Source: Limnohabitans sp. Jir61
GTDB lineage: Bacteria; Pseudomonadota; Gammaproteobacteria; Burkholderiales; Burkholderiaceae_C
Assembly (NCBI RefSeq): GCF_003063545.1
Contig: NZ_NESD01000001.1
Coordinates: 806,001 to 870,000, forward strand
DNA length: 64,000 nucleotides
Direction of reading: 5' to 3'
Part shown: one piece after another, positions 1-64,000 of the stretch
Layout: every line of letters starts with the position of its first letter
How positions within the stretch are numbered: the stretch's first letter is position 1
Position numbers and translations under genes: made by a program
The notes under the pieces: model-generated
What the model was told of the DNA's origin: nothing
The model's input: the letters and a program-made list of their open reading frames with translations, nothing else
The model's database searches: none

Positions 1-1
1 G

Positions 2-325
2 CCGCATTTGGCCTTCCAGCCTGATGCGATGAGCAACCTTGCGATTTTGCCAATGGCCCAAGTGGTCACCAGCTACTACCTGCGTTTGCGCGTGGCCGAC
101 CAAGCGGGCGTACTTGCCAAAGTCACAGGCATTTTGGCTAACACCGACATCAGCATTGATGCCGTGTTGCAGCGCGAAGCCGGTGAGGGCGAGAGCCACA
201 CTGACCTCATCATCTTGACCCACGATTGCGTGGAAGCCAAGATGAACGAAGCCATCGCTGAGATGCAACAACTGAGCACCGTGCTCGCCCCAATCACCCG
301 CATCCGCAAAGAAGAGTTGAACTGA
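2..325 (+). CDS. hom: Homoserine dehydrogenase, C-terminal part (5' end outside window)
   Basis: Only the last 107 codons are present; the frame is open at the left edge, so this is a cut gene rather than a short protein. The segment reads as an ACT regulatory domain (LRLRVADQAGVLAKVTGIL, then a DLIILTHD strand), the usual C-terminus of NADPH-dependent homoserine dehydrogenase, which reduces aspartate semialdehyde to homoserine. In this family the ACT domain mediates threonine feedback. Its TGA overlaps the ATG of thrC by one base, as expected for a threonine biosynthesis operon. The catalytic domain is not visible, so the call relies on the ACT domain plus context. Confidence 0.88.
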   Translation, partial: PHLAFQPDAMSNLAILPMAQVVTSYYLRLRVADQAGVLAKVTGILANTDISIDAVLQREAGEGESHTDLIILTHDCVEAKMNEAIAEMQQLSTVLAPITRIRKEELN

Positions 326-1758
326 TGCTGTATTTGTCCACGCGCGGCCACGCCGAGCGCAAGCGTTTTTGTGAAATCCTCCTCGAGGGCTTGGCACCCG
401 ATGGTGGTTTGTATTTGCCCGAGCACTACCCACAGGTGGACGATGCAGCGCTCATGCGTTTGCGCAACACGTTCAACACACAAGGCTATGCCGCCTTGGC
501 ATTTGAAGTGCTGTCGCTCTACATCGACGACATTCCTGCGGCTGACCTGAAAGCCTTGTGCGCCAAGACCTATACCAAAGAGGTGTACGGGACCGAGGCC
601 ATCGTGCCTGTGCGTAAATTGGAAGACGGCTTGTGGGTCGAGGCTTTGTCGAATGGGCCCACGCTCGCGTTCAAAGACATGGCCATGCAACTGCTGGGCA
701 ACTTGTTTGAATACGAGTTAGCGCGCCGTGGTGAAGAGTTGAATATTTTTGGTGCGACCAGTGGCGACACGGGCAGCGCAGCCGAATACGCCATGCGTGG
801 CAAAAAAGGTGTGCGTGTGTTCATGACCAGCCCACACGGCCGCATGAGCCCTTTCCAGCAAGCGCAAATGTTCAGCTTGATGGACGAGAACATTCACAAC
901 ATTGCCATCGAAGGCGTGTTTGACGATTGCCAAGACTTGGTCAAAGCGGTGTCCAACGATTTGGATTTCAAAACCAAATACAAAATTGGCACGGTCAACT
1001 CCATCAACTGGGCACGCTTGTTGGCCCAAGTGGTGTACTACTTCGCGGGCTATTTCCAAGCGACCACCGCCAACAGCCAAAAGGTGAGCTTCACCGTGCC
1101 AAGTGGCAACTTTGGCAACGTATGCGCTGGCCATGTGGCGCGCATGATGGGCTTGCCCGTAGACACCTTGGTGGCAGCCACCAACGAAAACGATGTGTTG
1201 GACGAGTTCTTCCGCACCGGCGTGTACCGCGTGCGCGGCAGCGCCGACACGCACGAGACTTCTAGCCCCTCGATGGATATTTCCAAGGCCAGCAACTTCG
1301 AACGCTTTGTATTCGATTTGCTCGGTCGCGATGCAGCGCTCACCAAAGACTTGTTTGGTGCGCAAATCTCGAAGAACGGTAAGTTCGATCTGAGTGGCAA
1401 CCCTCACTTTGCAGAAGCTGCAGCGCGCTACGGTTTTGCCAGCGGCAAGAGCACACATGCCAACCGATTGGCCACCATACAAGACGTGCACAAGCGCTTT
1501 GGCGAGATGATCGACACCCACACCGCCGACGGTGTGAAAGTGGCGCGTGAACACATCATGGCTGGCGTGCCGATGATCGTGTTGGAAACTGCTTTGCCTA
1601 TCAAATTTGCGGCCACCATCGTGGAAGCTTTGGGTCAAGAGCCCAATCGTCCTTCCAAGTTTGAAGGCATCGAAGCTTTGCCTAAGCGTGTGCAGGTCAT
1701 GAATGCGGATGTGGCGCAAATCAAAGCCTACATTGCCAAGCATTGCGACCTGGCATGA
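325..1758 (+). CDS. thrC: Threonine synthase
   Basis: 477 residues, full length for the long proteobacterial threonine synthase. It converts O-phosphohomoserine to threonine with PLP in the cytoplasm. The N-terminal YLSTRG start is typical, and the PLP lysine motif GPTLAFKDMAMQ places the Schiff-base lysine near residue 117. A phosphate-binding GATSGDTGSAAEYA loop follows, and VPSGNFGN is also present. It starts on the last base of the hom stop and ends inside the start of mobB (ATGA overlap), so it is translationally coupled on both sides. Confidence 0.97.
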   Translation: MLYLSTRGHAERKRFCEILLEGLAPDGGLYLPEHYPQVDDAALMRLRNTFNTQGYAALAFEVLSLYIDDIPAADLKALCAKTYTKEVYGTEAIVPVRKLEDGLWVEALSNGPTLAFKDMAMQLLGNLFEYELARRGEELNIFGATSGDTGSAAEYAMRGKKGVRVFMTSPHGRMSPFQQAQMFSLMDENIHNIAIEGVFDDCQDLVKAVSNDLDFKTKYKIGTVNSINWARLLAQVVYYFAGYFQATTANSQKVSFTVPSGNFGNVCAGHVARMMGLPVDTLVAATNENDVLDEFFRTGVYRVRGSADTHETSSPSMDISKASNFERFVFDLLGRDAALTKDLFGAQISKNGKFDLSGNPHFAEAAARYGFASGKSTHANRLATIQDVHKRFGEMIDTHTADGVKVAREHIMAGVPMIVLETALPIKFAATIVEALGQEPNRPSKFEGIEALPKRVQVMNADVAQIKAYIAKHCDLA

Positions 1759-2285
1759 AAGTCGTTGCCTTTGCCGGTTACTCCGGCTCAGGAAAAACCA
1801 CTTTGGTGGAGCAGCTGATTGGCTGCCTGCGTATGAAAGGTTTGCGCGTGTCTGTGGTCAAACACGCGCACCACAACTTTGACATCGACAAGCCCGGCAA
1901 AGACAGCTGGCGTCACCGCGAAGCAGGTGCGTTTGAGGTGTTGGTGGCATCCAACCAACGCTTGGTGTTGCAGCGCCAGTTTGAGCAGCCGACACAGCTC
2001 TCGGTGCACCACCTGCTGGCCGAGGTGTATGACGGCGTGGATTGGGTCTTGGTCGAAGGCTTTAAGCGAAGCGATTTGCTCAAGGTCGAAGTCTGGCGCA
2101 AAGCGTCTGAGCAACCTGTGCGCTACCCCGATGATGACTTTGTGGTGGCTATTGCGACCGACTCGCCGCATGACCTGCCAGAGGCGACGCAACGCCCCGT
2201 GCTCGACCTGAATGACCCCTATGCCATCACTGAGTGGCTGGTGGCTAATCAAGACCGTTTTGAATACAACCCACCTTTGCTATGA
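1755..2285 (+). CDS. mobB: Molybdopterin-guanine dinucleotide biosynthesis adapter MobB
   Basis: 176 residues from the ATG at 1755, chosen because it overlaps the thrC stop as ATGA and begins directly with the conserved beta strand before the P-loop; a TTG 12 bases upstream is less likely. The Walker A motif GYSGSGKT lies at residues 8-15 and is followed by VVKHAHH and a VLVEGFK strand typical of MobB. MobB is a GTP-binding partner of MobA in attaching GMP to molybdopterin. The gene lies between thrC and moeA with overlapping stop and start codons. Confidence 0.93.
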   Translation: MKVVAFAGYSGSGKTTLVEQLIGCLRMKGLRVSVVKHAHHNFDIDKPGKDSWRHREAGAFEVLVASNQRLVLQRQFEQPTQLSVHHLLAEVYDGVDWVLVEGFKRSDLLKVEVWRKASEQPVRYPDDDFVVAIATDSPHDLPEATQRPVLDLNDPYAITEWLVANQDRFEYNPPLL

Positions 2286-3523
2286 CCCGTCCTCCCTTGC
2301 TTTCTCTCGATGACGCTTTGCCGCAATTGCTGGCGCAAGCCCATGCATTGACGGGGCTGCAATCGGTTTCTACTTTTGACGCCGATGGCCGTGTATTGGC
2401 GCAAGACGTGACGGCCGCCTTGCAAGTGCCCCCGCAAGACAACAGTTCGATGGATGGCTACGCCGTTCGAGTAGCTGACTGTGCGCAAGCTGGTGCGGTG
2501 TTGCGAGTGACGCAACGCATTCCCGCCGGCACACACGGCACGCAGCTCCATGCTGGCGAAGCTGCACGTATCTTCACTGGGGCACCCATTCCCCCTGGCG
2601 CAGATGCCGTAGTGATGCAAGAGGACTGCGAGGCCTTAGAGGGCGATCAAGTCAAGGTGAACAAGGCTGTACCGGCAGGGCAGTGGATTCGCCGCTTAGG
2701 CGAAGACGTCACACGCGGTGCGACAGTGCTAAGCAAAGGCACACGCTTGACACCTGCTGAGTTGGGCTTGGCCGCCAGCATTGGCTTAGCCCAGTTACAA
2801 GTGTCTGCACGTCCGCGTGTGGCTTTGTTCTCCACCGGCGATGAATTGGTCATGCCTGGCGATGTAGCCCCTGAGGCAATGCCCGCTGGTGCGATTTACA
2901 ACTCCAACCGCTTTTTCTTGCGTGCCATGTTGCAGCGCTTGGGCTGCGAGGTGACTGACCTGGGCATCGTGCCTGACAAACGCGAAGCTACCATCGCCGC
3001 TTTGCGTGATGCGGCCCAGCACCATGATTTGATTCTCACCAGCGGCGGCGTGTCGGTGGGCGAAGAAGACCACATCAAACCTGCGGTGGAAAGCTTGGGC
3101 GAATTGAACCTGTGGCAACTAGCCATCAAGCCCGGTAAACCCTTTGCGTACGGTAAGGTGAACCGCCAGGTAACAGGCGATGCTTGCCACTTCATGGGCT
3201 TGCCCGGCAATCCCGTTTCCAGCTTTGTCACCTTCTTGTTGTTGGTGCGTCCGTTCGTGTTGGCTCTGCAAGGTGTGACGAAGACAGACACCGTACGCAC
3301 TGAAATGACGGCGCACTTCGATTGGACCCGCGCCGACAAGCGCCGCGAATTTTTGCGTGTCAAACGCAATGATCAAGGTGGTCTCGATTTGTTCCCGAAT
3401 CAAAGCTCCGGTGTGCTGACCTCGGCGGTGTGGGGCGATGGTGTTGTGGATAACTCCGCTGGGCAAACAATTTCAAAAGGCGATAACGTTCGCTTTATTT
3501 CCTTTGCGGAGTGGTTGGCATGA
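2282..3523 (+). CDS. moeA: Molybdopterin molybdenumtransferase MoeA
   Basis: 413 residues, the usual MoeA length. It inserts molybdate into adenylylated molybdopterin. Visible hallmarks are the N-terminal PPQDNSSMDGYAVR segment, the FTGAPIPPGADAVVMQEDC region, a MoCF_biosynth core with TSGGVSVGEEDHIKP near residues 252-266, and LPGNPVSSFVTF near residue 307. A C-terminal beta-barrel domain (MoeA_C) follows. ATGA overlaps couple it to mobB upstream and to moaD downstream. Confidence 0.96.
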   Translation: MTRPPLLSLDDALPQLLAQAHALTGLQSVSTFDADGRVLAQDVTAALQVPPQDNSSMDGYAVRVADCAQAGAVLRVTQRIPAGTHGTQLHAGEAARIFTGAPIPPGADAVVMQEDCEALEGDQVKVNKAVPAGQWIRRLGEDVTRGATVLSKGTRLTPAELGLAASIGLAQLQVSARPRVALFSTGDELVMPGDVAPEAMPAGAIYNSNRFFLRAMLQRLGCEVTDLGIVPDKREATIAALRDAAQHHDLILTSGGVSVGEEDHIKPAVESLGELNLWQLAIKPGKPFAYGKVNRQVTGDACHFMGLPGNPVSSFVTFLLLVRPFVLALQGVTKTDTVRTEMTAHFDWTRADKRREFLRVKRNDQGGLDLFPNQSSGVLTSAVWGDGVVDNSAGQTISKGDNVRFISFAEWLA

Positions 3524-3783
3524 ATGTGACCTACAACGTGAACCTCAAATACTTTGCGTCCATTCGCGAAGCCATCGGGCAGGGCGGTGAAAGCATTGCT
3601 ACACAAGCCACCACGCTCAAAGCTTTGCGTGATGAGCTGATTGCACGCGGTGGTGCACATGCCGAAGTGCTGGCCCACGGCCGCGCCGTTCGCATGGCTT
3701 TGAACCAAGACTTGTGTAACGAATCTGCTGTGTTGACTGAAGGCTGCGAAGTGGCCTTTTTTCCGCCCGTCACCGGCGGTTAA
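3520..3783 (+). CDS. moaD: Molybdopterin synthase small subunit MoaD
   Basis: 87 residues from the ATG at 3520, which overlaps the moeA stop; an in-frame GTG nine bases upstream is not needed. It is a ubiquitin-fold sulfur carrier ending in the diagnostic Gly-Gly (FFPPVTGG), whose C-terminal thiocarboxylate donates sulfur to precursor Z. Its partner MoaE follows 15 bases downstream, so both molybdopterin synthase subunits are co-translated. Confidence 0.95.
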   Translation: MNVTYNVNLKYFASIREAIGQGGESIATQATTLKALRDELIARGGAHAEVLAHGRAVRMALNQDLCNESAVLTEGCEVAFFPPVTGG

Positions 3784-3798
3784 ACCTAAAGGCAAACC

Positions 3799-4281
3799 AT
3801 GTCCTTCACCGTCAGCATCCAAACTCAAGACTTTGATGTGAGCCAAGAGCTCGCTGCCTTGCGTGCGGGCGATGCGAGGGTGGGGGCGGTGTGCTCATTC
3901 TTAGGCACGGTGCGCGAGCGCAACGACGGCAGCTCTGTGGCCAGCATGGAGCTAGAGCATTACCCCGGCATGACCGAGAAGTCCATCTCTGTCATGATGG
4001 ATGAAGCCAAGAAACGCTTTGACATCTTTGCCGCGCGTGTGATCCATCGCGTGGGCTTGTTGCACCCCGAAGATCAAATCGTCTTCGTGGCTGTGACGTC
4101 AGCACACCGTGGCGAGAGCTTCAAAGCCTGTGAGTTTTTGATGGACTACCTCAAAACCCAAGCGCCATTCTGGAAAAAAGAAGTCACGCCTGAAGGCGCA
4201 CGCTGGGTCGATGCCCGTGTGAGTGATGACCAAGCTTTAGCTCGCTGGGGCATAGAAGCCAGCAACTCAGTCGCGCCATAA
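3799..4281 (+). CDS. moaE: Molybdopterin synthase catalytic subunit MoaE
   Basis: 160 residues, normal for MoaE. It converts cyclic pyranopterin monophosphate to molybdopterin using MoaD thiocarboxylate. Conserved segments include GAVCSFLGTVRERNDG, LEHYPGM, HRVGLLHPEDQIVFVAV and the lysine-rich MDYLKTQAPFWKKE, which carries the family's catalytic lysine. A GGCAAACC leader precedes the ATG with no strong Shine-Dalgarno sequence. It is the last gene of the hom-thrC-moco operon; no clear terminator was seen before the clpB promoter region. Confidence 0.96.
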   Translation: MSFTVSIQTQDFDVSQELAALRAGDARVGAVCSFLGTVRERNDGSSVASMELEHYPGMTEKSISVMMDEAKKRFDIFAARVIHRVGLLHPEDQIVFVAVTSAHRGESFKACEFLMDYLKTQAPFWKKEVTPEGARWVDARVSDDQALARWGIEASNSVAP

Positions 4282-4370
4282 CGTGTGCGCCAGCGCACTG
4301 ACGGCGTGGCTGGCAAATGGTTGAATGCGCGGTGCTTTGACCCACGTCAAGACCGTTCGACTTGCTGCCA

Positions 4371-4400
4371 CTTGAAATAACAGGCAGCAGCCTCAGTTAT
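4371..4400 (+). promoter_or_regulatory. Candidate heat-shock (sigma-32) promoter of clpB
   Basis: CTTGAAA at 4371-4377 matches the sigma-32 -35 consensus exactly. After 13 bases, CCTCAGTTAT at 4391-4400 partly resembles the CCCCATNT -10. It lies about 35 bases upstream of the clpB start. ClpB is a standard member of the heat-shock regulon, which makes the match meaningful. The -10 half is imperfect. Confidence 0.5.
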
Positions 4401-4431
4401 CTATTAATTCAACAAATTTCTCGGAGTTTCC

Positions 4432-7035
4432 ATGCGTATTGACAAACTCACCACCAAGTTCCAAGAAGCTTTGGGCGACGCCCAGACACTCGCGCTCGGG
4501 GGCGACCATGCCTACATCGAGCCATCCCACGTGTTGGTGGCCATGCTGCGTCAAGATGATGGCCCCAAGTCACTGTTGCAGCGCGCAGGTGCCAATGTGT
4601 CGGGCTTGCTGTCGTCTGCCGAAGACGCGATGAACCGTTTGCCCAAAGTCGAAGGCCAAGAGCAGGTGCAAGTGGGACGCGACACCGTGTCCTTGATTCA
4701 GGCCGCTGAAAAAGAAGCCATCAAGCGGGGCGATCAGTTTGTGGCCAGTGAATTGTTCTTGCTCGCCATGTGCGACAACAAAGGCAACTGGGGCAAGTTG
4801 GCGACGCAAAACGGCTTAAATCGTAAATCGCTAGAGGCGGCAGTCACTGCTGTGCGCGGCGGACAAAAGGTAGACAACGCCGAGAGCGAGGGCCAACGTG
4901 AGTCGCTCAAAAAATACTGCATGGACCTGACCGAGCGTGCCCGTCAAGGCAAGCTCGACCCGGTAATTGGCCGTGATGATGAAATTCGCCGTGCTATTCA
5001 AGTTCTGCAACGCCGCAGCAAAAACAACCCCGTGCTCATTGGTGAGCCAGGCGTGGGCAAGACTGCGATTGTGGAAGGCTTGGCCCAACGCATCGTGGCA
5101 GGCGAGGTGCCAGATTCACTCAAAGGCAAACGTGTGTTGTCGCTTGATATGGCCTCTTTGTTGGCTGGTGCGAAGTACCGTGGTGAATTTGAAGAACGAC
5201 TGAAAAGCGTGCTCAAAGAATTGGCGCAAGACGAAGGCCAAACCATTGTGTTCATCGATGAGTTGCACACCATGGTGGGTGCTGGCAAGGCCGAAGGCGC
5301 GATGGACGCAGGCAACATGCTCAAACCCGCTTTGGCGCGTGGCGAGCTGCACTGCGTTGGCGCCACCACCTTGGATGAATACCGCAAGTACATCGAAAAA
5401 GATGCAGCCCTAGAGCGTCGTTTCCAAAAAATCATCGTGGGTGAGCCTTCGGTCGAAGCCACGATTGCGATTCTGCGTGGCTTGCAAGAAAAGTACGAAG
5501 TGCACCACGGTGTCGAGATCACCGATCCCGCCATCGTGGCTGCCGCTGAGTTGAGCCATCGTTACATCACCGACCGTTTCTTGCCTGATAAGGCCATTGA
5601 CTTGATTGACGAAGCGGCCGCCAAAATCAAAATCGAAATCGACTCTAAGCCCGAGGTGATGGACAAGCTCGACCGTCGCCTGATTCAGCTCAAGATTGAG
5701 CGCGAAGCCGTGCGCAAAGAAAAAGACGAAGCCTCGCAAAAGCGCATGGAGCTGCTCGAAGAAGAAATCGAAAAGATCGGCAAAGAGTATGCCGACCTTG
5801 ACGAAATTTGGAAGGCTGAAAAGTCGTCTGCTCATGGCGGTGCGCAACTCAAAGAAGAGATTGACCGCTTGCGCCATCAAATTGAAGAACTCACCCGTAA
5901 GGGCGATTTCAACAAAGTGGCCGAGCTGCAATATGGCAAGTTGCCAGAGCTTGAAAAGCGCATGAAAGAAGCCAACGCGCGCGAAAGCGGCAAGACGGCG
6001 GCTGCAGGCGGCCATCGTTTGCTTCGCACGCAAGTGGGTGCGGAAGAGATTGCAGAAGTGGTGGCGCGTGCCACAGGCATTCCTGTGTCTAAGTTGATGC
6101 AAGGCGAGCGCGACAAGCTCTTGCAAATGGAAGACAAGTTGCACGATCGTGTGGTGGGCCAAGAAGAGGCCATCACGGCGGTGGCCAACGCCATCCGTCG
6201 CTCACGCGCAGGCTTGGGCGACCCAAATCGTCCTACTGGTTCGTTCTTGTTCCTCGGCCCAACGGGCGTGGGTAAAACTGAGCTGTGCAAAGCATTGGCA
6301 GGTTTCTTGTTTGACAGCGAAGACCACATGATTCGCATTGACATGAGCGAGTTCATGGAGAAGCACTCGGTCAGCCGTTTGGTGGGTGCGCCTCCTGGCT
6401 ATGTGGGCTACGACGAAGGCGGCTACTTGACCGAAGCTGTGCGCCGTAATCCCTATAGCGTGTTGTTGCTCGATGAGGTGGAGAAGGCACATCCTGATGT
6501 GTTCAATATCTTGCTGCAAGTGCTCGACGATGGCCGCTTGACCGATGGCCAAGGCCGCACAGTAGACTTTAAAAACACTGTCATCGTGATGACCTCCAAC
6601 ATTGGCTCACCCATCATCCAAAGCATGGTGGGGCAAGATCCGCAAGACATCAAAGATGCGGTGTGGGATGAGCTCAAGTCCCATTTCCGCCCAGAGTTCT
6701 TGAACCGCATTGACGAGACTGTGGTGTTCCACGCCTTGGATGCCGAGCACATTGCCAGCATCGCAGGCATCCAGCTCAAGATCTTGGGTGCACGCCTGAC
6801 CAAGATGGATTTGACCTTGGATGTGTCGCCAGCCGCATTGGCTGAGTTGGCCAAGGTGGGCTTTGATCCTGTGTTTGGTGCACGTCCATTGAAGCGTGCC
6901 ATTCAGCAGCGCATTGAGAACCCATTGTCTAAGTTGTTGCTGGAAGGCAAGTTCTTGCCCAAAGACACGATTGTGGTCAGTGTCGACCCAGTGCGTGCCC
7001 CCGGTGAATTTGCGTTCAGCAAAGCCGAGGTTTAA
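4432..7035 (+). CDS. clpB: ATP-dependent disaggregase ClpB
   Basis: 867 residues, full length for ClpB (Hsp104 family). It is a hexameric AAA+ disaggregase that threads aggregated proteins together with DnaK. Domains in order: N-terminal Clp_N repeats (about 1-145); AAA-1 with Walker [10 protein letters not shown] at 204-212 and pore loop [11 protein letters not shown]; a long Glu/Lys/Arg-rich coiled-coil M domain (about 410-525), which separates ClpB from ClpA/ClpC; AAA-2 with Walker [10 protein letters not shown] at 609-617 and GYVGYDEGG; and a C-terminal small domain. It appears monocistronic, with its own promoter and a strong terminator at 7105-7149. Confidence 0.98.
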
Positions 7036-7104
7036 ACCCAAAGCGGTGACAAGGCTGGACCTTTGGTGGGGCAGGGGCTTGTCCCGCAGTCGACTTATCG
7101 GATG

Positions 7105-7149
7105 AGCGCTGCAGTTAGGATGCTTGCATTCTTTCTGCAGCGCTTTTTT
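7105..7149 (+). terminator. Rho-independent terminator of clpB
   Basis: A perfect 10-bp inverted repeat, AGCGCTGCAG at 7105-7114 and CTGCAGCGCT at 7135-7144, with a 20-base loop is followed by a T run to 7149. The last T directly precedes the ATG (7150) proposed for the MFS gene. Confidence 0.8.
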
Positions 7150-8358
7150 ATGACCACATTAAACCCAGCATCCAACCCTTGGCGCGATGACGCTGCTGTG
7201 ATTGGCTTAGTGGGCATTGCACACGCCAGCTCTCACTTTTCGCACCTGCTCTTGCCGCTCATGTTTCCAGTGTTCATCAGCACCTTTGGCTTGAGCTATT
7301 CCGAGTTAGGTTTTTTGATGACGGTGTTCTTTGTCGTCTCCGGCATTGGCCAAGCTTCTGCGGGTTTTGTGGTGGATCGATTGGGTGCGCGACCTGTGTT
7401 GTTCGTTGCTTTGCTGTTGATGGCGGCTGGCTGCATGGCCGTGTCGGTGGCTGACAGCTATGTAGGCTTGATGTTCGGTGCTGCGTTGCTGGGGCTGGGC
7501 AATTGTTCATTTCATCCCGTTGACTTCACCATCCTCAACCAAAAAGTGTCTGCCCCGCGTTTGGGCTATGCGTTCAGCGCGCACGGCCTGACGGGCAATT
7601 TGGGTTGGGCGCTGGCACCTGTGTTCATGGTGAGCTTGAGCGCGGCTTTGGATTGGCGTGCTGCTTATGTGGGGGCGGCATTGCTGTTTGTAGGCATCTT
7701 TGCATTGCTGTTTTGGCAACGCGAACACTTGCATGCCGAGGTGGTGAATCACAAGCAAACGACAAACGAAGGCGGCAGCTTGGCGTTTTTGAAAATTCCC
7801 GTCGTGTGGTGGTGCTTTGGTTTTTTCTTGCTCTCCACCATGACCCTAGCGGTGGTGCAAAGCTTTGCCGTGTCGATCTTGCAAGCCCTTCACCACGTTA
7901 CCTTTGAAGCTGCCACTTTCACGTTGACGGCCTACATGCTGTGTGCGGCTGCAGGTATGTTTGTAGGCGGCTTTGTGGCCGCGCGTTGGCCGCGTCACAG
8001 CGACAAAGTGGTGGCGGGATGCATGACGGCAGGCGCCATCTGCATGGCTTTGTGCGGCAGTGGTTGGTTGAGTGCTGAGTTCACAATGATCATCTTGGCT
8101 GCCACGGGCTTGGCCATTGGTGTTGGTGGGCCATCGCGTGACATGATGATCAAGAAAGCCACGCCCAAAGGCGCTACCGGTCGCGTGTATGGCATGGTTT
8201 ACTCGGGGCTGGATACGGGCTTTGCTATTTCGCCATTGATCTTTGGTGTGTTCATGGACCATGGCTGGTACGGTGCTACTTTGTTAGGGGCTGCGCTGGT
8301 GCTGATGCTCAGCGTTGTCGTAGCGCTTGGCGTGGGGCGTAGGACAGTGCACGCATAA
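7150..8358 (+). CDS. MFS transporter, 12 membrane segments
   Basis: 402 residues from the ATG at 7150. The protein is almost entirely hydrophobic helices with a basic loop between the two halves (near 8 segments by eye in clear blocks, consistent with 12). Typical MFS elements are visible: GFVVDRLGARPVLF after the second helix (motif A-like) and GRVYGMVYSGLDTGFAISPL in the C-terminal half. The closest recognisable group is Fsr-like or sugar/drug exporters; the substrate is unknown. The start is uncertain: the 7150 ATG sits against the clpB terminator with no Shine-Dalgarno sequence, and in-frame ATGs at 7102 and 7120 would run through the hairpin. Confidence 0.85.
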   Translation: MTTLNPASNPWRDDAAVIGLVGIAHASSHFSHLLLPLMFPVFISTFGLSYSELGFLMTVFFVVSGIGQASAGFVVDRLGARPVLFVALLLMAAGCMAVSVADSYVGLMFGAALLGLGNCSFHPVDFTILNQKVSAPRLGYAFSAHGLTGNLGWALAPVFMVSLSAALDWRAAYVGAALLFVGIFALLFWQREHLHAEVVNHKQTTNEGGSLAFLKIPVVWWCFGFFLLSTMTLAVVQSFAVSILQALHHVTFEAATFTLTAYMLCAAAGMFVGGFVAARWPRHSDKVVAGCMTAGAICMALCGSGWLSAEFTMIILAATGLAIGVGGPSRDMMIKKATPKGATGRVYGMVYSGLDTGFAISPLIFGVFMDHGWYGATLLGAALVLMLSVVVALGVGRRTVHA

Positions 8359-8376
8359 GGCATCTAGACGTGCAAT

Positions 8377-8406
8377 AAAAAAGGGACCGTGAGGTCCCTT
8401 TTTGTT
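8377..8406. terminator. Bidirectional terminator between MFS gene and H1-like gene
   Basis: AAGGGACC (8381-8388), a GTGA loop and GGTCCCTT (8393-8400) are flanked by an A run on the left and a T run on the right. It can serve the plus-strand MFS gene and the convergent minus-strand gene ending at 8421. Confidence 0.88.
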
Positions 8407-8420
8407 TGGCAGAAACTGAA

Positions 8421-8990
8421 TTATTTCAGGTGCTTGCCGATCAAACCAGCCAATTCAAACATGGTGACTTGGGCTTTGCCAAACACTTGCTTGAGCTTGT
8501 CGTCAGCGTTGATGTTGCGCTTGTTGACTTTGTCTTGCAGGCCGTGCTTTTTGATGTATGTCCACATCTTGCTCACGACTTCAGTGCGTGGCACTGCAGC
8601 GTTGCCGATCACAGCAGCCAAAGCGGCGCTAGGTGTGAGGGCTTTCATGAACGCAGCGTTAGGCGTGCGTTTTTTGGCAGGGGCCTTTTTCTTAGCAGGA
8701 GCCTTTTTGGCAGCTACTTTTTTAGCTGGGGCTTTTTTCGCAACAACTTTCTTAGCTGCTGGCTTTTTAGCTGGAGCGGCTTTCTTGGCAGGCGCTTTTT
8801 TAGCGGCTACTTTTTTCGCTGCTGGTTTTTTAGCAGGAGCTGCTTTCTTCGCAGGGGCTGCTTTTTTAGCAGCTGGCTTTTTAGCGGCTACTTTCTTAGC
8901 TGGAGCAGCTTTTTTCGCTGCTACTTTTTTTGCGGGAGCAGCTTTTTTTGCTGCCACTTTTTTAGCCGGAGCTTTCTTTGCAGTTGCCAT
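8421..8990 (-). CDS. Histone H1-like protein with C-terminal SWIB domain
   Basis: 189 residues in two parts. Residues 1 to about 110 are low complexity, built of AAKK/PAKK repeats (AlgP or histone H1 style) and extremely basic, and would bind DNA nonspecifically. Residues about 113-189 form a SWIB/MDM2-type domain ([50 protein letters not shown]). The combination is known in betaproteobacteria as a nucleoid-associated protein and in chlamydiae as SWIB fusions. A good AGAAGGAAAT Shine-Dalgarno precedes the ATG on the minus strand. The repeat coding DNA is prone to slippage, so length will vary between strains. Confidence 0.9.
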
Positions 8991-9042
8991 GGTTTATTTC
9001 CTTCTAGAAGTTTTTTGATTGCAAGCCCTTGGAGATATCGCT

Positions 9043-9294
9043 CTAGAGCAATGCGGATGCTAAATGAGAACGAAGTTCTTTCCAAGTGCTAAGCAAATTT
9101 TTTGATGGCGTGATGTTGTTTTTTCTCAAGCACTTATCGCTTGTGCTTTTGCACGCATTGAGTTGATCAATGAACAGTTGTGTTTCAGGTGGGGAAAGAT
9201 GCTTAGTTTCATTTCTGAAAGCGAATTTCAAATTATGAAAATTAGCAGTGCTGCACTGCAGTATTTTTTCTTGATATGAGAAATTAAATTTCAT
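9043..9294 (-). CDS. Doubtful small hypothetical ORF
   Basis: 83 codons from an ATG at 9294 (a TTG at 9315 is the alternative). The translation is not low complexity and ends NLLSTWKELRSHLASALL, but I recognise no family and see no Shine-Dalgarno sequence. It lies in AT-rich DNA directly upstream of the H1-like gene on the same strand. It may be an unrelated small gene, a decayed gene or chance; base composition differs from neighbouring genes. Confidence 0.25.
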   Translation of the reverse strand: MKFNFSYQEKILQCSTANFHNLKFAFRNETKHLSPPETQLFIDQLNACKSTSDKCLRKNNITPSKNLLSTWKELRSHLASALL

Positions 9295-9344
9295 ATATCG
9301 AAATGTATTTTGCAAGCCATTGATTTTTATAGGAAAAAATATAT

Positions 9345-9398
9345 TCTTCTATAAGACACAAGACATACAAACAGTCTTCTATAAGACTTATAGTAGAC
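9345..9398. promoter_or_regulatory. Repeated operator-like sites upstream of aceA
   Basis: TCTTCTATAAGAC occurs at 9345-9357 and again at 9375-9387, exactly 30 bases apart (about three helical turns). Each is an imperfect palindrome with TCTT and AAGA arms. The second overlaps an inverted copy of the half site, GACTTATAGTAGAC at 9385-9398. The cluster lies 35-90 bases upstream of the aceA start, a natural position for a transcription factor controlling the glyoxylate shunt. The cognate regulator is not identified. Confidence 0.6.
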
Positions 9399-9432
9399 CC
9401 ATCGACAATCTTTTAACTTCCTGGAGTGAACC

Positions 9433-10764
9433 ATGCCTCAATCACTGAATGAACAACTCAGCCGCGTACAACAAATCGCAGCCCTCGAAAAAGACTGGGC
9501 GACTAACCCACGCTGGAAAGGCGTGAAGCGCGGTTACTCTGCTGCTGACGTCGTGCGTTTGCGCGGCAGCATGCCTATCGAACACACACTCGCCAAGCGC
9601 GGTGCAGAAAAGCTCTGGGAAAAAGTCAACGGCGGCGCCAAGAAAGGATACGTCAACGCATTCGGCGCGATCTCTGCTGGTCAAGCGATGCAACAAGCCA
9701 AAGCTGGCTTGGAAGCTGTGTACTTGTCAGGCTGGCAAGTTGCTGCTGACGGCAACACATCTGAAACCATGTACCCAGACCAATCGCTCTATGCGTATGA
9801 CTCTGTGCCAACCATGGTTCGCCGCATCAACAACACATTCAAACGTGCTGACGAAATCCAATGGGGCCGTGGCATCAACCCTGGCGACAAAGAATTCATC
9901 GACTACTTCTTGCCAATCGTGGCTGACGCTGAAGCCGGTTTCGGTGGCGTGTTGAACGCTTTCGAATTGATGAAGAACATGATCTCTGCTGGCGCTGCTG
10001 GCGTTCACTTCGAAGACCAATTGGCTGCTGTGAAGAAATGCGGTCACATGGGTGGCAAAGTGTTGGTGCCAACACAAGAAGCTTGCGAAAAATTGATCTC
10101 TGCACGTTTTGCTGCTGACGTCATGGGCACATCCACCATTGTGTTGGCCCGTACTGATGCAGAAGCTGCTAACTTGATCACTTCTGACCACGACGCCAAC
10201 GACAAGCCATTCTTGACGGGCGAGCGCACTCAAGAAGGTTTCTACCGCGTCAAAAACGGTTTGGAACAAGCCATCAGCCGCGGCGTTGCATACGCGCCTT
10301 ACGCTGACTTGGTATGGTGCGAAACAGGCGTGCCAGACATCGGCTTCGCTCGCGAATTCGCACAAGCGGTGCACGCTGCATGCCCAGGCAAGCTGTTGTC
10401 TTACAACTGCTCACCTTCTTTCAACTGGAAGAAAAACCTCAACGACAGCCAAATCGCTTCGTTCCAAGAAGACTTGTCAGCCTTGGGCTACAAGTACCAG
10501 TTCATCACATTGGCTGGTATCCACATCAACTGGTACAACACATTCCAGTTCGCCAATGCATACGCCAACGGCGAAGGCATGAAGCACTACGTCAACATGG
10601 TGCAAGAGCCTGAATTCGCAGCACGCGACAAGGGTTACACCTTCGTGTCACACCAACAAGAAGTGGGCGCAGGCTACTTCGACGACGTGACCACGGTGAT
10701 CCAAGGCGGTTCATCTTCTGTGAAAGCCCTCACAGGTTCTACTGAAGAAGAACAGTTCCACTAA
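9433..10764 (+). CDS. aceA: Isocitrate lyase
   Basis: 443 residues, full length for the proteobacterial enzyme. It cleaves isocitrate to glyoxylate and succinate, the first step of the glyoxylate shunt, needed for growth on acetate, fatty acids or PHB-derived acetyl-CoA. The active-site signature KKCGHMGGK begins at residue 201 with the catalytic cysteine at 203. The [21 protein letters not shown] segment (part) and [14 protein letters not shown] are also typical. A CCTGGAGTG Shine-Dalgarno precedes the ATG. It stands alone with its own operator region and terminator; malate synthase is not in the window. Confidence 0.98.
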
Positions 10765-10821
10765 GCACTTCAATTGAGAGATGGCCTGAGAAGGCTGTCT
10801 CTTGGTTTGAATGGGGTTGAG

Positions 10822-10856
10822 ACCACTCAGCGCGCAAGCGTTGTGTGGTTTTTTTG
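10822..10856 (+). terminator. Terminator of aceA
   Basis: ACCACTCAGCGC (10822-10833), a GCAA loop and GCGTTGTGTGGT (10838-10849) pair at 10 of 12 positions and are followed by a T run. A weaker hairpin (GAGAGATGG... CTGTCTCTT) lies just upstream at about 10774-10802. Confidence 0.8.
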
Positions 10857-10865
10857 TTTAGGCTT

Positions 10866-11189
10866 TCAACGCTTGCACTTGTAGACCGCATATATCTGTT
10901 TGCCAAATTCCGGTGTGACGTCTTTCACCAGCGTGTCGCCGCCCAATTCAACTGCATTGTTTTGGCCCAGCTGCAACAAGTTGGCTTCTACGGCATCTGC
11001 ATCTCTGTTGTAGATACCCACTTTGGTGATGACGTTCACATTGACTTTGCCAAGTGACTGGCAGTGTGTCACCTGATTAGATTTCATCAGCAGCACGCGT
11101 TCAGAGCCTGCGGCTGGTTTGAGAAAGCTATTGGCACAGCCGCACAAGAGTACGGCGCTGAGGCAGGTGAAGGCGGTGTATTTGTTCAT
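10866..11189 (-). CDS. Small outer-membrane-type lipoprotein, DUF4156-like
   Basis: 107 residues. A short signal sequence ends in a lipobox (LLCGC), so the mature protein should begin at Cys18 and be lipid-anchored in the envelope. The rest (VLLMKSNQVTHCQSLGKVNV ... ADAVEANLLQLGQNNAVELGGDTLV) resembles the DUF4156 family of small Gram-negative lipoproteins, whose role is not known. It is convergent with aceA and divergent from thrS. Confidence 0.8.
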   Translation of the reverse strand: MNKYTAFTCLSAVLLCGCANSFLKPAAGSERVLLMKSNQVTHCQSLGKVNVNVITKVGIYNRDADAVEANLLQLGQNNAVELGGDTLVKDVTPEFGKQIYAVYKCKR

Positions 11190-11275
11190 GGTAATTTTGG
11201 ATGATACCTATGCATCAAGGATGCATCGTGAGGGGCGTAAAATCGGCGTTTTACCGCGATTTAAATAACATACAC

Positions 11276-13183
11276 ATGGTTCAGATTACTCTCCCCGACG
11301 GTTCGCAACGTGAATTTCCAGGCCCCGTGACCGTGGCCGATGTGGCTGCCTCAATTGGCGCTGGCTTGGCTAAGGCAGCTTTGGCTGGCAAGGTCGATGG
11401 CAAGGTGGTGGACACCAGCTTCACGATGAGCAGCAATGCGAGCTTGGCCATCATCACAGCCAAAGATGCCGAAGGCTTAGAGGTGATTCGTCACTCCACC
11501 GCCCACTTGTTGGCCTATGCGGTGAAAGAGCTGTACCCAGAAGCACAAGTGACCATTGGTCCCGTCATTGACGATGGCTTCTTCTACGACTTTTCGTTCA
11601 CACGCGGCTTCACTCCCGAGGATTTGGTGGCCATTGAAAAGCGCATGACCGAGTTGGCCAACAAAGACGAGCCCGTGGTGCGCCGCGTATTGCCTCGCGA
11701 CGAAGCCGTGGCTTATTTCAAAGGATTGGGCGAGCACTACAAGGCCGAAATCATTGCCAGCATCCCTAGCAATGAAGACGTGAGCCTTTATCGCGAAGGC
11801 GCTTTTGAAGACCTCTGCCGTGGCCCGCACGTGCCCAGCACTGGCAAGCTCAAGCATTTCAAGCTTATGAAAGTGGCTGGTGCCTACTGGCGCGGCGACC
11901 ACAAAAACGAAATGCTGCAACGCATTTATGGCACAGTATGGGCCAGCAAAGACGATTTGCAGCTCTATCTCAAGCGCCTTGAAGAGGCTGAGAAGCGCGA
12001 CCACCGCAAACTGGGCCGTGAGCTGGATTTGTTCCACATTGACGAGCACGCACCTGGTTTGGTGTTCTGGCACCCAAAGGGCTGGAGCGTGTGGCAAACC
12101 ATCGAGCAGTTCATGCGTCAGGTCTACCGCGACAACGGTTACCTCGAAGTCAAAGGCCCGCAAATCATTGACAAGTCGCTGTGGGAAAAAACCGGTCACT
12201 GGGACAAGTACCGCGACAACATGTTCACCACCGAGTCTGAAAAGCGTGACTACGCTTTGAAGCCGATGAACTGCCCCGGCCACATCTTGATTTTCAAGCA
12301 AGGCATCAAGAGCTACCGCGATCTGCCATTGCGTTACGGCGAGTTTGGCCAGTGCCACCGCAACGAGCCATCCGGCGGCTTGCACGGCATCATGCGCGTG
12401 CGTGGTTTTACCCAAGACGACGGCCACATCTTCTGTACCGAAGACCAAATCTTGCCCGAGTGCGACACCTTCACCAAGGTGCTCAAGAAGGTCTACCAAG
12501 ACTTTGGCTTCACCGACATCTTGTACAAAGTCTCAACCCGCCCAGCAGCCCGCATTGGCTCTGACGAGTTGTGGGACAAGGCCGAAAAGGCGTTGATGGA
12601 CAGCTTGACGGCGTCTGGTTGCGAGTACGTTATCTCTGAAGGTGACGGCGCCTTCTACGGCCCCAAGATTGAATACACCCTGAAAGACGCGATTGGCCGT
12701 GAGTGGCAGTGCGGCACGATTCAGGTCGACTTCAACCTCTCTGAGCGCTTGGATGCCGAGTACACGGCGGAAGACGGCTCACGCCAACGTCCCGTCATCT
12801 TGCACCGCGCCATCGTGGGCAGCATGGAGCGTTTCATCGGAATTTTGATCGAGCAGCACGCCGGCGCCTTGCCCACTTGGCTGGCTCCAACACAGGTTTC
12901 GGTGCTCAATATCACCGATTCCCAGGCCGAATATTGCCAAGAAGTTGCAAAAACACTGCGAAATCAAGGGCTTAGGGTCGATTTAGACCTTCGAAACGAG
13001 AAAATCACGTATAAAATACGCGAGCATTCAATGCAAAAGCTTCCCTACATCTTGGTCGTAGGCGACAAAGAGAAGGAAGCTGGCGCCGTCGCAGTGCGCG
13101 CCCGAGGCAATCAAGACCTCGGTGTGATGTCCCTCGAAGCCTTCTCTCAAAAGATTGCCTCTGACATCTCTCTCAAAAGCTAA
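11276..13183 (+). CDS. thrS: Threonyl-tRNA synthetase
   Basis: 635 residues from the ATG at 11276, where the TGS domain begins (MVQITLPDG); the frame is open 75 bases further upstream but that part lacks similarity. Domains: TGS (1-61), editing domain with [16 protein letters not shown] (zinc/editing histidines), class II catalytic core with [20 protein letters not shown] (motif 2) and [12 protein letters not shown] (motif 3), and the C-terminal anticodon-binding domain. It charges tRNA-Thr. It heads the translation operon; no T-box or clear thrS operator was recognised. Confidence 0.97.
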
Positions 13184-13259
13184 TTTCATTTAGGAATTGC
13201 CAAGAGTTGTGCGTCGCACACGTGTGTCGGTTTGTTTTTGATTTTTAAGGATAGTCACC

Positions 13260-13859
13260 ATCGCTACAGAATTTCGCGACCGCCGCCAGCGCGAGGAACG
13301 CAAACACCGCCTTAACCGGGAAATCATGGCCCCGGAAGTCCGCCTTTCAGGTCCTGACAACGAACCCCTCGGTATCGTGAGCTTGGCTGATGCCTTGCGC
13401 ATGGCCGGTGAGATTGACGTTGACTTGGTTGAAATTGCCGCCACGGCTGTGCCGCCGGTGTGCCGTTTGATGGACTACGGTAAGTTCAAGTACCAAGAGC
13501 AAAAGAAGGCTGCCGAAGCGAAGTCCAAGCAAAAGGTCATCGAGGTTAAGGAAATCAAGTTCCGTCCCGGTACCGATGATGGTGACTACAACATCAAGAT
13601 GCGCAACATCAAGCGCTTCTTGGATGACGGTGACAAATGCAAGATCACGCTGCGCTTTCGTGGCCGCGAGATCACGCATCAAGAAATCGGTATGGCGCTG
13701 TTGCAGCGCATCCGTGATGAGTTGGCGGACCTGATCGTTGTTGAACAGTTCCCCAAGCTCGAAGGGCGTCAGATGATCATGATGATCGCGCCTGGTAAGA
13801 AGAAATCAGGTGGCGCCGCCAAACCTGCTGCAGAAGCTGCTCCGGCAGCGTCTGCATAA
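13260..13859 (+). CDS. infC: Translation initiation factor IF-3 (ATC start codon)
   Basis: 199 residues if initiated at the ATC at 13260. An AAGGA Shine-Dalgarno (13247-13251) lies eight bases upstream, and the reading gives the expected IF3 N-terminus ([20 protein letters not shown]). The first in-frame ATG (13326) would remove the start of the N domain. infC using ATT or ATC is a known device: IF3 rejects non-canonical starts and so represses its own synthesis. N domain with [18 protein letters not shown], a Lys-rich linker, and C domain with [17 protein letters not shown] follow. The C-terminus carries an Ala/Pro-rich tail. Confidence 0.95.
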
Positions 13860-13895
13860 AAGGCGACGCAGATTAGTGTCTCGGGGCTTACAAGA

Positions 13896-13912
13896 CTACG
13901 CACCCTGCGTAG
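13896..13912 (+). other. Perfect hairpin between infC and rpmI
   Basis: CTACGCA (13896-13902), loop CCC, TGCGTAG (13906-13912). No T run follows, so it is not a terminator. It sits in the leader of rpmI-rplT, where L20 controls translation in other bacteria through RNA structure; a regulatory or processing role here is inference. Confidence 0.45.
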
Positions 13913-13946
13913 GCGCCTCGCGAGCACAAATTAAAGGAGCATCTAA

Positions 13947-14150
13947 ATGCCCAAAATGAAGACCAAAAGCAGCGCTAAAAAGCGCTTCCGCGTTCGTCCA
14001 GGCGGTACCGTTAAACGCGGTCAAGCCTTCAAACGTCACATCTTGACTAAGAAGACGACCAAGAACAAGCGTCACTTGCGTGGTGCAGTGAATGTGCATG
14101 AGACCAACATGGGTCACATGGCGCAAATGCTGCCCAAGTGCGGCCTGTAA
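13947..14150 (+). CDS. rpmI: 50S ribosomal protein L35
   Basis: 67 residues, highly basic, beginning [20 protein letters not shown], the standard L35 sequence. A strong AAAGGAGC Shine-Dalgarno lies just upstream. It sits between infC and rplT as in most bacteria. Confidence 0.97.
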
Positions 14151-14176
14151 TTAACTGACGAACAAGGAGAAAAAAT

Positions 14177-14536
14177 ATGCCTCGCGTTAAACGTGGTGTT
14201 ACGGCCCGTGCCCGTCACAAAAAAGTTCTGGCTTTAGCCAAAGGTTTCCGCGGTCGCCGCGGTAACGTCTTCCGCATCGCTAAACAAGCGGTGATGAAGG
14301 CCGGTCAATATGCTTACCGCGATCGCCGCACTAAAAAGCGCGTGTTCCGTCAGCTGTGGATCGCTCGTATCAATGCTGCCGCACGTCAATGCGGTCTGAC
14401 ATACAGCCAATTCGCCAACGGCCTGAAAAAGGCAGCGATCGAAATCGACCGCAAGATGTTGGCCGACCTGGCCGTTCACGACATGGCTGCTTTTACCAGC
14501 ATCGTGAATCAAGTCAAAGCCAAATTGGCCGCTTGA
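14177..14536 (+). CDS. rplT: 50S ribosomal protein L20
   Basis: 119 residues, normal length. [37 protein letters not shown] and [22 protein letters not shown] are the expected L20 segments. It binds 23S rRNA early in large-subunit assembly and is an autogenous regulator of its operon in other bacteria. AAGGAGAAAA precedes the ATG. A terminator follows 26 bases after the stop. Confidence 0.98.
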
Positions 14537-14562
14537 TAGTCAAGGGTTAACCACCCACGAGT

Positions 14563-14600
14563 AAAGGGGTTGGGGCTACACAGCTTCAATCCCTTTTTTG
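14563..14600 (+). terminator. Terminator or attenuator between rplT and pheS
   Basis: AAAGGGGTTGGGGCT (14563-14577) pairs with AGCTTCAATCCCTTT (14582-14596 region) allowing G-T pairs and is followed by a T run. It would separate ribosomal-protein transcription from pheST at least in part. Confidence 0.75.
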
Positions 14601-14639
14601 TTTTCTCCTCTCCCCAAATTTTTCAATGAAATAACTTTC

Positions 14640-14675
14640 ATGATGAGGGGTCAATTGGAATCATCAAAGTTATGA
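14640..14675 (+). other. Possible 11-codon upstream reading frame coupled to pheS
   Basis: ATGATGAGG... encodes 11 residues and ends at a TGA that overlaps the pheS ATG as ATGA. pheS itself lacks a good Shine-Dalgarno sequence, so coupling is conceivable. Unlike the enterobacterial PheM leader it has no phenylalanine codons, so it is not a classical attenuation peptide. It may be chance. Confidence 0.25.
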
Positions 14676-15724
14676 ACGAGTTGGATTCTCTGGTCGCCAG
14701 TGCCCAGGCCCTGTTTGCGCAAAGCACCACACCGGCTGATCTTGAAAATGCCAAGGCCCAGTTCTTGGGCAAGTCAGGCCGCATCACCGAGATGATGAAA
14801 GGCATGGCTGCATTGAGCGTCGAAGAAAAGAAATCGACCGGTGCTGCCATCAACGTGGCCAAGCAAGCGATTGAAGCCGCGCTCACTGCACGCCGCCAAG
14901 CCTTGGCAGATGCCGAACTCGAGACCCAACTCAAAGCCGAAGCCTTGGATGTGACCTTGCCCGGTCGCGCTCGCATGGCTGGCGGTTTGCACCCCGTAAC
15001 GATCACGCTCGAACGCGTCGAAGCCATTTTTGGTTCGATGGGTTTTGAAGTGGCCCAAGGCCCCGAGATTGAAACCGACTGGTTCAACTTCACCGCGCTC
15101 AACACGCCTGAAGACCATCCCGCACGCTCCATGCACGACACCTTCTATGTGGAAGGTGGCAGCGCCGAAGAGCCCAACTTGCTACGCACGCACACCAGCC
15201 CCATGCAAGTGCGCCACGCGGTGCAACACGTCAAGCGCTACCAAGCGCGTTTGGATGCCGGTCAAGGCATGCCCGAAATTCGCGTCATCGCGCCAGGTCG
15301 CACTTACCGTGTGGACAGCGATGCCACGCACTCGCCCATGTTCCACCAATGCGAAGGCTTGTGGATTGGCGAGAACGTCAGCTTCAAAGACCTCAAAGTG
15401 GTCATCACCGATTTCTGCCGCACGTATTTTGAGAGCGACGATTTGGTGTTGCGCTTCCGTCCCAGCTTCTTCCCATTCACAGAGCCCAGCGCTGAGATTG
15501 ACATTCAATTTCAAAGCGGCGCTTTGGCGGGCCGTTGGCTCGAAGTGGGTGGCTCAGGCCAAGTGCATCCGAACGTGGTGCGCAACATGGGCCTCGACCC
15601 TGAGCGTTTCATCGGCTTTGCCTTTGGCATGGGCATGGACCGTTTCACCATGCTGCGTTACGGCGTGAACGACTTGCGCTTGTTCTTCGATGGCGACATT
15701 CGCTTCTTGAGCCAGTTCCAATAA
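14672..15724 (+). CDS. pheS: Phenylalanyl-tRNA synthetase alpha subunit
   Basis: 350 residues. An N-terminal coiled coil (about 1-90) that contacts tRNA-Phe is followed by the class II core: [66 protein letters not shown] and the C-terminal [18 protein letters not shown] motif 3. It forms an alpha2-beta2 enzyme with PheT, encoded 24 bases downstream. Confidence 0.97.
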
Positions 15725-15748
15725 CTTCACGCACACACGAGATTCATC

Positions 15749-18175
15749 ATGCAATTCCCCGAATCCTGGTTGCGCGAATTCTGCAACCCCTCACTCACCA
15801 CCCAAGAGCTGGCCGACACCTTGACCATGGCCGGTTTGGAAGTGGAAGAACTCCAACCCGTTGCGCCGCCTTTCACAGGCATCGTCGTCGGTGAAATCAA
15901 AGAAGCCGTGCAGCACCCAGACGCTGACCGCTTGCGCATTTGCCAAGTGGACGTGGGGCAGGGCGCGTTGCTCAACATCGTGTGCGGCGCACCCAATGCA
16001 CGCGTGGGCATCAAAATTCCATGCGCTACCGTGGGTGCAGAGTTGCCACTCGGTGAAGATGGCAAGCCCTTCAAAATCAAAGTGGGCAAACTGCGTGGCG
16101 TGGAAAGCCAAGGCATGTTGTGCTCGGCCAAAGAACTCAAAATTGCGGACGACAACGGCGGTTTGCTTGAGTTGCCAGCCGATGCACCATTGGGTCAAAA
16201 CATCCGCGAGTACCTGAACCTCGATGACACCTTGATGACATGCAAGCTCACGCCTAACTTGGCGCATTGCTTGAGCGTGTATGGCATTGCCCGCGAAGTG
16301 TCTGCCCTCACAGGTGCACCGTTGAAGGCGCCTACTTTCCCAGCCGTTGCCGCGACTAACGCGGACAAAGTTGCTGTGAATATCAACGCTACTGATTTGT
16401 GTGGCCGTTTCTCTGGCCGCGTGGTGCGTGGCGTGAACACCAAAGCGCAAACACCCGCTTGGATGGTGAACCACTTGGCCCGTTGTGGCCAGCGCAGCGT
16501 GAGCCCCTTGGTCGACATCTCTAACTACGTGATGTTTGAGCTGGGCCGTCCTTCGCACATTTTTGATCTCGACAAAATTCAAGGTGGCTTGGATGTACGT
16601 TGGGGCAAAGCGGGTGAACAACTCAAGCTTTTGAACGGCAACACCGTCACTGTGGACGAGAAAGTGGGCGTCATCGCTGATGCACATCAAGTCGAATCAC
16701 TCGCCGGCATCATGGGTGGCGACGCCACTGCCGTGAGCGACGACACGCAAAACATTTACATCGAAGCTGCCTTCTGGTGGCCCTCGGCCATCGCAGGTCG
16801 CTCACGCCGCTTCAACTTCAGCACCGATGCCGGCCACCGTTTTGAGCGTGGTGTGGATCCTGAGTTGACGGTGGAACACATCGAGCGCATCACCCAGTTG
16901 GTGATTGACATTTGCGGCACACCCAACACCACGGTGGGCCCGATCGACGACCAACGCGTCAACATGCCTGTGGCCAAGCCTGTCACGCTGCGCGTGGCAC
17001 GTGCTGAAAAAGTCATTGGCATGCCGCTGACCCAGCAACGTGTTGCTGATGCTTTGCGTGGCTTGGGCTTGCCCGTGACAGAAGGCGAGGGTGTTGTCAC
17101 CGTGCAGCCACCATCGTTCCGTTTCGATTTGCAAATCGAAGAAGACCTGATCGAAGAAGTGGCACGCATGGTGGGTTACAACAACCTGCCCACCACACCA
17201 CCTTTGGCGCCCATCACGGCCAGCGTGTGCAAAGAGGCGCAGCGCAGCCCGCACGCCTTGCGCCATCACTTGGCCAACTTGGGCTATCAAGAAACCATCA
17301 ACTACAGCTTTGTGGATGAGCGTTGGGAACACGAGTTGGCAGGCAATGCCAACCCCATCAAGCTGCTCAACCCCATCGCCAGCCAAATGAGCGTGATGCG
17401 CTCCACCTTGTTGGGCTCCTTGCTCAACGTGGTGAAGTTCAACGTCGACCGCAAAGCCTCACGCGTGCGCGTGTTTGAAATTGGCCGTGTGTTCCACAAA
17501 GAGGCATCGGTGCAAAACACAGACACCACCGTACAAGGCTTCGACCAGCCCATGCACGTGGCAGGCATTGCCTTTGGCAGCGCTGCGCCTTTGCAATGGG
17601 GCACCAAGGAACAAGCTGCAGACTTCTTCGACGTGAAAGCCGATGTGGAAGCTTTGTTGGCCCCCGCTGTGCCGCAGTTTGAAGCGGCTGAGCATCCAGC
17701 CATGCACCCAGGCCGTTGTGCCAAGGTGTTGGTCAATGGCCAAGCCGTGGGCCATGTAGGTGAGTTGCACCCACGCTGGCGTCAAAGCTGGGAGCTGACC
17801 CAAGCGCCCGTGATGTTTGAACTCTCACTCGATGCCGTGTTGCATCGCGATGTGCCTAAGTCTGCTGGCGTGGCCAAGTTCCCCAACGTGGAACGCGACA
17901 TTGCTGTGATCGTCAAAGACAGCGTCACGCACGCCCAGTTGATGGCTGCGGTGCATGCTGCTAAAACACAAGGCTTGCTGCGCAATGCCGTGTTGTTTGA
18001 TGTGTATCGCCCCAAGACAGAAAGTGCTGCCATGGCGATGGATGAGAAGAGCTTGGCCGTGCGCCTCACGCTCAACAGCGATGAAGCTACTTTGAATGAA
18101 ACGAAAATCGAAGGCGTGGTGCAAGCTGTGCTGGCTGAATTGGCCGCTCAAGTGTCCGCGCGTTTGCGCGCTTGA
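15749..18175 (+). CDS. pheT: Phenylalanyl-tRNA synthetase beta subunit
   Basis: 808 residues, full length for bacterial PheT. In order: N-terminal B1 with the tRNA-binding EMAP-like domain (about 40-150, VVGEIKEAVQHPDADRLRICQVDVG in part), B3/B4 editing domain (GRFSGRVVRGV; SRRFNFSTDAGHRFERGVDPEL), B5 DNA-binding-like fold, an inactive class II core, and a C-terminal ferredoxin-fold anticodon-binding domain (FPNVERDIAVIVKDSV). It partners PheS in charging and editing of tRNA-Phe. Confidence 0.97.
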   Translation: MQFPESWLREFCNPSLTTQELADTLTMAGLEVEELQPVAPPFTGIVVGEIKEAVQHPDADRLRICQVDVGQGALLNIVCGAPNARVGIKIPCATVGAELPLGEDGKPFKIKVGKLRGVESQGMLCSAKELKIADDNGGLLELPADAPLGQNIREYLNLDDTLMTCKLTPNLAHCLSVYGIAREVSALTGAPLKAPTFPAVAATNADKVAVNINATDLCGRFSGRVVRGVNTKAQTPAWMVNHLARCGQRSVSPLVDISNYVMFELGRPSHIFDLDKIQGGLDVRWGKAGEQLKLLNGNTVTVDEKVGVIADAHQVESLAGIMGGDATAVSDDTQNIYIEAAFWWPSAIAGRSRRFNFSTDAGHRFERGVDPELTVEHIERITQLVIDICGTPNTTVGPIDDQRVNMPVAKPVTLRVARAEKVIGMPLTQQRVADALRGLGLPVTEGEGVVTVQPPSFRFDLQIEEDLIEEVARMVGYNNLPTTPPLAPITASVCKEAQRSPHALRHHLANLGYQETINYSFVDERWEHELAGNANPIKLLNPIASQMSVMRSTLLGSLLNVVKFNVDRKASRVRVFEIGRVFHKEASVQNTDTTVQGFDQPMHVAGIAFGSAAPLQWGTKEQAADFFDVKADVEALLAPAVPQFEAAEHPAMHPGRCAKVLVNGQAVGHVGELHPRWRQSWELTQAPVMFELSLDAVLHRDVPKSAGVAKFPNVERDIAVIVKDSVTHAQLMAAVHAAKTQGLLRNAVLFDVYRPKTESAAMAMDEKSLAVRLTLNSDEATLNETKIEGVVQAVLAELAAQVSARLRA

Positions 18176-18201
18176 TGTTTTTACGTTAAAAAGAGAACCG
18201 T

Positions 18202-18537
18202 ATGGAACTGTCTTTTGAAAGCCTAGAAACGCCAGCGCTCACTAAAGCGCAGCTGGCTGATTTGTTGTTCGAGCAAATCGGTTTGAACAAACGTGAATCG
18301 AAGGACATGATTGATGCCTTCTTTGATCTGATTGCGCAAAGCTTGGTCAATGGCACTGATGTGAAGATTTCTAGCTTTGGAAACTTTCAAATTCGCACCA
18401 AAGCCCCTCGCCCAGGACGCAATCCACGCACAGGTGAATTGATTCCGATTCAAGCGAGAAGAGCGGTAACTTTTCATGCGAGTCATAAGCTGAAAGAGCA
18501 AATTCAGGGCGACAGTAATCCCAAAGTTGACAACTGA
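18202..18537 (+). CDS. ihfA: Integration host factor alpha subunit
   Basis: 111 residues, HU/IHF fold. TKAQLADLLFEQIGLNKRESKDMIDAFFD dimerisation helices are followed by the DNA-bending arm GNFQIRTKAPRPGRNPRTGE with the intercalating proline, and RRAVTFHAS. Heterodimerises with IHF-beta to bend DNA at specific sites. The pheT-ihfA order is conserved in proteobacteria. A terminator follows directly. Confidence 0.96.
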   Translation: MELSFESLETPALTKAQLADLLFEQIGLNKRESKDMIDAFFDLIAQSLVNGTDVKISSFGNFQIRTKAPRPGRNPRTGELIPIQARRAVTFHASHKLKEQIQGDSNPKVDN

Positions 18538-18542
18538 TTGAT

Positions 18543-18570
18543 AAAGAGGCCGACTAGGCCTCTTTTTTTT
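18543..18570 (+). terminator. Terminator of the pheST-ihfA transcript
   Basis: AAAGAGGCC (18543-18551), loop GACTA, GGCCTCTTT (18557-18565), then a T run to 18570. Confidence 0.9.
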
Positions 18571-18650
18571 GTCAAAACTGTCAAGGGTGACCGCTAAAGG
18601 CAGAATCTTCGTGTAACCTCTGCGGTCCCGTTTACAAGCTACTGATTTTC

Positions 18651-19112
18651 ATGGAGAAATCCCTCCCTTCCATTCCGGCCAAACGCTACTTCACCATTGG
18701 TGAAGTGAGCGAGTTGTGCGGCGTTAAGCCGCACGTGCTGCGCTATTGGGAGCAGGAGTTCACGCAGCTGCGTCCCATGAAGCGTCGCGGCAATCGCCGC
18801 TATTACCAGCGCCACGAAGTGCTGATGATTCGCCGTATTCGCGACCTCTTGTATGACCAAGGTTTCACCATCACCGGCGCTCGCAACAAGTTGCAAGAGT
18901 TGGTGCAATCCGAGCGCGAACGCCGTCGTGTGGGTGGTGAGTTGATCGATGTGGACTTGGTGGATGACGATGGTTTTGAAGACGACTTAGATGTCGATTC
19001 AGACGACGCCCATGAGTTGCCCCCCCTCGCGCTGAGCAGCAGCGAGGAAGCGTTGCAAACCTTGCGCAAAGAACTCACACAAATTCGTGACTTGCTCACT
19101 GAGCTGCACTGA
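18651..19112 (+). CDS. MerR-family transcriptional regulator
   Basis: 153 residues. The winged helix-turn-helix occupies about residues 12-80 (YFTIGEVSELCGVKPHVLRYWE, then RRGNRRYYQRHEVLMIRRIRDLLYDQGFTI in parts), followed by a dimerisation helix and a very acidic segment (VDLVDDDGFEDDLDVDSDD). There is no metal-binding cysteine pair, so it is not a metal sensor of the classical type. A MerR gene next to ihfA is common in beta- and gammaproteobacteria; its targets are not established. Confidence 0.92.
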   Translation: MEKSLPSIPAKRYFTIGEVSELCGVKPHVLRYWEQEFTQLRPMKRRGNRRYYQRHEVLMIRRIRDLLYDQGFTITGARNKLQELVQSERERRRVGGELIDVDLVDDDGFEDDLDVDSDDAHELPPLALSSSEEALQTLRKELTQIRDLLTELH

Positions 19113-19120
19113 CTAAGCGC

Positions 19121-19126
19121 TATAAT
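19121..19126 (+). promoter_or_regulatory. -10 box of the tRNA-Pro promoter
   Basis: A perfect TATAAT lies 13 bases before the mature tRNA 5' end. The -35 is weak, and the element overlaps the end of the MerR gene region. Confidence 0.55.
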
Positions 19127-19138
19127 TTCAGCCTGATT

Positions 19139-19215
19139 CGGTGTGTGGCGCAGCCTGGTAGCGCACTTGCATGGGGTGCAAGGGGTCGAAGGTTCGAATC
19201 CTTTCACACCGACCA
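19139..19215 (+). tRNA. tRNA-Pro (anticodon GGG)
   Basis: 77 bases including an encoded CCA. Acceptor stem CGGTGTG (19139-19145) pairs with CACACCG (19205-19211); anticodon stem CTTGC/GCAAG frames the loop ATGGGGT with anticodon GGG; the T arm contains GGTTCGAATCC. It reads CCC and CCT codons. No integrated element was seen at its 3' end. Confidence 0.96.
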
Positions 19216-19226
19216 AGAATGACCAA

Positions 19227-19256
19227 GGGCTAGTAACTACGTTACTAGCCCTTTTG
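19227..19256 (+). terminator. Terminator of tRNA-Pro
   Basis: A perfect 11-bp stem GGGCTAGTAAC (19227-19237) / GTTACTAGCCC (19241-19251) with loop TAC is followed by TTTT. Confidence 0.88.
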
Positions 19257-19282
19257 TCTTTTCTGGCCTCGTTTAAAGCGTT

Positions 19283-19831
19283 TTAAACGATATCGACGTG
19301 GTGCATCTCAAACTTGCCTTTCTTTGCGTCTGCAAAGTAGTGTTGCAAGGTTTCTTTGACGGTGCGAAATGCAATCTCGTCCCAGGGTATTTCATGCTCG
19401 GCAAACAAACGCGCTTCTTGCGTTTCGTGGCCAGGGTCAAAGGTGTCGCTGGTGAGTTGCGCTCGGTAAAAGAAATGCACTTGGCCCACGCGTGTGACGT
19501 TCATCAGTGTGAACAACTCTTGCATTTCAAACTGTGCACCGGCTTCTTCCACCGTTTCACGTGCAGCGCCTTGGGCTACGGTTTCGTTTAGTTCCATGAA
19601 GCCCGCAGGAAGAGTCCATTTACCTAAGCGTGGCTCGATGTTGCGTTTGCACAGCAACACTTTGTCGCCCCACACAGGCACGGTGCCCACCACGTTGAGT
19701 GGGTTTTCGTAATGGATGGTGTGGCAAGCGTTGCACACCGCACGCTCACGCGTGTCGCCATCGTCGGGGATGCGGTAAGTCACCGCACTACCGCAGGCTT
19801 TGCAATGTTGGATGAGCGGGCGGTGCAGCAT
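19283..19831 (-). CDS. Nudix hydrolase with N-terminal zinc ribbon
   Basis: 182 residues. Two CxxC pairs (Cys10/13 and Cys33/36) form a zinc ribbon as in NudC-like or ADP-ribose-type Nudix proteins. The Nudix box is complete from GFMELNETVAQGAARE through TVEEAGA (residues about 75-97), giving the Mg-binding glutamates. It should cleave a nucleoside diphosphate linked to another moiety; the substrate cannot be told. It ends near the tRNA-Pro terminator and is the last gene of a minus-strand cluster. Confidence 0.92.
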   Translation of the reverse strand: MLHRPLIQHCKACGSAVTYRIPDDGDTRERAVCNACHTIHYENPLNVVGTVPVWGDKVLLCKRNIEPRLGKWTLPAGFMELNETVAQGAARETVEEAGAQFEMQELFTLMNVTRVGQVHFFYRAQLTSDTFDPGHETQEARLFAEHEIPWDEIAFRTVKETLQHYFADAKKGKFEMHHVDIV

Positions 19832-19835
19832 GGCG

Positions 19836-20531
19836 TTAGACCATGCGAACTTTGAGCTCGCCCAAGCCAGCCACTGCCCCCACCAGCGTGTCGCCGGCCA
19901 CCACAGCGCCTACGCCTTCTGGCGTGCCGGTGTAAATCAAGTCTCCGGGTTGCAGTTCCCATGCAGCGGACAAATGTTCAATCGTTTCTGCGATGTTCCA
20001 AATGAGTTGGCTGGTGGTGCTGCGTTGGCGGTCTTGGCCGTTGACTTGCACAAAAATCTCAGCGTTAGCCACATCGCCAGCCTGTGCTGCAGGTGTGATG
20101 GGGCCAATAGGTGCGCTGTGGTCAAAGCCTTTGCCAATGCACCAAGGGCGGCCTTGTTTCTTCATCTCGTTTTGCAAGTCTCGGCGTGTCATGTCCAGGC
20201 CCACGGCGTAACCGTAGATGTGGCTCAGTGCGTTGGCTGCTTTGATGTTCTTGCCACCTTTGCCAATGGCCACCACCAACTCAATTTCGTGGTGCAAATT
20301 TTTGGTGAGGCTGGGGTAGGGCATGTCACCCGTTTCACCCGCATTGACCACCAACACAGCGTCTGCAGGCTTCATGAAGAAGAAGGGCGGTTCACGGCCT
20401 GTGAAGCCCATTTCTTTGGCGTGTTCTTCGTAGTTGCGGCCCACGCAGTAAATGCGGTGCACTGGAAAGCGCTCAGGCTTGCCCACCACGGGCACGGATA
20501 TAACGGGCGTAGGTTCGAATGCGTAGCTCAT
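19836..20531 (-). CDS. Fumarylacetoacetate hydrolase family protein
   Basis: 231 residues, the short FAH fold. The substrate-pocket FFMKPADAVL, metal-binding HHEIELVVAIGKGGKN and C-terminal LQPGDLIYTGTPEGVGAV are present. Family members are hydrolases or decarboxylases acting on acylpyruvates and related oxo-acids (for example fumarylpyruvate hydrolase), or oxaloacetate decarboxylases. It lies 4 bases upstream of the Nudix gene start on the same strand. The exact substrate is not resolved. Confidence 0.92.
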   Translation of the reverse strand: MSYAFEPTPVISVPVVGKPERFPVHRIYCVGRNYEEHAKEMGFTGREPPFFFMKPADAVLVVNAGETGDMPYPSLTKNLHHEIELVVAIGKGGKNIKAANALSHIYGYAVGLDMTRRDLQNEMKKQGRPWCIGKGFDHSAPIGPITPAAQAGDVANAEIFVQVNGQDRQRSTTSQLIWNIAETIEHLSAAWELQPGDLIYTGTPEGVGAVVAGDTLVGAVAGLGELKVRMV

Positions 20532-20553
20532 GCGTGTCTCCAGTTGCGAAGGC

Positions 20554-20859
20554 TTAGCCTTGTGATTTGCTCACGAGTTCAAAGTGCTCCACCATGGGAG
20601 GCTGTGCAAAGAAGGGGCCGACGATGGCGCGCCATTCCGCAAAAGCTGGCGACTCGCGGAAGTCCACTGTGTGGTTCTCGAGCGTGGTCCAGAAGATTTG
20701 CAAAATATAGCGCTCGGGTGACTCGATGCCGCGGTTGATTTTGAAGCCTTGAAAACCTTTGGCTTTGGCAATGACGGTTTCTACGCCACGTTGAATGGCT
20801 TCATCGAATGCGGCTTGTTGGCCGGGTTGGATGCGGATGTCGACGAGTTCGAGAATCAT
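20554..20859 (-). CDS. Antibiotic biosynthesis monooxygenase (ABM) domain protein
   Basis: 101 residues, one dimeric ferredoxin-like ABM fold: MILELVDIRIQPGQQAAFDE, then GFQGFKINRGIESPERYILQ and WTTLENHTVDFRESPAFAEW. Such single-domain proteins are small oxygenases or ligand-binding proteins; function here is unknown. First gene of the minus-strand trio with the FAH-family and Nudix genes, 22 bases upstream of the former. Confidence 0.85.
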   Translation of the reverse strand: MILELVDIRIQPGQQAAFDEAIQRGVETVIAKAKGFQGFKINRGIESPERYILQIFWTTLENHTVDFRESPAFAEWRAIVGPFFAQPPMVEHFELVSKSQG

Positions 20860-20946
20860 GATGAATGTGTGTTGAGTTAAAACTTATCTCAAGTCTAACG
20901 TGAGCCAGCGTTGGCCATCGTCGCATTCGGGATATCCTTTGTCCTT

Positions 20947-21741
20947 ATGAGTTACGCCTCCCACACACCTGCTACGCCGTTGTTCTGGCCTATGGATTGG
21001 GCATTGCCTGCAGGTGTGAAGGCCGTGTGCACCACGCGAGTGGGCGGTGTGTCACAAGCCCCCTTTGATGGTTTTAACTTGGGCGACCATGTGCAAGACG
21101 ATGTGCATGCCGTGGCTCATAACCGCGCTTTGCTACAAGCGCAGCTGGGTGGGGCGCGGCCCTTGTTCCTGAGCCAAGTGCACGGCGTGGACGTGGTTCA
21201 GCTCAACGCCGCCACGCTCGATGGCACGAAGGCCGATGCTTGCATCACGTCAGAGTCGCGAGTAGCTTGCACCATCATGGTGGCCGACTGTTTGCCTTTG
21301 TTGTTCACCGATGACTCTGGCCAAGTGGTGGCTGCGGCACATGCAGGCTGGCGTGGTTTAGCGGCGGGTGTGGTTGAGCACACAGTGCATGCGATGTGCG
21401 AGCAAGCAGGCGTCGCCCCAGCGCAAGTGCGTGTTTGGCTTGGGCCTTGCATTGGCCCTGATGCGTTTGAAGTGGGGGATGATGTGCGCGTGGCTTTCAG
21501 CGCCCATGGCGATGCATCAGCCGCTGAACGTTATTTCAAGCCGCACCCCACACACGCACAGAAGTGGCTGGCAGACCTTGCTGGCTTAGCGAGATGGCGT
21601 TTGCAGGCTATGGGCGTTAGCTCGGTGGCTGGCAATGACAGCACGGCCGAGTGGTGCACGGTCGCGCAGCGCTCAAGGCTGTTTTCGTTCAGGCGCGATG
21701 GTGTGACCGGACGCTTCGCCGTGTGCATTTGGCGCAACTGA
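20947..21741 (+). CDS. pgeF: Peptidoglycan editing factor / purine nucleoside phosphorylase, YfiH family
   Basis: 264 residues from the ATG at 20947; the frame extends 36 bases further but similarity begins near here. Motifs of the YfiH (DUF152, laccase-domain) family: CTTRVGGVSQAPFDGFNLGDHV, FLSQVHGVDVV, VADCLPLLFTD, AAAHAGWRGLAAGV and the metal-binding Cys/His set. Family members have been assigned purine nucleoside phosphorylase/adenosine deaminase activity and a peptidoglycan-editing role. Its last 69 bases overlap a convergent membrane protein gene. Confidence 0.92.
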   Translation: MSYASHTPATPLFWPMDWALPAGVKAVCTTRVGGVSQAPFDGFNLGDHVQDDVHAVAHNRALLQAQLGGARPLFLSQVHGVDVVQLNAATLDGTKADACITSESRVACTIMVADCLPLLFTDDSGQVVAAAHAGWRGLAAGVVEHTVHAMCEQAGVAPAQVRVWLGPCIGPDAFEVGDDVRVAFSAHGDASAAERYFKPHPTHAQKWLADLAGLARWRLQAMGVSSVAGNDSTAEWCTVAQRSRLFSFRRDGVTGRFAVCIWRN

Positions 21742-21990
21742 CGCGTCATCGCCACCCGCGTTTTGTATACCGTTTGCCGCAAGCGCCTGTTCGCGCTCTG
21801 CGGCTTCTTTGGCCTTGATGGCTCGGCGTCTGGCAGGCGTGCCCATGATGTAGCCGACCACACTCATGGGTAGTAGGCCGTAGAGCAAAAAAGTAAAGGC
21901 TGCGCCAAGCAAAGAGCCCACGGGGCTTGTTGCTTCAGCGATGGCCATCATGAAAGCCACGTAAATCCACGCGATCAGGACCAAATACAT
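21673..21990 (-). CDS. Small membrane protein, two predicted helices
   Basis: 105 residues. Two hydrophobic segments (MYLVLIAWIYVAFMMAIAEA and GAAFTFLLYGLLPMSVVGYI) are followed by a basic, then polar, tail (TPARRRAIKAKEAAEREQ...). I recognise no characterised family; similar small proteins occur next to pgeF/phaC in Comamonadaceae as hypotheticals. The 3' part overlaps the end of pgeF on the other strand; the hydrophobic pattern supports real coding. Confidence 0.7.
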   Translation of the reverse strand: MYLVLIAWIYVAFMMAIAEATSPVGSLLGAAFTFLLYGLLPMSVVGYIMGTPARRRAIKAKEAAEREQALAANGIQNAGGDDASVAPNAHGEASGHTIAPERKQP

Positions 21991-22095
21991 CTAGGGGTTT
22001 TCTCTTGGGTTTGATTTGTGTCAGCAATTCGAAGGCTTTTCACTGACATACTGGCGACAGTTAAAACAATAACAGCGACTGTATAGGAGTTAGCG

Positions 22096-23769
22096 ATGGA
22101 TCAGAATGCGGCCCTCAAGAGCCTAGGGGATAGCTGGCTCAAAGCCCTGGCCTCATTTCAAACAATCGGTGGAGGGGATGCGAAGACTCCCTCACTGAGT
22201 TTCTCTCCTGACAAACTCGAAGCGCTGCAAAAACAGTACATCGAAGAGGCCACTGCACTTTGGAACCAAAGCCTGCATGGCAATACCGAAGTCAAAGATC
22301 GCCGATTCAAAGGCGAAGCATGGGCCCACAACCCAATGGCTGCCTTCACTGCAGCTGCGTATTTGCTCAACACACGCACCATGATGGCGCTCACTGACGC
22401 CGCAGACACAGACCCAAAAACCAAAGCACGTATTCAATTCGCTGTTGAACAATGGGCCGCTGCCGCTGCTCCTAGCAACTACTTGGCACTCAATGCCGAA
22501 GCCCAACAAAAAGCGATCGACACCAAAGGCGAGAGCATTTCCAAAGGCATCCAAAACTTGTTGCACGACATGCAGCAAGGTCATGTGTCAATGACCGACG
22601 AGAGCTTGTTTGAAGTCGGCAAAAACGTGGCTACCACCGAAGGCAAAGTGGTGTTTGAAAACGAGTTCTTCCAACTGCTCGAATACAAGCCACTCACCGC
22701 CAAGGTCTACGAGCGTCCGTTCTTGTTCATCCCGCCTTGCATCAACAAGTTCTACATTTTGGACTTGCAGCCCGAAAACTCTTTCATTCGCTACGCTGTG
22801 GCCCAAGGCCACCGCACGTTCGTGGTGAGCTGGCGTAACCCTGACGAGAGCATGCGCAACACCACATGGGACAACTATGTGGAAGACGTTGCCATACAAG
22901 CCATCAAGGTGGTGCAAGAAATCGGCGGCTCCAAACAAATCAACGCTTTGGGCTTTTGCGTCGGCGGCACCATTCTTTCTAGCGCGCTCGCCGTATTAGC
23001 GGCACGTGGCGAAAAGCCAGTGGCCAGCGCTACGTTACTCACCACCTTGATCGACTTCACCGACACGGGTATCTTGGATGTGTTCATCGACGAAGCCTTC
23101 GTGAAGTTTCGTGAGGGGCAGTTCGCCAAAGGCGGGCTGATGAAGGGTAAAGACATGGCGTCGACCTTCAGTTTCTTGCGCCCCAACGACTTGGTGTGGA
23201 ACTATGTGGTGGGTAACTACCTCAAAGGCGAAACACCACCACCGTTTGACTTGCTCTATTGGAACAGCGATTCCACCAACTTGCCTGGCCCCATGTATGC
23301 CTGGTACTTGCGCAACACTTACCTCGAGAACAACCTCATCAAGCCTGGCAAAGCCAAGGTGTGCGGCGAGAAGATTGACCTGCGCAAAGTGGACATGCCG
23401 CTGTACATCTACGGCTCACGTGAAGACCACATCGTGCCCATCGGTGGCGCATACGCCAGCACGCAAGTGTTCCCAGGCAAGAAGCGTTTTGTGATGGGTG
23501 CATCAGGCCACATCGCCGGTGTGATCAACCCACCTGCAGCTAACAAGCGTTGCTATTGGACAGGTAGCGACACTAGCTTTCCAAAAGATGCTGAGCAGTG
23601 GATTGGCAAAGCCAAAGAACACGCGGGCAGCTGGTGGACCGACTGGTCTGCATGGCTCAAGACTCATGCAGGCAAACAAATTGCAGCCCCCAAAGCCTAC
23701 GGCAAGGGCAAACATAAAGCGATTGAGGCCGCACCTGGCCGTTACGTCAAAGAACGTTCAAGTCATTAA
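22096..23769 (+). CDS. phaC: Class I polyhydroxyalkanoate synthase
   Basis: 557 residues. An N-terminal PhaC_N domain is followed by an alpha/beta hydrolase core with the lipase-like box GFCVGG, catalytic Cys288. It polymerises (R)-3-hydroxybutyryl-CoA into PHB on the granule surface. FVVSWRNPDESMRNTTWDNYVED and the C-terminal GHIAGVINPP with the catalytic His are typical. An AGGAG Shine-Dalgarno precedes the ATG. It opens the phaC-phaA-phaB operon. Confidence 0.97.
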   Translation: MDQNAALKSLGDSWLKALASFQTIGGGDAKTPSLSFSPDKLEALQKQYIEEATALWNQSLHGNTEVKDRRFKGEAWAHNPMAAFTAAAYLLNTRTMMALTDAADTDPKTKARIQFAVEQWAAAAAPSNYLALNAEAQQKAIDTKGESISKGIQNLLHDMQQGHVSMTDESLFEVGKNVATTEGKVVFENEFFQLLEYKPLTAKVYERPFLFIPPCINKFYILDLQPENSFIRYAVAQGHRTFVVSWRNPDESMRNTTWDNYVEDVAIQAIKVVQEIGGSKQINALGFCVGGTILSSALAVLAARGEKPVASATLLTTLIDFTDTGILDVFIDEAFVKFREGQFAKGGLMKGKDMASTFSFLRPNDLVWNYVVGNYLKGETPPPFDLLYWNSDSTNLPGPMYAWYLRNTYLENNLIKPGKAKVCGEKIDLRKVDMPLYIYGSREDHIVPIGGAYASTQVFPGKKRFVMGASGHIAGVINPPAANKRCYWTGSDTSFPKDAEQWIGKAKEHAGSWWTDWSAWLKTHAGKQIAAPKAYGKGKHKAIEAAPGRYVKERSSH

Positions 23770-23800
23770 TTTTTAAATCCATTTATTTTCGGAGACACAC

Positions 23801-24979
23801 ATGGAAGACATCGTCATCGTTTCAGCCGCACGCACCGCCGTGGGCAAGTTTGGTGGTTCACTCGCCAAAATCGCAGCCACAGAGTTGGGTTCTATCGTCA
23901 TTCGCGAAGCCCTGGCACGTGCCAAGGTCGATCCATCCATGGTGGGCGAGGTCATCATGGGTCAAGTGTTGGCTGCTGGCGCAGGCCAAAACCCTGCGCG
24001 TCAAGCTTTGATCAAGTCTGGTGTTCCTAACGCAGTTCCTGCCTTGACCATCAATGCTGTGTGCGGCTCTGGCCTCAAAGCCGTGATGCTGGCTGCACAA
24101 GCGGTGGCGTATGGCGACAGCGATATCGTGGTGGCCGGCGGTCAGGAAAACATGAGCGCTTCAGGCCATGTGCTGTTGGGTTCACGTGATGGCCAACGCA
24201 TGGGTAACTGGAACATGATTGACACCATGATCGTCGACGGTCTGTGGGACGTTTACAACCAATACCACATGGGCATCACGGCGGAGAACGTGGCTAAAGA
24301 ATTCAACATCACACGCGACATGCAAGATGCCTTGGCTTTGGCTAGCCAACAAAAAGCATCTGCTGCTCAAGACGCGGGCAAGTTCAAAGACGAAATCGTG
24401 TCGGTGCAGATCCCTCAACGCAAGGGTGACCCCATCGAGTTCAACGCTGACGAATACATCAACAAGAAAACCACCGCCGAAGCCTTGGCCGGTTTGCGCC
24501 CAGCCTTCGACAAAGCAGGTTCAGTGACAGCTGGTAACGCATCAGGCATCAACGACGGCGCTGCCGCAGTGGTGGTGATGTCAGCTAAGAAAGCGGCTGC
24601 TTTAGGCCTCACACCGTTGGCACGCATTGCTGCATTCGGCACCAGCGGCTTGGATCCAAAAATCATGGGCATGGGCCCCGTGTCTGCCTCACGCAAAGCG
24701 CTGGAGCGTGCTGGCTGGAAAGCCTCGGATGTCGATTTGTTCGAACTCAACGAAGCCTTCGCTGCACAAGCCTGCGCCGTGAACCAACAGCTGGACATCG
24801 ACCCAGCCAAGGTCAACGTCAACGGTGGCGCGATTGCCATTGGTCACCCCATCGGCGCATCAGGCTGCCGCATCTTGGTGACCTTGCTGCACGAAATGCA
24901 ACGCACCAATGCCAAGAAGGGCTTGGCCGCACTGTGTATCGGTGGCGGTATGGGCGTATCTTTGGCACTTGAGCGTTGA
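23801..24979 (+). CDS. phaA: Acetyl-CoA acetyltransferase (beta-ketothiolase)
   Basis: 392 residues. The active-site Cys88 sits in NAVCGSGLKA; the second signature NVNGGAIAIGHPIGASGCR and the C-terminal GLAALCIGGGMGVSLALER with the catalytic Cys are intact. It condenses two acetyl-CoA into acetoacetyl-CoA, the first step to PHB. It lies 31 bases after phaC with a GGAGAC Shine-Dalgarno. Confidence 0.97.
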   Translation: MEDIVIVSAARTAVGKFGGSLAKIAATELGSIVIREALARAKVDPSMVGEVIMGQVLAAGAGQNPARQALIKSGVPNAVPALTINAVCGSGLKAVMLAAQAVAYGDSDIVVAGGQENMSASGHVLLGSRDGQRMGNWNMIDTMIVDGLWDVYNQYHMGITAENVAKEFNITRDMQDALALASQQKASAAQDAGKFKDEIVSVQIPQRKGDPIEFNADEYINKKTTAEALAGLRPAFDKAGSVTAGNASGINDGAAAVVVMSAKKAAALGLTPLARIAAFGTSGLDPKIMGMGPVSASRKALERAGWKASDVDLFELNEAFAAQACAVNQQLDIDPAKVNVNGGAIAIGHPIGASGCRILVTLLHEMQRTNAKKGLAALCIGGGMGVSLALER

Positions 24980-25049
24980 TTGCGCGGTCGGTCACACATA
25001 AATTTAAAAATTTCTTTTTCAAATAACTCATAAATTAGGAGACAAAAAA

Positions 25050-25787
25050 ATGAGTCAAAAAGTAGCGTACGTCACAGGTGGTATGGGTGGTATCGGGACC
25101 GCCATTTGCCAACGCCTTCACAAAGAAGGCTTCAAAGTTATCGCGGGTTGCGGCCCAACACGTGACTTTGTGAAGTGGTTGGACGAGCAAAAAGCTTTGG
25201 GTTACACCTTTTATGCATCTGTTGGCAACGTAGGTGATTGGGATTCCACTGTGGAAGCTTTCACAAAAGCCAAAGCAGAACATGGCCCGATCGACGTGTT
25301 GGTCAACAACGCTGGTATCACCAAGGACCGCATGTTCTTGAAGATGACACGCGAAGACTGGAGCGCAGTGATGAGCACCAACCTCGACTCGATGTTTAAC
25401 GTGACCAAGCAAGTTGTGCCAGACATGGTCGAACGTGGTTGGGGCCGCATCATCAATATCTCGTCAGTCAACGGTGAAAAAGGCCAAGCCGGTCAAACCA
25501 ACTACTCAGCTGCCAAGGCTGGTATGCATGGCTTCTCCATGGCTTTGGCCCAAGAGTTGGCCACCAAAGGTGTTACGGTCAACACCGTGTCACCTGGCTA
25601 CATCGGTACCGACATGGTCAACGCCATCCGTCCTGACGTGTTGGAAAAGATCGTGGCCACCGTACCCGTTAAGCGTTTGGGCAAGCCTGCTGAAATCGCA
25701 TCCATCATCGCTTGGATGGCCAGCGAAGACGGCGGCTACACCACAGGTGCTGACTTCGCTGTGAACGGTGGTTTGCACATGGGTTAA
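25050..25787 (+). CDS. phaB: Acetoacetyl-CoA reductase
   Basis: 245 residues, SDR fold. Cofactor loop VTGGMGGIG at residues 8-16, NNAG at about 88-91, catalytic Ser and YSAAK. NADPH-dependent reduction of acetoacetyl-CoA to (R)-3-hydroxybutyryl-CoA for PhaC. TAGGAGAC Shine-Dalgarno. A strong terminator closes the operon. Confidence 0.97.
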   Translation: MSQKVAYVTGGMGGIGTAICQRLHKEGFKVIAGCGPTRDFVKWLDEQKALGYTFYASVGNVGDWDSTVEAFTKAKAEHGPIDVLVNNAGITKDRMFLKMTREDWSAVMSTNLDSMFNVTKQVVPDMVERGWGRIINISSVNGEKGQAGQTNYSAAKAGMHGFSMALAQELATKGVTVNTVSPGYIGTDMVNAIRPDVLEKIVATVPVKRLGKPAEIASIIAWMASEDGGYTTGADFAVNGGLHMG

Positions 25788-25823
25788 TGTGTGGTTGACG
25801 CCACTGGCGTCTCCACATTTGCC

Positions 25824-25853
25824 AAAGCCGCAGAGTGATCTGCGGCTTTTTTG
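25824..25853 (+). terminator. Terminator of the phaCAB operon
   Basis: AAAGCCGCAGA (25824-25834), loop GTGA, TCTGCGGCTTT (25839-25849) and a T run. Confidence 0.92.
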
Positions 25854-25919
25854 TTTTGTGAGTTAAACCAGTAATAACCCGTAAAAATTATTTGTTAAAG
25901 TGGTTTTATCAATAACTTT

Positions 25920-25931
25920 GGCAAATTTGCC
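25920..25931. promoter_or_regulatory. Palindrome upstream of the methyltransferase operon
   Basis: GGCAAATTTGCC is a perfect 12-bp palindrome 12 bases before the proposed ATG at 25943, in an AT-rich leader. The position suits an operator, but no regulator gene is adjacent. Confidence 0.35.
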
Positions 25932-25942
25932 TGTCTGACAAT

Positions 25943-26656
25943 ATGGGTGATTACACGAATATGGCGGGTTACTACGACGTCATCATGACTTCGGGTTACT
26001 ACGACTACGCAAAGATCGTCGACAGCTTGGTTTCACACCATCCTGAGCGCAACGTGTTAGAGATCGGTTGCGGCACAGGGTTGATCTTGGAAGAGCTGGC
26101 CAAGCGTCAGCCAAAGCTGCCCATCACTGGCATTGACCTGACCGCGCCCATGTTGTCGATTGCACAAAAGCGTTTGGCACCTTTTCCAACTGTGTCGCTC
26201 TCGCAGCAAAACATCACTGAACTGGCGCTTGACGATAAACATGAGTTGGCTTTCTCTTATGGCGGCGTTTGGTACTTCGTGATTGACGGTGACAAAGAGC
26301 CTTTCTTGGTGAGCCACATCGCCGATGCACACGCCAATGAATTGGGATTTGAGCATTTGGCCAAGCACATTGCGGTAGGGGGCACTTTGCTGCTGGGCAT
26401 CCAAGGCCCGCACCACAATTACGAAACCACTATTTCGAATGGCATGACCTATTCGCAGCAAATTGATCCGACAGACATTGGTTTTACCAAGCACTATTTC
26501 TTGCACGATGGCGACCAAAAATTGATGGATCAAACTGTGCACTACCGCACTTATACCTTTGCCCAAGCGCAAGCGCTCATGGGTACGTACGGTTTTGAGT
26601 ACGTGCCAGAGCGAGACCCCAACCAACTGTTTTTGCAGTTCAAGAAAGTGAAATGA
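25943..26656 (+). CDS. Class I SAM-dependent methyltransferase
   Basis: 237 residues. Rossmann motif I VLEIGCGTGLILEELAKR (about residues 39-56) and motif II TGIDLTAPML give the SAM site. The N-terminus MAGYYDVIMTSGYYDYAKIVD resembles small-molecule methyltransferases. The substrate is unknown. There is no good Shine-Dalgarno for the ATG at 25943, and MAGYY at 25961 is an alternative start. It overlaps the next gene by four bases (ATGA), so the three genes to 28859 form one operon. Confidence 0.85.
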   Translation: MGDYTNMAGYYDVIMTSGYYDYAKIVDSLVSHHPERNVLEIGCGTGLILEELAKRQPKLPITGIDLTAPMLSIAQKRLAPFPTVSLSQQNITELALDDKHELAFSYGGVWYFVIDGDKEPFLVSHIADAHANELGFEHLAKHIAVGGTLLLGIQGPHHNYETTISNGMTYSQQIDPTDIGFTKHYFLHDGDQKLMDQTVHYRTYTFAQAQALMGTYGFEYVPERDPNQLFLQFKKVK

Positions 26657-27555
26657 TGAGCGCTGCAAAACCGAAATTGTTTTTCATCGGTGTGGGCAAC
26701 ATGGGTAACCCCATGGCAGCCAACTTGATCAAAGCGGGTTACCCCGTCACCGTGTTTGATGTGACGCGTTCCAAGGCTGATAACTTGATCGCCTTGGGCG
26801 CAACATGGGTCAACAGCTTGGCCGAAGGCGCTGCTGAGGCTGACGTGGTGATGGCTTCTTTGCCGGGCCCCGTGCAAGTGCGTGAAGTCATGTTGGGCGA
26901 GCAGGGCGTGTTGGCCCACGTCAAAGCGGGCGCAACTGTGATTGACACCTCTACCTGTGCTGTGGAGTTGGTGCGCGAATTGGTGGCTTTGGCCAACAGC
27001 AAAGGCGTGGGATTTTTAGAAGCGCCCGTCACCAATGCGGTAGACATGGCGGCCTTGGGTCGCTTGTCTATTTTTGTAGGCGGAGACCCAGCGACCTTTG
27101 AAAAACACAAACCCATCTTCGACGTCATTGGCGAAAAAATCTTTCACGTGGGCGAGCCCGGCAATGGCGCGACCATCAAGCTGCTCACCAACTTGTTGTG
27201 GTTTGTCAGCGCTGCAGCGATTGGCGAAGGTTTGATGCTGGGCGCCAAGGCAGGCATTCCGTTGCACACCGTGTGGGAGGCGATCAAGTCAAGCGCTGGC
27301 AACAGCTGGGTGGCTGAGCATGATGTGCCATCCATCTTTGCCGGTCACTACGACCCCAGTTTTTCGCTGGCCTTGTGCTGCAAAGATTTAGGCCTGATCA
27401 ACGGCATTGCCAAATCACAGGGCTACGATTTGCCCATGGGCGGCATGGCGCAGCAGTTGTTCCAACAAGCCATGGCCACCTACGGCCCAGATGCGGCTGA
27501 GCTGCATGTGGTGAAACTTTTAGAAGAGCGTGTCGGACACATGCTGCGACCATGA
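26653..27555 (+). CDS. 3-hydroxyisobutyrate dehydrogenase family oxidoreductase
   Basis: 300 residues. N-terminal Rossmann domain with FIGVGNMGNPMAANLIKAG, and a C-terminal helical domain with GNGATIKLLTNLLWF carrying the family's catalytic lysine and Asn. DTSTCAVELVREL is in the usual place. The substrate-binding segment, normally DxPVSGGxxGAxxGTL, here reads EAPVTNAVDMAALGRLSIFVGG, so the Ser-Gly-Gly is lost and the substrate is probably not 3-hydroxyisobutyrate or tartronate semialdehyde. NAD(P)-dependent oxidation or reduction of a beta-hydroxyacid or imine is likely. Overlaps neighbours on both sides by 4 bases. Confidence 0.88.
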   Translation: MMSAAKPKLFFIGVGNMGNPMAANLIKAGYPVTVFDVTRSKADNLIALGATWVNSLAEGAAEADVVMASLPGPVQVREVMLGEQGVLAHVKAGATVIDTSTCAVELVRELVALANSKGVGFLEAPVTNAVDMAALGRLSIFVGGDPATFEKHKPIFDVIGEKIFHVGEPGNGATIKLLTNLLWFVSAAAIGEGLMLGAKAGIPLHTVWEAIKSSAGNSWVAEHDVPSIFAGHYDPSFSLALCCKDLGLINGIAKSQGYDLPMGGMAQQLFQQAMATYGPDAAELHVVKLLEERVGHMLRP

Positions 27556-28859
27556 CACACCAATCGCGTTTACTTGCCGAAGCCCATTTGCACATGCCAC
27601 AAGGCGTGGCCGAGAACTACCGCTATTGGGGCGAAAAAGACACGGTGTTCATCGCCAGCGCCAAAGGCTGCATGCTTACCGATGTGGACGGCAAAACCTA
27701 TGTGGACTTTCGCTTAGGCTACGGTCCCATCATCTTGGGTTACCGCGATGAACGCGTGGACAACGCAGTGATTGAGCAAATCACCCAGCGCGGCACCCTC
27801 TCAGGCTTCTCGACCGAGCTCGACACCACGGTGGTCAAGCAAATCAAAGCCATGTGCCCCAACATCGACAAGATGCGCTTTGCCAACTCGGGCACCGAGG
27901 CGGTGATGGGAGCAGTGCGCACTGCGCGCGGCTACACCAAGCGCGACCGCGTGGCGATCGTAGAAGGCTCCTTCCACGGCTTGTATGACGAGATGATGTG
28001 GAAGTCTGACATTGAGCATTGGCAACCGGGCAGCAACGTCGCACCCAAAGTGATTCCCTTTGGCGGGGGCATTCCTGAGCGCAGCCGCGAGTTGTTGAGC
28101 ATCATCAGCCACAACGACTTTGAAGCTCTAGAAAACTTGTTTGCCACGCAAGGCGACACCTTGGCCTGTGTGGTGATTGAGCCCATCATTGGCAATGCGG
28201 GCAGTGTGGCAGCCAGCCAAGAATGGTTGCAGCGTTTGCGTGATCTGTGCACACAGCACGGCACGGTGCTCATCATTGACGAAGTGAAATCAGGTTTTCG
28301 CGTCGCAAAGGGTGGGGCGCAAGAGTTATACGGCATCCATGCCGACCTCACCACCTACGCCAAAGCCATGGGTAATGGTTACCCCGTCGCAGCCTTCGGC
28401 GGCAAAGCGCATGTGATGGATGTGGTGGGCTCGCACCCGGGCGGTGTGGTGCATGGCGGCACGTATACGGCTAACTTGGTGGCGCTTAGTGCGGCACACG
28501 CTACGCTCAAAATTTTGGCCGAGACCAACGCTCAGCAAACCATCAACCATGCAGGTGAACAGATTCAAGAAGTGCTGGGCCGTGTGTTCACAGCTGCGGG
28601 ACTAGAGCATGCATTTGCAGGTCCACCTGCGATGTTTGGTATTCACTTCAGCGCTACCGTGCCCACCAACTACCGGGATTGGCGTGTGACCAACAGCGAG
28701 CTGTATCGCAAGTTTGCGTGGGAGCTGATTGCACGTGGCGTGATGCTCGAGCCAGACTCTCGCGAGCCATGGTTCATTTGCGAAGCGCATCAGCACGTGG
28801 ATTTGGGTTGGCTTGAAGAGGTGGCCACGCAATCATTGCGTGTCGCATTAGCAGTTTGA
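27552..28859 (+). CDS. Class III PLP aminotransferase (GSAM-like)
   Basis: 435 residues. Fold type I class III features: FANSGTEAVMGAVRTARGYT, VAIVEGSFHGLYDEMMW, LIIDEVKSGFRV, and the PLP-lysine segment TTYAKAMGNGYPVAAFGG. It resembles glutamate-1-semialdehyde aminomutase, but the operon context with a dehydrogenase and methyltransferase argues against heme synthesis and for transamination of a small amino or keto compound. Overlaps the dehydrogenase gene by ATGA. Confidence 0.9.
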   Translation: MTHQSRLLAEAHLHMPQGVAENYRYWGEKDTVFIASAKGCMLTDVDGKTYVDFRLGYGPIILGYRDERVDNAVIEQITQRGTLSGFSTELDTTVVKQIKAMCPNIDKMRFANSGTEAVMGAVRTARGYTKRDRVAIVEGSFHGLYDEMMWKSDIEHWQPGSNVAPKVIPFGGGIPERSRELLSIISHNDFEALENLFATQGDTLACVVIEPIIGNAGSVAASQEWLQRLRDLCTQHGTVLIIDEVKSGFRVAKGGAQELYGIHADLTTYAKAMGNGYPVAAFGGKAHVMDVVGSHPGGVVHGGTYTANLVALSAAHATLKILAETNAQQTINHAGEQIQEVLGRVFTAAGLEHAFAGPPAMFGIHFSATVPTNYRDWRVTNSELYRKFAWELIARGVMLEPDSREPWFICEAHQHVDLGWLEEVATQSLRVALAV

Positions 28860-28885
28860 GTCTTCAATTTCTTCATGGAATTCGC

Positions 28886-30466
28886 ATGACCATTGCCCAG
28901 AAAAGCCTCGTACGATTAGCATTCCTACTCGTGGTATTTTTAGTTACAGTTTCAATTGCCAACTATACGCAGGCTCAACTCGAGGAGGATCGTGTTGCGT
29001 TTGTTATTGGTAATTCAGATTACGTAGGTTCAGCAAAGTTAGCGAATCCAACGAATGACTCCAGTGCTATCAGTGATGAATTGAAAAAATTAGGTTTTGA
29101 AACATATCTATTTCAAAATTTAAAGGTAGAGGATGTGTCTGCCCTAAAGCAGCAATTAGAAGCACGGTTAAAGCGAAATAGTCGTTTGATTTTTTACTAC
29201 GCAGGTCATGGCGTTCAGCTTGAATCTAAAAATTACCTTCTTCCGATAAATGCCAGTTTTAAAAATCCAGACACTTTAGCCAATCAAAGTCTTTATTTAG
29301 GAGACATTCTTCAAGCTATTCAAAAATCGAGACCTAGACTTTCTGTCGTTGTTTTAGATGCTTGTAGAGACAACCCCTTTGGTAGTGATAAATCAGGATC
29401 CAGTAGCAAGGGAGGACTTGCGCGAGTAGATCCGCCAGCTTCGACAGTAATTTTTTATGCTACACGACCTGGTGGCACGGCTTCTGACGGTGAAGATAAA
29501 AATGGGTTGTTCACTAAGTCCTTGTTGGCAGAGCTAAAGAAACCAGAAGTCACACTTGAAGTTATTTTTCGCAGAGTCTCTACTTCCGTTTACGAGATTA
29601 GCAAAGGCGATCAAGAGCCTTGGATTGAGGGCGTAATTCGTGAAGAGTTTGTTGTAAACCAAAGCGGTTCCGTTCAGCTTGGAATTGAAAAGCCTGTTGT
29701 TATGGCTGTACATAATTCGGAACAGCTTGCACCTCAGAAGGTCGTGCTTGCTGATCCGATATCTGTCCCAAGTCCTGTCGCTACACCCGAGAAAATTGCT
29801 TTAGCTTCAGACGCTCTAACAAATAGTCATGTTGCAGGTAGATCATTAACCTATGTTCAAGCGCTTGAGAACATCGAAAAAGATATCAAGTCAGGTAACA
29901 CAGAGAGTTCCAGTATTTACTCGTGCGTTAAGGACGTTTGTACATCTTATAAAGATTACGCGCGATCGCTGGTAGATGATGAAAATTTGAATGATCTCAA
30001 AGATAGATTGAGACGCGTTGTAGAAGGGCAAATGAAGGTCTGTATATTTGATCTAGAAAGCAACAAATGTGTGCAAAACTCATTACCAGTAACTATCTAT
30101 AACCCTTTGATGCTTTTTTTTCCAAAAAGTGAAATACAAGGTGTGAAGTTGTTAGAACCTAGTGTTAGCAACAGTGGTGGTTTAAGTTTCAAAGCTGACC
30201 TAATGGCAGGTAGAGGTAGCAGGTCAATACCATGCTCAATATCGGATGGAAAAATAGATTTCCTAAATGAGCGAATTGATATGACTTTGGCGAGAGTGGG
30301 TTGCTTTGGCGTGATGCCTTCCACTGCAAAAATAACATTCGATGTTCTTCTTTGGGACTTTGATAAGTCTGAAATATTGGTGAACTGGAACTTTAATATG
30401 CTCTCAGTTATGGCCTTTGGTCGTGGTGGTGGCACTGCAAAATTGATGTTGCCAAAGAAGGGGTAG
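28886..30466 (+). CDS. Exported caspase-family (peptidase C14) protein, AT-rich
   Basis: 526 residues from the ATG at 28886 (a TTG at 28856 is the upstream alternative). A signal peptide or anchor (LVRLAFLLVVFLVTVSIANYTQAQ) is followed by a caspase p20 domain: RVAFVIGNSDYV, catalytic His108 in YYAGHGVQ and Cys160 in VVLDACRDNPF, then FYATRPGGTASDG. Residues about 330-526 have no family I recognise and contain several cysteines (YSCVKDVCTSY). Base composition is far more AT-rich than its neighbours, suggesting transfer. It lies 26 bases after the aminotransferase stop and 31 bases before a displaced dusA start. Confidence 0.88.
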   Translation: MTIAQKSLVRLAFLLVVFLVTVSIANYTQAQLEEDRVAFVIGNSDYVGSAKLANPTNDSSAISDELKKLGFETYLFQNLKVEDVSALKQQLEARLKRNSRLIFYYAGHGVQLESKNYLLPINASFKNPDTLANQSLYLGDILQAIQKSRPRLSVVVLDACRDNPFGSDKSGSSSKGGLARVDPPASTVIFYATRPGGTASDGEDKNGLFTKSLLAELKKPEVTLEVIFRRVSTSVYEISKGDQEPWIEGVIREEFVVNQSGSVQLGIEKPVVMAVHNSEQLAPQKVVLADPISVPSPVATPEKIALASDALTNSHVAGRSLTYVQALENIEKDIKSGNTESSSIYSCVKDVCTSYKDYARSLVDDENLNDLKDRLRRVVEGQMKVCIFDLESNKCVQNSLPVTIYNPLMLFFPKSEIQGVKLLEPSVSNSGGLSFKADLMAGRGSRSIPCSISDGKIDFLNERIDMTLARVGCFGVMPSTAKITFDVLLWDFDKSEILVNWNFNMLSVMAFGRGGGTAKLMLPKKG

Positions 30467-30497
30467 GTAAAATTCAGGTATTGCTTGCGATAAATAA

Positions 30498-30560
30498 ATG
30501 AAATCAATACCTTATAGCGTTTGGCGCACCTCAGTTGCACCCATGATGGAGTGGACTTGA
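30498..30560 (+). pseudogene. Displaced 5' end of dusA (20 codons)
   Basis: An ATG at 30498 opens a frame ending VAPMMEWT and then TGA. It aligns without gaps to the DusA N-terminus at 31653 (which reads IAPMMDWTD at the same place), with W9, T11 and APMM in register. This is the original or an earlier dusA start left behind when DNA inserted into the gene's 5' end. Confidence 0.75.
30535..30556 (+). repeat. Left attachment core (attL candidate)
   Basis: 22 bases, starting TTGCACCCATGATGG, matching 31690-31711 at 20 of 22 positions (differences at bases 8 and 17). The right copy lies in codons of the intact dusA (IAPMMDWT). Confidence 0.7.
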
Positions 30561-30590
30561 AAGCTAGTATTCATGCGGGTTGCGGGGAAT

Positions 30591-30610
30591 TTGGTGCAAA
30601 TTTGGTGCAC
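30591..30610 (+). repeat. 20-bp direct repeat, left copy
   Basis: TTGGTGCAAATTTGGTGCAC is identical to 31560-31579. It is itself a near-tandem of TTTGGTGCA. TTGGTGCAA is the reverse complement of TTGCACCAA, the start of the dusA core, so it may be a recombinase-binding site. It lies 34 bases inside the left core. Confidence 0.75.
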
Positions 30611-30847
30611 CGAAAAACTCAACTCGATGTATTACTTAGGTTCTTGATTTGTTGCGCCGCATCTCGCACATCAGAGGTAAGTGGCTTTCTAAGCATGGGT
30701 AGGCATTTAGTGCCACTTGCCATACTTCTGCTAAGACACTTGCAACACTTAGCAGTGCCTCGAGCAATCGCCACAACGCAAGCGCCCTAAGCCAACGCGA
30801 TATATGAGTTATTAAGAAAAACAAATTAATTTTTTATAGATAATTTG

Positions 30848-30867
30848 TTTATTAAATATTTAATAAA
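30848..30867. promoter_or_regulatory. 20-bp perfect palindrome before the repressor gene
   Basis: TTTATTAAATATTTAATAAA ends 9 bases before the repressor ATG. A further inverted repeat, CAAATTA (30822-30828) / TAATTTG (30841-30847), lies directly upstream. The arrangement suggests an autoregulatory operator overlapping the repressor's promoter. Confidence 0.55.
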
Positions 30868-30876
30868 GAATAGAAA

Positions 30877-31497
30877 ATGTCAAAAACACTAGCGCAACGC
30901 TTGAAAGCGGCTCGTGGCGCAATGAGTCCTACAGTTACTCAGCGCGACGTTGCCAAAAAATTCAACGTCACCGCTGGCAGCGTGTCTCTGTGGGAATCAG
31001 GTAGCACCGAGCCAAACAGCGAGGTTTTGGCCGAACTGGCCCGCACCTACAAAGTGTCCGTTGATTGGCTGGTCGGCTTAGAAGACCGCCCGCCCGTGGC
31101 CGTGTCGCACAACATCCAGATCAACACCGTGCCTGTGGTTGCACCATCTGCCCTAGGCCGCTGGAAGCTGGACGCGCCCATGGACCGCCTGCAAACACTC
31201 GTAGCCTACACAACAGGCACGGCTGCGGCCATGCTGGTGTCCAGTGACGCCCTAAGTAGTGCGTGCCCCACGGGTTGCTATGTGGTGGTCAGCAAGGGCC
31301 ACAAAGCGAATGAGGGCAGCATTGTGATGGCTGTTGTGGGTGACGCTGGCGAACCCATCCTGCGCCGACTTATCAAGGATGGCGGGGAGTTCATGCTGAT
31401 CGCAGACGATGCACGCTGGTCAACTGTGCGCATCAATGACGGTGTACGGATCATTGGGACTGTGACTGAAATAGACATTAAGCGCCGCTTAATATAA
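30877..31497 (+). CDS. Phage-type repressor: XRE helix-turn-helix plus S24-like domain
   Basis: 206 residues. HTH_XRE at about 4-68 (QRDVAKKFNVTAGSVSLWESG, LARTYKVSVDWLVGLEDR), a linker, and a LexA/CI-like S24 domain (about 120-206: CPTGCYVVVSKG, ANEGSIVMAVVGD, GEPILRRLIKDGGEFML). By eye, the catalytic Ser of the GxSM motif aligns with Ala (VSSDAL) and the catalytic Lys of the TVKRL motif aligns with Arg (ILRRL), so self-cleavage may be lost. GC matches the chromosome better than its upstream region. No other phage gene is near. Confidence 0.88.
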   Translation: MSKTLAQRLKAARGAMSPTVTQRDVAKKFNVTAGSVSLWESGSTEPNSEVLAELARTYKVSVDWLVGLEDRPPVAVSHNIQINTVPVVAPSALGRWKLDAPMDRLQTLVAYTTGTAAAMLVSSDALSSACPTGCYVVVSKGHKANEGSIVMAVVGDAGEPILRRLIKDGGEFMLIADDARWSTVRINDGVRIIGTVTEIDIKRRLI

Positions 31498-31559
31498 TTC
31501 TTAGATCCATTGGGCTGCATCAACGATACCTATTTGTGAACGATGCTAAGACCCGCAAC

Positions 31560-31579
31560 TTGGTGCAAATTTGGTGCAC
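31560..31579 (+). repeat. 20-bp direct repeat, right copy
   Basis: Identical to 30591-30610 and in the same orientation, 110 bases before the right core. Together the two copies frame the repressor gene. Confidence 0.75.
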
Positions 31580-31584
31580 TAGAG

Positions 31585-31614
31585 TTGATTTTTACGGGTA
31601 TGCAGAAGTAATGT
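31585..31614 (+). promoter_or_regulatory. Candidate promoter of dusA supplied by the element
   Basis: TTGATT (31585-31590) and TAATGT (31609-31614) are separated by 18 bases and lie about 40 bases before the dusA ATG. Matches to consensus are moderate. Confidence 0.35.
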
Positions 31615-31652
31615 TAAGTAGAACTCAACGGGAACCTACAGAGGGAAACGCT

Positions 31653-32663
31653 ATGACTTCAACGAGAAATTCTCGATGGAAAACCGCTATTGCACCAATG
31701 ATGGACTGGACCGATCGCCACTGCCGCTATTTCCACCGCCTGCTCAGCCGCAATACCTTGCTCTACACAGAGATGGTCACCACCGGTGCGCTGCGTCATG
31801 GCGATACGCAGCGGCATTTGCGCTTCAACGCCGAAGAGCATCCTGTTGCTTTGCAATTAGGCGGCAGCGACGCGGCTGATTTGGCGCACGGTGCAAAGTT
31901 GGGCGAGCAATGGGGCTACAACGAAATCAACCTCAACTGCGGTTGCCCGTCTGACCGCGTGCAGCGCGGCGCTTTTGGTGCGTGTTTGATGAACGAACCG
32001 CAAACCGTGGCCGATGGTGTGAAAGCCATGATGGATGTGGTGAGCATTCCTGTCACCGTCAAGCACCGCATTGGCATTGACCGCATTGAGAGCTACGACT
32101 TTGTGCGTGACTTTGTGGGCACCGTCAGCGATGCGGGCTGCAAGGTGTTCGTCGTTCATGCACGCAATGCGTGGCTCGATGGTTTGAGCCCCAAAGAAAA
32201 CCGAGAAATTCCGCCGTTGCGCTACGAGTTGGGTTACCAGCTGAAAAAAGATTTTCCCAATTTGGTGATTGTCATCAACGGCGGCATCACCACCAACGTG
32301 CAAATGGCCGAGCACTTACAGCATGTCGATGGTGTGATGCTGGGGCGCGAGGCGTATTACCGCCCGTGGCTTATGACGACGTGGGATGCCGAGTTTTACA
32401 ACGACCCGCATGAGACTCTTAGCCGCGAAGCGGTGGAGGAGGCGATGGTCGCTTACATGGAGCGTGCCTACGCCGAAGATGGCTGCCCTTGGTACCCGAT
32501 TGCGCGACACATGCTGGGCTTGTTCCATGGTCAACGCGGTGCACGCTTGTGGCGACAGACTTGGAGCAACCACAAGCTCAAGCCATTGCCGCCGCGAGAG
32601 GTCTTAAAGCTGGCACGCGTTGCTTTAGCCCTAGGCGCCGAGAAGCCTGTCGATGCCCTCTGA
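31653..32663 (+). CDS. dusA: tRNA-dihydrouridine(20/20a) synthase DusA
   Basis: 336 residues from the ATG at 31653, preceded by GAGGGAAAC; the frame is open further upstream but that part belongs to the element. TIM barrel with AIAPMMDWTDRHCR, TEMVTTGA, LQLGGSD, NLNCGCPSDRVQ, and catalytic Cys111 in GACLMNEP. FMN-dependent reduction of uridine 20/20a in tRNA D loops. The first codons were supplied by the inserted DNA (see the left duplicate), yet the gene is intact. It overlaps the DMT gene by 11 bases. Confidence 0.96.
   Translation: MTSTRNSRWKTAIAPMMDWTDRHCRYFHRLLSRNTLLYTEMVTTGALRHGDTQRHLRFNAEEHPVALQLGGSDAADLAHGAKLGEQWGYNEINLNCGCPSDRVQRGAFGACLMNEPQTVADGVKAMMDVVSIPVTVKHRIGIDRIESYDFVRDFVGTVSDAGCKVFVVHARNAWLDGLSPKENREIPPLRYELGYQLKKDFPNLVIVINGGITTNVQMAEHLQHVDGVMLGREAYYRPWLMTTWDAEFYNDPHETLSREAVEEAMVAYMERAYAEDGCPWYPIARHMLGLFHGQRGARLWRQTWSNHKLKPLPPREVLKLARVALALGAEKPVDAL
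31690..31711 (+). repeat. Right attachment core inside dusA (attR candidate)
   Basis: 22 bases beginning TTGCACCAATGATGG, within dusA codons 13-20. Matches the left core at 30535-30556 with two differences. Confidence 0.7.
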
Positions 32664-33579
32664 CGCCATCCGTATGAAGGCCAAAACACGTTTGGCCAAG
32701 GTGTTGATTTGGTTCATCCCTTTGTTGTGGACCGTCAACATGGTGGTGGCACGCCAAGCGCCAGGCGTGGTATCTCCCCATGTGCTGGCCTTGGGCCGAT
32801 GGGGCTTGGCGGGGCTCATTCTTGCTGCTGCGAGTCACAGGGAACTTTGGAAGCACCGCTTCGTGTTGCGCCAACACGCATGGCGTTACATCGCGCTAGG
32901 TGCATGCGGCATGTGGATTTGTGGAGCTTGGGTGTATTTGGCTGGTCAGAGCACGGTGGCCATGAACATCTCTCTCATTTACGCCTCGGCACCAGTCATG
33001 ATTGCTGTCGGATCTGTGCTGTGGTTAGGCGAACGTTTTTCTAAGCGCCAAGTTTTGGGCGTGGTATTGGCGATGTCTGGTGTGGTGCATGTGGTGGTCA
33101 GAGGCGAGTGGGTGCATTTGTCGCAGGTGCAACTGGTTGAAGGCGATGCGTGGATTTTTGCGGCAGCGATTGCGTGGGCGGCCTATGCCTTATTGCAAAA
33201 GCGTTGGCCCACTGTCTTGGGTTCAACGGCCCAGTTAGCAGCGATTTGTGCAGGTGGCGTGTTGGTGTTACTGCCTTTTGCCCTGTGGGAGTTGTGTCAG
33301 GCCAGCACACCTGTAGTGGGGGAAACTGCATTGTGGATGATGCTCTTCACAGCTTTGCTGCCAGGCGTTGGAGCCTATTGGATTTATGGCTGGACCCAAA
33401 AAATATTGGGTGCAAGTCGCGTGGCCATGACGCTTTACTTAGGTCCGTTATACACAGCCGTGACAGCGTGGATGGTCTTAGCTGAACCACTGGGTTGGCA
33501 TCATTTGATGGGCGGAGCCATGATTTTGAGCGGTGTGGGAATGGTCATTGCTGCCAAATCCTCAAAGACGCAGGCTTAA
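32653..33579 (+). CDS. EamA/DMT-family transporter
   Basis: 308 residues, about ten hydrophobic helices arranged as two EamA repeats (first ending near 148, second from about 160 to 300). Basic residues before the first helix (MKAKTRLAKVLIWFIPLLWT) fit an inside N-terminus; an ATG at 32674 would remove seven residues and is an alternative. Exporter of amino acids or other metabolites by family; substrate unknown. The start lies inside the end of dusA, so it is probably co-transcribed. Confidence 0.9.
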   Translation: MPSDAIRMKAKTRLAKVLIWFIPLLWTVNMVVARQAPGVVSPHVLALGRWGLAGLILAAASHRELWKHRFVLRQHAWRYIALGACGMWICGAWVYLAGQSTVAMNISLIYASAPVMIAVGSVLWLGERFSKRQVLGVVLAMSGVVHVVVRGEWVHLSQVQLVEGDAWIFAAAIAWAAYALLQKRWPTVLGSTAQLAAICAGGVLVLLPFALWELCQASTPVVGETALWMMLFTALLPGVGAYWIYGWTQKILGASRVAMTLYLGPLYTAVTAWMVLAEPLGWHHLMGGAMILSGVGMVIAAKSSKTQA

Positions 33580-33580
33580 C

Positions 33581-34216
33581 TTATATAGCTGCTTCAAGCC
33601 CGTTGGCAAAGTGTTCGTTCATGCGCTGCACACTCAGTACGGCATCACGAGCCATCAACGCATCCATGATGGCTTGGTGTTCTTTGAGCGATTCTTCGAG
33701 GCGACCACTCTTGAACAGCGAGTTGTGGCGGTTGAGCTTCATGACCTTGCGCAAGTCAGCCACCATTTGGTCGCGCCAACGGTTGTTGGCAATTTCAAGT
33801 AAGCGCATGTGAAAGCGCTCATTGACTTCAAAGAATTTTTCGCGATCAGCCATAGCGACGGTGAGCTCTGTGTGCAGGGCTTGCAAATCTTTGAGCTGCT
33901 CATCGCTGGCGTCTGTGGCCACCACGCCCGCAGCGTCTGACTCTAATAAAGACAGCAGGTGATACACATCGCGCTGGTCTTTCTCGTTGACCTCGGTCAC
34001 ATACGCGCCGCGACGCACCTTCATGGTGACCAAGCCTTCGGCGGCCAGCACTTTGAGTGCTTCGCGCATGGGCGTGCGGCTGATGCCGTATTCCTCGGCC
34101 AAGCGCATCTCGTCAATCCAGCTACCGGGCTCTAATTCGGCCGCAAAAATGCGTTGACGCAGCAGTTCAGCGACTTCTTCGTACAGGGCGCGAGGGGTGA
34201 GGGTGACGGCGGACAT
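33581..34216 (-). CDS. GntR-family regulator (FadR/FCD subfamily), likely for the propionate cassette
   Basis: 211 residues from the ATG at 34216; the open frame extends 24 codons further into AT-rich intergenic DNA and is not used. N-terminal winged HTH (LYEEVAELLRQRIFAAELEPGSWI, YGISRTPMREALKVLAAEGLV) and a C-terminal FCD helical domain (DVYHLLSLLES, FHMRLLEIANN, EHQAIMDAL). It is divergent from the methylmalonyl-CoA mutase operon with 133 bases between, so local control of propionyl-CoA use is the natural inference. Confidence 0.92.
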   Translation of the reverse strand: MSAVTLTPRALYEEVAELLRQRIFAAELEPGSWIDEMRLAEEYGISRTPMREALKVLAAEGLVTMKVRRGAYVTEVNEKDQRDVYHLLSLLESDAAGVVATDASDEQLKDLQALHTELTVAMADREKFFEVNERFHMRLLEIANNRWRDQMVADLRKVMKLNRHNSLFKSGRLEESLKEHQAIMDALMARDAVLSVQRMNEHFANGLEAAI

Positions 34217-34247
34217 GGACTCGAATTGTAAGCTGATATAAGATTTT

Positions 34248-34275
34248 GAATCAATAATTATGAATGATATGATTC
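34248..34275. promoter_or_regulatory. Candidate operator between GntR gene and mutase operon
   Basis: GAATCA (34248-34253) and TGATTC (34270-34275) form an inverted repeat around an AT-rich centre, midway between the divergent starts. Position suits a GntR site; the spacing is unproven. Confidence 0.4.
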
Positions 34276-34349
34276 TGTAACGGATCAAAACCCTAGGTTA
34301 ACCTTGGGTTTCTTTGATCGCTGCACACCCCTTTCAAGAGTGATTTGCC

Positions 34350-36523
<2,174 letters not shown>

Positions 36524-36527
<4 letters not shown>

Positions 36528-37537
36528 CGCCTGCACAGTTGCTCGATGGACTGTTGCAGGGCAACCCGCCCGTGCAACGCCGTGCGATGGCCAAAGCAAT
36601 CACCTTGCTGGAGTCCACTCGCACGGATCATCGCGCATCTGCGGATGAGTTACTCACCGCCATGTTGCCGCACACCGGCAACTCGTTTCGCTTAGGCATC
36701 AGTGGTGTGCCAGGCGTGGGTAAGTCCACCTTCATCGAAGCGCTGGGTTTGTATTTGATTGGTCAAGGCCACCGCGTGGCAGTGCTGACCATTGACCCAT
36801 CGTCGACAGTGTCTGGCGGCTCCATCTTGGGCGACAAAACCCGCATGGAGTTTTTGAGCGTCCATCCTGACGCCTACATTCGCCCCAGTCCATCGAGCGG
36901 CACCTTGGGTGGCGTGGCTGAGAAAACGCGTGAGTCAATGTTGGTCTGCGAAGCCGCAGGCTACGACGTGGTGATTGTGGAAACCGTGGGTGTGGGCCAA
37001 AGCGAAACTGCTGTGGCCAACATGACCGACATGTTTGTGTTGCTGCAGTTGCCCAATGCGGGCGACGATTTACAAGCCATCAAAAAAGGCGTGATGGAGA
37101 TTGCCGATTTGGTGGTCATCAACAAAGCCGACATTGACGCGACTGCCGCCACGCGTGCGCAGCTGCAGATCACCAGTGCGCTGCAACTATTGGGCATGCA
37201 CGGTGGCTCGGGCCATGCGCATCGCAACACCGAGGTATGGCACCCCAAGGTGGTTCAACTCAGTGCCTTGCTGGGCCAAGGCGTGGATGCGTTTTGGGCA
37301 GCTGTGGGCGAGTTTCAAACCATTCAAAAACAAAACGGCCGCTTTGCTGAGCGCCGCCAAAACCAAGCCCTGTCGTGGATGTGGGAACGCATTGATGCAG
37401 GCTTGAAACAAAACTTTAGGGCGCAGCCGCGTGTGCAAACACTGCTGCCTCAACTCAGTCAACAAGTCGCGGCGGGCCAGCTGGCCGCCTCGACGGCTTC
37501 CCGTCAACTGCTCAGCGCTTATCAAGCGCAGGGTTAA
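36524..37537 (+). CDS. meaB: MeaB/ArgK-type GTPase chaperone of methylmalonyl-CoA mutase
   Basis: 337 residues, GTG start overlapping the mutase stop. Walker [10 protein letters not shown] at residues 61-69, then [22 protein letters not shown], and [14 protein letters not shown] gives guanine specificity. MeaB-type G proteins gate cobalamin loading and protect the mutase from inactivation. Older databases call this family LAO/AO transport ATPase (ArgK). Confidence 0.95.
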
Positions 37538-37572
37538 TTTGAAAATCTTCCTGGAGTAAAGAAAGAGCAACC

Positions 37573-39105
37573 ATGCAAGACATCATCGAACAACTGGAAC
37601 AAAAGCGCGCTGCGGCCCGCTTAGGTGGCGGCCAAAAGCGCATCGACGCACAGCACGCCAAAGGCAAACTCACAGCACGCGAGCGCATCGAAGTGTTGTT
37701 GGACGAAGGCACCTTCGAAGAGTGGGACATGTTCGTTGAACACCGTTGCACCGACTTCGGCATGGACGGCGACAAAATTCCAGGTGACGGCGTGGTCACT
37801 GGCTACGGCATGATCAATGGCCGTTTGGTGTTTGTGTTCAGCCAAGACTTCACTGTGTTGGGTGGCTCTTTGTCTGAAACGCACGCCGAAAAAATCTGCA
37901 AGATCATGGACCAAGCCATGAAGGTCGGTGCACCTGTGATTGGTTTGAATGATTCGGGCGGTGCTCGTATTCAAGAAGGCGTCGCCGCATTGGGCGGTTA
38001 CGCCGATGTGTTCCAACGTAACGTCATGGCCAGCGGTGTGGTGCCTCAGATCAGCATGATCATGGGCCCATCCGCAGGTGGCGCGGTGTATTCACCCGCT
38101 TTGACCGACTTCATCTTCATGGTCAAAGACACGTCTTACATGTTCGTGACGGGTCCCGATGTGGTCAAGACCGTGACGCATGAAGAAGTGACCGCCGAAG
38201 AATTGGGTGGCGCTTTGACACACACCACCAAGAGCGGTGTGGCCGACATGGCCTTTGAAAACGACGTCGAAGCTTTGCTCATGTTGCGTCGCCTCTACAA
38301 CTACTTGCCACTGAACAACAAAGAAAAAGCGCCTGTGCGTGCCAGCGGTGACCCATCAGACCGCATGGACATCAGCTTGGATACCTTGGTGCCCGAGAAC
38401 CCCAACAAAGCCTACGACATGAAAGAGCTCATCCTCAAAACTGTGGATGACGGTGACTTCTTTGAGTTGCAACCCGACTACGCCAAAAACATCCTGATCG
38501 GCTTTGCCCGCATGGAAGGCCAAACCGTCGGCATCGTGGCCAACCAACCTTTGGTGTTGGCTGGCTGCTTGGACATCAAGAGCTCCATCAAGGCCGCACG
38601 TTTTGTGCGCTTCTGCGATGCGTTCAACATTCCTGTCGTCACGTTTGTGGACGTGCCCGGCTTCATGCCCGGTACCTCACAAGAATACGGCGGCATCATC
38701 AAGCACGGCGCGAAGTTGCTGTACGCGTACGCAGAGTGCACGGTGCCAAAAATCACCGTCATCACACGCAAAGCCTACGGCGGTGCGTATGACGTGATGG
38801 CCTCTAAGCACTTGCGCGGCGACGTGAACTTTGCTTGGCCTAATGCCGAAATCGCGGTGATGGGAGCCAAGGGTGCGGTGGAAATCATCTTCCGCGAAGA
38901 TAAAAACGATCCAGAAAAACTGGCTGCTCGCGAAGCTGAATACAAAGCCCGCTTTGCCAACCCCTTTGTGGCTGGCGCACGCGGCTTCATCGACGACGTC
39001 ATTCAACCGCACGAAACACGCAAGCGCATCTGCCGCTCGCTGGTGATGTTGAAAGACAAGAAGATCGAAAACCCATGGCGCAAGCACGGCAACATTCCGC
39101 TCTAA
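37573..39105 (+). CDS. pccB: Propionyl-CoA carboxylase beta subunit
   Basis: 510 residues, carboxyltransferase family. [16 protein letters not shown] near the N-terminus, [20 protein letters not shown] (oxyanion hole, first crotonase half), and [17 protein letters not shown] plus [18 protein letters not shown] in the second half. It transfers carboxyl from biotin to propionyl-CoA. It lies 35 bases after meaB with TCCTGGAG upstream. Confidence 0.96.
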
Positions 39106-39125
39106 GCCGCTAGGAGAAGAAGAAC

Positions 39126-41174
39126 ATGTTTACAAAAATTCTGATTGCAAACCGTGGCGAAATCGCTTGCCGCGTCATCGCCACCGCTCACAAGATGGGC
39201 ATCAAAACCGTGGCCGTTTACTCTGAAGCCGACAAAGAAGCACGTCACGTGCAACTGGCCGACGAAGCTGTGTTGATTGGCCCAGCGGCCTCGCGCGAGT
39301 CTTACCTCGTGGCTGACAAAATCATCGCGGCTGCTAAGGCGACTGGCGCTCAAGCCATTCACCCTGGGTACGGCTTCTTGAGTGAAAACGCCGAGTTCTC
39401 GAAGCGTTGCGAAGACGAAGGCATTGCCTTCATTGGCCCACGCCACTTCTCAATCTCTGCCATGGGCGACAAGATTGAATCCAAGAAGTTGGCTGGCGCT
39501 GCAGGCGTGAACTGCATTCCTGGCTACAACGACGCCATCGACACAGCTGAACAAGCGGTAGAGATTGCCAAAGGCATTGGCTACCCCGTCATGATCAAGG
39601 CTTCGGCTGGCGGCGGTGGTAAAGGCTTGCGCGTGGCGTTCAACGACAAGGAAGCGTTTGAAGGCTTCACCTCTTGCCGTAACGAAGCTCGCAACAGCTT
39701 TGGCGATGACCGCGTGTTCATCGAGAAGTTTGTCGAAGAGCCTCGCCACATCGAAATTCAAGTGCTGGGCGACAGCCATGGCAACGTGGTGTTCTTGAAT
39801 GAGCGCGAGTGCTCGATTCAACGCCGTCACCAAAAAGTGATTGAAGAAGCACCATCACCATTCATCAGCGAAGCCACGCGCAAAGCCATGGGCGAGCAAG
39901 CGGTGCAGTTGGCCAAGGCGGTGAAATACCAATCCGCAGGTACGGTGGAGTTTGTGGTCGGCAAAGACCAAAGCTTCTACTTCCTCGAGATGAACACACG
40001 TCTGCAGGTGGAACACCCTGTGACCGAAGCCATCACAGGTCTCGACTTGGTGGAGCAAATGATTCGCGTGGCAGCAGGTGAAAAACTCACACTGACGCAA
40101 GCCGATGTCAAACGCAACGGTTGGGCTATTGAGTGCCGTATCAACGCCGAAGACCCGTTCCGCAACTTCTTGCCTTCGACTGGCCGTTTGGTGCGTTTCC
40201 AAACGCCAAAACAAACCATGTTCCAAGGCAACACCGCTGACTTGCTCGGCGTGCGCGTGGACACCGGTGTGCAAGACGGCGGCGAGATTCCGATGTTCTA
40301 TGACTCGATGATTGCCAAACTCATCGTGCACGGCAAAGACCGCAACGATGCGATTGCCAAAATGCGCGAAGCCTTGAACGGCTTTGTGATTCGCGGCATC
40401 AGCTCGAACATCCCATTCCAAGCCGCTTTGTTGGCGCATCCCAAGTTTGTCTCGGGTGACTTCAATACGGGCTTCATTGCTGAGCAATACGCCCACGGCT
40501 TCCGCGCCGAAGACGTGCCACACGAAGACCACGATTTCTTGGCTGCCTTGGCTGCGTTTGTGCGTCGCAAATCACGCGAACGTGCCGCAGGTTTGAGCGG
40601 CCAGTTGCCTGGCTACGACGTGCAAATTGGTCAAGACTACGCAGTGGTCGAGTTGGGCCAAGGCGGCGACAACCGCTATGTGCAAGTGCATGTGGACGAG
40701 TTTGTTGGTAAGCCCGGCGTGGCTCAAATCACCATCGGTGGCAAAACCTACGCGATCGAAAGCAAGTCACGTTTGAACGACATCCGCATCGAAGGCACTT
40801 GCAATGGCAAGCCTTTCACAGCACAAGTCGAGCGCGGCACATTGAAAAATCCATTGGCTTTGCAAGTGCAACACAACGGCACACGCACAGAAGCTTTGGT
40901 GATGTCACCACGCATGGCCGAGTTGCACAAACTCATGCCATTCAAAGCACCACCAGACTTGAGCAAGTACGTCATTTCTCCAATGCCAGGCTTGTTGGTC
41001 GAAGTGTCTGTGACCCCCGGCCAAAAAGTGCAAGCGGGCGAGCGCGTGGCTGTCATCGAAGCGATGAAGATGGAAAACGTGTTGTTTGCAGCCGCAGACG
41101 GCGTGGTCAAAAAAGTGGTGGCCGCTAAGGGCGAATCACTGACCGTGGACCAGATGATTGTGGAGTTCGAATAA
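39126..41174 (+). CDS. pccA: Propionyl-CoA carboxylase alpha subunit (biotin carboxylase plus BCCP)
   Basis: 682 residues. Biotin carboxylase domain (about 1-450) with [11 protein letters not shown], the ATP-grasp [15 protein letters not shown] and [14 protein letters not shown]; a middle BT domain that docks PccB; and a C-terminal biotinyl domain with biotin-lysine 648 in EAMKMENV. With PccB it makes (S)-methylmalonyl-CoA. It ends on the first base of the next gene. Confidence 0.96.
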
Positions 41175-41647
41175 TGGCTCGTCCATTCAAAGTTCTCGGC
41201 ATTCAACAAATCGCCATCGGCGGCCCTGACAAGGGTCGCTTGAAAAAGCTGTGGGTTGACATGTTTGGCCTCGAAGTCACGGGCACGTTTCAAAGCGAAC
41301 GCGAGAACGTGGACGAAGACATCTGCGCCATAGGCGTCGGCCCCTTCAAGGTCGAAGTCGATTTGATGCAGCCCATGGACATCGAGAAAAAGCCTGCGGT
41401 TCACGCCACGCCGTTGAATCACATTGGGTTGTGGATTGATGACCTGCCCGTGGCAGTGGAATGGCTCACGGCACAAGGTGTGCGCTTTGCACCCGGCGGC
41501 ATCCGCAAGGGCGCTGCTGGCTTTGACATCACCTTCATGCACCCCAAGGCGAACGACGAGTTTCCCATCGGTGGCGAAGGCGTGTTGATTGAGTTGGTGC
41601 AAGCACCACCTGAAGTAGTGAAGGCGTTTGCCGCATTGGCTGCTTAG
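41174..41647 (+). CDS. VOC-family protein, candidate methylmalonyl-CoA epimerase
   Basis: 157 residues, glyoxalase/VOC fold with paired beta-alpha-beta units ([44 protein letters not shown]). Epimerisation of (S)- to (R)-methylmalonyl-CoA is required between PCC and the mutase and the VOC fold is right, but family databases often call such proteins lactoylglutathione lyase. The start shares a base with the pccA stop (TAATG). Assignment rests mainly on context. Confidence 0.75.
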
Positions 41648-41692
41648 TCACATGGATGCATGGTGCATTCGCCCATATTTTCTGCCCCAATC

Positions 41693-41720
41693 AAAAAGCT
41701 CGGTCATCACCGAGCTTTTT
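41693..41720. terminator. Bidirectional terminator after the propionate cassette
   Basis: A perfect 12-bp stem AAAAAGCTCGGT (41693-41704) / ACCGAGCTTTTT (41709-41720) with loop CATC. The T run on both sides serves the convergent gene ending at 41724 too. Confidence 0.9.
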
Positions 41721-41723
41721 GAT

Positions 41724-42383
41724 TCAAGTGCGTGCAGCTTGCCGCGCCTTGGCTTTCGCCAACGCCGCTTCGATGATGGTACGTTTACGGTCCACCTCGG
41801 TACTTTCCTCTGTGCCTTTGGTGTGTGCTGGCAAGTCAGCTAATTTTTTTACAGCTTTGGCTTGTAGGCGCTGATCGTGTTCCAAGGACTCGCGTTTGAG
41901 GCGTGTAGTTCGCTCGTCGTAGCGTTGCCGTGCAAGGTCAGCCAGCTCTTGGGGCCATGAGGCCCAGCCGCTCAGGTTGATGTCGATGGGTTCGAGCGAA
42001 ATGCAATCCACAGGGCACGCAGGAATGCACAGCTCACAGCCTGTGCAGTAGGGCTCCACCACGGTGTGCATGCGCTTGTTGGCACCTACGATGGCATCGG
42101 TTGGGCAGGCCGCGATGCACAGCGTGCAGCCAATGCACCATGCCTCGTCAATGATGGCGATGGTGCGTGGGCCTTCTAAGCCGTTTTCAGGGTTCAGGGG
42201 GAGGACTGGCTTACCTGTTAGGACTGCCAGCCGTTCAACGCCTTCTGTGCCGCCTGGAGGGCACTGGTTGATGTCAGCCTCGCCTTGGGCGATGGCCTCG
42301 GCGTAGCGCTGACAGTCAGGGTAGCCACAGCGAGTGCATTGCGTTTGTGGCAGGGCGTTGTTGATCTGTTCGACCAGACTCAC
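41724..42383 (-). CDS. RnfB-like electron-transport ferredoxin (soluble)
   Basis: 219 residues. An N-terminal 4Fe4S (FES) motif [20 protein letters not shown] with CPPGG, then two 4Fe-4S ferredoxin clusters ([24 protein letters not shown]), then a charged helical tail. Rnf/Rsx B subunits have an N-terminal membrane helix; this one has none, and no other rnf gene is in the window. It overlaps the PHB depolymerase gene by 4 bases (ATGA) on the same strand, so the two are coupled. Confidence 0.9.
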
Positions 42384-43777
42384 TTTTTAGCGGTAGCTGT
42401 TTTTTTAGTCGCTGCTTTTTTAGCAACGGGCGAGGCTTTCGCTTTCGCAACCACAGGTGCTGCTTTCTTGGCCACAACTTTTGCTTTGGGCTTGACAATC
42501 GATTTACCTTGGCCTTTGTTGTGCTCCAAGATGAAGCTCTTGACGTGTGGGTACACCACATCACGCCAGCGACGACCACTGAAAATGCCGTAGTGGCCTG
42601 CGCCCTTGGCTTCGAGGTGGTGATGCTCTTGGCGCACGATGCCACTGCACAGCTTGTGGGCGGCTTCTGTTTGGCCAGAGCCAGAGATGTCGTCAAGCTC
42701 ACCTTCCACGGTCAACAAGGCGGTGGTGCGGATGTCTTGTGGGCGAACCAGTTCTAGCTTGCCTTCTGGGTTTTTAATTTCCCAAGTGCCTCGCACCAGT
42801 TTGAAGTCTTGGAATACCGTATTGATGGTTTCCAAGTAGTAATCAGCGTCCATGTCGAGCACGGCGTTGTATTCGTCATAGAAATCGCGGTGTGAGTCGA
42901 CGCTGGAGTTGTCACCCTTGATCAAGTCTTTGAAGTAGTCGTAATGGCTCTTCAAATGGCGATCCGGGTTCATGGCCACAAAGCCAGTGTGCTGCAAAAA
43001 GCCTGGATACACGCGACGGCCTGCACCTGGGAAGTTGTCTGGCACGCGGTAAATCACGTTGTTCTCAAACCAGCTGTGGCTCTTGTTCATCGCCAAATTG
43101 TTCACCGCTGTGGGTGATTTGGTGGCGTCAATCGGGCCGCCCATCATGGTCATGGTGATGGGGGTCTTCTCGCCACGGCTGGCCATGAGTGATACGGCAG
43201 CCAAGACGGGCACGGTTGGCTGGCACACGCTCATGATGTGGCAGTTGCCGTATTTGCTTTGCAAATCACGGATGAACTCTTGCACATAGTTCACGTAGTC
43301 GTCGAGGTGAAATTCACCCTCGCTCAGTGGCACCAAGCGTGCATTTTTCCAGTCGGTGATGTAGACCTTGTGGTCTTTGAGCATGGTTTTGACTGTGTCG
43401 CGCAGCAAGGTGGCGTAGTGGCCAGATAAGGGGGCCACGATCAGCACCACAGGTTGTGCTTTGAGTTTTGTCAGTGTGGCTGCGTCATCGGTGAAGCGTT
43501 TGAAACGGCGCAGTTCACAAAACGGCTTGTCCATCTCGATGCGTTCGTGGATAGCAACTTCAGTGCCTTCAACTTCAACGGATTTGATGCCAAACGCTGG
43601 CTTTTCGTAGTCCTTGCCCAAGCGGTACAGCAAGTCATAACCGGCAGACACGCGCTGTGCCATCGGGTTTTGAGAAATCGGAGAGTTGGTTTGGCCGTAA
43701 AGTTTGGAAGCAGCCTGAGCAAAGTCTGCGAACGGCTCCATGAGGCTACGTTGCGTTTCGAAGATTTGGTAAAGCAT
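42380..43777 (-). CDS. phaZ: Intracellular PHB depolymerase with Lys/Ala-rich C-terminal tail
   Basis: 465 residues. i-PHB depolymerase of the PhaZa1 type: [20 protein letters not shown], then an alpha/beta hydrolase with active Cys185 in [13 protein letters not shown], and the C-terminal [15 protein letters not shown] with the catalytic His. It thiolyses or hydrolyses granule PHB. The catalytic part ends near residue 420 (usual family length), and about 45 residues of AKK/VAKK repeats follow, resembling histone H1 or PhaF/PhaM tails that bind DNA. The tail may tether granules to the nucleoid. Co-transcribed with the ferredoxin gene. Confidence 0.94.
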
Positions 43778-43912
43778 GTGGTCAGGGTCTCAATAATGTT
43801 GCAGTGCAATATAGCAGCTGTTACTTGGTTGAAAATGGAGTCTGTCCCCCAATCTGCGTCATTCAAGCACTCGCTAAGGCTAATTGTGAATTCATACATA
43901 AATATTACACGC

Positions 43913-44707
43913 ATGCCGGTTCTGTTTGTCGGCCATGGCAGCCCCATGAACGTGATCGAGGACAGCCCTTATCGCCGCGCATGGCAAGACTTGGGCGCCC
44001 AGTTTGGTGTGCATTGGCCCAAGCCCAAACTCATTTTGTGTATCTCGGCCCACTGGATCACTGAAGGCTGGTGGATGACGGGCATGGCCCAACCCAAAAC
44101 CATTCACGACTTTGGCGGTTTTCCACAAGAACTGTTCGACCAGCAATACCCCGCACCCGGTGCGCCTGAGTGGGCTTCACAAACAGCACAGCAGCTGCGT
44201 CAGCCCAACAGCGGCCACCCCGTGGGCGTGGATCTGAGCGCTTGGGGCTTAGACCACGGCGCGTGGGGTGTACTCAAGCCCATGTTTCCTGAGGCAGATA
44301 TTCCGGTGGTGCAACTGAGCATCGACTACCACCGCCCAGCCTCTGAGCATTTCGCTTTGGGCCAACAGTTACGTGCCTTGCGTGAGCAGGGCGTACTCAT
44401 TTTGGCCAGCGGCAACACCGTGCACAACCTGCGCACCATGAACCGTTCAGCCGCTGACAACCAAGCCTATGACTGGGCGATTGAGTTTGACCAATGGGTG
44501 GCTCAGCAAATTACCTCTGGCCACCTAGAGGCGCTGGTTGACTTTCAAGACCAAGGTGAGATAGCGAAGATGTCTCACCCCAGCTACGACCACTTCTTGC
44601 CTTTGCTCTACGCTGCAGGCGCGGTAGAAGCGGGTGAGTCGGTTGAGTTTTTCAACGAGGGCTATCAGTTCGCTTCGATTGCTATGCGCTCGGTCATTTG
44701 GGGTTAA
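43913..44707 (+). CDS. DODA-type extradiol dioxygenase family protein (YgiD-like)
   Basis: 264 residues from the ATG at 43913; the frame is open far upstream but overlaps the divergent phaZ and is not coding there. LigB fold: MPVLFVGHGSPMNVI, LCISAHWITEGWWMTG, DHGAWGVLKPMFP, SGNTVHNLRTM carry the metal-binding His residues. YgiD cleaves DOPA in E. coli; here the physiological catechol is unknown. No clear Shine-Dalgarno. Confidence 0.88.
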   Translation: MPVLFVGHGSPMNVIEDSPYRRAWQDLGAQFGVHWPKPKLILCISAHWITEGWWMTGMAQPKTIHDFGGFPQELFDQQYPAPGAPEWASQTAQQLRQPNSGHPVGVDLSAWGLDHGAWGVLKPMFPEADIPVVQLSIDYHRPASEHFALGQQLRALREQGVLILASGNTVHNLRTMNRSAADNQAYDWAIEFDQWVAQQITSGHLEALVDFQDQGEIAKMSHPSYDHFLPLLYAAGAVEAGESVEFFNEGYQFASIAMRSVIWG

Positions 44708-44762
44708 GCAGAGTTCCGTCGAGCGGGCTGCGCTCACTAGCACTGAGGTGCATATGCAAATG

Positions 44763-44789
44763 AAAAAAGGGCCTGTGAAGGCCCTTTTT
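44763..44789. terminator. Bidirectional terminator between DODA-like gene and aminotransferase
   Basis: AAAAAAGGGCCT (44763-44774), loop GTGA, AGGCCCTTTTT (44779-44789). Confidence 0.88.
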
Positions 44790-44824
44790 CTTGGCTGCAC
44801 GAAGTGCGTGCAATCGGTGTGCTG

Positions 44825-46021
44825 TTACATCACTTTCGCAATAGCTTGGCACACGTAGTCGATGTTTTTGCTGTTCAACGCAGCCACGCACATGCGGCCT
44901 GTGTCGGTGCCGTACACACCAAACTCAGAACGCAAGCGAACCATTTGGTCCTTGCTCAAACCTGAGTAGCTGAACATGCCGATTTGTGTGGTGATGAAGC
45001 TCATGTCTTGCTTCACGCCAGCGGCTTTGAGACCGTCGACCAAGGTTTGACGCATGGCTTTGATGCGCACGCGCATTTCGCCCAATTCTTTTTCCCATAA
45101 AGCGCGCAGCTCTGGGTTGTTTAACACCGCAGCCACCACCGCACCGCCGTGGATAGGTGGGTTGGAGTAGTTGGTGCGAATCACGATTTTGAGTTGAGAC
45201 AACACGCGGCTGCATTCTTCTTTGTCAGCGCATAACACGCTCAAAGCACCCACTCGCTCGCCATACAAGCTGAAGCTTTTAGAGAATGAAGTGGACACAA
45301 AGAAGTTCAGGCCAGCGGCCACGAATTTTTGAATCACAGCGCCGTCTTCGGCAATGCCGTGGCCAAAGCCTTGGTAGGCCATGTCCAAGAATGCAGTGAG
45401 GTTTTTAGCCTTGACCACGGCCACCACTTGGTCCCATTGGGCCGCAGTGATGTCGTAGCCGGTTGGGTTGTGGCAGCAGGCGTGCAACACCACCACGGTG
45501 CCTGCAGCGGCCGCGTTGAGTGAGGCCAACATGCCTTCAAAGTTCACGCCGCGTTTTTCAGCGTCGTAATAAGCGTAGGTGTCGACCTTGAAACCGGCGT
45601 TGGTGAACAAAGCGCGGTGGTTTTCCCAGCTGGGGTCAGAAATCAACACGGTGGCGTTGGGGTTCAAGCGCTTCAAGAAGTCTGCGCCGATTTTCAAGCC
45701 CCCTGTGCCGCCAATGCCTTGCACTGTGGCCACGCGGCCAGAGGTGACGGGCTCAGAGTCAGCACCGAAGACCAAGCCTTTGACGGCGGCGTCGTATGCC
45801 ACGATGCCGTCGATAGGCAAGTAGCCGCGTGCAGTGGGCGTGGCCATCATGGTTTTTTCTGCGGCTTGCACGCATTGCAACAGGGGCAGTTTGCCGTTGT
45901 CGTCGAAGTACACACCCACGCCGAGGTTGACCTTGTTGGGGTTGGTGTCGGCGTTGTATTGCTCGTTGAGACCCAAGATAGGGTCGCGGGGTGCCATTTC
46001 GACAGCGGTAAACATTGACAT
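44825..46021 (-). CDS. tyrB: Aromatic amino acid / aspartate aminotransferase
   Basis: 398 residues, class I aminotransferase subgroup I-alpha. PLP lysine 248 in STSFSKSFSLYGERVG; NPTGYD and the C-terminal RMCVAALN with the carboxylate-binding Arg. It transaminates aspartate, phenylalanine and tyrosine; which dominates cannot be told, so tyrB versus aspC is uncertain. Divergent from uvrB. Confidence 0.9.
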   Translation of the reverse strand: MSMFTAVEMAPRDPILGLNEQYNADTNPNKVNLGVGVYFDDNGKLPLLQCVQAAEKTMMATPTARGYLPIDGIVAYDAAVKGLVFGADSEPVTSGRVATVQGIGGTGGLKIGADFLKRLNPNATVLISDPSWENHRALFTNAGFKVDTYAYYDAEKRGVNFEGMLASLNAAAAGTVVVLHACCHNPTGYDITAAQWDQVVAVVKAKNLTAFLDMAYQGFGHGIAEDGAVIQKFVAAGLNFFVSTSFSKSFSLYGERVGALSVLCADKEECSRVLSQLKIVIRTNYSNPPIHGGAVVAAVLNNPELRALWEKELGEMRVRIKAMRQTLVDGLKAAGVKQDMSFITTQIGMFSYSGLSKDQMVRLRSEFGVYGTDTGRMCVAALNSKNIDYVCQAIAKVM

Positions 46022-46170
46022 CGTCAGTCCTTGATCACGGATAAAGAGGGGAGCTTAGGTAAACAGTCGCAGTCTGCGGTAGGCTTGCGTGTTCGGCCCT
46101 AATTTTAAGGGTCAACCCGTATGGTTTTTCAAATCATGCGTTTTTTTCGAGCCATACCGTTTGCACCACC

Positions 46171-48297
46171 ATGTCTGACACCGCAGAAACACTTCCTGAC
46201 GCATCGCTAGCCGCCACAGAAGCGCCAGAACAGCCAAAGGGCACGATGGTCAGCTACCCAGGCTCGCCGTTTGAGTTGTTTCAGCCGTACCCACCTGCGG
46301 GCGACCAGCCCACGGCCATTGCCCAATTGGTGGAAGGGGTGAACGATGGCGAGGTGTTTCAAACCCTGTTGGGTGTGACGGGCTCGGGCAAAACCTTCAC
46401 CATGGCCAACGTCATTGCCCAGCTGGGACGTCCCGCCATCATCTTTGCGCCCAACAAAACCTTGGCCGCGCAGTTGTACAGCGAGTTTCGTGAGTTCTTC
46501 CCCAACAACGCAGTGGAGTATTTCGTCAGCTATTACGACTACTACCAGCCCGAGGCCTATGTGCCCCAGCGCGATTTGTTCATTGAAAAAGACAGCGCCA
46601 TCAACGAGCACATCGAGCAAATGCGTTTGAGCTGCACCAAGAGCATCTTGGAGCGCCGTGATGTGATCGTGGTGGCCACGGTGTCGGCCATCTACGGTAT
46701 TGGTGAGCCCGAGAGCTACCACCAGATGATCATGACGCTGCGTGCTGGCGACAAAGTGGGCCAGCGCGATGCCATCGCCCAGCTGGTGCGCATGCAGTAC
46801 GAGCGCAACGACCAAGACTTTTCACGCGGCAAATTCCGCGTGCGTGGCGACACGATTGATGTGTTTCCCGCTGAACACTCCGAGCTGGCGATTCGCATTG
46901 AGTTGTTTGATGACGAAATTGAAAGCTTGCAACTGTTTGACCCACTCACGGGCCGCATTCGCCAAAAGATTCCGCGCTTCACGATTTACCCTTCCAGCCA
47001 CTATGTCACGCCGCGTGACCGCGTGTTGGCAGCCGTAGAAACCATCAAGGTGGAGTTGGCCGACCGTTTGAAAGAGCTGGTGGGCATGAACAAACTGGTC
47101 GAAGCGCAGCGCTTAGAGCAACGCACACGCTTTGACCTTGAGATGCTCAGCGAAGTCGGCCACTGCAAAGGCATTGAGAACTACACCCGCCATTTGTCGG
47201 GCGCACCTCCTGGTGCGCCGCCCAGTACCTTGACTGATTACATGCCCAAAGACTCGGTGATGTTCTTGGACGAAAGCCACGTCATGATTGGCCAGCTTGG
47301 CGGCATGTACAACGGAGACCGTGCGCGTAAGACCACGCTGGTGGAATACGGTTTCCGTTTGCCCAGCGCCTTGGATAACCGCCCTCTCAAGCTGGAAGAG
47401 TTTGAAAAGCGCATGCGCCAAGTGGTGTTTGTGTCGGCCACGCCCGCTGACTATGAAAAGACCCACGCCAGCAAAGTGGTGGAGCAGTTGGTGCGCCCCA
47501 CAGGCTTGGTCGATCCTTTGGTGGAAGTGCGCCCAGCCACGCACCAAGTGGACGATGTGTTGCAAGAAATTCGTATTCGGGTCGAGTTGAACGAGCGTGT
47601 GCTCATCACCACGCTGACCAAGCGCATGGCCGAACAGCTGACCGATTACTTGACCGACAACGGTGTGAAGGTGCGCTACATCCACAGCGATGTGGACACG
47701 GTGGAGCGCGTGGAGATCTTGCGCGACTTGCGCTTGGGCACTTTTGATGTGCTGGTGGGCATCAACTTGCTGCGCGAAGGCATTGACTTGCCAGAGGTGT
47801 CGCTGGTGGCCATTCTGGATGCCGACAAAGAGGGCTTCTTGCGCTCAGAGCGCAGCTTGATTCAAACCATTGGCCGTGCAGCGCGTAACCTGAGTGGCAA
47901 AGCCATTCTTTATGCCGACCGCATGACCGAGTCGATGAAAAAAGCGATTGGCGAAACCGAGCGTCGCCGCACCAAGCAAATCGCGCACAACCTCGAGATG
48001 GGCATCACCCCTCGTGGTGTGTTCAAGCAAGTGCGCGATTTGATCGATGGTGTTTACAGCGAGAAGGCGGGCAAAGAAGCCCAAGAACGCGAGATCCAAC
48101 GCGCCGCCATCGAAGACATGAGCGAACGCGACGTGGCCAAAGAAATCAAACGTCTAGAGAAGTTGATGATGGAACACGCCCGCAACCTCGAGTTCGAAAA
48201 CGCTGCCCGTGTGCGTGACCAACTGGCCACCTTGCGCGAGCAAGCTTTTGGTGGGGCAGGGCACGACAACGTGGCTGTGCTGGCGCAAAAAGCCTGA
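46171..48297 (+). CDS. uvrB: Excinuclease ABC subunit B
   Basis: 708 residues. Walker A GVTGSGKT at 68-75, beta-hairpin [12 protein letters not shown], helicase motifs through GRAARN, and the C-terminal UVR domain ([24 protein letters not shown]) that binds UvrC. DNA damage verification in nucleotide excision repair. The first 25 residues are a variable extension; an ATG at 46246 (MVSYPGSPF) is an alternative start. No LexA box was seen in the 149-base divergent promoter region. Confidence 0.96.
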
Positions 48298-48374
48298 CCG
48301 CCAACCCTTGGGCCTTGTCATCGACAAATAGGGTTATTCGCTGAGTACCCGAGCAAATCCGTGGGGATTAAGCT

Positions 48375-48396
48375 ATACTTGACCTAATTAGTCGAC
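48375..48396 (+). promoter_or_regulatory. IscR type 1 binding site over the isc promoter
   Basis: ATACTTGACCTAATTAGTC and the following GAC match the type 1 IscR site (ATA-x-TTGAC, AT-rich centre, GTC). It lies about 27-48 bases before the iscR start, where [2Fe-2S]-IscR represses the isc operon in other bacteria. Confidence 0.75.
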
Positions 48397-48422
48397 AAAG
48401 CCCAAACCTGAAGGAGCTTGCC

Positions 48423-48959
48423 ATGCGTCTCACCACTAAAGGCCGTTTTGCGGTCACTGCCATGATCGATTTGGCCCTGCGTCAAAACAGCGGCCCCGTC
48501 ACATTGGCTGCCATCAGTCAGCGTCAACAAATCTCGTTGTCTTACCTCGAGCAGCTCTTTGGCAAACTGCGTCGCCATGACTTGGTGGAATCCACCCGTG
48601 GCCCCGGTGGCGGCTATTCGCTGGGTCGCAAAGCTGCCGACATCACCGTGGCCGACATCATCTTGTCGGTGGACGAACCCATCGACGCCACCCACTGCGG
48701 CGGCAAAGAAAACTGTTTGGGTGAAACTGGCCGTTGCATGACGCACGAGCTGTGGGCTTCACTCAACCAACGCATGGTCGAGTTTTTGGACTCCGTTTCC
48801 CTGCAAAAGTTGGTGGATGAACAAATCGCCAAGGGCGTTGAGATTGAAAACAAACCCACTTTGAAGCGAGCCATCCAGCCCATGCCCGTGGTGAAACCCA
48901 TTCGCGTCAATGCACCCAACTCGGTGTTCGCTTTAGGCAACGCATTTGCCAAGCCTTAA
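48423..48959 (+). CDS. iscR: Iron-sulfur cluster regulator IscR
   Basis: 178 residues, Rrf2 family. MRLTTKGRFAVTAMIDLAL winged helix, then the [2Fe-2S] cysteines at 92, 98 and 105 (THCGGKENCLGE, GRCMTHELW). It senses cluster status and controls isc. AAGGAGCTT Shine-Dalgarno. First gene of the iscR-iscS-iscU-iscA-hscB-hscA-fdx operon. Confidence 0.96.
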   Translation: MRLTTKGRFAVTAMIDLALRQNSGPVTLAAISQRQQISLSYLEQLFGKLRRHDLVESTRGPGGGYSLGRKAADITVADIILSVDEPIDATHCGGKENCLGETGRCMTHELWASLNQRMVEFLDSVSLQKLVDEQIAKGVEIENKPTLKRAIQPMPVVKPIRVNAPNSVFALGNAFAKP

Positions 48960-49004
48960 GTCGCAAAAACTCTCACACCTATTTAATTTTTTGATTGACC
49001 CATC

Positions 49005-50225
49005 ATGGACATGACACCCCATTTCCCCATTTACCTCGACTACGGCGCGACCAATCCGTGCGACCCACGCGTGGTGGACGCCATGATTCCTTGGTTGCGC
49101 GAGCACTTTGGCAACCCCGCTTCTCGCAGCCACGCATGGGGCTGGGAAGCCGAAGCCGCTGTTGAAAAAGCCCGTGAAGACGTGGCCGCACTCATTGGCG
49201 CTGACCCACGTGAAATCGTGTGGACTTCTGGAGCGACTGAATCCAACAACCTCGCCATCAAAGGCGCTGCGCATTTCTACAAGTCCAAGGGCAAGCATCT
49301 CATCACGGTGAAGACCGAGCACAAAGCCGTGCTTGACACCATGCGTGAACTCGAGCGTCAAGGCTTTGAGGTGACTTACTTGGACGTGCAAGAAGACGGC
49401 ATGCTGAGCATGGACGCGCTCAAAGCGGCCATTCGCCCCGATACCATTTTGATCAGCGTGATGTTCGTGAACAACGAAATCGGCGTGATCCAAGACATCG
49501 CTGGCATTGGTGCGATGTGCCGTGAAAAAGGCATCATCTTCCACGTGGATGCTGCACAAGCCACCGGTAAAGTTGAGATCGATTTGGCCACCTTACCTGT
49601 CGACTTGATGAGCTTGGCTTCACACAAAACCTATGGCCCCAAGGGTATTGGTGCCTTGTATGTGCGTCGCAAACCTCGCGTGCGCTTGGAAGCGCAAATG
49701 CACGGTGGTGGCCACGAGCGCGGCATGCGCAGCGGTACGTTGCCAACGCACCAGTGCGTGGGCATGGGCGAAGCATTCCGCATTGCCAAAGAAGACATGG
49801 CCAAAGACTTGGCCAAAGCCAAAGCTTTGCAAAAGCGTTTGCTCGATGGTTTCAAAGACATGGAGCAAGTCTTCATCAACGGCAACATGGAACACCGTGT
49901 GCCCCACAACTTGAACATCAGTTTCAACTATGTGGAAGGCGAGTCACTCATCATGGGTATCAAGGGCTTGGCGGTGTCGTCGGGTTCTGCTTGTACCTCG
50001 GCCAGCTTAGAGCCCAGCTATGTGTTGCGTGCCTTGGGCCGTAGCGATGAGTTGGCACACAGCAGCTTGCGCATGACGATTGGTCGTTTCAGCACCGAAG
50101 AAGAAATTGACTACGCCATCGAAACCATTCGCCTCAACGTGGCCAAGCTGCGTGAACTGAGCCCCTTGTGGGACATGTACAAAGAAGGCATCGACATCAG
50201 CACCATCCAATGGGCTGCGCATTAA
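49005..50225 (+). CDS. iscS: Cysteine desulfurase IscS
   Basis: 406 residues. PLP lysine 208 in SHKTYGPKG and catalytic Cys330 in [21 protein letters not shown]. It releases sulfur from cysteine for cluster assembly on IscU and for tRNA thiolation. ATG at 49005 or 49011 are both possible. It lies 45 bases after iscR. Confidence 0.97.
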
Positions 50226-50240
50226 TTTAGGAGATTCACC

Positions 50241-50630
50241 ATGGCTTATTCTGAAAAAGTGGTTGACCACTACGAAAACCCCCGCAACGTTGGCTCCTTT
50301 GACAAGGGCGACGACTCTGTGGGCACCGGCATGGTGGGCGCGCCCGCTTGCGGCGACGTGATGAAGTTGCAAATCAAAGTCAACCCAACAACGGGCGTGA
50401 TTGAAGATGCACGTTTCAAAACCTACGGTTGCGGCTCTGCCATCGCTTCTAGCTCACTCGTGACCGAGTGGGTCAAGGGCAAAACCTTGGACGAAGCAGC
50501 AGCTTTGAAGAACAGCGAAATCGCTGAAGAGCTGGCGCTTCCCCCTGTGAAAATTCACTGCTCCATCTTGGCGGAAGACGCCATCAAAGCGGCTGTGGAT
50601 GATTACAAAAAGAAACACGCTGCGGCGTAA
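50241..50630 (+). CDS. iscU: Iron-sulfur cluster scaffold IscU
   Basis: 129 residues. Three cluster cysteines in VGAPACGDVMK, YGCGSAIASS and HCSILAEDAI; the LPPVKIHCS motif is the HscA-recognition site (LPPVK). TTTAGGAGATT Shine-Dalgarno. It assembles clusters with sulfur from IscS. Confidence 0.97.
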   Translation: MAYSEKVVDHYENPRNVGSFDKGDDSVGTGMVGAPACGDVMKLQIKVNPTTGVIEDARFKTYGCGSAIASSSLVTEWVKGKTLDEAAALKNSEIAEELALPPVKIHCSILAEDAIKAAVDDYKKKHAAA

Positions 50631-50667
50631 CGTTATGCCCCCACGCTCATCATTTCATGTATTCGCT

Positions 50668-50719
50668 GCCCCCCAAGGGGGCTGGTCCTCCTTTGAGGCG
50701 GCTCTGCAGGAGGCCCGCT
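50668..50719. repeat. REP-like hairpin sequence between iscU and iscA
   Basis: CCCCCCAAGGGGG (50669-50681) is followed by GGTCCTCC (50684 region) and GGAGGCC (50713 region) arms around a short GC-rich centre. Such C-run/G-run inverted sequences are frequent in Comamonadaceae intergenic DNA. It interrupts an otherwise tight operon, and GGAGG within it may also serve as the iscA Shine-Dalgarno. Confidence 0.5.
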
Positions 50720-50721
50720 AA

Positions 50722-51045
50722 ATGGCGATCACACTGACTGAAGCCGCGGCACGACACGTGACCCGCTACCTTGCCAAACGTGGCAAGGGCTTGGGCGTGC
50801 GCTTGGGCGTCAAGACCACGGGTTGCTCTGGCTTGGCTTACAAGTTGGAGTACGTGGACGAGCAAGAACCTGAAGACGTGATCTTTGAAGACCACGGTGT
50901 GAAGGTGTTGATCGACCCCAAGAGCTTGGCCTACATCGACGGCACGCAGCTCGACTTTGTGCGCGAAGGCCTGAACGAGGGTTTCAAGTTTTTGAACCCG
51001 AACGAACGTGACCGTTGCGGTTGCGGCGAATCGTTCCGTATCTAA
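50722..51045 (+). CDS. iscA: Iron-sulfur cluster assembly protein IscA
   Basis: 107 residues, A-type carrier. Three conserved cysteines in [11 protein letters not shown] and CGCGESF near the C-terminus. It transfers clusters or iron to apo-proteins, mainly [4Fe-4S] targets. It lies after the REP-like hairpin. Confidence 0.96.
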
Positions 51046-51058
51046 AGCGAGGCGTGAC

Positions 51059-51607
51059 GTGAGCGAACCGGCCAAGCCGTTGTCGGCCCAGCTCGCGGTC
51101 AGCGACTTTGAACTCTTCGGCGTACCCGCGCAATTTGCACAAGACCGCGCTCATCTCGATGCGCGTTGGAAAGACTTGCAACGCGAAGCCCATCCCGACA
51201 AATTTGCCTCTCAAGGCACCGCCGCGCAACGGGTGGCCATGCAGTGGTCTGTGCGTATCAACGAGGCCTACCAACGCCTCAAAGACCCGATGCGCCGCGC
51301 CGCCTATTTGTGCGAATTGGGCGGCGCACCCATTCAAGCCGAGAACAACACCGCCATGCCCGCTGCATTTTTGATGCAGCACATGGAATGGCGTGAAGCC
51401 ATGGATGATGCCACGGATGTGGCCGCGCTTGAAGCCTTGTTTGACGAAGTGCAGCAAGCCCACAAAACAGCCTTGCAGCAATGCGCCCAGCTCATCGACG
51501 CCGCACACGACCTGCCCGCTGCCGCGCAGCAGGTGAGGGGGCTGATGTTCATCGAGAAGTTTTTGCACGACATCGAAGCCCGAATTGACCAACTAGACGC
51601 CTCCTGA
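51059..51607 (+). CDS. hscB: Co-chaperone HscB
   Basis: 182 residues from a GTG at 51059 preceded by GAGG; a longer frame exists upstream inside iscA but is not expected to be used. J domain with LQREAHPDKFASQG (HPD motif) and a C-terminal helical bundle that binds IscU. It delivers IscU to HscA. Confidence 0.93.
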   Translation: MSEPAKPLSAQLAVSDFELFGVPAQFAQDRAHLDARWKDLQREAHPDKFASQGTAAQRVAMQWSVRINEAYQRLKDPMRRAAYLCELGGAPIQAENNTAMPAAFLMQHMEWREAMDDATDVAALEALFDEVQQAHKTALQQCAQLIDAAHDLPAAAQQVRGLMFIEKFLHDIEARIDQLDAS

Positions 51608-51625
51608 AAGCGACAATACACACCT

Positions 51626-53482
51626 ATGGCGTTGTTACAAATTTCCGAACCTGGCCAAGCCCCAGACCCACACCAGCGACGTATCGCGGTGGGCATTGAC
51701 TTGGGCACCACCCATTCGCTTGTGGCCTCCATGCGCAACGGCTTTGCCGAGTGCTTGCCCGATGCAGAAGGTCATGTCATCTTGCCGTCGGCGGTGCGTT
51801 ACCTTGAGAACGATGGCCGTCAAATTGGCCGCGCTGCATTGGCTTCGCAAGCCGAAGACCCACAAAACACGCTGGTGTCTGTCAAGCGCTTCATGGGCCG
51901 TGGCGTGGCTGACATTGTCAACCGCGACCAGCTGCCCTATGTGTTTGTAGACAAGCCCGGCATGTTGGCCATTCAAACCCGTGTGGGTGAGAAGTCGCCC
52001 GTTGAGGTGAGCGCCGAAATTTTGGCCACCTTGCGCTTCCGTGCCGAAGATACATTCAACGACGATTTGTACGGTGCGGTCATCACCGTGCCCGCGTACT
52101 TTGACGATGCCCAACGCCAAGCCACCAAAGATGCCGCGCAGCTCGCCGGCATCAACGTGCTGCGCCTCATCAACGAACCCACAGCTGCAGCCATTGCCTA
52201 CGGTTTAGACCAAGCCAGCGAAGGCGTTTACGCCGTGTACGACCTCGGGGGTGGCACGTTTGACATCTCTGTGCTGCGTTTGACACGCGGTGTGTTTGAA
52301 GTGTTGGCCACCGGTGGTGATTCCGCTTTGGGCGGTGACGATTACGACCGCGCTTTGGTCGATTGGGTGCAAACCCAAACCAGCTGCGTCATTGCGACAC
52401 CGGCTGATAAATCGAATGTGTTGGTGGCTGCGCGTGCTTGCAAAGAAGCGTTGTCTGCAGCTGATAGCGCCACGTTTGACGTGGCCTTGTCGAGCGGTGC
52501 ATTGCGCCACACCGTCACACGCGCCGAGTTTGAAGCTGCTACTGCAGCTTTGACCCAGCGCACCTTGTCTGCTGTGCGCAAAGCTTTGCGCGATGCCAAG
52601 CTCAGCAAAGATGTCATTCAAGGCGTGGTCATGGTCGGCGGCTCCACCCGCATGCCGCAAGTGCAGCAAGCCGTGGCTGATCTGTTGGGCTGCGCACCGC
52701 TGAACAACCTCAACCCAGACGAAGTGGTGGCGCTTGGTGCTGCCATTCAAGCCAACCAACTCGCAGGCAATAACCCCGATGGCGAGTTGCTGTTGTTGGA
52801 CGTAATTCCTTTGTCGCTCGGCATTGAAACCATGGGCGGTTTGGTGGAGCGCATCGTGCCGCGCAACCAAACCATTCCCACCGCGATGGCGCAAGACTTC
52901 ACCACTTACCAAGATGGTCAAACCGCTTTGGCTTTGCATGTGGTGCAGGGCGAGCGTGACATGGTGGCCGATTGCCGCAGCTTGGCCCGCTTTGAGCTGC
53001 GCGGTATTCCACCCATGGCCGCAGGCGCTGCGCGCATTCGTGTGACCTTCACGGTCGATGCCGATGGCATGGTGAGCGTGGGCGCGTTAGAGCAGCTCAG
53101 CGGCGTCACAGCCAACATCACGGTCAAACCATCGTATGGTTTGTCTGACGATCAAATTGCAGCCATGCTGCAAGACAGTTTTAAAACTGCCGAGCAAGAC
53201 ATCAAGGCACGTGCTTTGGTCGAAGCCCGCGTAGACGCCGACCGCATGTGGCTGGCCACGCAAAGTGCTTTGCAAGCCGATGGCGATTTGCTGTCAACCG
53301 AAGACCGCACACGCATCGACGCGTTGATGGCAGCCACGCTCGATGCTAAAAAGCTAGAAGACGCAGCTGCCATTGAAGCCATCACCGAAGCACTGGCCAA
53401 AGGCACAGAAGCTTTCGCCGCCCAACGCATGAACCGAGGCATTCAACACGCCTTGGCCGGACAAAACATCGAGAACATCTAA
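51626..53482 (+). CDS. hscA: Fe-S chaperone HscA (Hsp70 family)
   Basis: 618 residues. Hsp70 ATPase domain ([40 protein letters not shown]) and substrate domain ([22 protein letters not shown]). It acts on IscU LPPVK to release clusters. It lies 18 bases after hscB; its stop abuts the fdx ATG. Confidence 0.97.
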
Positions 53483-53821
53483 ATGCCCATCATCAAAATC
53501 TTGCCCCACGCCGAACTCTGCCCGCAGGGCGCAGAGCTGCAAGCCGCTGCTGGTAGCACCATCTGCGAAGTGCTGTTGGAGCACTACATCAACATTGAAC
53601 ACGCCTGCGACATGAGCTGCGCTTGCACCACCTGCCACGTCATCGTGCGCGAGGGGTTCAAGTCACTCAACGAAGCCGATGAAAATGAAGACGATTTGCT
53701 TGACCGCGCTTGGGGCTTGGAGCCCAACTCACGCCTAAGCTGCCAAGCTATCGTGGCCCAGCAAAACTTGGTGGTGGAGATTCCAAAGTACACCATCAAC
53801 CACGCCAAAGAAAACCACTGA
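53483..53821 (+). CDS. fdx: [2Fe-2S] ferredoxin of the ISC system
   Basis: 112 residues, adrenodoxin-type. Cluster cysteines in EHACDMSCACTTCHVIV and RLSCQAIV. It donates electrons for cluster assembly. The ATG directly follows the hscA stop. IscX is absent after it; dnaQ follows. Confidence 0.96.
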   Translation: MPIIKILPHAELCPQGAELQAAAGSTICEVLLEHYINIEHACDMSCACTTCHVIVREGFKSLNEADENEDDLLDRAWGLEPNSRLSCQAIVAQQNLVVEIPKYTINHAKENH

Positions 53822-53823
53822 CC

Positions 53824-54537
53824 ATGCGCCAGATTTTTCTAGACACCGAAACCACAGGCCTGTCGGCCGACAACGGCGACCGCGTCATTGAGATCGGTTG
53901 TGTTGAGCTGCTGCACCGCAAGCTCACGGGCAACAACTTGCATTTCTATTTGAACCCTGAGCGTGACAGCCATGAAGACGCCTTGCGCGTTCACGGCATC
54001 ACCAATGAGTTCTTGAAAGACAAGCCAAAGTTCGCCGAAGTGGTCGACCAGTTTCTGGAATACATCGAAGGCGCAGAAGTCATCATTCACAACGCGCCTT
54101 TTGACGTGGGCTTTTTGAACAAAGAGCTAGAGCTGCAAGGTCACAAACCTTTCACCAGCTATGTGGATGGCATCACCGACACCTTGGTGATGGCCAAAGA
54201 AATGTTCCCAGGCAAGCGCAACTCGCTTGACTCCTTGTGTGACCGCTTAGAGGTCGACAACTCTGGCCGTACATTGCACGGCGCCTTGCTTGATGCCGAG
54301 CTGTTGGCCGATGTGTACATCAACATGACGCGTGGCCAAGATGCCTTGCTCATGGAGGTGGAGAGCAACGACGAACAAACCCGCACCACCGAGCGCGTGG
54401 ACCTGCGCAGCTACCAGCTGCCCGTGATTGCCGCGAGTGAAGCAGAGATGACGCAACACGACGATGTGCTGGCTCAGTTGGATAAATCGAGTGGCGGAAA
54501 AACTGTTTGGCGAAATCTGGAAAATTCTGTGGCATAA
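53824..54537 (+). CDS. dnaQ: DNA polymerase III epsilon subunit (3'-5' proofreading)
   Basis: 237 residues from the ATG at 53824 (the frame continues upstream inside fdx). Exonuclease DEDDh motifs: FLDTETTGLS, HNAPFDVGFLNKEL and HGALLDAELLADVY. It proofreads at the replication fork. It is two bases after the fdx stop, likely co-transcribed, and ends 35 bases before tRNA-Val. Confidence 0.96.
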   Translation: MRQIFLDTETTGLSADNGDRVIEIGCVELLHRKLTGNNLHFYLNPERDSHEDALRVHGITNEFLKDKPKFAEVVDQFLEYIEGAEVIIHNAPFDVGFLNKELELQGHKPFTSYVDGITDTLVMAKEMFPGKRNSLDSLCDRLEVDNSGRTLHGALLDAELLADVYINMTRGQDALLMEVESNDEQTRTTERVDLRSYQLPVIAASEAEMTQHDDVLAQLDKSSGGKTVWRNLENSVA

Positions 54538-54572
54538 TTACGGTCTTTCCAGAGATGGAAAACGGTAAAGAT

Positions 54573-54647
54573 GGGCGATTAGCTCAGGGGTAGAGCACCA
54601 CATTCACACTGTGGGGGTCGCAAGTTCGAAACTTGCATCGCCCACCA
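54573..54647 (+). tRNA. tRNA-Val (anticodon CAC)
   Basis: 75 bases with encoded CCA. Acceptor GGGCGAT (54573-54579) / ATCGCCC (54637-54643); anticodon stem CCACA/TGTGG with loop TTCACAC, anticodon CAC; T arm GCAAGTTCGAAACTTGC. It reads GTG. Confidence 0.96.
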
Positions 54648-54684
54648 TCTTTACTAAATCAATCGCTTCTCAAAAGCACATGTC

Positions 54685-54710
54685 AAAGGTTCCGCAAGGA
54701 GCCTTTTTCG
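54685..54710 (+). terminator. Terminator of tRNA-Val
   Basis: AAAGGTTCC (54685-54693), loop GCAA, GGAGCCTTT (54698-54706) with one G-T pair, then TTC. Confidence 0.75.
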
Positions 54711-54839
54711 TTTCTGCTGCACCTTCATCCCCCTTGTATTTCTGCTGATGACGCCCATCTAGGCATCATGTGAATCGTCACATCGGTGTTGCACAATGCA
54801 ACGCCACTGAGGTGTTCAGATTGGATTGAAAGGTATTGC

Positions 54840-55769
54840 ATGTTGTCTCGATTGTTGAAATCTGTTGTTGCGGGTGTATTCGTTTTGGCCGCGAGTCTGG
54901 CTTTGGCGTTGCCCACGCCCAAAGAGATTGAAGCAGCTGTGACTGCGGGGCAATACACGCAAGCTGAAACGATGCTGCGCGAGGTGTTGCAAGATAAACC
55001 GCAAAGTGCCAAAGCGCATTACGAACTTGGTCAAGTCTTGGCGCATGTGCACCGTTACAAAGAAGCACAAACCGAATTGCAAAAAGCCAAAGACATTGAC
55101 CCTTCTTTGAAGTTCGCGACCAGCCCCGAAAAATTCCATGCCGTGTTGGCCAAAGTCAATGACTTGGCTGCTGCGCCCACATCCTCCGTGGTGATGGAGC
55201 CCTCAGTCGCGCCCGGTACGCACGCGGCTACCAAGGCTGTACCTGAAGCTTCTGCTAACGGCGCTGGCTCATCCTTGACGTACGTATGGTTGGCGATTGC
55301 AGGCTTGGTGGTGCTGGGTCTGTGGCTGCGCCGCTCTGCTAGCTATGCCGCTGGCAACGCTAATGCAACCGCATATGCACCAGCAACAACACCCATGGGT
55401 ACAGCGCCCGCACAGCGTGGTTTTGGCGCACAGTTCACACCCAATGCGGCGCCTGCTGGGTATGCGCCTCAAGGTTATGGCCCTCAGGGGTACGCACAGC
55501 CCGCCAGCGGTGGCTCTACCATGACGGGTGCTGTGGTGGGGGGCTTAGCAGGCGTGGCTGCAGGCTATGCCTTGTCCAAAGCCTTAGAGGGTGATCACCA
55601 TACTGCTGCACCTGCACCTGCATCTACGGGTGCATCACCCATGACAGACAACGGCGGCTACGTGCCTTTTGACACATCCCCTCAACCAGACCTTGGCGGA
55701 TTCGATGCTGGTTCTGGCAGCGATTGGGACAGCGCTGATTCAGGTGGCTCTGGCGATGACAGCTGGTAA
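54840..55769 (+). CDS. TPR-containing single-pass membrane protein with Gly/Ser/Asp tail
   Basis: 309 residues from the ATG at 54840 (AAAGG upstream). Signal peptide (LLKSVVAGVFVLAASLALALP), two or three TPR helices (AAVTAGQYTQAETMLREVLQ, AKAHYELGQVLAHVHRYKEA), a transmembrane segment about residues 143-160 (YVWLAIAGLVVLGLWL), a Pro/Ala/Gly/Gln-rich linker, GAVVGGLAGVAAGYALSK, and an acidic end ending GGSGDDSW. The tail resembles that of many TPM-like envelope proteins. Function unknown. Confidence 0.78.
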   Translation: MLSRLLKSVVAGVFVLAASLALALPTPKEIEAAVTAGQYTQAETMLREVLQDKPQSAKAHYELGQVLAHVHRYKEAQTELQKAKDIDPSLKFATSPEKFHAVLAKVNDLAAAPTSSVVMEPSVAPGTHAATKAVPEASANGAGSSLTYVWLAIAGLVVLGLWLRRSASYAAGNANATAYAPATTPMGTAPAQRGFGAQFTPNAAPAGYAPQGYGPQGYAQPASGGSTMTGAVVGGLAGVAAGYALSKALEGDHHTAAPAPASTGASPMTDNGGYVPFDTSPQPDLGGFDAGSGSDWDSADSGGSGDDSW

Positions 55770-55776
55770 TTGCAGG

Positions 55777-56697
55777 TCAGCCAGTCGCTAACAGGGCCTG
55801 AGACACCACGTCTTGCGTGAGCTTCATGGCTGCTTTGTGCGTGGCCGTCATGGGGCGGCGTGCTGACCACACCAGCATGAGCTGGCTCATGAGCTTGGGT
55901 TTTTCCACGCGATGGGTGGTGAAGTCTTCGGGCTTGGCAAAGTTGCTCAGGGTGTAGGCGGGCAACACGGCATAGCCCATGCCTTCTTTGACCAACTCCA
56001 AAATCGCGTTCAAGCCGTCAATCTCCAGCACGATGTTGGGCTTGCAGTTGAGTCGCAGCATTTCGGTGTCAATCAACAAACGAAAGGCATTGGGTCGGCT
56101 CGGTGCGATCAGGGGTAGCTTGGCTAACTCTGAGAGTTGGACCACGGTTTTGAGTGTTGTATCAGTCGAAAGAGGCTTGCTCTTTTTGCCAGCAATCAAT
56201 ACCAAGGTGTCCTCATGCAGCACCGTCATATCCAGATCAGGGGAGGGCGCAGGGTTGTAGAGCACAGCCATGTCGAGACGGCCTGCACGCAAACTCTCCA
56301 CCATCAACACCGAGAAGCCCTCGGTGAGCGACAGCTGCGCATGAGGCAGTGTTTTACGAAATGCCATGGTCAATGGCACGGTTACCAGCTTCGAAAGGCT
56401 AGGGGGTAAACCAATGGACACACGCCCCGCCAAAGCACCGCGCACAGAGCCCAACTCTTCTTGGGCGACCGCCACTTGGTGCAAGATGCCCCGCCCGTGT
56501 TCGAGCATGACCAAGCCAGCTTCGGTCACTGTCACGCCGCGGCCATTGCGCATCAACAAGTTTTGATGCAACTCCACTTCCAACTGGCGCACATGGCGGC
56601 TCAGAAGGGGTTGTGGAATGTTCAAGGCCTGCGCCGCTTTGGTGAAGCTGCCCAACTCGGCTACGCGCACAAATGATTCGATTTGTTTGAGTTCCAT
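55777..56697 (-). CDS. pmdR: LysR-family regulator, probable activator of the PCA operon
   Basis: 306 residues. HTH (ELKQIESFVRVAELGSFTKAAQALNIPQPLLSRHVRQLE, in part) and a periplasmic-binding-like co-inducer domain. It is divergent from the protocatechuate 4,5-cleavage genes, matching the position of LysR activator PmdR/LigR in related operons. The symbol rests on position and family. Confidence 0.8.
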   Translation of the reverse strand: MELKQIESFVRVAELGSFTKAAQALNIPQPLLSRHVRQLEVELHQNLLMRNGRGVTVTEAGLVMLEHGRGILHQVAVAQEELGSVRGALAGRVSIGLPPSLSKLVTVPLTMAFRKTLPHAQLSLTEGFSVLMVESLRAGRLDMAVLYNPAPSPDLDMTVLHEDTLVLIAGKKSKPLSTDTTLKTVVQLSELAKLPLIAPSRPNAFRLLIDTEMLRLNCKPNIVLEIDGLNAILELVKEGMGYAVLPAYTLSNFAKPEDFTTHRVEKPKLMSQLMLVWSARRPMTATHKAAMKLTQDVVSQALLATG

Positions 56698-56713
56698 GAA
56701 ATTCTTGAATTTG

Positions 56714-56734
56714 AATAACCTATTGTCCGTTATT
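56714..56734. promoter_or_regulatory. Candidate LysR-type operator
   Basis: AATAAC (56714-56719) and GTTATT (56729-56734) form an inverted repeat with a nine-base centre, with another CGTTAT half site at about 56741. It lies just upstream of the LysR gene and divergent from 56804. Confidence 0.45.
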
Positions 56735-56803
56735 TAAAAACGTTATAGCAGCTAGTTGCTGATTTGAAGCGTATTTCTGGGGTAAATCTCTAGAATCATT
56801 CAC

Positions 56804-57520
56804 ATGCAAACATCTTCTTCATCACTTGTGCTGCGCGGTATTTCGTCCATGGCCACCAAGGCTTTGTTGGCCGATTTGACGCAGGCTTACCTTGCGCAAA
56901 CCGGTGTGTCGGTGCAGATCGAATCTGTGGGCGGTGTGGATGCCGCCAAACGCGTGCAAGCGGGTGAAGCATTTGACATGGTGCTCTTGGCCTCAGATGC
57001 GATTGATAAGTTGATTGCCTCGGGCCATGTGCAAACTGGCTCGCGCTGCGACTGGGTACGTTCGCCTGTGGCGGTGGCCGTTCAAGCAGGTGCTGCGCGT
57101 CCTGACTTGAGTAACGAAGCAGCCTTGAAAGCGACGGTGTTGGCCAGTCCGACGCTCAGCTACTCCACAGGCCCAAGTGGCGTGTACCTTGAAAAACTCT
57201 TTGAGCGTTGGGGCATCGCCGACGAGGTGAAGGCCCGCATCGTTGTGCCGCCACCGGGCACGCCAGTGGGTGCGTTGGTGGCGAGTGGCAAAGCAGCTTT
57301 GGGTTTTCAACAGTTGAGCGAGCTCATCGCCTTGCCCGGCATTGATGTGTTGGGCACCTTGCCTACGGATGTGGCGTTCATCACCACGTTCTCGTCGGGT
57401 ATTCCAGCCGTCATCGCGGGTGACGTCACACGCATGGCAGCGGTGCAATCGTTTTTACAGTTCTTGGCTTCGGCTGGCGTGGAAGACGTCAAGCGCAAGC
57501 AAGGCATGGACTGGCTTTAA
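56804..57520 (+). CDS. Periplasmic-binding-fold (ModA-like) protein without signal peptide
   Basis: 238 residues. ModA/extracellular-solute-binding fold: LVLRGISSMATKALLADLTQAYLAQTG, FDMVLLASDAIDKLIASG, SYSTGPSGVYLEKLFERWG, ALGFQQLSELIALPGIDVLG. Such proteins are normally exported, but here the first strand begins at residue 8 with no signal sequence, so it should stay in the cytoplasm. It lies between the LysR gene and ligJ. TAGAAT at 56791 leaves almost no leader, so a leaderless mRNA is possible. Ligand unknown. Confidence 0.8.
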   Translation: MQTSSSSLVLRGISSMATKALLADLTQAYLAQTGVSVQIESVGGVDAAKRVQAGEAFDMVLLASDAIDKLIASGHVQTGSRCDWVRSPVAVAVQAGAARPDLSNEAALKATVLASPTLSYSTGPSGVYLEKLFERWGIADEVKARIVVPPPGTPVGALVASGKAALGFQQLSELIALPGIDVLGTLPTDVAFITTFSSGIPAVIAGDVTRMAAVQSFLQFLASAGVEDVKRKQGMDWL

Positions 57521-57550
57521 TTTTCAAATTTCATTCTGTAAGGGGTATTC

Positions 57551-58585
57551 ATGTCTCTCATCATTGACGTCCACGGTCACTACACCACAGCGCCTAAAGC
57601 ATTAGAAGAATGGCGCAACAAACAAATCGCTGGCATCAAAGACCCAGCGTCTATGCCCAAAGTGTCTGACTTAAAAATCAGCGACGACGAGTTGCGCGAA
57701 ACCATTGAGACCAACCAACTCGCGAAGATGAAAGAGCGTGGCTCTGACATCACCATCTTCAGCCCACGTGCCAGTTTCATGGCCCACCACATTGGCGATT
57801 TCCAAGTGTCATCCACTTGGGCGGCCATCTGTAACGAGCTGTGCTTCCGCGTGGCTGAGTTGTTCCCCAACAACTTCGTGCCTGCGGCCATGCTGCCCCA
57901 GTCGCCAGGTGTCGACCCCGCCACATGCATTCCTGAACTCGTGAAGTGTGTGGAGCAATACGGCAACGTGGGCATCAACCTCAACCCCGATCCATCCGGT
58001 GGCCACTGGACATCGCCACCTTTGAGCGACAAGTCTTGGTACCCCATCTACGAAAAGATGGTCGAGTACGACATTCCCGCCATGATTCACGTGTCGACCA
58101 GCTGTAACGGCTGCTTCCACACCACGGGCGCGCATTACTTGAATGCGGACACAACTGCCTTTATGCAGTGCTTAACTTCTGACCTGTTCAAAGATTTCCC
58201 CACTTTGAAGTTCTTGATTCCGCATGGCGGCGGCGCAGTGCCTTACCACTGGGGCCGTTTCCGTGGTTTGGCGCAAGAGCTGAAAAAGCCTTTGCTCACA
58301 GAGCACTTGCTCAACAACATTTACTTCGATACCTGCGTGTACCACCAGCCTGGCATCGACTTGTTGACCAAAGTGATTCCGGTCAAAAACATCATGTTCG
58401 CTTCCGAGATGATTGGTGCGGTGCGCGGTATCGACCCAGAAACTGGCCACTACTTTGATGACACCAAGCGCTACATCGAGTCCACGCTCAACCTCAATGC
58501 CGACGAGCGCCATCAGGTTTACGAAGGCAATGCACGTCGCGTGTTCTCACGCTTGGACACCAAGCTCAAGTCGCAAGGCCGTTAA
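57551..58585 (+). CDS. ligJ: 4-oxalomesaconate hydratase
   Basis: 344 residues, amidohydrolase fold (pmdE in Comamonas). IIDVHGHYTTAPKALEEWR with the metal-binding HxH, IHVSTSCNGCFHTTGAHYLN and IPHGGGAVPYHWGRFRGL. It hydrates 4-oxalomesaconate to 4-carboxy-4-hydroxy-2-oxoadipate in the protocatechuate 4,5-cleavage pathway. It lies 30 bases after the ModA-like gene. Confidence 0.95.
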   Translation: MSLIIDVHGHYTTAPKALEEWRNKQIAGIKDPASMPKVSDLKISDDELRETIETNQLAKMKERGSDITIFSPRASFMAHHIGDFQVSSTWAAICNELCFRVAELFPNNFVPAAMLPQSPGVDPATCIPELVKCVEQYGNVGINLNPDPSGGHWTSPPLSDKSWYPIYEKMVEYDIPAMIHVSTSCNGCFHTTGAHYLNADTTAFMQCLTSDLFKDFPTLKFLIPHGGGAVPYHWGRFRGLAQELKKPLLTEHLLNNIYFDTCVYHQPGIDLLTKVIPVKNIMFASEMIGAVRGIDPETGHYFDDTKRYIESTLNLNADERHQVYEGNARRVFSRLDTKLKSQGR

Positions 58586-58606
58586 TTCATTCTCAGGAGA
58601 TTTCAT

Positions 58607-59290
58607 ATGTACGAACTCGGCGTTGTGTACCGCAACATCAACCGCGCAGACCGCGCAGCAGCAGACGGCTTGGCCGCTTTGGGCTCTGCCACGGTGCACG
58701 AAGCCATGGGCCGTGTGGGCTTGCTCAAGCCCTACATGCGTCCCATCTACCCAGGCGCACAAGTGTCGGGCACCGCAGTGACTGTGCTCTTGCACCCCGG
58801 CGACAACTGGATGATGCATGTGGCCGCTGAACAAATTCAACCCGGCGACATCGTGGTCGCTGCCATCACGGCTGAGTGCACCGATGGCTACTTTGGTGAT
58901 TTGTTGGCCACATCATTCCAAGCACGTGGTGCACGTGCCCTCATCATCGACGCCGGTGTGCGCGATGTGAAAGAGCTGCAACGCATGAACTTCCCTGTGT
59001 GGAGCAAAGCCATCAGCAGCAAAGGCACCATCAAGGCCACCATTGGCTCCGTCAATATCCCCGTGGTGTGTGCTGGCATGTTGGTCACACCCGGTGACGT
59101 GATCGTGGCGGATGATGACGGCGTGGTGTGTGTGCCTGCCGCACGTGCTGTAGAAACTTTGGCTGCTGCACAAAAACGCGAGAGCTTTGAAGGTGAGAAG
59201 CGCGACAAATTGGCTTCTGGCATCCTGGGCCTTGACATGTACAAAATGCGCGAGCCCTTGGCAGCTGCTGGCCTAAAGTACATCGATTAA
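58607..59290 (+). CDS. ligK: 4-carboxy-4-hydroxy-2-oxoadipate aldolase
   Basis: 227 residues, RraA/HMG aldolase fold (pmdF in Comamonas). [40 protein letters not shown] and [17 protein letters not shown]. It splits the substrate to pyruvate and oxaloacetate, the end of the pathway. CAGGAGATT Shine-Dalgarno; directly follows ligJ. Confidence 0.95.
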
Positions 59291-59315
59291 TTTCGATGAC
59301 TTTCCCGACTGAATC

Positions 59316-60302
59316 ATGACTGACTGCTCGAAACGCCATTGGTTGATTGCCACTGCAATGGCGGCCTTGGCTGTGTGCGTTACAACCGCACACGCCCAAG
59401 ACTTCCCCACCAAACCCGTGCGTATCCTCACACCGTTTCCTGTGGGTAGCGGGCCAGAGGGCTTGCTGCGTTTGGTCGCGGAAAAGTTGTCCCGCACATG
59501 GGGCAAGCCGGTGGTGGTTGAAAACAAGCCAGGCGGTAATGGGTTCATCGCCATTGATACGTTCAAGCGTGGCGCGACCGATGGTCATGACTTGATTCAA
59601 TTGGATGGTGTGCATCTGTCGGCCTATCCACATTTGTTTAAGAAGTTGCCGTATGACGCGAAAGCCGACTTTGAGCCTTTGTTGCCGCTGTTCAAAACAT
59701 ATTTCTTTTTGGCGGTTGCCACTGACAGCAAATACAAAACAGTGGCCGATCTGATGGCAGATGCCAAAGCCAATCCAGGCAAACTCAACTACGGCTCTTG
59801 GTCAGTGGGCAATCCGGTTCATCTTGGTTCGGCATTGTTCGAGTCGGTCACTGGCACAGACATGCAGCATGTGATTTACAAAGAAACCAGCATGCTCTAC
59901 AGCGGTGTAGCCACAGGTGAGTTGTCATTCGCCCTGGGTACCAATGCCACGGTAGGGGCTATGTACCGCGCAGGTAAGGTGCGTTACTTGGCGGTGGCAG
60001 CGCCCAAGCGCGTGAGTGGATTTTCCAATGTGCCAACGATGGGTGAGTCTGGAGGCCCACAAGGTTTCGAAGTGAGTGGCTGGACCACCATTGCTGCGCC
60101 ACGCGGCTTGCCCAAAGTACTCACAGACAAGATTCAACGCGACATCGAAAAAGCTTTGGCAGAACCTGATGTGCGTGAGAAGTTTGCGTCATTCGCCTAT
60201 GAGCCTTTCTTGGTCAGTCGTGAGCAGTTCAACGCGTACATCCAAACAGAGTCCAACCGTTTTGGCGCGATCATCAAAAAAGCGCAAGTGTCCTTAGATT
60301 GA
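59316..60302 (+). CDS. Tripartite tricarboxylate transporter (Bug) binding protein 1
   Basis: 328 residues. Signal peptide ending TTAHAQ, then the Bug fold (FPTKPVRILTPFPVGSGPEGLLRLVAEKLS, VVVENKPGGNGFIAIDTF). Periplasmic binding protein for carboxylated substrates. The usual membrane partners TctA/TctB are not in the window. Binds perhaps protocatechuate or a related aromatic acid by context. Confidence 0.9.
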   Translation: MTDCSKRHWLIATAMAALAVCVTTAHAQDFPTKPVRILTPFPVGSGPEGLLRLVAEKLSRTWGKPVVVENKPGGNGFIAIDTFKRGATDGHDLIQLDGVHLSAYPHLFKKLPYDAKADFEPLLPLFKTYFFLAVATDSKYKTVADLMADAKANPGKLNYGSWSVGNPVHLGSALFESVTGTDMQHVIYKETSMLYSGVATGELSFALGTNATVGAMYRAGKVRYLAVAAPKRVSGFSNVPTMGESGGPQGFEVSGWTTIAAPRGLPKVLTDKIQRDIEKALAEPDVREKFASFAYEPFLVSREQFNAYIQTESNRFGAIIKKAQVSLD

Positions 60303-60318
60303 AAACGAGGAGTCCCCC

Positions 60319-61278
60319 ATGTTGAAACGCGTAATTCTGATTTTGTGGATGTCTTGTGTGGCGACGTTGTCGTTCGCACAAAACTATCCAAGTAAACCCA
60401 TCAAGGTGGTAATCGGTTATGCCGCAGGCGGGGCGGTGGATGTGGTAGCGCGCACCATTGGTCAAAGCCTCTCTACCAGCATGGGTCAACCTGTGGTGGT
60501 GGAAAACAAACCTGGCGCAGGCACCAACATCGCTGTCAAGTCGGTGGTCACGGCCGAGCCCGATGGCTACACCTTGATGATGGCGGCCAATGCCTTGGCC
60601 GCCAACATGTCGCTGTATCAACCTGCACCGTTTGATACAGAGCGCGACTTGGTGGCGGTATCGCTCATTGGCCGTGTGCCAGTGGTGATTGCCGCCAATC
60701 CCAATGCACCATTTACCAACGTGAAGCAACTGATTGACGCAGCCAAAGGTAAGCCCAACAGCATCGCGTTTGGTTCACCCGGCAATGGCTCGACACCCCA
60801 CATGGCCATTGAGCTGTTTGCACGCGCAGCAGGTATTGACTTGCAACACATTCCCTACCGCGGCGGTTCTCCGGCCATCACCGATGTGATCGGTGGTCAG
60901 CTGCCTTTGGTGGCAGTGAACGCACTTGAAGTCTTGCCACACGTCAAAAGCGGAAAGCTCAAAGTGCTGGCTGTTCTCAGCCCCAACCGTAGTGCTATTT
61001 TTCCGGATGTGCCAACCATTGCTGAATCTGGCTTTGCCGGCTTTGAAGCTTCGGTGTGGTACGGATTGGTTGCCCCTGCTGCTACGCCCAAACCGATTGT
61101 GAACAGGCTGCATGATGAAGTGCAAAAAGCTTTGCAAACCAAAGACGTGCGCGAGCGCATGAACGCGGTGGGCGGCGAGGTAGTGCCAGGCAGTGCAGAG
61201 ATGTTCACCCAACTCATTCGATCCGAACGCCAGCGTTACGCCAAGCTGGTGCGCGAAGCCAACATTCAACCTGATTAA
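60319..61278 (+). CDS. Tripartite tricarboxylate transporter (Bug) binding protein 2
   Basis: 319 residues. Signal peptide ending LSFAQ, then NYPSKPIKVVIGYAAGGAVDVVARTIG, VVVENKPGAGTNIAVKSV, FGSPGNGSTPHMAIELFARAAGI. A second, diverged Bug protein 16 bases after the first, not a recent duplicate. It probably binds a different ligand. Confidence 0.9.
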   Translation: MLKRVILILWMSCVATLSFAQNYPSKPIKVVIGYAAGGAVDVVARTIGQSLSTSMGQPVVVENKPGAGTNIAVKSVVTAEPDGYTLMMAANALAANMSLYQPAPFDTERDLVAVSLIGRVPVVIAANPNAPFTNVKQLIDAAKGKPNSIAFGSPGNGSTPHMAIELFARAAGIDLQHIPYRGGSPAITDVIGGQLPLVAVNALEVLPHVKSGKLKVLAVLSPNRSAIFPDVPTIAESGFAGFEASVWYGLVAPAATPKPIVNRLHDEVQKALQTKDVRERMNAVGGEVVPGSAEMFTQLIRSERQRYAKLVREANIQPD

Positions 61279-61293
61279 GACAAGAGGAAAACA

Positions 61294-62210
61294 ATGGAAT
61301 TTGAAAAAACCCCAGGCTGGCTTGATTGGTATAACGGTCCCGCCAAACCCACATTTAAATTACCCGCAGGTGCGGTAGATGCCCACTGCCATGTCTTTGG
61401 ACCTGGCAACGAGTTCCCATATGCACCTGAGCGCAAGTACACACCGTGCGATGCATCGAAGGCGCAACTGTATGCCTTGCGCGACCACCTAGGTTTTGCC
61501 CGCAACGTGGTGGTGCAAGCCACTTGCCACGGTGCAGACAACCGCGCCATGGTCGATGCCTTGGTCAGCTCAGGCGGCAAAGCGCGTGGCGTGGCCACCG
61601 TCAAGCGCAGCGTGACCGAAGATGAGTTGCAAGCCATGCACGACGCAGGCGTGCGCGGCGTGCGCTTTAACTTTGTGAAGCGTTTGGTGGACTTCACACC
61701 CAAAGACGAACTGCTTGAGATTGCCAAACGCGTTCAGATGTACGGTTGGCATGTGGTGATTTACTTTGAAGCGGTGGACTTGCCCGAGTTGTGGGACTTC
61801 TTCACTGCACTGCCTACCAACATTGTGGTGGACCACATGGGTCGCCCCGATGTAACCAAACCTGTGGATGGCCCTGAGTTTGAGTTGTTTGTGAAGTTCA
61901 TGCGTGAACATAAAAACGTGTGGAGCAAAGTCACATGCCCTGAGCGTTTGTCAGTGGCAGGCCCTAAGGCTTTGAATGGTGAGCAAAACGCCTACAAGGA
62001 TGTGATTCCATTTGCCAAGCGCATCGTGGATGAGTTCCCAGACCGCGTGATTTGGGGCACCGATTGGCCGCATCCCAACCTCAAAGACCACATGCCCGAT
62101 GACGGCTTGTTGGTGGACTTCATCCCGCACATCGCGACCACGGAAGAAAAGCAACGCAAGTTGTTGGTTGATAACCCAATGCGCCTGTATTGGCCTGAGG
62201 AGACTTTTTA

Positions 62211-62211
<1 letters not shown>
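61294..62211 (+). CDS. ligI: 2-pyrone-4,6-dicarboxylate hydrolase
   Basis: 305 residues, amidohydrolase (pmdD in Comamonas). AVDAHCHVFGPGNEFPYAPERKYTP (in part), VVDHMGRPD and WGTDWPHPNLKDHMPDD. It opens PDC to 4-oxalomesaconate. It ends on the first base of ligA. Confidence 0.95.
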
Positions 62212-63550
<1,339 letters not shown>

Positions 63551-63562
63551 GAGGAAAACAGC

Positions 63563-64000
63563 ATGAGCAAAACCATCAAAGTCGCCTTAGCTGGCGCAGG
63601 TGCCTTCGGCATCAAACATTTGGACGGCATTAAAAACATCGACGGCGTCGAAGTCGTCTCGTTGATCAGCCGTGATCTTGAAAAAACCAAAGAAGTCGCT
63701 GGCAAATACGGCATCCAACACGTCACCACTGACTTGGCTGATAGCTTGGCCTTGCCTGAAGTGGATGCCGTCATTTTGTGTACGCCCACACAAATGCATG
63801 CTGCACAAAGCTTGGCTTGCTTGAAAGCTGGCAAGCACGTGCAAGTGGAAATCCCCTTGGCTGATAGCTGGAAAGATGCAGACGAAGTCGTGCAAGTGGC
63901 CAAAGAAAAAGGCTTGGTGGCGATGTGCGGTCACACCCGTCGCTTCAACCCCAGCCACCAATGGGTGCACAACAAAATCAAAGCAGGTGAATTCAATATC
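63563..64000 (+). CDS. ligC: CHMS dehydrogenase, 5' part (cut by window end)
   Basis: 146 codons present; continues beyond the window (pmdC). MSKTIKVALAGAGAFGIKHL Rossmann start, VILCTPTQMHAAQSLACLKAGKHVQVEIPLA of the Gfo/Idh/MocA family. It oxidises the hemiacetal of CHMS to PDC with NADP. AAGAGGAAA Shine-Dalgarno. Confidence 0.93.
   Translation, partial: MSKTIKVALAGAGAFGIKHLDGIKNIDGVEVVSLISRDLEKTKEVAGKYGIQHVTTDLADSLALPEVDAVILCTPTQMHAAQSLACLKAGKHVQVEIPLADSWKDADEVVQVAKEKGLVAMCGHTRRFNPSHQWVHNKIKAGEFNI

What the first reader, a model, noticed from the sequence alone, without database searches (positions are those of the whole stretch)
30498..31711. Shrunken dusA-integrated element with displaced dusA start
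The first 20 codons of a dusA gene (30498-30560, ending VAPMMEWT-stop) sit about 1.15 kb upstream of the intact dusA start (31653), with a 22-base core shared at 20 of 22 positions. dusA 5' ends are an established target of a group of tyrosine-recombinase islands and prophages, and this is the layout that integration leaves. Here almost everything except a repressor is gone. Seen: the duplication and alignment. Inference: the deletion history.
Basis: partly seen in the sequence, partly recalled or inferred. Interest (0 to 1): 0.8.

Follow-up and report, generated by a model that had tools for sequence, protein, structure and literature searches.

The report
Tiny phage remnant inside dusA
A 1.15-kilobase leftover of a virus that once inserted itself into the start of the bacterial dusA gene still carries both insertion ends and one intact repressor gene but has lost its insertion enzyme; it is mostly an ordinary relic, with a weak hint that the repressor might still influence dusA.

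Summary
In detail: a dusA start segment (30498-30560) lies 1155 bp upstream of the intact dusA start (31653), with a 22-base core alike at 20 positions. Two IMG/VR phage contigs carry the undivided attP, with an integrase gene beside one arm and an excisionase-like gene beside the other; both window ends align to it. The window's repressor is 52% identical to the one in the first of these contigs. So the insert is a drastically reduced dusA prophage: attL, excisionase stub, intact repressor, attR; the integrase is gone. In five relatives the neighbouring aminotransferase gene lies directly before dusA, with no insert and no second segment. The left segment fits another dusA right end (G038; 82% over 57 bp) better than native starts, so it is probably left from an older element. 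The repressor family lacks the S24 Ser-Lys pair. A motif found upstream of the phage repressor genes has its best window match just before the new dusA start, but no rightward promoter was detected there. This is a known kind in an unusually reduced form; mobility was not shown.

The parts
30489..30545 (+). Upstream part of the left dusA segment, resembling the dusA start of relative G038; probable right end of an older dusA element
   Evidence: 82% over query 23-79 (57 bp), E 1.5e-8 (G038); six other relatives' dusA starts match only 24-26 bp of it (the coding part)
30498..30560 (+). Left dusA 5' segment: 20 codons then stop
30535..30556 (+). attL core (22 bp)
30588..30610 (+). Left arm-like site, two 11-bp units AATTTGGTGCA
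   Evidence: homologous position in phage attP
30619..30774 (-). 3' stub of a prtN/rdfN-like (excisionase-like) gene, N-terminal part missing
   Evidence: Local DNA match at about 30656-30687 to the attP-left side of L080 and L083, 0 of 1000 shuffles as high for each (alignment); KPLTSDVRDAAQQI in the stub beside KPLTADVRDVAEAL in L083; frame closed upstream by a stop; no Pfam or PHROGs hit on its own
30791..30876 (.). AT-rich stretch (17% GC) before the repressor, with palindrome TTTATTAAATATTTAATAAA at 30848-30867
30877..31497 (+). Intact CI/S24-like repressor frame, 206 aa; catalytic Ser and Lys positions read Ala and Arg
31533..31546 (-). Possible trace of the first integrase codons (Ala-Ser-Phe-Thr), start codon lost
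   Evidence: alignment, place: 36 of 1000 shuffles as high against L083, 864 of 1000 against L080; suggestive only
31557..31579 (+). Right arm-like site
   Evidence: homologous position in phage attP
31613..31629 (.). Operator-like palindrome GTTAAGTAGAACTCAAC, 11 of 12 to the phage motif
31653..32663 (+). dusA with element-supplied start codon and first codons
31690..31711 (+). attR core (22 bp)

Best explanation
The insert is a heavily reduced prophage of a dusA-targeting temperate phage. The phage integrase recombined attP with the dusA 5' end, leaving the previous dusA start upstream (attL) and giving dusA a new start codon and first codons (attR). Later losses and at least one rearrangement removed nearly all of the phage, leaving the two ends, a 3' stub of the excisionase-like gene and an intact repressor gene. 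The element cannot move by itself, and no similar integrase was seen among this genome's integrase hits. It sits in tandem behind the leftover of an older dusA element. Shown: both ends, homology to phage attP and repressor, the missing integrase, empty relatives. Inferred: order of events, loss of mobility, the older element. The repressor, if expressed, would give immunity to phages with the same operators; that too is inference.
For: Core and arm repeats far above chance. Five relatives empty. attP of two phage contigs aligns on both sides: of 8 query-target tests, 5 had 0, one had 1, one had 36 and one had 864 of 1000 shuffles as high; the last two are the integrase-stub test. Integrase beside both attPs (L080: Pfam integrase; L083: 74% identical to it); the small gene on the other side has weak excisionase/PrtN hits in L083 (the L080 copy was not scanned). 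Repressor 52% identical over 203 aa to that of record G477; 30 related loci in viral contigs, best 56%. Of 10 ORFs of that contig scanned, 8 match phage protein families (DarB-like, primase, helicase, exonuclease and others). A second repressor-bearing record (G486, 55%) also has a dusA core with an integrase relative and a PrtN-family gene. A full-length prophage in dusA with the same layout (G501, cores 61.7 kb apart) is a positive comparator. Published features match: integrase at dusA, displaced original 5' end, prtN homologue in 60 of 94 islands (PMC4482086, sections 15, 16, 18 read); PrtN-like RdfN is the excision factor (PMC8409611, passages incl. abstract).
Against: The repressor is on the opposite strand, relative to the ends, compared with both phage records where it can be checked (G477, G486), so simple internal deletion is not enough. 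It is more distant from all 14 phage copies aligned (39-56%) than the main-group phages are from each other (54-89%). It was found in no other of the 84 genus genomes searched, so no intermediate form was seen. The integrase stub is not significant against L080. The one terminase family tried (PF03354) was found in 0 of 4 of these phage records, so virion genes were not shown; their being viral rests on IMG/VR and.
Confidence: 0.87

Rival explanations
1. A functional mini-element, comparable with a cis-mobilizable element: both att sites are kept, and an incoming phage of the same type could excise or move it in trans; the repressor is its cargo (immunity).
For: Both cores and both arm sites kept; repressor frame intact while the excisionase gene is broken; literature describes elements that lost integration and transfer genes but kept attL and attR (PMC5704250, one passage).
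Against: The repressor was found in 1 of 84 genus genomes; the double-unit arm pattern (up to 1 mismatch) occurs in 3 of 399 family genomes, and neither of the other two has dusA beside it; of 11 integrase hits in this genome only 1 aligns with the phage integrases compared, at 23-27% identity.
Confidence: 0.12
2. Domesticated control unit: the retained repressor binds the operator-like palindrome 31613-31629 and regulates dusA from an element-supplied promoter.
For: GTTGAG-N5-CTCAAC at 9 of 12 or better within 250 bp upstream of the repressor gene in 24 of 26 phage loci examined, at 10 or better in 22 of 26; density at 10 or better is 24 in 6.5 kb versus 88 in 328 kb elsewhere. Best match in the 64-kb window is 31613-31629, 23 bp before the dusA ATG; expectation in that 73-bp stretch about 1e-4, 2 of 5000 local shuffles. 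Homologous sites in L080 and L083 attP (9 and 10 of 12).
Against: A sigma-70-type scan of 30440-31740 found 2 promoter-like sites, both leftward (one at 31617-31588), no rightward one before dusA or the repressor, and no more than shuffles give (mean 1.1). Window-wide the motif is not enriched (2 found at up to 2 mismatches, 2.9 expected). The motif was defined after seeing these sequences, and the 26 loci include near-copies. In the phages the site may serve the leftward integrase promoter and be a relic here. The window repressor's recognition helix differs from the phages', and its own upstream region has no good copy (only ATTAAGAAAAACAAATT).
Confidence: 0.12
3. No mobile element: a partial duplication of the dusA start with a repressor gene inserted by chance.
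For: No integrase present.
Against: Arms, excisionase stub, repressor and both end regions match one phage group; the new dusA start is phage-type.
Confidence: 0.02

Closest known systems
dusA-specific genomic islands and prophages (Farrugia et al. 2015, PMC4482086)
   Same: Insertion at the dusA 5' end, displaced original start upstream, element-supplied new start, imperfect direct repeats of about 21 bp, prtN/rdfN-like gene at the left end (here a stub)
   Different: No integrase (common to all 94 surveyed islands); about 1.15 kb against 4758 to 184808 bp in that survey, which rests on integrase genes and could not have found this form
dusA phage contigs IMGVR_UViG_3300022745_000034 and IMGVR_UViG_3300019776_000294 (L080, L083)
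   Same: Both end sequences, arms, core and excisionase region; repressor 52% identical in the first
   Different: Contigs of 63.9 and 46.8 kb with integrase and an open excisionase-like gene; in the first the repressor is on the other strand relative to attP; no S24 hit in the second
CIME (cis-mobilizable element) and tandems with CIMEs (passage in PMC5704250)
   Same: att-flanked decayed element in tandem with another at one target gene
   Different: Described there for decayed conjugative or mobilizable elements; here the source looks like a phage, and mobilization is untested
Lambdoid CI / 434-type S24 repressors
   Same: HTH plus S24-like domain over the full length, 29-30% identity to 434 CI
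   Different: Catalytic Ser reads Ala in 13 of 15 aligned members and Lys reads Arg in 15 of 15, so self-cleavage is not expected

Membership tests
dusA-specific genomic islands/prophages | Insertion at the conserved dusA 5' site with imperfect direct repeats | tested here: met
dusA-specific genomic islands/prophages | Element supplies a new dusA 5' end, old one left upstream | tested here: met
   empty relatives
dusA-specific genomic islands/prophages | dusA-associated integrase gene (the one universal feature in PMC4482086) | tested here: not met
   No integrase-like ORF in the insert and no integrase-family hit there in the genome scan; at most a trace of its first codons. Filed as derived from, not as a full member
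dusA-specific genomic islands/prophages | prtN/rdfN homologue (60 of 94) | tested here: inconclusive
   3' stub by DNA alignment; no profile hit
dusA-specific genomic islands/prophages | Excision to a circular form | not testable with these tools
   Needs PCR on DNA
Cis-mobilizable element (CIME) | attL and attR kept, integration genes lost | tested here: met
Cis-mobilizable element (CIME) | Derived from a conjugative or mobilizable element | tested here: inconclusive
   Closest sources are classed as viral by IMG/VR and one has phage-type genes; virion genes were not shown and transfer genes were not searched for
S24 self-cleaving CI/LexA-type repressor | Ser-Lys catalytic dyad | tested here: not met
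   alignment with 434 CI (L125); the catalytic positions of 434/lambda CI are recalled

The most novel reading that the evidence does not exclude
Probability: 0.1. Interest if true: 0.6.

Novelty: new variant of a known kind. Interest (0 to 1): 0.35.

Why it matters
A survey of dusA islands that starts from the integrase misses forms like this one. The locus suggests layered occupation of dusA, with remains of two different element classes, and offers a small system to ask whether a phage repressor can gain control of the gene whose start the phage has replaced. As a remnant it is otherwise ordinary.

Tried and rejected
Repressor search in viral contigs with the single sequence found no relative; the two-sequence alignment then found 30 loci. 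Class-B arm-plus-core pattern in viral contigs: 0, so the source of the older element is not identified. Genome-collection scan for arm plus core: 1 locus (L082, a MAG contig titled Alphaproteobacteria, with an integrase-like frame, read by eye, beside dusA). The arm pattern is not dusA-specific: in G115 two arms 27 kb apart flank an integrase (L050) and no dusA was hit there (that the target is a tRNA gene is my reading of the sequence, no tRNA scan was run). In G167 the single arm lies about 3.6 kb from a more distant Dus-family gene (33%) and about 70 kb from the nearest integrase hit on its contig. A role for this genome's own integrases was checked only against the 11 loci that fetched. 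'Left segment is the native dusA start' was judged less likely because its upstream part fits G038 and not the native starts. Reading the integrase stub as certain was rejected. Search of four phage records for one terminase family (PF03354): 0 of 4 (the control rang in 3 of 14 genomes).

Corrections to my notes: says the motif was in 23 of 26 loci (recount: 24 of 26 at 9 or better, 22 of 26 at 10 or better), 24 bp before the ATG (23) and the stub at 31524-31541 (31533-31546). Notes 14 and 24 give the gap in empty relatives as 84 bp; it is 58-74 bp.

Literature: for 'dusA, prophage, repressor, operator' (7 papers) and 'dusA, prophage, remnant, tandem' (3 papers) no listed title reports repressor control of dusA; the words repressor and operator do not occur in the main text of PMC8409611. 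Apart from the passages and sections named, these papers were not read.

Full report
Observation. The coordinates are right. A dusA start of 20 codons ending in a stop lies at 30498-30560 and the intact dusA starts at 31653. The 22-base core agrees at 20 of 22 positions, and a pattern of it with up to 3 mismatches matches only these two places in the window (shuffle mean 0.01). Beyond the report, two 23-bp direct repeats, each of two 11-bp units, lie just inside both ends (30588-30610 and 31557-31579). They look like the arm sites of a tyrosine recombinase; binding is not shown.

Empty sites. A search of 84 genomes of the genus found dusA in 76 at E 1e-60 or better. Of the 29 relatives' loci fetched there, five (G055, G061, G066, G023, G074) have the aminotransferase gene of window 27552-28859 directly before dusA, without caspase gene, repressor or second dusA segment, with 58-74 bp between stop and ATG.

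Source. A pattern of arm plus core, with a gap like that in the window, found one contig in IMG/VR and, with slight degeneracy, a second. In both, the core is flanked on one side by an arm and an integrase gene and on the other by a second arm-like stretch and a small excisionase-like gene. The first integrase has a Pfam integrase hit and the second is 74% identical to it. The small gene of the second contig has weak HTH, PrtN and excisionase hits, below the Pfam cut-offs; that of the first was not scanned. This is attP. The window's right end aligns with the integrase side and its left end with the excisionase side. In shuffle tests (4 stretches against 2 contigs, 1000 shuffles each) the left inner stretch had 0 and 0 as high, the left core-to-arm stretch 0 and 1, the right arm-to-core stretch 0 and 0, and the integrase-stub stretch 864 and 36. 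The last is thus only suggestive. The excisionase remnant keeps its 3' part; its frame is closed by a stop before the N-terminal part.

Are the contigs phages? IMG/VR classes them so. Of 10 ORFs of the first contig scanned, 8 match phage protein families, among them DarB-like, primase, helicase, exonuclease and ssDNA-annealing families. One terminase family searched in four records gave 0 of 4. Virion genes were thus not shown.

Repressor. The 206-aa protein has HTH and S24-like domains. It is 52% identical over 203 residues to the repressor in the contig that holds the first attP. An alignment search found 30 related loci in viral contigs, best 56%. Of 25 records searched for the core, 4 hold it: 2 of the 23 repressor-bearing ones (G477, G486) and the two added for other reasons (G478, the second attP contig, and G501); many of the records are short fragments. 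G486 has a relative of the integrase and a PrtN-family gene around its core. G501 is a full-length prophage in dusA, cores 61.7 kb apart, with integrase at one end and a PrtN-like gene at the other. In an alignment of the window repressor and 14 of the 30 relatives with phage 434 CI, the catalytic Ser position reads Ala in 13 of 15 and the Lys position reads Arg in 15 of 15, so SOS self-cleavage is not expected. The catalytic assignment for 434 and lambda CI is recalled; the solved structures matched by sequence cover only the HTH part.

History. The left segment, including 9 bp before its ATG, is 82% identical over 57 bp to the dusA start of G038 (E 1.5e-8), whereas the six next dusA starts match only 24-26 bp, the coding part. 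The G038 start resembles, by eye, those of G045, G075 and G076. Part of this group carries a different arm type (class B): flags it in 3 of the 40 starts it read (G076, G033, G064), from 47 loci given; 7 loci were missed by the regular expression, among them G045, whose arms are visible. Class A arms occur in 1 of those 40, the window's own. G038 itself shows no arms. So the window's dusA was probably hit first by a class B element, of which at most about 60 bp are recognisable, and then by the class A phage. In both phage records where it can be compared, the repressor is on the same strand as integrase and excisionase gene; in the window it is on the other strand. A rearrangement, or a source phage with another layout, is needed besides deletion.

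Operator idea. Upstream of the repressor, 24 of 26 phage loci examined (the four partial matches of the 30 were left out) have a GTTGAG-N5-CTCAAC-like palindrome at 9 of 12 or better, 22 at 10 or better. In the window the best match (11 of 12) is 31613-31629, between the right arm and the new dusA start; 2 of 5000 local shuffles reach this. Homologous sites are in both attPs. Against it: the promoter scan found no rightward sigma-70-type site before dusA or the repressor, only two leftward ones, not above shuffles; the motif is not enriched in the window as a whole; it was framed after looking; several loci are near-copies; and the window repressor's own upstream region lacks a good copy. It is a lead, not a result. 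On rechecking I had left out the promoter scan; for that reason I lowered this rival from 0.15 to 0.12 and the novel case from 0.12 to 0.10. In published work a dusA element in Vibrio supplied a weaker promoter to dusA (PMC8409611, passages incl. abstract).

Mobility. No integrase lies in the insert. Of 11 integrase hits in this genome, only one aligns with the five integrases compared, at 23-27% identity. The repressor was found in 1 of 84 genus genomes. The element is best seen as immobile at present.

Comparison. It derives from the dusA-specific islands and prophages (PMC4482086, abstract, passages and sections 15, 16 and 18 read) but fails their one universal feature, the integrase, and at about 1.15 kb is smaller than the 4758-bp minimum of that survey. 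It resembles a cis-mobilizable element in a tandem (PMC5704250, one passage), from what looks like a phage source.

Noticed in passing
window 28886-30466: Caspase-like (Peptidase C14) gene directly after the aminotransferase stop codon, with a hydrophobic N-terminus (my reading); absent from the five empty relatives; 41% GC against 54.5% for the window. 11 of 84 genus genomes, the window's own included, have a match at E 1e-20 or better.
   Followed up: partly
window 28860-28873 and G038 contig C110 (L071 2957): GTCTTCAATTTCTT stands right after the aminotransferase stop in the window and about 170 bp upstream of the dusA core in G038; cause unknown.
   Followed up: no
L070 (G075:C5:1-19500): Upstream of dusA: a caspase-like gene (33%) and a 1375-aa protein with TIR-like and repeat-like features (my reading), a possible defence region at the same place.
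   Followed up: no
L069 (G033:C29), 15900-18144: About 2.2 kb without an integrase hit between a phaB-like gene (my reading) and dusA, with class B arms before dusA: another integrase-less occupied dusA site.
   Followed up: partly
L049/L050 (G115:C5, 576-603 kb): Two copies of the same arm motif 27 kb apart with an integrase at one end, at a target other than dusA; other gene content not analysed.
   Followed up: partly
L051 (G167:C17): Single arm motif about 3.6 kb from a more distant Dus-family gene.
   Followed up: no
G083 contigs C142 and C48: Two dusA matches in one genome; duplication or assembly artefact.
   Followed up: no
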